From the NCBI GenBank assembly GCA_030672445.1, contig DAOVGK010000002.1, positions 1 to 18,836 on the forward strand: DNA of 18,836 nt, in the 5' to 3' direction. The notes beneath the pieces were generated by a model. That model was not told where the DNA came from and searched no databases. It worked only from the letters and a program-made list of their open reading frames with translations. The first letter of the stretch is position 1, and the number at the start of each line of letters is the position of its first letter. This document shows positions 1 to 18,836 of the stretch, piece by piece. The position numbers were made by a program, and so were the translations under genes. The DNA comes from Candidatus Aerophobota bacterium. GTDB taxonomy: Bacteria; Aerophobota; Aerophobia; Aerophobales; AE-B3A.

Positions 1-302
1 TTTTGAGCTTCGTCGATGATTAAAAATAATTTATCTTTTAGTCTGATAAGAGGTTTTCCTATTCTTCTTTCTATTTCTCTTCGAAGCTCTACAGGATCTT
101 GAGAAAGGCGAGCTCTAATGGTTACATCATCAAGATTTAAATAAATAATCTTTTTATGGGTTCTCTTCTCGATTTCCTGGATTAGCATCTTAAGCAACGT
201 GGTTTTACCGACCTGTCGAGGACCAACTAATATGCAGATAAATTTTTTATCAAGACTGTCCAGTAAATTATCCATGAGCTTTCGTTTAATTAATTTTGGC
301 AT
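1..302 (-). CDS. AAA ATPase of the AAA_14 type (ATP-binding protein), 5' part only
   Basis: Reading the minus strand from an ATG at 302 gives about 100 residues with no stop before the window edge. A Walker A motif GPRQVGKTT lies near residues 28-36 and a Walker B-like LFLIIDEAQ near residues 92-100. The GPRQVGKTT form and the short N-terminal lead are typical of the AAA_14/DUF4143 ATPases, often stand-alone in genomes and of poorly defined role. No clear Shine-Dalgarno site precedes the ATG, and the leader is short. The upstream 70 bp holds nested inverted repeats (see 312-374) that may be promoter or operator. The C-terminal DUF4143 domain would lie outside the window, so family assignment rests on the ATPase core alone. 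Confidence 0.8.
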   Translation of the reverse strand, partial: MPKLIKRKLMDNLLDSLDKKFICILVGPRQVGKTTLLKMLIQEIEKRTHKKIIYLNLDDVTIRARLSQDPVELRREIERRIGKPLIRLKDKLFLIIDEAQ

Positions 303-311
303 TTTTCTATA

Positions 312-374
312 CAAAATTGTATAACTATTGTATAATACTCTAGTCAATATTAATATAATTTTGACTAAAGTCAA
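312..374 (-). promoter_or_regulatory. AT-rich promoter/operator region of the AAA ATPase, with nested inverted repeats
   Basis: Inverted repeats seen here are TTGACT-AA-AGTCAA (361-374), TAGTCAA/TTGACTA (341-347 with 361-367) and two 7-bp arms TATACAA/TTGTATA around 309-324, plus a further direct copy TTGTATA at 329-335. On the minus strand TTGACT (347-342) lies 18 bp before TATACA (323-318), a plausible sigma-70-type promoter ending just ahead of the ATG at 302. The nesting of palindromes over the -35 and -10 suggests a repressor site; that part is inference. Confidence 0.35.
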
Positions 375-436
375 TAGACCGCGGTTTTTCTTTTGACTTT
401 CGCTTCAAACTACTATGATAATTAATAACCTGAATT

Positions 437-1990
437 CTACCATTTTTGCTCAAAGTTATTCTCCATAGCCTCTTCAAGAACTTCTAAATATCTTTGATAG
501 CCCTCTTCATACAGCCTGATGTTTTCATCCCGGGGAATTACAATAGTGGGTTTTTGCAGGCTAAGTTGAGCCCCTCTTTCAAATAACCTGGCTGATACCT
601 CTTCTACTGGCTCGTCAAGCACTCCTGCCGCAGCAATGTAGGCAGCACCAACCGCTGCACCCTCAGTATGAGGATTGATAAGCTCCTTGCCGTAGACATC
701 CGATCTTATCTGGCTAGCTTCTTCGCCTTTGGAACCGCCCCCGGTAATGGTAATTCTTTTCGGCTCAGCTATTTTCTGCTTTTGCATACCTCTTTGTAAG
801 AGCTCAAAACCATACTTCATAGCATAGGCCACTCCCTCCATTACCGCACGAATCAAATCTTCCTTCTTATTCTTACTCGGATTGTACCCTTTAATATAGA
901 GTTTACCCTGAGGCACATAGGGAACCCTTTGTCCATGGATAAAAGGAACAATGATTTTGCCATTGGACCCTGCCGGCGTATTTCTGGCAACTCTGTTAAG
1001 CATCTCGTAAGTGAATTTACCTTTTCCATAAACCTTCTCGGCGATATAATCTATGGCACTGGCCGCATCGATAATGCAGTGTAGGGGCTGCCTTGGCCCC
1101 CAAGGATGACTAAATCTATCATCAGGAAGAATGAAAGGGTGTAGAGTTCCATCCACGATGGGCTGTTTAACCCTGACGGAAAAGGTGCCTGAGGTACCCA
1201 CACTCTCCAAAAGATAGGCATTATTGCCTAGCATACTACAGGGATTATCTCCTCCTCCACCGAAGACTCTGGTATTTACATCTAAACCTGTCTTTTTAGC
1301 CATCCCCTCTGAAACAGTACCTGCTTGAGAAGTAGAAGGAAGAATCTCGGGTATCCAGCGAGAATTTAATTTCATAATCTTCATTACCAATTCCGACAAT
1401 GTGCCATCTAGTCTTAGATAACCTGAGCCAGAAAGATCAGAAAGTTCTGTTGCCCACATTTTTTCTCGGCTGATTTCCGTCTTTAACCAATCTTTGGGAA
1501 ATAGAATTTGCTCTGTCCTTTTATAAACCTGGGGTAGGTGCCTATAGATCCAGAGCACCTTTGGTCCTTGAAAACCAGGCATAGCATGCATACCAATCTC
1601 TTCAACATAAGCATCTGTTCTAGCAGTCTCTTTGGCTACACTTTCTTCTATATCCTTACATTCCTGAGCACTCCTTTGGCAACACCATAAAATGGCTTCA
1701 TATAAAGGTTGATTATCCTTATCCACTACCACTGCTCCGTGCTGCTGACCAGAAAAAGCAATCCCCTCAACTTCTTTACTTGCAATTCCTGCATTTTTTA
1801 ATAGCCTTTTAGTTGCCTTTATAAATGCCCTTCTCCAGAGAATGGGATCTTGTTGAGCCCAGCTTGGCTTAACCCAGTTCACTTCGTAAACCACACTAGC
1901 AGTTGCCTTAACCTCACCGGTTTCAATATCCAGAAGGACTGCTTTGTACCCCGATGAGCCCACATCACCGCCAATGACATATCTAGCCAT
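437..1990 (-). CDS. FGGY-family carbohydrate kinase, xylulokinase-like
   Basis: This 517-aa protein has the length and layout of FGGY sugar kinases, which transfer phosphate from ATP to a ketose or polyol. Visible motifs are the N-terminal phosphate loop GGDVGSSGYKA (7-17), a xylulokinase-like SGQQHGAVVVD (80-90), AILW..QRS (99-107), TELSDLSGSG (181-190), GGGGDNP with the likely catalytic Asp at 248, GTSGT (265-269), and a C-terminal ITGGGSKG followed by EGAAVGAA. The SGQ-HG block resembles XylB more than glycerol kinase, but AILWCCQRS replaces the usual AILWNDxRS, so the exact sugar is open. It is the last gene of the minus-strand operon with the dehydrogenase and epimerase, which fits oxidation of a polyol to a ketose followed by phosphorylation. 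ATG at 1990 is preceded by a GAGAGG-type ribosome site. Confidence 0.88.
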   Translation of the reverse strand: MARYVIGGDVGSSGYKAVLLDIETGEVKATASVVYEVNWVKPSWAQQDPILWRRAFIKATKRLLKNAGIASKEVEGIAFSGQQHGAVVVDKDNQPLYEAILWCCQRSAQECKDIEESVAKETARTDAYVEEIGMHAMPGFQGPKVLWIYRHLPQVYKRTEQILFPKDWLKTEISREKMWATELSDLSGSGYLRLDGTLSELVMKIMKLNSRWIPEILPSTSQAGTVSEGMAKKTGLDVNTRVFGGGGDNPCSMLGNNAYLLESVGTSGTFSVRVKQPIVDGTLHPFILPDDRFSHPWGPRQPLHCIIDAASAIDYIAEKVYGKGKFTYEMLNRVARNTPAGSNGKIIVPFIHGQRVPYVPQGKLYIKGYNPSKNKKEDLIRAVMEGVAYAMKYGFELLQRGMQKQKIAEPKRITITGGGSKGEEASQIRSDVYGKELINPHTEGAAVGAAYIAAAGVLDEPVEEVSARLFERGAQLSLQKPTIVIPRDENIRLYEEGYQRYLEVLEEAMENNFEQKW

Positions 1991-2039
1991 CCTATTGTCC
2001 TCTCTAATTCTTCCTCATCATATTTTTATTTACAGTTTA

Positions 2040-2170
2040 GCTATCTGGTAAATGCTCAGTAAACGCCGTGTCACATTGAATTTTCAGGGTAGCCGCACTC
2101 TTTAGGGTGCGCAGGCTAAAGCCTGCGACTACCAAAAATGACGGGGTTCACTGAATACTTACGCTATCTG
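2040..2170. mobile_element. 115-bp MITE with IS66-like ends and 8-bp target duplication
   Basis: The element proper is 2048-2162. Its ends are imperfect inverted repeats of 22 bp, 17 positions matching: the left end starts GTAAATGCTCAG (2048) and the right end, read inward on the minus strand, starts GTAAGTATTCAG (2162). It is flanked by the same 8-bp word GCTATCTG at 2040-2047 and 2163-2170, which reads as a target-site duplication. Ends starting GTAA with an 8-bp duplication are the known hallmark of the IS66 family. There is no coding capacity, so this would be a non-autonomous derivative moved in trans. It sits between the epimerase and kinase genes of one operon and contains the palindromic core at 2088-2133. 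Confidence 0.75.
2088..2133. repeat. double-hairpin palindromic core of the MITE
   Basis: Two adjacent hairpins, CGCACTC-TTTA-GGGTGCG (2094-2111, one G-T pair) and CGCAGGC-TAAA-GCCTGCG (2110-2127, perfect), are enclosed by the outer arms GGTAG (2088-2092) and CTACC (2129-2133). The two four-base loops TTTA and TAAA are complementary to each other. The layout predicts a three-way junction or cruciform in DNA and a strong structure in the operon mRNA, resembling REP/BIME-type repeats. Confidence 0.75.
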
Positions 2171-2189
2171 ATTCTATAATAAAAGACGG

Positions 2190-3140
2190 TTAAGTTTTTT
2201 CCCTCTCTTTATTTTTCTTTACCCACCGGGCATATTCTTTCATACCTTGCTCTACTGTATATTGGGGATAGAATCCAAGCTCCTCTTTGGCAAGAGAGAT
2301 GTCCAAAGTCTCTCCGCGAGGAAGGAGTTTGCCCGGCCCTATATCCACCTGAGTAGGTTTATCACTATACTTTTGAGCTAAGCTTATCATCTGGGGGAAA
2401 GAAATCGGCTGCTCAGAACAGATATTTATCGATTTGTGCTTGAGATTTTCAGCCTGGTAGAGAAGATAAGTTCCCTGGGCGGCATCCTTAACATAGGTAA
2501 AACCCAGTCTCTGATCAGCACCCTTCTCCAGTTTTAGATCAGGAAGACCCTCAAGAGGTCCTAAAAGGTTTTTAAACAGCTCAGTTTGCTGGGAAGGAAG
2601 CCTTCCCGCACCAAAGAAAAAGTAAAGGCGAGCACTCCGAAAATCAAGACCATAGTGATTCTCATATTGCTGACCAATGAGCTCCCCGGCCGCCTTGCTG
2701 GCACCATATAGGTCGCCGGGATGAAGAGGATAAGTAAGTTCAGAAGGGTTGTCTCTTACCTCTCCGTACACTGCCCCTGAGCTAGCAAAGAGAAATTTCT
2801 TAATTTTAAAGAGCCTTGCCAGCTCGAGCATATTGACTGTCCCGGTCAGATTTATCATCAGACCCTGGTGAGGATTTCCCCAAAGAGCAGGGTCGGCAGT
2901 TACAGCTACTGTATGGATGATCCCTTCAATCTTATCCTGATAGCGGATAAATACTTCCGTAAGTTTTGGGAAATCGAGCACACTTGCCCGAATAAATGTA
3001 ATCTTATCTTTCACTTCCTTCAGATAATCAAGGTCTTTATCTACCACATCGAGGACTATAACCTCCTTTCCCTCCCTGGCAAATCGGTAGGTAAGCCAGG
3101 ACCCTAATTGTCCATAACCTCCAGTGATGAGAACAGCCAT
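2190..3140 (-). CDS. NAD-dependent epimerase/dehydratase (extended SDR, UDP-glucose 4-epimerase-like)
   Basis: The 316-aa protein carries the N-terminal Rossmann motif TGGYGQLG (6-13), an acidic residue ending beta-2 (Asp31, NAD preference), the active-site serines in FASSGAVYGE (118-127) and the catalytic pair Tyr145/Lys149 in YGASK. This is the extended short-chain dehydrogenase fold that acts on nucleotide sugars or related sugars. In known family members the C-terminal third binds substrate; here it gives no clear specificity. The gene lies 28 bp after the Zn-dehydrogenase and upstream of the FGGY kinase. An AAGGAG ribosome site sits a few bases before the ATG at 3140. Given these neighbours it may be a sugar-lactone or polyol dehydrogenase/epimerase rather than a cell-envelope enzyme; that is inference. 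Confidence 0.88.
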   Translation of the reverse strand: MAVLITGGYGQLGSWLTYRFAREGKEVIVLDVVDKDLDYLKEVKDKITFIRASVLDFPKLTEVFIRYQDKIEGIIHTVAVTADPALWGNPHQGLMINLTGTVNMLELARLFKIKKFLFASSGAVYGEVRDNPSELTYPLHPGDLYGASKAAGELIGQQYENHYGLDFRSARLYFFFGAGRLPSQQTELFKNLLGPLEGLPDLKLEKGADQRLGFTYVKDAAQGTYLLYQAENLKHKSINICSEQPISFPQMISLAQKYSDKPTQVDIGPGKLLPRGETLDISLAKEELGFYPQYTVEQGMKEYARWVKKNKEREKT

Positions 3141-3168
3141 TGAATTACTCCTTAGGGTTGTGTGAACT

Positions 3169-4206
3169 TTAGCTAACAGGAATGAGAAGTACCTTGCATC
3201 CTTCGCCCGAAATTGCTATATTGAAAGCCTTCTCGAAGTCTTCTAAGGAAAACTTATGAGTAATGATAGGATCTATATTGAGTTTTCCCGAGGAAAGAAG
3301 ATCCTCGGCTATCTCCCAGGTTCTCCATATTTCCCTTCCAAATAATCCTCTGATCCTGGCTTCCTTGAGAATGATCTGAGGAGATCCATCGATCCTTAAA
3401 AGCTCCTCAGGATGACCTATCATAAATAACTTCCCCCCAACCCTTAAGTAATTAAATGCTTTCTCTAAGGCTTCAGCATCACCCGAAGCCTCGATTATCA
3501 CTCCTGCTCCATTTCCGTTGGTCAGAGATAAAACTCTATCCAAGAGGGATTCTTTTTGAGGATTAACCAGATGGGTTGCTCCCATTCTCCTGGCTATGTT
3601 TAGCCTTTCCTCGTTGATATCGGCGGCGATAATCTCTTCAGCTCCTTTTATCCTCGAAATTCCTACCGCAAATTGTCCGATAGGCCCACATCCTATGACC
3701 ACTATGGAATCTGCCTCCACTTCTCCTTCATATACTGCCCTCAAGGGTATCCCCATTGGTTCAAGAAGACATCCTTTCTCAAAAGGTAAGTCCTCAGGTA
3801 GTTTCCTGGTGGAGACCTCGGGTATTATAGAGTATTCAGCAAAACAACCATTTACACTGTGGCCAAAAAGTTCCATATTCTGGCAGGTGTGGGGGCGGTT
3901 GTGCTGGCATTGCCAGCATTTTCCACAGGGAATATGGGTTTCCGCCGCTACCTTATCTCCTGGTTTTACCGTCTTAACTTCTTTGCCTACTTTTACCACT
4001 ACACCTGAGCATTCATGGCCGGGGATAAAGGGTAAGAACTTCACCAAGCTCCTAATTTTGGAGGTCCATTTATATAATTTCAAATCCGAGCCACATATAG
4101 CAGCGGCTTTCACTTTAACAAGAACCTCTTTGGGCTTGGGCTCAGGTACAGGCATCTCCTCAAGATCAAAACCCACAGCCTCTTTCTTTTTTAAAATCGC
4201 CTTCAA
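3169..4206 (-). CDS. Zn-dependent medium-chain dehydrogenase, threonine 3-dehydrogenase/polyol dehydrogenase type
   Basis: A 345-aa medium-chain dehydrogenase. Catalytic-zinc ligands are Cys38 (ICGSD), His64-Glu65 (GHE) and Glu149; the structural zinc site is Cys94, Cys97, Cys100, Cys108. The NAD-binding motif is GCGPIG (172-177). The C-terminal part, with FGREIW..W and DPIITHKFSLEDFEKAF, strongly resembles threonine 3-dehydrogenase (Tdh). However no 2-amino-3-ketobutyrate ligase (kbl) is adjacent; instead an epimerase and an FGGY kinase follow, which favours oxidation of a polyol or sugar acid to a ketose. The start is TTG at 4206 with AAAGGAG 8 bases upstream; a nearby ATG is out of frame. 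It is the first gene of the operon, and its upstream region is occupied by the repeat at 4253-4418. Confidence 0.88.
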   Translation of the reverse strand: MKAILKKKEAVGFDLEEMPVPEPKPKEVLVKVKAAAICGSDLKLYKWTSKIRSLVKFLPFIPGHECSGVVVKVGKEVKTVKPGDKVAAETHIPCGKCWQCQHNRPHTCQNMELFGHSVNGCFAEYSIIPEVSTRKLPEDLPFEKGCLLEPMGIPLRAVYEGEVEADSIVVIGCGPIGQFAVGISRIKGAEEIIAADINEERLNIARRMGATHLVNPQKESLLDRVLSLTNGNGAGVIIEASGDAEALEKAFNYLRVGGKLFMIGHPEELLRIDGSPQIILKEARIRGLFGREIWRTWEIAEDLLSSGKLNIDPIITHKFSLEDFEKAFNIAISGEGCKVLLIPVS

Positions 4207-4252
4207 GCCATTTTCTCCTTTCGCTTCTTAGTTGTAACTATTCAGCCTTATC

Positions 4253-4418
4253 ATATTTTACCGCAGAGCACGCCGAGAACGCTAAGAGTAAGAGAGTCTT
4301 GGTCAAGCTTGTGGCAAAATATAGCTCGAGATGGTTTTATTTTTCTAATTTTTCTGTTATTTCATTAAGTTTTTTTGATTTATCTCTGCGTACTCTGCGA
4401 TCTTTGCGGTGAACAGTT
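4253..4418. repeat. CGCAGAG-type palindromic repeat, copy A (166 bp)
   Basis: The imperfect terminal inverted repeats are 4260-4288 (starting ACCGCAGAGCACGCCGAG) and 4382-4410 (read inward, starting ACCGCAAAGATCGCAGAG), with 21 of 29 positions matching. Each arm has an internal 9-bp rhythm of CGCnnAGnn. A second copy lies inverted at 17312-17419: the first 47 bp (4260-4306) are identical to it and the last 47 bp (4372-4418) differ at two positions. This copy carries 58 bp more in the middle. There is no open reading frame. Together with the promoter at 4499 it accounts for most of the gene-free stretch 4207-4580. Confidence 0.85.
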
Positions 4419-4498
4419 ACTTTCAATCATTCAAAAATTTCGGCATTTTCGAATAAGATAACTAAGCCATAATAAGGGATTTTTCTAAAAGAGTCAAT

Positions 4499-4527
4499 TT
4501 GACAGCTCCACCAAATTATACTAAACT
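4499..4527 (+). promoter_or_regulatory. candidate sigma-70 promoter for fmdB-argH-lys operon
   Basis: A perfect -35 TTGACA (4499-4504) is followed, 17 bp later, by TAAACT (4522-4527), a 4/6 match to the -10 box; TATACT at 4517 is a better -10 but too close. It points into the biosynthetic gene run starting at 4581, leaving a leader of about 45 nt. Confidence 0.4.
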
Positions 4528-4580
4528 TAGGAATCCAGATTGGGCTAATATAGAGGCAGAGCCCAAGAAGGTAGGCCAAA

Positions 4581-4802
4581 ATGCCTTTATATCGATACAA
4601 ATGCATTGGCTGCGGTGAAGAGTTTACCCGCCTGGTAAATCTGGGCCAGGAAAATGAACTCAAATGCGCAAAATGCGGTGGCTCCCGGCTGGAAAAACTT
4701 CTTCCCCGATTTATCAGCGGGAGAACCAAAGAAGGTCCAGTAGCTGGAACAAGTAGCTGCGCCACCTGCCGAGCACCAAGTTGTGCCCCCTGCCATAGAT
4801 AA
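4581..4802 (+). CDS. FmdB-family putative zinc-ribbon protein
   Basis: This 73-aa protein begins MPLYRYKCIGCGEEF, the standard start of the FmdB/CxxC_CXXC_SSSS zinc-ribbon family, with paired cysteines Cys8/Cys11 and Cys29/Cys32 able to bind one zinc. The tail carries a second set, Cys60, Cys63, Cys68 and Cys71, in a Ser/Ala/Pro-rich stretch common in the family. The family is named after a regulator of formamidase genes but is broadly distributed, and its function is not settled. It lies 20 bp before argH and is probably co-transcribed with it. An AAGGTAGG ribosome site precedes the ATG. Antisense frames here lack family features and are shadows. Confidence 0.85.
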   Translation: MPLYRYKCIGCGEEFTRLVNLGQENELKCAKCGGSRLEKLLPRFISGRTKEGPVAGTSSCATCRAPSCAPCHR

Positions 4803-4822
4803 AACGGGAGGGAAATATTTTA

Positions 4823-6214
4823 ATGAGCCTCTGGGCCGAAAGATTCACTGAGGAGACCGATGAGCTGGTGAAGGATTTCACCTCCTCTATTGACGTAGAT
4901 AAGAAACTCTACCGCTACGATATAGCCGGGAGCATTGCTCATGTCAAAATGCTCTCCAAGGTGGGAATCATCGAGGAAAAGGAGGCTCAAAAGATCATCC
5001 TGGCCCTGGAAGAGATAAAAGAAAACTTAGATAAGGGAAAGCTTGGCTTCAGCGGGAAAGAGGACATTCATATGGCTATAGAGGAGGAGGTAATAAGAAG
5101 AGCCGGGGATGCTGGCAAAAAGCTTCACACGGCAAGATCCAGAAATGACCAGATAGCCCTGGATGAAAGACTTTTCTTGAGAGAGGAGATAAGCGAAATT
5201 CTCCGCCTCATAGCTACGTTTCAAAAGGCGATCCTTGAGCTTGCCGAAAAAAATAGGGAAGTTATCCTTCCGGGCTATACGCACCTACAATATGCCCAGC
5301 CAGTTCTTTTCTCTCACCACCTTTTAGCTTATTTTTGGATGCTACAACGGGATAAACTACGGTTAAAAGACTGCTATGAGAGAGTCAATGTCCTACCCCT
5401 GGGGGTAGGAGCTCTGGCTGGAACGTCTTTACCCATTGATAGAGACTATGTGGCCAGGCTTTTAAATTTTCCCCTCATTACTGAGAATAGTATGGATACC
5501 GTGAGTGACCGTGATTATGTCATTGAATTCTTATGTTGTGCGGCTCTTCTAATGATGCATCTTTCCCGTCTCTCAGAGGATCTCATCCTCTGGTCATCTC
5601 CTGCCTTTTCCTTTGTTGAAATAAGTGATGCCTTTACCACCGGCTCCAGCCTTATGCCGCATAAAAAGAATCCTGATGCGGCCGAACTCACCCGGGCAAA
5701 AACGGCCAGAGTTTATGGAAATCTTTTCTCTCTTCTCACCGCCATGAAAGCTCTTCCCCTTTCCTACAATCGAGACCTACAGGAAGACAAATCTTCCTTA
5801 TTTGAGGCGGTTAAGATTATCAAACAATGTCTAAAACTTTACCCCAGGATGATGGGTAAGATAAAGCTAAAGCCTGAGAATATGAGAAAACAGGCCCAAA
5901 AAGGCTTTTTCGCTGCTACAGACCTGGCCGATTATCTGGTAGAGAAAGGTGTTCCTTTCCGAGAAGCTCACGGAATGGTGGGCAAATTGGTTAAGCACTG
6001 TTTAAAAGAAAACAAGAGTTTTGAGGATCTAACTTTGAAAGATTATGGGAAGATTTCTCCCCTTTTTGAGGCCGATGTTTTCCAGAGGATAAGGCTGGAA
6101 GAATCTGTTTTTAATAAAGAATCAAGCGGGGGTACCGGAAAAAAGTCCCTGGCCAGACAGATAAAACTGGCTAAGGAGAAACTGGAGGAAGGAGAAAACC
6201 CCCTTGCCAGCTAA
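4823..6214 (+). CDS. argH: argininosuccinate lyase
   Basis: ArgH cleaves argininosuccinate to arginine and fumarate, the last step of arginine synthesis. The 463-aa length is typical. The fumarase/aspartase superfamily signature GSSLMPHKKNPD lies at 274-285 with the mobile catalytic serine Ser275/276. Other conserved blocks are TARSRNDQ (103-110), GYTHLQYAQP with the catalytic His154 (151-160) and NRDLQEDK (316-323). The start ATGAGCCTCTGGGCCGAAAG gives the expected MSLWxxRF N-terminus and is preceded by GGGAGG. The stop overlaps the start of the downstream lysA-dapF gene by 11 bp, implying translational coupling. No argG lies in the window. Confidence 0.97.
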   Translation: MSLWAERFTEETDELVKDFTSSIDVDKKLYRYDIAGSIAHVKMLSKVGIIEEKEAQKIILALEEIKENLDKGKLGFSGKEDIHMAIEEEVIRRAGDAGKKLHTARSRNDQIALDERLFLREEISEILRLIATFQKAILELAEKNREVILPGYTHLQYAQPVLFSHHLLAYFWMLQRDKLRLKDCYERVNVLPLGVGALAGTSLPIDRDYVARLLNFPLITENSMDTVSDRDYVIEFLCCAALLMMHLSRLSEDLILWSSPAFSFVEISDAFTTGSSLMPHKKNPDAAELTRAKTARVYGNLFSLLTAMKALPLSYNRDLQEDKSSLFEAVKIIKQCLKLYPRMMGKIKLKPENMRKQAQKGFFAATDLADYLVEKGVPFREAHGMVGKLVKHCLKENKSFEDLTLKDYGKISPLFEADVFQRIRLEESVFNKESSGGTGKKSLARQIKLAKEKLEEGENPLAS

Positions 6215-8357
6215 TAGAAAAAGCTATTTTCACTATAAGGAGGGAGAACTTTTCTCTGAAGAAGTGGCGCTCGGCCAGGTGGCTGAGGAGATAGGGACTC
6301 CCCTTTATCTTTACAGCTATAATAGCTTAATTGGTGGTTACAGGGAGGTTTCCCATGCCTTCAGTAAGCTCTCCCCCTTAATTTGTTATTCATTGAAGGC
6401 CAATGGAAATCTTACCCTTTGCCGGATTCTGGCTGCCGAAGGTGCTGGAGCAGACGTTGTCTCGGGAGGAGAGCTATACAAAGCCCTTCAGGCTGGATTC
6501 CCTCCTCAAAAAATAGTTTTCGCTGGACCGGGGAAAAAAGAAGAGGAGATAGAATACGCCTTAAGAGAGAATATCTTTATGTTTAACGTGGAGTCAGAAG
6601 GAGAGTTAAGATTAATAGAAAATCTCAGCCAAAGATTGAACCACTCCGCCAGAATCTCCTTGCGCATAAATCCCGATGTGGATGCTAAAACTCACCGCTA
6701 CATCACCACCGGTAAGAGGGAAAATAAGTTCGGTCTTGAATTTGATGAGGCAGAGAAACTATACTCCCAGATTAAAAAATCGCCCCTCTTAGAGCCGATA
6801 GGGATTCATTTTCATCTCGGCTCCCAGATAACCAGCCTTCACCCTTATCTTAGGGCTCTGGAAAAGATCCTGGATTTTCTTGAACTACTTAAAGAAAAGG
6901 GGCTGAACCTAAAATATCTCGATATGGGAGGGGGATTTGGCATCAGCTATGAGGAAGGAAAGCTCCCTTTAAACATTAAGGATCTAGCAGAAAAAATCTA
7001 TTCATTGATAAAGAAGAGCCGGGCAAAATTAATCCTTGAGCCAGGAAGATTCCTGGTGGGACCGGCCGGGGTCTTAATCACTCAGGTACTTTATAAAAAG
7101 AAGAGAGGAAAAAAGAGATTTATCATTGTAGATGCGGGGATGAACGATCTCATTAGACCATCCCTTTATGGAGCCTATCACCAGATAAAAAAACTAAAAG
7201 AACCTCATGAGGTGGATTCCCCTGAGGTAGTGGATGTAGTAGGTCCTGTCTGTGAGTCGGGAGATTTTTTTGCTCGGGAAAGAAAGCTTCCCCCAATCAC
7301 GGAAGGAGAGTATCTGGCCATCATGGATACCGGAGCCTATTGCTTTAGCATGAGTTTTACTTACAATGCTCGGCCCAGACCAGCAGAAGTGTTGGTGAAG
7401 GAGGATCGCTGGTGGATAATTCGAGACAGGGAAACTTATAAAGATCTGGTTAAGAAAGAGTCCATTCCTGAGAAATTATTCTTTTCCTTTAGAGATTCTT
7501 CTCTGAGTTCTAAATCTCGCTCCCTGAGGGAAAAGAAAGCTCTTCCTGGTCCCATCCCTTTCATCAAGATGCAGGGAAGTGGCAATGACTTTATCGTCAT
7601 TGATAACCGCTCTCATCTTATCAAGAATAGAGCTGAATTTGCCAGAAGAGTATGTCCCAGAAAGACCGGCATCGGAGCAGATGGAGTTCTACTTCTGGAA
7701 AAGTCTCGGGTGGCCGATTTTAAAATGCGTATCTTCAATCCTGATGGCAGCGAGCCGGCAATGTGTGGAAATGGAGCCCGATGCATAGCTAGATTTGCCC
7801 ACCTTAAGAAAATCGCAGGGGAAAAGTGTTCTTTTGAGACCTTATCAGGAAAAATTTTCTCTCAGGTAAAAAAAGATGGGGTTCGCATAAGAATGAAAGA
7901 CCCTTCCCCTTCACACTTAAACTTAGAGATAAACCTGGGGGATAGCTCCTATAAGGGCCATTTTCTGGATACAGGAGTGCTTCACTTTGTTCTCTTTGTC
8001 CCGCAGGTAGAAAAGATCAATCTTCCCGAAATAGGATCCCGGATAAGATACCATAGAAAGTTTCAGCCAGAGGGCACCAATGTTGACTTTGCCGAAATAA
8101 AGAATGAGAATGTGAGGATGAGAACCTATGAAAGGGGAGTGGAGGCGGAGACTTTAAGTTGCGGTACCGGAGCAGTAGCTACTGCTATAGCGGCAAATCT
8201 TGTCTACACCCTCAGTTCTCCGGTGAAGATAAAAACCCCCGGAGGAGACCTGAAGGTCTATTTTCACAAATCAGGCCCCCATAAATTTACGGAGGTTTTC
8301 CTGGAGGGTAAGGCAGAAGTGGTATATGAGGGAAAATGGGAAAGGGAGGTTAACTAA
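6204..8357 (+). CDS. lysA-dapF: bifunctional diaminopimelate decarboxylase / diaminopimelate epimerase (LysA-DapF fusion)
   Basis: One uninterrupted 717-aa frame encodes two lysine-pathway enzymes. Residues 1 to about 420 are a PLP-dependent LysA: Lys65 in YSLKANGN binds PLP, followed by HFHLGSQI (202-209), GGGFG (242-246), EPGR (279-282), Cys350 in GPVCESGDF and YNARPRP (387-393). Residues about 449-717 are a complete DapF: QGSGNDF (457-463), the active-site pair Cys521 (MCGNGARC) and Cys653 (SCGTGA). A linker of about 28 Ser/Arg/Lys-rich residues (421-448) joins them. DapF makes meso-DAP from LL-DAP and LysA decarboxylates it to lysine, so consecutive steps are joined; meso-DAP is also a peptidoglycan precursor. 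The start is TTG at 6204 with GGAGGAAGGAG upstream, inside the end of argH; the stop overlaps dapA (TAATG). One oddity is Leu593 where DapF usually has Pro (TGVLH for TGVPH). Confidence 0.95.
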   Translation: MPANRKSYFHYKEGELFSEEVALGQVAEEIGTPLYLYSYNSLIGGYREVSHAFSKLSPLICYSLKANGNLTLCRILAAEGAGADVVSGGELYKALQAGFPPQKIVFAGPGKKEEEIEYALRENIFMFNVESEGELRLIENLSQRLNHSARISLRINPDVDAKTHRYITTGKRENKFGLEFDEAEKLYSQIKKSPLLEPIGIHFHLGSQITSLHPYLRALEKILDFLELLKEKGLNLKYLDMGGGFGISYEEGKLPLNIKDLAEKIYSLIKKSRAKLILEPGRFLVGPAGVLITQVLYKKKRGKKRFIIVDAGMNDLIRPSLYGAYHQIKKLKEPHEVDSPEVVDVVGPVCESGDFFARERKLPPITEGEYLAIMDTGAYCFSMSFTYNARPRPAEVLVKEDRWWIIRDRETYKDLVKKESIPEKLFFSFRDSSLSSKSRSLREKKALPGPIPFIKMQGSGNDFIVIDNRSHLIKNRAEFARRVCPRKTGIGADGVLLLEKSRVADFKMRIFNPDGSEPAMCGNGARCIARFAHLKKIAGEKCSFETLSGKIFSQVKKDGVRIRMKDPSPSHLNLEINLGDSSYKGHFLDTGVLHFVLFVPQVEKINLPEIGSRIRYHRKFQPEGTNVDFAEIKNENVRMRTYERGVEAETLSCGTGAVATAIAANLVYTLSSPVKIKTPGGDLKVYFHKSGPHKFTEVFLEGKAEVVYEGKWEREVN

Positions 8358-9226
8358 TGTTCAAAGGATGTTATGTAGCCACAGTTACTCCTTTCAAAGG
8401 GGGAAAGGTAGATGAGGATAGTTTCCGCAAGCTCATCGGGTTTTGTCTGGAAAAGGGAGTGGATGGAATAGTTCCCTGTGGAACCACGGGAGAGTCACCT
8501 ACCCTATCCTTTAACGAACATAAACGATTGATAGAGATAACTGTAAAGGAGGTCAATCATCGAGTTCCAGTAATGGCCGGGACTGGTTCCAACAACACCC
8601 ATGAGGCCGAGGAGTTAACTCAATTTGCCAAGAAGGCTGGTGCAGATGCTGCCCTGGTAATCACTCCTTATTATAATAAACCTACCTCCAAGGGTCTGGA
8701 AGCTCATTACCGGAAATTGGCGGTTATTGGCCTTCCTCTTATTATCTACAATGTTCCCTCACGCACGGGAGTAAATATTGATGCGGCATTGGTGGCTAAA
8801 TTAAGTAAGCTCCCCCACATAGCAGGCATTAAAGAGGCAAGTGGCAATATGGACCAGGTATCCAGTATTGTGTCTTTATCCGACTCTAACTTTTCGGTCC
8901 TTTCCGGAAATGACTCTCATACTCTGCCCATTCTATCTCTTGGTGGTGTGGGGGTAGTATCGGTGGTAGCCAACATCATACCCCAAGAGATGAGTCAAAT
9001 GGTAGACGCTTACTTAAAGGGAAAGATCAGCAAGGCAAGGGAGCTTCACTACAAGACATATCCCCTCTGCCAGGCTATGTTCATCGAGACCAATCCCCTT
9101 CCCATAAAGACAGCCATGGCCCGTCTGGGGATGATTGAGCCAGAGTGGAGACTTCCTCTAGATGGGATGAAAAAGGAGAATGAGAAAAGGTTGGAGAAGG
9201 CTCTGGCTGACTATGGACTCCTTTAA
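8357..9226 (+). CDS. dapA: 4-hydroxy-tetrahydrodipicolinate synthase
   Basis: DapA condenses pyruvate with aspartate semialdehyde, the first committed step of the DAP-lysine pathway. The 289-aa length is normal for this cytoplasmic TIM-barrel lyase. The active site is fully present: CGTTGESPTL (41-50, Thr43/Thr44), TPYYNKP (103-109), Tyr131 and Arg136 in YNVPSRTG (131-138), and the Schiff-base Lys159 in GIKEASG (157-163). ATG overlaps the stop of the fused gene by one base, so the two are translationally coupled. No dapB or dapL follows, so the remaining DAP steps must be encoded elsewhere. Confidence 0.97.
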   Translation: MFKGCYVATVTPFKGGKVDEDSFRKLIGFCLEKGVDGIVPCGTTGESPTLSFNEHKRLIEITVKEVNHRVPVMAGTGSNNTHEAEELTQFAKKAGADAALVITPYYNKPTSKGLEAHYRKLAVIGLPLIIYNVPSRTGVNIDAALVAKLSKLPHIAGIKEASGNMDQVSSIVSLSDSNFSVLSGNDSHTLPILSLGGVGVVSVVANIIPQEMSQMVDAYLKGKISKARELHYKTYPLCQAMFIETNPLPIKTAMARLGMIEPEWRLPLDGMKKENEKRLEKALADYGLL

Positions 9227-9229
9227 TCT

Positions 9230-9697
9230 ATGAAGAGCGTATATCTTGATCCTTCCATTCCTTCTGCTTGCTGCGAGACTTCCCAGCCGCAGCGCCGAAA
9301 GATCACTTGTGAGTGGTGGAAGGTCAAGATTCCTCATTATCGGGTGATAATCTCCAGGTTAACGGTTGAGGAAATAAAGGCCCTGGAAACTAAAGATAAA
9401 AGAGATGCCATCCTCTCCTTAATTGGTGATTTTCCTACTCTGGAGATCTCCCCCCTGGCCGAGAAACTAGCTAGAAGGTACGTCGAGGAAAAGATCATCC
9501 CTCCTAATGCCTTCAACGATGCCCTACATCTGGCACTGGCCGTGATAAATAAAGTCGATATATTTGTTAGCTGGGATTTTGCCCATCTGGTCAAAACCCA
9601 GATAGAAAGAAAAATAAATGCCTATAACCTCATTAGTGGCTACCCCCGCATTAGGATTACCACCCCCGAGAAGCTTATGAAACAAGAAGAAGGCTAA
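9230..9697 (+). CDS. PIN-domain protein (VapC-like ribonuclease family)
   Basis: The 155-aa protein shows the PIN-domain order of acidic residues: Asp7 in VYLDPSIPSA, Glu47/Glu48 in LTVEEIKALE, Asp97 in NAFNDALHLALA and Asp116 in VSWDFAHL. PIN proteins are Mg-dependent RNases and many are toxins of VapBC pairs. This subgroup usually begins YLDTSVPS; here the Thr after the metal-binding Asp is Pro, but the acidic residues are kept. No antitoxin-sized gene with a DNA-binding motif lies beside it. It sits 3 bp after dapA and 1 bp before the next gene, inside a housekeeping operon, which is odd for a toxin. It may be a solitary or domesticated PIN nuclease; activity is unproven. Confidence 0.8.
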   Translation: MKSVYLDPSIPSACCETSQPQRRKITCEWWKVKIPHYRVIISRLTVEEIKALETKDKRDAILSLIGDFPTLEISPLAEKLARRYVEEKIIPPNAFNDALHLALAVINKVDIFVSWDFAHLVKTQIERKINAYNLISGYPRIRITTPEKLMKQEEG

Positions 9698-9698
9698 A

Positions 9699-10091
9699 GT
9701 GCTGAAAAGATTCTCCCTTTCTACCCATTCCCGGACAGAGTTAATCGATATCACCTCTCAAGTGGAGGATATGGTAAAACAGACCCAGGTAAAAGAGGGG
9801 ACCTGCCGGGTATTTGTTCCTCATACCACGGCCGGAATCCTTATCAATGAAGGAGCTGATCCCAGTGTGAGAAGAGATATCCTAAATCAACTGGATAAGA
9901 TCATCCCCTTGAGCGGTGATTATCAACATCGGGAGGGAAACTCCCCTGCTCATATAAAGGCATCTTTAGTCGGCTCCTCTGAGACTATATTCATCGAGAA
10001 TCACCGATTAGTCCTGGGCACCTGGCAGTCCCTTTATTTCTGTGAGTTCGATGGCCCCCGCCACCGCCAGGTAATAGTGAAGATTGAGTAG
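9699..10091 (+). CDS. YjbQ/UPF0047 family protein
   Basis: The 130-aa protein matches the YjbQ (UPF0047) family: PHTTAGILINEG (41-52), YQHREGNSPAHIKASL (75-90), GTWQ (107-110) and FDGPRHRQV (117-125). Conserved His42, His77 and His85 probably form a metal site. Family members have been linked to a secondary thiamine-phosphate synthase activity, but the physiological role is not settled. The start is GTG at 9699, one base after the PIN gene stop, with a weak AGAAGG ribosome site, so it is probably coupled to the gene before it. Confidence 0.9.
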   Translation: MLKRFSLSTHSRTELIDITSQVEDMVKQTQVKEGTCRVFVPHTTAGILINEGADPSVRRDILNQLDKIIPLSGDYQHREGNSPAHIKASLVGSSETIFIENHRLVLGTWQSLYFCEFDGPRHRQVIVKIE

Positions 10092-10148
10092 ACCTTTGTA
10101 CTTTCAACTGGATAGGGGATTCGGTTTTAAAAACAGAGGGTGAGGTAA

Positions 10149-10289
10149 ATGGCAAAATGTAGAGATTGTGTACATTATGAGCCGGTGGATGAGAAAAAGG
10201 GTAAATGCTTCGGGGTGGAAATACCGGGAGGCAGGAATCCTAAGGATTCTGAGAAGTGTGGGGGGAGGTATTTTGAGGCACGGAAATAA
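10149..10289 (+). CDS. small four-cysteine protein (46 aa), unrecognised
   Basis: An ATG at 10149, preceded by GTGAGGTAA, opens a 46-codon frame that starts MAKCRDCVHY and ends GGRYFEARK, with its stop touching the folK ATG. Its cysteines are Cys4, Cys7, Cys20 and Cys37, giving C-x2-C-x12-C-x16-C, suited to a zinc or iron-sulfur site. The spacing and the YFEAR ending recall the small Fe-S subunits that accompany glycyl-radical enzymes such as benzylsuccinate synthase, but no glycyl-radical enzyme is nearby, so this is only a resemblance. Tight packing, a ribosome site and the Cys pattern argue that it is a real gene. Confidence 0.65.
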   Translation: MAKCRDCVHYEPVDEKKGKCFGVEIPGGRNPKDSEKCGGRYFEARK

Positions 10290-10787
10290 ATGCCCGTCGT
10301 CTATATCGGATTAGGTTCAAATAAGGGCGATAGACTTAAGAATATAGACGTTGCCCTGAATCACCTAAAAAAGAAGATAGTAGTGGAAAAAATATCCTCT
10401 TTCTACCTTACCGAGCCGGTGGGAATGAAAGGTGGATGGTTTGTAAACTGTGTTCTGGAAGGAAAAACCGAACAGCCCCCGGAAAAACTTCTCCATACCT
10501 TACTCGAAATTGAGAAAAGGATGGGAAGGGTCAGAGAAAAAAAGAAAGCCTCCCGGATGATAGACCTGGATCTTTTACTTTACGAGGATGCAGTAGTTGA
10601 CAAGGTCGATCTGGTAGTTCCCCACCCTCATCTACATAAAAGGAGATTCGTCCTTACGCCACTGGTAGAAATCAATCCTCCCCTTATTCATCCGGTGCTG
10701 GGAAAAACCTTGAAGGAGATTCTAAAGGAGCTTAAGGACTCACACCAGGTGGAAAAAATCCTGGAGAATAGGGATGGAGGTCATTAA
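10290..10787 (+). CDS. folK: 2-amino-4-hydroxy-6-hydroxymethyldihydropteridine pyrophosphokinase (HPPK)
   Basis: FolK transfers pyrophosphate from ATP to the pterin in folate synthesis. The 165-aa length is typical. Visible motifs are the start YIGLGSNKGDR (5-15), YLTEPVG (39-45), the Mg-binding SRMIDLDLLLY (88-98) with Asp92 and Asp94, and PHPHLHKRRFVLTPL (111-125). ATG immediately follows the stop of the small Cys protein. No folP or folB is adjacent, so the rest of the folate pathway is elsewhere. Confidence 0.96.
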   Translation: MPVVYIGLGSNKGDRLKNIDVALNHLKKKIVVEKISSFYLTEPVGMKGGWFVNCVLEGKTEQPPEKLLHTLLEIEKRMGRVREKKKASRMIDLDLLLYEDAVVDKVDLVVPHPHLHKRRFVLTPLVEINPPLIHPVLGKTLKEILKELKDSHQVEKILENRDGGH

Positions 10788-10864
10788 GGCTAGAGGTATC
10801 GGAAAGATTTATAAAGGCTATAGCTGATATACAGCGACGGAGGAAAAGAGTCCCGAGGTATTTC

Positions 10865-10892
10865 TTGACAGGGGAGAGGGGTAAGGTATAAT
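10865..10892 (+). promoter_or_regulatory. consensus sigma-70 promoter upstream of yicC
   Basis: TTGACA (10865-10870) and TATAAT (10887-10892) are both perfect consensus hexamers, separated by 16 bp. The predicted transcript starts near 10899, leaving a leader of about 20 nt before the TTG start of yicC, with AGGAG at 10908-10912. This marks the start of a separate yicC-gmk-rpoZ transcript. Confidence 0.8.
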
Positions 10893-10920
10893 AATGGTCA
10901 GTCGGCCAGGAGCGTTTTAA

Positions 10921-11796
10921 TTGCACAGTATGACCGGGTATGGGGAAGGAAGAGAAAGCAGCCAGGAAGTAGATTTCCATCTGGAGATGAGCACGGTTAA
11001 TCACCGGTTCCTGGAAATAGAAGTTAATTCTTCTGAGGCGATTCCTTTTGCCTGGGAGAAAAAAATTAGGCAGTTAGTCAGAGGAAAAATTAAGCGGGGG
11101 AAAGTAAATCTTAATGTTGAGATTAGATGGAAACTCCCCTTTCTCTCTGAAGTAGCGATAAATCGGGAGCGTGCCACCTCTTATAAAAATGTCCTTTCCA
11201 GGCTTTGTCAGGACCTGGAGCTGAATGAGAGAGTAACTCTCTCTCATCTCTTAGCCCTCCCCGGGGTAATCTCGTCATCCACAAAACCACAGATCAAAAA
11301 GAATTTAGAGACCATGCTGAAGAAAGCCTTAACCAAGGCCTTAAAGAATGTTCTCAAGATGAGAGAAAAGGAGGGAAAAGAGCATCTTCAAAGCATTCTT
11401 CGGTACCTGAAGAGAATCCAAGAAAGACTTTCCAGCCTGGGAAAAGAGATCCCCACGGCTCAAAAGAGCTATCAAGAGAAGATAAAGGAAAAGCTAGAGA
11501 GTCTTTTGGTACCCGGAGAAGATAGAGAAAAGGTTGCCCATGAGCTATCCCTTCTTATCTCACGCGGTGATATCAGCGAGGAAAAGCTGAGATTTCAATC
11601 TCATTTAAATGAGCTGCAAATCACTTTGCCGCAGAAAGAGCCAGTGGGGAAAAAAATAAGATTTATACTGCAGGAACTCCAGAGAGAAATTAATACCATA
11701 GGAGCAAAAGCCAATTCTTTCATTATCTCTCGCCTGGTTGTCCAAATTAAAGAGGATCTAGAAAGAATTAGAGAGGAAGTTCAGAACATCGAATGA
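10921..11796 (+). CDS. yicC: YicC/YloC family endoribonuclease
   Basis: The 291-aa protein has the characteristic N-terminus HSMTGYGEG (2-10), a long coiled, Lys/Glu-rich middle (about 130-205) and the C-terminal block KIRFILQELQREINTIGAKA (about 245-264) with a terminal amphipathic helix of the DUF1732 type. YicC proteins are reported as oligomeric endoribonucleases acting on RNA, including small RNAs. The TTG start at 10921 is chosen because family members begin M-x-x-MT and AGGAG lies 8 bases upstream; an ATG at 10930 would lose these residues. It is followed by gmk and rpoZ, the gene order common in many bacteria, although the small remA/DUF370 gene often found between yicC and gmk is absent from the 94-bp gap. 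Confidence 0.93.
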   Translation: MHSMTGYGEGRESSQEVDFHLEMSTVNHRFLEIEVNSSEAIPFAWEKKIRQLVRGKIKRGKVNLNVEIRWKLPFLSEVAINRERATSYKNVLSRLCQDLELNERVTLSHLLALPGVISSSTKPQIKKNLETMLKKALTKALKNVLKMREKEGKEHLQSILRYLKRIQERLSSLGKEIPTAQKSYQEKIKEKLESLLVPGEDREKVAHELSLLISRGDISEEKLRFQSHLNELQITLPQKEPVGKKIRFILQELQREINTIGAKANSFIISRLVVQIKEDLERIREEVQNIE

Positions 11797-11890
11797 CCAA
11801 CCAATCACTTATGAGTAAAAGAAATTTGGAACTTAACTGATCCAGGTAGGCTTCCGGCGCTTAACTCTAAATCCTTAAAAATCTTTTTCC

Positions 11891-12520
11891 ATGGATAAAA
11901 GCAGAAACTTGTTAAAGAAGAAAAGTTTAATCGTGGTTATTTCTGCTCCTTCAGGAGCCGGCAAAACTACCCTGTGTAAAAGACTTCTCCAAAGCTCACC
12001 CTCATTTATTTGTTCGGTATCTTTCACTACCCGGCCTCCTCGCAAGAATGAGATAGAAGGGGTAGATTATTATTTTGTCTCCCGGGAAGAATTCCAAAAA
12101 ATGGTAGACGCCCGGAAATTCGTGGAATGGGCAGAGGTGCATGGGCAGCTTTACGGAACCTCAGCTAATCTTTTAAATAAGGCCATAGAGGCGGAAAAGG
12201 ATGTAGTTCTAGAGGTTGATGTCGAGGGTGGGACCCAAATCAAGAAAAACTATCCTCAGGCGGTGCTAACCTTTCTTCTTCCTCCCTCCTGGCAGGAGTT
12301 AGAAAAGCGATTAAGAAGCCGGCGTACCGAGGATTACGAGAGGGTTAAGGAAAGAATAAAACAGGCAAAAAAAGAGATTGACTATGCGCCTTATTATGAT
12401 TATTTAATAATAAATGATGATATAAATAGAGCTTTGGATGATTTGACCGCCATAATCAGAGCGGAACGCTGTCGAATGAATAGAGTACCCCTGGAAGAAT
12501 TGAGAGATTTCGAGGGTTGA
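11891..12520 (+). CDS. gmk: guanylate kinase
   Basis: Gmk phosphorylates GMP to GDP. The 209-aa length is standard. The P-loop SAPSGAGKTT lies at 18-27, and the GMP-binding region includes SFTTRPPRKNEIEGVDYYFV (44-63) with FVEWAEVHGQLYGT (77-90). The acidic LEVDVEGG (107-114) and RLRSRRTEDYERVKERI lid region follow. ATG at 11891 adds about 11 basic residues before the first strand, slightly long but normal. A good ribosome site is not obvious upstream. It precedes rpoZ by 23 bp, the same pairing as in E. coli. Confidence 0.96.
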   Translation: MDKSRNLLKKKSLIVVISAPSGAGKTTLCKRLLQSSPSFICSVSFTTRPPRKNEIEGVDYYFVSREEFQKMVDARKFVEWAEVHGQLYGTSANLLNKAIEAEKDVVLEVDVEGGTQIKKNYPQAVLTFLLPPSWQELEKRLRSRRTEDYERVKERIKQAKKEIDYAPYYDYLIINDDINRALDDLTAIIRAERCRMNRVPLEELRDFEG

Positions 12521-12543
12521 TATCAAGTTAAAAGGAGCTTTAG

Positions 12544-12792
12544 CTGATTAAGTTCTCTACCGATGATTTACTACGTAAAAGTGGGATAGAAGATAAATAC
12601 GAACTTACCCGTTTGGCCATTCGAAGAGTTAGACAACTTGTTAAAGAAAAGGATAAAATGGCCCTGGAGGACACTCACGAGAAACTCCCTACCCTGGTTT
12701 TAAAGGAAATTGCAGAGGGTAAACTAAAACCGGCGAGTCTTAAGGAAGAATCTCAAGAGAAAGAAGCCTCCCCCTCCAACACTGAAAAATAG
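12544..12792 (+). CDS. rpoZ: RNA polymerase omega subunit, with a non-AUG start
   Basis: The frame directly after gmk encodes about 82 residues containing FSTDDLLRKSG, then EDKYELTRLAIRRVRQL, then LPTLVLKEIAEGKL. This is the omega signature: a basic helix with RR-RQL and a C-terminal helix that packs on beta-prime. Position after gmk supports the call. No ATG, GTG or TTG precedes the conserved region; an in-frame TAG at 12541 limits the gene. The best start is CTG at 12544, 6 bases after AAAGGAG (12531-12537), with ATT at 12547 as an alternative. The tail after residue 62 is Glu/Lys/Ser-rich, as is common in omega. It ends 15 bp from the convergent RACE-like gene. Confidence 0.85.
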   Translation: MIKFSTDDLLRKSGIEDKYELTRLAIRRVRQLVKEKDKMALEDTHEKLPTLVLKEIAEGKLKPASLKEESQEKEASPSNTEK

Positions 12793-12807
12793 TGGTTATT
12801 TTGTGGC

Positions 12808-13881
12808 TCACTCCTGTTTGCCAAATTCCATGGCCTGGGTGAGGATATCCGAAAAATCGGGGTAGGAGGCCAGCTCAACATAGTCTACGCCTTCGGAAAT
12901 TTTCTCCGTTTGCTTACGGTCTTTTTCTGAGACCAGAGCCATGATTGCCCCCAGACTTGCCGCATTGCCTACACTCCTCACTTTAGCTTTGGGAAAAGTA
13001 GGGATAAGACCAATCAGATGAGCACTTTCAGGGTTAATATAGCTTCCAAATGCTCCGGCCAGGAGAACCTCATCTACCTCGTCTCTTTCTACCCCTAGGG
13101 AGGTAAGGAGAATTTTTATCCCCGAGCAAATAGCCCCCTTGGCCAATTGAAGCTCTCTTATGTCTTTTTGGGTGAGAATAATAGGGATTCCATCTTGAGC
13201 TTTTTCTTTTTCTACCAGAAGAAAACCAATATGGTCATTCTTCGTTATTATCCTGCTCGACCATTCTTTTGCTTTAGAAGAAGGCTTGAGGCGTCCCGAG
13301 CTATCAATGATCTTTTCCTTTAGGAGCTGGCTGGAGGCGTCTATCAGCCCGCTGCCACAAATCCCTCTGGCCCTGCCTCCTCCTATCACCTCTACCTCTA
13401 TCTTCCCTTCCTCGAGTCTTACCTTCTCTATAGCCTCTCTTTCTCCCAGATGTCTTTCCAGGCGGGATAGATCCGCAATTTGGTCTTTAAGGCTGGGGGG
13501 AGAAAGAGAAAGGTATATTTTCTTAATTACAGGCTTGATTTTTATTTTTCTGTTTATTCTGTCAGTTAAAATTTTAGGAAAGGAAATTAAGGAAAGGGGA
13601 TGAATCTCAACCTCAACATCGCCTTCAACAGCTACCTGGCAAGCCAGGCGAACATCGTTCTCTACCGACTGGAGATGTTTTTTTTCAACCGAAGTTAAGG
13701 GAGAAAGTTTCCCTTTGACCTTAATCCTACACTTTCCACATATCCCTTTTCCGCCGCAGGGAAAATTTACCTTAACTCCTGCTTTTTCTATCGCTTCTCT
13801 AATAGGAGTTTTAATGGAGGTGAGAATCTCCTTTCTTTCCGGTTGAAAAACTACTCTTACTTTTCTGTTTTTCATAAACAA
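12808..13881 (-). CDS. RACE-family ferredoxin/ASKHA protein (corrinoid-protein reductive activator), internally shortened
   Basis: Residues about 8-95 form a [2Fe-2S] ferredoxin with Cys42, Cys48, Cys51 and Cys81 (PCGGKGICGKC). Residues about 115-145 match the small linker/middle region (LSLSPPSLKDQIADLSRL). From about 150 the sequence jumps to the late part of the ASKHA domain: AIEKVRL, GGGRARGICGSGLIDA (167-182), ILTQKDIRELQLAKGAI, LLAGAFGSYINPESA and SVGNAAS. Family members, which reductively reactivate corrinoid proteins using ATP, are about 600 aa and carry VDIGTTT-type phosphate loops in between; these are absent. At 357 aa it may be unable to bind ATP. TTG at 13881 abuts the thioredoxin stop; ATG at 13875 is an equally likely start. 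Convergent with rpoZ. Confidence 0.85.
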   Translation of the reverse strand: MFMKNRKVRVVFQPERKEILTSIKTPIREAIEKAGVKVNFPCGGKGICGKCRIKVKGKLSPLTSVEKKHLQSVENDVRLACQVAVEGDVEVEIHPLSLISFPKILTDRINRKIKIKPVIKKIYLSLSPPSLKDQIADLSRLERHLGEREAIEKVRLEEGKIEVEVIGGGRARGICGSGLIDASSQLLKEKIIDSSGRLKPSSKAKEWSSRIITKNDHIGFLLVEKEKAQDGIPIILTQKDIRELQLAKGAICSGIKILLTSLGVERDEVDEVLLAGAFGSYINPESAHLIGLIPTFPKAKVRSVGNAASLGAIMALVSEKDRKQTEKISEGVDYVELASYPDFSDILTQAMEFGKQE

Positions 13882-14208
13882 TTAACTTATCAATCTCATT
13901 AAACGACGCACAAGTTCCTTTTTTGACGTCATTCCGATTACCCGATCAACCACTTCTCCATTTTTAAAAAAAAAGTAAGCAGGGATGCCTCGTACTCCAT
14001 ATTCAGCTGCTTTAGAGGCGCTTTCATCTACATTTAATTTGTAAATATCAGCCTTGTCTTTAAACTCTTTGCTTAGCTCTTCAATCATAGGTTCCATCTT
14101 TAAGCAAGGGCTGCACCATTTAGCCCAGAAATCCACCACTACTGGTTTATCTGCTTTTAATACCTTTTCCTGAAAATCTTCCTCCTTGAGCTCTTTAACC
14201 TCGCTCAT
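13882..14208 (-). CDS. trxA: thioredoxin
   Basis: This 108-aa protein has the thioredoxin fold signature: VVVDFWAKWCSPC (23-35) with redox cysteines Cys32 and Cys35, and the cis-proline Pro76 in GIPAYFFF. The active site is WCSPC rather than the standard WCGPC, a change seen in some thioredoxins and likely to shift the redox potential. There is no signal peptide, so it acts in the cytoplasm. GGGAGGG lies just upstream of the ATG at 14208. Its stop touches the start of the RACE-like gene, so the two are co-translated, suggesting the thioredoxin may serve that redox protein; this is inference. Confidence 0.95.
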   Translation of the reverse strand: MSEVKELKEEDFQEKVLKADKPVVVDFWAKWCSPCLKMEPMIEELSKEFKDKADIYKLNVDESASKAAEYGVRGIPAYFFFKNGEVVDRVIGMTSKKELVRRLMRLIS

Positions 14209-14283
14209 TTTTCCCTCCCAAAAAGAGTATTAACTCTGCCATTTTCCATTATTTAAGTATCCCTTGGTTAAAGGTTTGCTCAA

Positions 14284-14324
14284 TACTATTACTATTATGT
14301 ACTTTAAGTAAGTAGTAGTAGTAC
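14284..14324. promoter_or_regulatory. TAG/TAA trinucleotide runs resembling DnaA-trio unwinding elements
   Basis: On the plus strand TAAGTAAG is followed by TAGTAGTAG (14313-14321). On the minus strand TAATAGTAATAG runs from 14297 to 14286. DnaA-trio elements are repeats of TAG/TAA beside DnaA boxes that seed the DnaA filament on single strands. A cluster of boxes starts 8 bases away at 14329. Which of the two runs is functional cannot be told from sequence. Confidence 0.45.
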
Positions 14325-14328
14325 AGTG

Positions 14329-14467
14329 TGTGAATTATGGGGATAAACACGAAAGCTATGGTTACACCTATTCAGAATAGAAAAATAAATGTGAGGATAA
14401 AAGATGAACTTTTCTATCTTATTCACAACAAAAGAACCTTTTAAGTCTTTACTAAGGTTTATCCTCA
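14329..14467. other. DnaA-box cluster downstream of dnaA (candidate oriC, part 1)
   Basis: Five DnaA-box-like 9-mers occur in 140 bp: TGTGAATTA (14329-14337) and TGGGGATAA (14338-14346), directly abutting on the minus strand; TGAGGATAA (14392-14400, minus strand); TTATTCACA (14419-14427, a perfect match to TTATNCACA); and TTATCCTCA (14459-14467). The four others each differ from a canonical box at one position. The cluster fills the gap between thioredoxin and the dnaA stop. Confidence 0.55.
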
Positions 14468-14483
14468 AATACTCCCCAGAATA

Positions 14484-15812
14484 TTAAGAGGTTTTTAGTA
14501 GATTCTTTAATTCTTTTAATTCATTACTTAAAACCTCATCCTTCTTAGCCTGTTCGGCTATCTTTCTCCAGGCATACATAACTGTGGTATGATCTTTACC
14601 GCCAAACTTTGCTCCAATTTCTGGGAAAGAATCCTCGGTGAGCTCCCGACACAGGTACATAGCTATTTGCCTGGGGAAAGCAATAGATCTAACTCTCTTT
14701 TTCCCTTTAATTGTTGATTCTTTAATCTTATAGTATTTACTAACTGTTTTTTGAACCAACTCTACTGTAATCGGTTTGGGTTTTTCTTGGGGAAGGATGC
14801 CTTTTAAGATTTCCTTAACTGAATTTATATCTATTTTTTCTTTAAATAGAGAGGAGTAAGCAGCCATTCTTACCAGACAACCCTCTAATTTACGAATATT
14901 GGTTTTTACTCTCTCAGCAATAAACATAGCTACTTCATCGGAAAGATCTATATTTTCGATTTCTGCTTTCTTTTTTAAAATAGCAATCCTCGTTTCCAGG
15001 TCTGGAGACTGAATATCAGCAATAAGGCCCCATTCAAAACGTGATAGGAGCCTTTTCTCTAGAGTGGGAATCTCCATGGGGGGCCTATCACTTGAAAGAA
15101 CTATCTGCTTGTGGGCCTCATATAAGGCATTAAAGGTGTGGAAAAACTCCTCCTGAGTTCTTTCTTTCCCTGCCAAGAAGTGAATATCATCCACTAGCAG
15201 AACGTCGGTATTTCTGTATCTTCTTCTAAAAGCAACTGTTTTGTCATCCCTAATGGCATTTATTAACTCATTGGTAAATTGTTCAGAAGATAGATAGGTA
15301 AAGGTCAACTCGCTTCTATTTTCCGTAATATAGTGACCGATAGCTTGAAGGAGATGAGTCTTTCCCAACCCTACCTTCCCGTAGATAAACAAAGGGTTGT
15401 AAGCACGCGCAGGAGATTGAGCCACTGCCAGAGCCGCCGCATGGGCTAATCGGTTATTATTTCCTACCACAAAACTATTGAAGTGAAATCTAGGATTTAA
15501 CCTGGAAACAAAATGTTTTTTCTTAGGGCCAACATTTTTTCTCTTTTTAATATTGTTGTACCTTGGAGGAAGAATAAAATCTACCTCCATTGCATGCCCA
15601 CTAATCTCGGTAATCGCTCCTTTTATCATTCCCATATAGTGCCTATCTAACCATTTTTTAAAGAAATCATTAGGAACCATAATGGTCAGCTTTTCTGAAG
15701 TAGCTGAATATAATTGGGTGGGTTTAAACCAGGTCTTAAAGTTCTGTGGTTGGAGTTTTTTCTCTATCTTGGATAGAAGCTCTTCCCAGACGTTTTTCTC
15801 TCGATCGGTCAT
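14484..15812 (-). CDS. dnaA: chromosomal replication initiator protein DnaA
   Basis: DnaA binds origin boxes and opens the DNA. At 442 aa it has all four domains: domain I (1-80, with W29 in FKTWFKPTQ), a short basic linker (about 85-105), the AAA+ domain with Walker A GKVGLGKTH (145-153), Walker B VLLVDDIHF (204-212), sensor 1 SSDRPP and the arginine-finger box RLLSRFEWG (254-262), and domain IV with the DNA-contacting signature GGKDHTTVMYAWRKI near 404-418. The start ATG at 15812 follows a GAGGGAAAGAG leader. Neither dnaN, recF, gyrB nor rpmH, its usual neighbours, lies nearby. Perfect DnaA boxes just upstream suggest autoregulation as well as origin function. Confidence 0.98.
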   Translation of the reverse strand: MTDREKNVWEELLSKIEKKLQPQNFKTWFKPTQLYSATSEKLTIMVPNDFFKKWLDRHYMGMIKGAITEISGHAMEVDFILPPRYNNIKKRKNVGPKKKHFVSRLNPRFHFNSFVVGNNNRLAHAAALAVAQSPARAYNPLFIYGKVGLGKTHLLQAIGHYITENRSELTFTYLSSEQFTNELINAIRDDKTVAFRRRYRNTDVLLVDDIHFLAGKERTQEEFFHTFNALYEAHKQIVLSSDRPPMEIPTLEKRLLSRFEWGLIADIQSPDLETRIAILKKKAEIENIDLSDEVAMFIAERVKTNIRKLEGCLVRMAAYSSLFKEKIDINSVKEILKGILPQEKPKPITVELVQKTVSKYYKIKESTIKGKKRVRSIAFPRQIAMYLCRELTEDSFPEIGAKFGGKDHTTVMYAWRKIAEQAKKDEVLSNELKELKNLLKTS

Positions 15813-15840
15813 TTAAAAAAACTCTTTCCCTCGTCCAAAG

Positions 15841-16005
15841 TTAATCACAGAGTTATCCACAGCTGTGAATAACTAAAAATCGTTCAGAATTAAGAAAAAG
15901 AACCAGTTGAAACACTCCCCTTCTTCATCTAAACCCAGACCCCAGACCCATCTTGTGAGTTATGCACAAAAAAGAAGCTATTTTATTTTCTATTTTATAG
16001 GGGAT
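15841..16005. other. DnaA boxes and AT-rich tract upstream of dnaA (candidate oriC, part 2)
   Basis: TTATCCACAGCTGTGAATAA (15853-15872) is two perfect, oppositely oriented DnaA boxes separated by GC. A third perfect box, TTATGCACA, lies at 15960-15968, and a one-mismatch box TTAATCACA at 15841-15849. An A+T-rich tract (about 15969-16002) follows and could be the unwinding region. The stretch lies between divergent dnaA and the HIT gene. Confidence 0.7.
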
Positions 16006-16014
16006 ATCTTCAGA

Positions 16015-16028
16015 TGTCAAGGTTGACA
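16015..16028. promoter_or_regulatory. inverted repeat TGTCAA-GG-TTGACA ahead of the HIT gene
   Basis: Perfect 6-bp arms with a 2-bp spacer, lying between the AT-rich origin tract and the HIT-gene start. The right arm is a consensus -35 hexamer, but no good -10 sits 16-18 bp further on. It could be an operator; this is tentative. Confidence 0.3.
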
Positions 16029-16083
16029 AAACTCAATAATTATGCTAGGTTGACCATAAAATATGCAATTGGTGGGTTATCAT

Positions 16084-16557
16084 ATGAAGAGACTATGGGC
16101 TCCCTGGCGAGTGGAGTATATTCTGGGTGAGAAGGAGAGCAAATGCATATTTTGCGAAAAACCCAAACAAGAGAAGGACGAAGATAACTACATTCTCTTC
16201 AGGGGAAAAAGGTGTCTGGTGATGCTTAATGCCTATCCTTACAATAACGGTCACCTCATGATAGCTCCATACCGGCACCTTGACTCAGTTGAGGATTTAG
16301 AAGATGATGAGGCAAGGGAAATGATGGAGATTCTCTCTCGGATGATAACTCTACTTAAGAAGGTTTTACATCCTGAGGGTTTTAATGTGGGGATGAATCT
16401 GGGAAGTGTGGCTGGGGCAGGTATAGTGGATCACCTGCATCTTCACCTGGTTCCTCGTTGGAAAGGGGACACCAATTTTATGCCTCTTATTTCAAATACC
16501 AAGATAATCTCAGAATCTTTGCGCAAGACCTATCAAAAATTGAAGGAGAATATGTGA
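16084..16557 (+). CDS. HIT-family nucleotide hydrolase/phosphorylase-like protein
   Basis: The protein has the histidine-triad motif DHLHLHLVPRW (116-126), with His117, His119 and His121, as well as a CIFC pair (21-24) and GHLMIAPYRH (56-65). These are features of the Ap4A-phosphorylase-like HIT group, which typically begins MKRLWAPWR. ATG at 16084 (157 aa) is preferred because GGTGGG lies just upstream and it gives exactly that family N-terminus; an in-frame ATG at 16063 would add 7 residues without a ribosome site. HIT enzymes hydrolyse or phosphorolyse nucleotide conjugates such as dinucleoside polyphosphates. The gene is followed by nadE, a plausible functional pairing in nucleotide metabolism. 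Confidence 0.93.
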   Translation: MKRLWAPWRVEYILGEKESKCIFCEKPKQEKDEDNYILFRGKRCLVMLNAYPYNNGHLMIAPYRHLDSVEDLEDDEAREMMEILSRMITLLKKVLHPEGFNVGMNLGSVAGAGIVDHLHLHLVPRWKGDTNFMPLISNTKIISESLRKTYQKLKENM

Positions 16558-16584
16558 TTTTGATGGTTTAAGTGCTAGATAAAA

Positions 16585-17307
16585 ATGAAGCTAGCAGATC
16601 GGATATCTAACTGGATAAGGCAAAAGGTCCAAGAGGCAGAGACTGAGGGTGTGGTAGTTGGTCTAAGTGGAGGGGTAGATTCCTCGGTAGTTGCCTGTTT
16701 GGCCAAGATGGCCATGAAAGAAAAGGTGCTGGGATTGATTATGCCTTGCCATAGCGATCCTTTGGATGAGCACTACGCCGATTTAATGGCTAAAAAGTTG
16801 AGTATGAGGAAAGAACGTATAGTTCTTGACTCTGTTTACGACAGACTCCTCGAGATCCTCCCTTCTGCCGGGAGGCTGGCTTTGGCTAATTTGAAACCGA
16901 GACTGCGAATGACCACTCTATATTATTTTGCCAATAATTTGAATTATCTAGTTGCCGGGACAGGAAATAAAAGTGAAATCCTCATAGGTTATTTTACCAA
17001 ATATGGGGATGGAGGATGTGATATTCTCCCTCTAGGAGATCTTTTGAAGACTCAGGTGAGAAAGCTGGCTGTGAGTTTAGGAATTCCTGACGAGATAATA
17101 AAAAGAACGCCAAGTGCCGGGTTGTGGAAAGAACAAACCGATGAAGGAGAAATAGGCCTAAGCTACCCGGATCTAGATAGAATTATTTTGGCCATAGAAT
17201 CGGGTAAAACCGGTTCTCTTTCGCCCCGGATGGTAGACAGGGTAAAGGAGTTAAAGAAAATATCCGAGCATAAAAGGTCCCCCGTTCCGGTATTTAAACT
17301 GGATTAA
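16585..17307 (+). CDS. nadE: NH3-dependent NAD+ synthetase
   Basis: NadE amidates deamido-NAD with ATP. The 240-aa length indicates the ammonia-dependent form with no N-terminal glutaminase domain. The PP-loop GLSGGVDSSV (26-35), GTGNKSEILIGYFTKYGDGG (125-144), LPLGDLLKTQVR (148-159), PSAGLW (176-181) and EQTDEGEIGLSY (183-194) are all present. The C-terminus HKRSPVP near 230-236 fits the family. ATG at 16585 opens shortly after the HIT stop. A repeat (17312-17419) begins 5 bp after its stop codon. Confidence 0.96.
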   Translation: MKLADRISNWIRQKVQEAETEGVVVGLSGGVDSSVVACLAKMAMKEKVLGLIMPCHSDPLDEHYADLMAKKLSMRKERIVLDSVYDRLLEILPSAGRLALANLKPRLRMTTLYYFANNLNYLVAGTGNKSEILIGYFTKYGDGGCDILPLGDLLKTQVRKLAVSLGIPDEIIKRTPSAGLWKEQTDEGEIGLSYPDLDRIILAIESGKTGSLSPRMVDRVKELKKISEHKRSPVPVFKLD

Positions 17308-17311
17308 TTGA

Positions 17312-17419
17312 AACTGTTCACCGCAAAGATCGCAGAGTACGCGGAGATGAATCAAAAAGAAAAATTTGACCAAGACTCTCTTACTCTTAGCGTTCTCGGC
17401 GTGCTCTGCGGTTAAATAT
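17312..17419. repeat. CGCAGAG-type palindromic repeat, copy B (108 bp, inverted relative to copy A)
   Basis: Read on the minus strand this matches 4253-4418. Positions 17366-17412 are identical over 47 bp to 4260-4306, and 17312-17358 match 4372-4418 with two differences; the 7-bp centre replaces 65 bp in copy A. The ends can fold as one long imperfect stem. It fills the gap between nadE and the GAF-ANTAR gene, and could act as a terminator-like hairpin for nadE. Confidence 0.85.
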
Positions 17420-17433
17420 TATAAGAAAGTAAA

Positions 17434-18168
17434 ATGCGACAATCCAAAAATTTCCCTCCGGTAAATAGAGAGTCTCCTTCTTATATGGAAAAGATAGAGG
17501 CTCTTTCCAAGATAAGCAAGGCTATATCCTCTGATCTTTACCTTGAGGATATCTTAAGGCTAATTGTTACCGTGACCGCTCAGGTAATGAATTCTAAGAT
17601 CTGTTCTTTAATGTTGTTGGACGAAAAAGAGGAAAAACTAATTATCAGGACTACTCAGAGTATCAGTGAAGAGTACAACAAGAAGCCTCCGTTGAAGGTG
17701 GGAGAGGGCATCGCCGGTAAGGTGGTGAAAGAGAATAGTCCCATTGCTGTATTTGATGTTACCAAGAGGGCAGAGTATAAGTATAAGGACATAGCTAAAA
17801 AAGAGGGTCTAAAATCACTTCTATGTGTTCCCTTAAACGTTAAAGGCCGGACTATTGGAGTAATCAACTGCTATACCTCCCGTCCCCATAAATTCTCCAA
17901 AATGGAGGTGAATGTTCTCACCGCGGTTGCCAATCAGGCTGCCATTGCCATTGAGAATACGGAACTGATGGTAAAGACAAGGGTGATTCAAGAAGAGCTT
18001 GAAGCCCGCAAACTGATAGAACGGGCCAAGGATATTTTGATGCAAAGGCTGGGGCTTTCCGGAGAGGAAGGATATCGGAGGATCCAGAGGCAGAGCATGA
18101 ATACCCGTAAATCCATGCGTGAGGTTGCCGAAGCCATAATCTTGACCAGAGAGATAGAGGACGGGTAA
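17434..18168 (+). CDS. GAF-ANTAR transcription antitermination regulator
   Basis: In this 244-aa protein, residues about 28-178 form a GAF domain (LEDILRLIVTVTAQVMNS, GEGIAGKVVKENSPI, LLCVPLNVKGRTIGVINCY). A helix follows (180-195) and then an ANTAR domain (about 186-240) with IERAKDILMQRLGLSGEEGY and RKSMREVAEAIIL, the RNA-binding three-helix bundle. Such proteins sense a ligand through GAF and bind paired RNA hairpins in leaders to block termination. There is no transmembrane segment, so it is cytoplasmic. It starts 14 bp after repeat B with only a weak ribosome site, and its stop overlaps the ribosome site of the sulfatase-like gene. Its ligand and targets are unknown. Confidence 0.9.
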   Translation: MRQSKNFPPVNRESPSYMEKIEALSKISKAISSDLYLEDILRLIVTVTAQVMNSKICSLMLLDEKEEKLIIRTTQSISEEYNKKPPLKVGEGIAGKVVKENSPIAVFDVTKRAEYKYKDIAKKEGLKSLLCVPLNVKGRTIGVINCYTSRPHKFSKMEVNVLTAVANQAAIAIENTELMVKTRVIQEELEARKLIERAKDILMQRLGLSGEEGYRRIQRQSMNTRKSMREVAEAIILTREIEDG

Positions 18169-18180
18169 GGAGGAACCGGG

Positions 18181-18836
18181 ATGAATGTTGTGCTCATAAT
18201 CATTGACACCTTGAGACAGGATCATGTGGGCTGTTATGGAAACAGATGGATTAAAACACCTTCCCTTGACTCTCTTGCTAAAGAGTCAGTACTCTTCACC
18301 CATGCTTATCCGGGATCACTTCCCACGCTACAGGTCCGAAGAGTTCTGCAGACAGGTTGCCGTATCTTTCCCTTTTTGGAGCATAAGGCTTACAAGGGTA
18401 ATCTTTTTGTTGGTACGCCTGGCTGGGGGCCTGTTTCTGAGGAACGGGATACCATTGCTGAAATTCTACAGCGCCATGGCTACCGCACAGCATTCATAAC
18501 TGATACTTATCATCAGTTTAAGCCCTCGGAGAATTTTCACCGCGGTTTTTATGAGTGGACATGGATAAGAGGTCAGGAGAGCGATCCTTATCGCTCCGGG
18601 CCTTATCCATCCCGGGAAAAGATTGAAAGATACATCCCTGAAAATTTAAGAAAAAGAGAAAGAGGGCTGGGGAAAAAGTTTACCGATTTTATTGGCAGGT
18701 ACCTAACTAATGTAGCTGATAGAAACTGCGAAGAAGATTATTTCCCTGCCCAGGTCTTTAGAGAAGGAGTTAGGTGGCTGGAGCGAAATCAAGATGCGGA
18801 AAAGTTTTTCCTCGTCCTTGATTCTTTTGATCCTCA
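18181..18836 (+). CDS. sulfatase-like protein of the alkaline phosphatase superfamily, 5' part only
   Basis: ATG at 18181, after a perfect AAGGAGG (18167-18173), opens a frame of 218 complete codons that runs off the right edge. NVVLIIIDTLRQDHVGCYGN (2-21) is the metal-binding N-terminus of sulfatases, with Asp9. The nucleophile region reads SLPTLQVRRVLQTG (46-59): aligned on Arg53 and the TG, the position of the Cys/Ser that becomes formylglycine is Thr49, and the usual Pro is Gln51. Later blocks are DTIAEILQRHGYRTAFITDT and NFHRGF..W..IRGQESDPY. The family hydrolyses sulfate or phosphate esters; with Thr in place, a phosphodiesterase or transferase role is possible. There is no signal peptide, so it is probably cytoplasmic. 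Confidence 0.85.
   Translation, partial: MNVVLIIIDTLRQDHVGCYGNRWIKTPSLDSLAKESVLFTHAYPGSLPTLQVRRVLQTGCRIFPFLEHKAYKGNLFVGTPGWGPVSEERDTIAEILQRHGYRTAFITDTYHQFKPSENFHRGFYEWTWIRGQESDPYRSGPYPSREKIERYIPENLRKRERGLGKKFTDFIGRYLTNVADRNCEEDYFPAQVFREGVRWLERNQDAEKFFLVLDSFDP

What the first reader, a model, noticed from the sequence alone, without database searches (positions are those of the whole stretch)
2040..2170. IS66-type miniature element inside a sugar operon
A 115-bp non-coding element has GTAA-starting inverted ends (17/22 positions matching) and a clean 8-bp duplication GCTATCTG on both sides. GTAA ends and 8-bp duplications are the established IS66 hallmark. The exact duplication suggests a fairly recent insertion. 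No IS66 transposase is present, so mobilisation would be in trans.
Basis: partly seen in the sequence, partly recalled or inferred. Interest (0 to 1): 0.7.

Follow-up and report, generated by a model that had tools for sequence, protein, structure and literature searches.

The report
Mobile miniature element with IS66-type ends
A 115-base piece of DNA between two sugar genes is one copy of a small, gene-less jumping element that has spread in a little-known bacterial lineage, probably by borrowing another element's enzyme; the kind is known, while the missing enzyme and the reach into other phyla are mildly interesting.

Summary
Window 2048-2162 is 115 bp with imperfect inverted ends (17/22) and an exact 8-bp repeat GCTATCTG on both sides; 0 of 200 shuffled windows had such a structure. 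It is one copy of a family. The same-genus genome G002 (Candidatus Aerophobetes Ae_b3b) has at least 12 near-full copies. Of 61 inward-facing end pairs in held loci, 21 have an exact 8-bp duplication, against 0 of 61 at displaced flanks. Of 14 G002 copies tested, two have an exact and one a 7/8 empty site in G001. At the window's own site the G002 ortholog is 189 bp shorter, not 123, so a clean empty site was not shown there. The IS66 reading is supported by the ends: single-ORF IS66 elements end GTAACTATTCAG(C/T)GAA, and published ISDge4 (IS66, ISBst12 group) has GTAACTGCTCAGCA with an 8-bp repeat (PMC12898284, passages). But no IS66 transposase was found in 17 genomes of the order and two others, nor a full-length parent with these ends. 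Verdict: a real MITE, most likely moved in trans by an ISBst12-type IS66 transposase; a new member of a known kind.

The parts
2040..2047 (.). left copy of the 8-bp target-site duplication GCTATCTG
   Evidence: exact repeat
2048..2162 (.). 115-bp non-coding miniature element (MITE)
2048..2069 (+). left terminal inverted repeat GTAAATGCTCAGTAAACGCCGT
   Evidence: 17/22 to the right end; 55 matches at up to 3 mismatches to the end consensus in G002, 0 in the reversed-pattern control
2088..2133 (+). palindromic core GGTAGCCGCACTCTTTAGGGTGCGCAGGCTAAAGCCTGCGACTACC, two hairpins closed by a stem
   Evidence: 23-nt arms, 78% complementary; whole element folds with z-score -4.0; similar cores occur without IS66-type ends nearby
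2141..2162 (-). right terminal inverted repeat, read inward GTAAGTATTCAGTGAACCCCGT
2163..2170 (.). right copy of the 8-bp target-site duplication GCTATCTG
437..1990 (-). FGGY-family carbohydrate kinase, downstream of the element in the direction of transcription
   Evidence: Pfam PF00370 9.7e-53 and PF02782
2190..3140 (-). NAD-dependent epimerase/dehydratase, upstream of the element in the direction of transcription
   Evidence: Pfam PF01370 3.5e-37

Best explanation
[quoted passage not shown] An IS66-type DDE transposase encoded elsewhere would bind the two ends and insert the element with an 8-bp staggered cut, whose repair gives the two copies of GCTATCTG. Shown: structure, copies, 8-bp duplications, empty sites of sister copies. 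Inferred: the identity of the transposase, its action in trans, and that the insertion is roughly neutral (it lengthens the spacer between epimerase and kinase; the consensus scans predict no promoter or terminator there).
For: Multi-copy: at least 12 near-full copies at 90-97% identity in G002, a lower bound since 40 of 67 first-look candidates were scored; the window copy is 94.8-98.3% identical to nine of them. Mobility: of 61 inward-facing end pairs, 21 have an 8/8 duplication and 4 have 7/8, while flanks displaced by 20 bp never exceed 5/8; no pair has a 9-bp duplication. Of 14 G002 copies whose joined flanks were searched, seven aligned across the junction in G001 over 190 bp or more: two show exactly one copy of the 8-mer (CTCCTTCG, AAATAGAA), one shows 7/8, four are not clean. 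IS66 ends: ten loci with PF03050 inside, taken by exact 8-bp duplication and at least 15/22 inverted ends without regard to the window's ends, give 11 of 20 ends beyond the 1% level of the local 22-mer null. The single-ORF element L311 (1724 bp, 473 aa, duplication AAATTTTG) ends GTAACTATTCAGCGAA, 14/16 to the window's right end. Published ISDge4 (IS66 family, ISBst12 group), seen to transpose with an 8-bp repeat, has an end GTAACTGCTCAGCA, 12/14 to the window's left end (PMC12898284, passages).
Against: No IS66 transposase (PF03050) in 19 of 19 genomes (17 of the order, plus G080 and G081), while 4 of 14 controls ring; these are genomes of 69-100% completeness, mostly drafts, where repeated IS are often lost. 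No full-length element with these ends was found: the one 2064-bp case is a MITE with an IS1182 element nested in it. Nine of 20 verified IS66 ends do not pass the 1% level, among them L304 (CGACCTGT...), L308 (GGGACC...) and L313 (9/22, p 0.19); against 22-mers that start GTAA only, the best ends reach 0.5-2% and several are unremarkable. The window element has no match to the fetched IS66 loci at E 0.05 or better beyond the short ends (best: 14 bases, E 0.08). Four of seven G001 junctions are not clean. The window's own site has no clean empty ortholog.
Confidence: 0.78

Rival explanations
1. The element is a real MITE, but its ends are moved by another transposase family (IS1182 or an undescribed DDE family) whose ends happen to start GTAA.
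For: No IS66 transposase in 19 genomes, most of them rich in these ends, whereas IS1182-type transposases match in 11 of 19 (all below the family's curated cut-off), and one lies between two such ends (L101).
Against: The L101 IS1182 gene lies in its own 1828-bp element with different ends (CAGACTGTGT...), inserted into a MITE: the left 32 bp and right 96 bp match 137-bp MITEs. The best IS1182 copy of G002 (C7) has no such ends at 3 or fewer mismatches in the fetched flank. Ends of ISBst12-type IS66 match 12-14 of the first 14-16 bases.
Confidence: 0.16
2. The sequence is not an insertion but a conserved structured RNA, or a REP-type palindrome moved by a REP-associated tyrosine transposase; the 8-mers are coincidence.
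For: The element is strongly palindromic (z -4.0, z -3.5). Similar cores occur without IS66-type ends within 160 bp (19 of 38 distinct core copies in held loci). Y1 transposase genes match in 6 of 11 genomes searched.
Against: 21 of 61 end pairs have exact 8-bp duplications and 0 of 61 controls do; empty sites; no Rfam family at gathering level in the window; no core at 3 or fewer substitutions in the ten Y1 loci fetched.
Confidence: 0.03
3. Besides being a MITE, the insertion has been kept because its hairpin changes expression between epimerase and kinase (attenuation or mRNA processing).
For: It lies within a same-strand gene row and the transcribed strand folds better than shuffles.
Against: No terminator or promoter predicted by simple consensus scans. 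The family sits at many unrelated sites and is variably present.
Confidence: 0.1

Closest known systems
IS66 family, ISBst12 group (single-ORF elements; ISDge4 of Deinococcus geothermalis)
   Same: GTAA-type ends (published GTAACTGCTCAGCA against the window's GTAAATGCTCAGTA, 12/14) and an 8-bp direct repeat (PMC12898284, passages); single-ORF elements L311 and L312 in G202 and G236 have the ends GTAACTATTCAGCGAA and GTAACTATTCAGTGAA. That L311 and L312 belong to the ISBst12 group is my inference from the single ORF
   Different: the window element has no transposase and no match to the fetched IS66 loci beyond the ends; no such element was found in the Aerophobota genomes searched
Bacterial MITEs in general (MITECca01 with IS982-type ends; MITEPye1 with IS1182-type ends; MITEPsy3)
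   Same: short, gene-less, inverted ends; MITEPye1 also direct repeats, intergenic sites and long stem-loops (PMC9769881, PMC11578231, PMC6053426; passages)
   Different: those have other proposed partners (IS982, IS1182, ISPsy25); none of the passages I saw describes a MITE with IS66-type ends
IS1182 family
   Same: an IS1182 element sits inside a related MITE in G003 (L101)
   Different: its own ends (CAGACTGTGT...) are unlike the MITE ends
REP-type palindromes (the name is used from general knowledge)
   Same: the core hairpin is also found without IS66-type ends
   Different: the window unit is bounded by 22-bp inverted ends and an 8-bp duplication

Membership tests
MITE | short (under about 300 bp), no coding capacity | tested here: met
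   115 bp, too short for more than 38 codons; no ORF of 90 aa or more overlaps it
MITE | terminal inverted repeats | tested here: met
   17 of 22
MITE | target-site duplication of constant length at many unlike sites | tested here: met
   21 of 61 end pairs 8/8, no 9-bp case, controls 0 of 61
MITE | multiple copies and empty sites | tested here: met
   at least 12 near-full copies in G002; two exact and one 7/8 empty site in G001, out of seven junction alignments and 14 copies queried. For the window's own copy no clean empty site was found
IS66-derived element | ends that begin GTAA and resemble IS66 ends | tested here: met
   11 of 20 verified IS66 ends beyond the 1% null level; ISDge4 ends in PMC12898284. 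The GTAA rule itself is recalled, and four of the ten loci (L304, L307, L308, L309) plus L315 lack GTAA at both ends
IS66-derived element | 8-bp target duplication | tested here: met
   the ten IS66 loci were chosen for an 8-bp duplication, so they do not test the length
IS66-derived element | IS66 transposase (PF03050) in the same genome or a close relative | tested here: not met
   0 of 19 genomes; the window's own assembly is not held
IS66-derived element | subterminal sequence shared with a full-length parent | tested here: inconclusive
   no full-length parent with these ends found; no match beyond the ends to the fetched IS66 loci
IS66-derived element | mobilisation by an IS66 transposase | not testable with these tools
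   needs a transposition assay
IS1182-derived element | ends like those of the IS1182 element found in the lineage | tested here: not met
   IS1182 ends in L101 are CAGACTGTGTCACAATTA / CAGACTGTGTTGCAATTA

The most novel reading that the evidence does not exclude
IS66-type ends act as a general vehicle for palindromic cores. In several phyla the same roughly 22-bp ends enclose quite different hairpin cores, some of which also circulate on their own, so a transposase not seen in these genomes has been spreading REP-like palindromes between bacteria and seeding their intergenic RNA hairpins.
Probability: 0.2. Interest if true: 0.55.

Novelty: new member of a known kind. Interest (0 to 1): 0.35.

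Why it matters
It documents a spread MITE family with IS66-type ends in the candidate phylum Aerophobota, with like ends and exact 8-bp duplications also in Cloacimonadota, and it separates two parts that are easily confused: mobile ends, and a palindromic core that also occurs alone. In the held library no MITE with IS66-type ends turned up (searches; listings, plus passages of some papers), but most subscription papers and ISfinder were out of reach. The missing transposase is a concrete question that closed genomes could answer.

Tried and rejected
IS1182 as partner: the 2064-bp element L101 in G003, bounded by the MITE's ends with a 7/8 duplication and holding a broken IS1182 transposase, first looked like the parent. 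The inner IS1182 has its own ends and the outer parts match 137-bp MITEs, so it is a nested insertion and was rejected as parent.

IS66 partner in the lineage: none in 19 genomes. Six of the 19 have PF03050. In the 13 loci fetched there, no IS66 gene lies between two such ends. Two leads stay open: in L256 (G113) the terminus GTAAGCGCTTAGTAAAG lies next to an intact tnpC, and in L267 (G113, near a contig end) an end with one mismatch to the consensus lies 192 bp from a PF03050 match that is below the cut-off (19.9 bits); no transposase could be recognised there.

ORFs inside solo ends in 13 named contigs: apparently ordinary chromosomal genes, judged by eye; they were not run against a family library.

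REP-associated transposase for the core: Y1 genes in 6 of 11 genomes, no core in the ten fetched loci. Viral contigs: no exact match to the end pattern. Rfam at gathering level: no match.

Rows with inverted ends of only 13-14/22 were dropped as chance-level. L300 and L301 are two copies of one element. L312, L305/L275 and L256 were picked because they resembled the end pattern and are no independent test. No other IS family with 8-bp duplications was run as a control. In one search some ends enter more than one pair (L049, L174, L232). In the scan I estimate about 0.5 chance matches in the collection (22-mer with four twofold positions), so a genome with a single match may be chance; likewise single matches, where the reversed pattern gave 4 matches against 193.

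Full report
Observation. The sequence at 2040-2170 is as described: GCTATCTG at 2040-2047 and 2163-2170, and between them 115 bp whose ends match at 17 of 22 positions. No other such structure is in the window, and 0 of 200 dinucleotide-preserving shuffles produced one. The interior 2088-2133 is a palindromic core; the 115-nt strand folds at -40.1 kcal/mol against a shuffle mean of -26.6. The element lies between an epimerase and an FGGY carbohydrate kinase on the minus strand.

Where it comes from. The window's own assembly is not held; the nearest genome G001 shares 36% of its sampled 31-mers. The host is therefore most likely a member of Aerophobota; this is inference.

It is a mobile family. 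In G002 at least 12 near-full copies lie at 90-97% identity to the query (in which 40 of 67 first-look candidates were scored). Nine of them aligned to the window copy give 94.8-98.3% identity. Two core versions exist (GCAGGCTAAAGCCTGC, and one reading GCAGGCTCTGAGCCTTGC), both able to pair by eye. The end consensus occurs 55 times in G002 at up to 3 mismatches and never in the reversed-pattern control. In 19 further genomes it occurs 193 times, in 15 of them, against 4 matches of the reversed pattern. Among the held loci, 61 inward-facing end pairs 60-400 bp apart were examined: 21 have an exact 8-bp direct repeat and 4 have 7/8. Flanks displaced by 20 bp give at most 5/8, and no pair has a 9-bp repeat. 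The other 36 pairs have 6/8 or less; some are alternative pairings of one end, others may be recombined or decayed. Element lengths in the 8/8 set run from 97 to 229 bp. The 8-mers vary, so insertion is not tied to one target sequence.

Empty sites. For 14 G002 copies the flanks were joined without the element and searched in five relatives. In G001 seven matched across the junction over 190 bp or more. Two show exactly one copy of the 8-mer (L041 CTCCTTCG, L046 AAATAGAA) and one shows 7/8 (L019). Three (L038, L056, L044) are diverged or gapped at the junction, and in the seventh (L058) G001 lacks about 50 bp around it. The flanks of L049 match in G001 with largely unalignable sequence between them. 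The remaining copies gave one flank or scattered matches in G001. At the window's own site G002 has epimerase and kinase nearly adjacent (13 nt between stop and start in the sequence printed). Between two conserved anchors the window has 231 bp and G002 has 42: 189 extra bp, of which element plus one duplication explain 123. The alignments stop at short repeats TTTTT(A/C)TTTAC. This is compatible with a deletion in G002 or with further sequence gained in the window, so it neither proves nor refutes the insertion there.

Which family. PF03050 (IS66) is absent from 19 of 19 genomes (17 of the order, plus G080 and G081); the control set rings in 4 of 14. To learn what IS66 ends look like I searched 149 genomes of one phylum (57 with a match), fetched 20 regions, and asked for inverted ends of at least 15/22 with an exact 8-bp duplication around the transposase, without regard to the window's ends. 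Ten of these regions qualify, 20 ends in all. Against all 22-mers of these loci, 11 of 20 ends pass the 1% level; against 22-mers starting with GTAA only, the best are at 0.5-2% and several are unremarkable (nine of the ten loci). So the GTAA start carries much of the likeness, and some IS66 elements (L304, L308, L309) do not even start GTAA. The likeness is clearer for single-ORF IS66 elements: L311 (1724 bp, 473 aa, duplication AAATTTTG) has one end GTAACTATTCAGCGAA (its other end is GTATCTATTCAGCGTA), and the similar L312 (1718 bp, picked by likeness, flanks not duplicated) has GTAACTATTCAGTGAA; these are 14/16 and 15/16 to the window's right end. Independently, PMC12898284 (passages) reports that ISDge4, put by its authors in the ISBst12 group of IS66, transposed with an 8-bp repeat and has the ends GTGACTACTCAGCA and GTAACTGCTCAGCA; the latter is 12/14 to the window's left end. 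Together with the 8-bp duplication this makes an ISBst12-type IS66 transposase the best candidate.

Range. A scan of genome contigs for GTAARTRYTCAGTRAACCCCGT gave 105 stretches (80 rows shown there, the rest). The largest group is one Planctomycetota MAG (M55B116), where many matches sit near contig ends and three 84-85 bp elements were read. Others are Aerophobetes, Cloacimonadota, Omnitrophota, Brocadiaceae and further groups. Exact 8-bp duplications outside the order of G001 were seen in Cloacimonadota (L161, L226, L234), in an unclassified bacterium (L227) and in G081 (L078); in Planctomycetota only 7/8 cases were seen. Single matches may be chance. No viral contig matched.

Core and cargo. 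The core hairpin also occurs apart: of 38 distinct core copies in held loci, 19 have an IS66-type end within 160 bp and 19 do not (the loci were fetched partly because of the ends or the core, so this ratio is biased). Other members of the family carry different interiors, several with a CATTGCGAG palindrome. Hence the ends and the core look separable. How the cores were acquired is not shown.

Mechanism and effect. Most likely the ends are recognised in trans by a DDE transposase and inserted with an 8-bp stagger. In the window the insertion lengthens the epimerase-kinase spacer; no promoter or terminator is predicted by simple scans, and the transcribed strand folds better than shuffles (z -3.5). 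I take it as near-neutral; this was not tested.

Literature. The searches listed no paper that by title or abstract is about a MITE with IS66-type ends, and none with both Aerophobetes and insertion sequence. I saw passages, not whole texts, of PMC3189936, PMC12898284, PMC9769881, PMC8024623, PMC6053426 and PMC11578231; the other papers in those listings were seen as listings only.

Noticed in passing
L101:540-2603 (G003:C20:17439-19502): An IS1182-family element (1828 bp, ends CAGACTGTGT..., transposase broken) is nested inside a related 137-bp-type MITE that itself has a 7/8 duplication.
   Followed up: yes
L004:1370-1523, L108:235-371, L161:684-846, L226:1869-2047: Other elements with the same ends and exact 8-bp duplications carry unrelated interiors; those of L108, L161 and L226 have a CATTGCGAG...GCAATCTC palindrome.
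   Followed up: partly
window 2034-2210 against L115: Relative to the G002 ortholog the window has 189 extra bp, only 123 of which are element plus one duplication; the remaining 66 bp and the different epimerase C-terminus are unexplained.
   Followed up: partly
L267:1309 (G113:C147): An end with one mismatch to the consensus lies 192 bp from a sub-threshold IS66 transposase match near a contig end in a Brocadiaceae MAG; possibly a remnant of a full-length element.
   Followed up: partly
window 6204-8357 (+): One 717-aa ORF joins a decarboxylase (PF02784/PF00278) and a diaminopimelate epimerase (PF01678), apparently a fused lysA-dapF, followed by a dihydrodipicolinate synthase-family gene at 8357-9226.
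   Followed up: no
window 12808-14208 (-): A RACo-like ORF (357 aa, beginning TTG) is directly preceded on the same strand by a 108-aa ORF (13882-14208); they may be one interrupted gene or two genes.
   Followed up: no
   Followed up: partly
G081 (L009, L030, L078): A genome related only at domain level carries a core 96% identical to the window's over 49 bp and elements with alike ends (L078 with an exact 8-bp duplication), although no IS66 transposase was found in it.
   Followed up: partly
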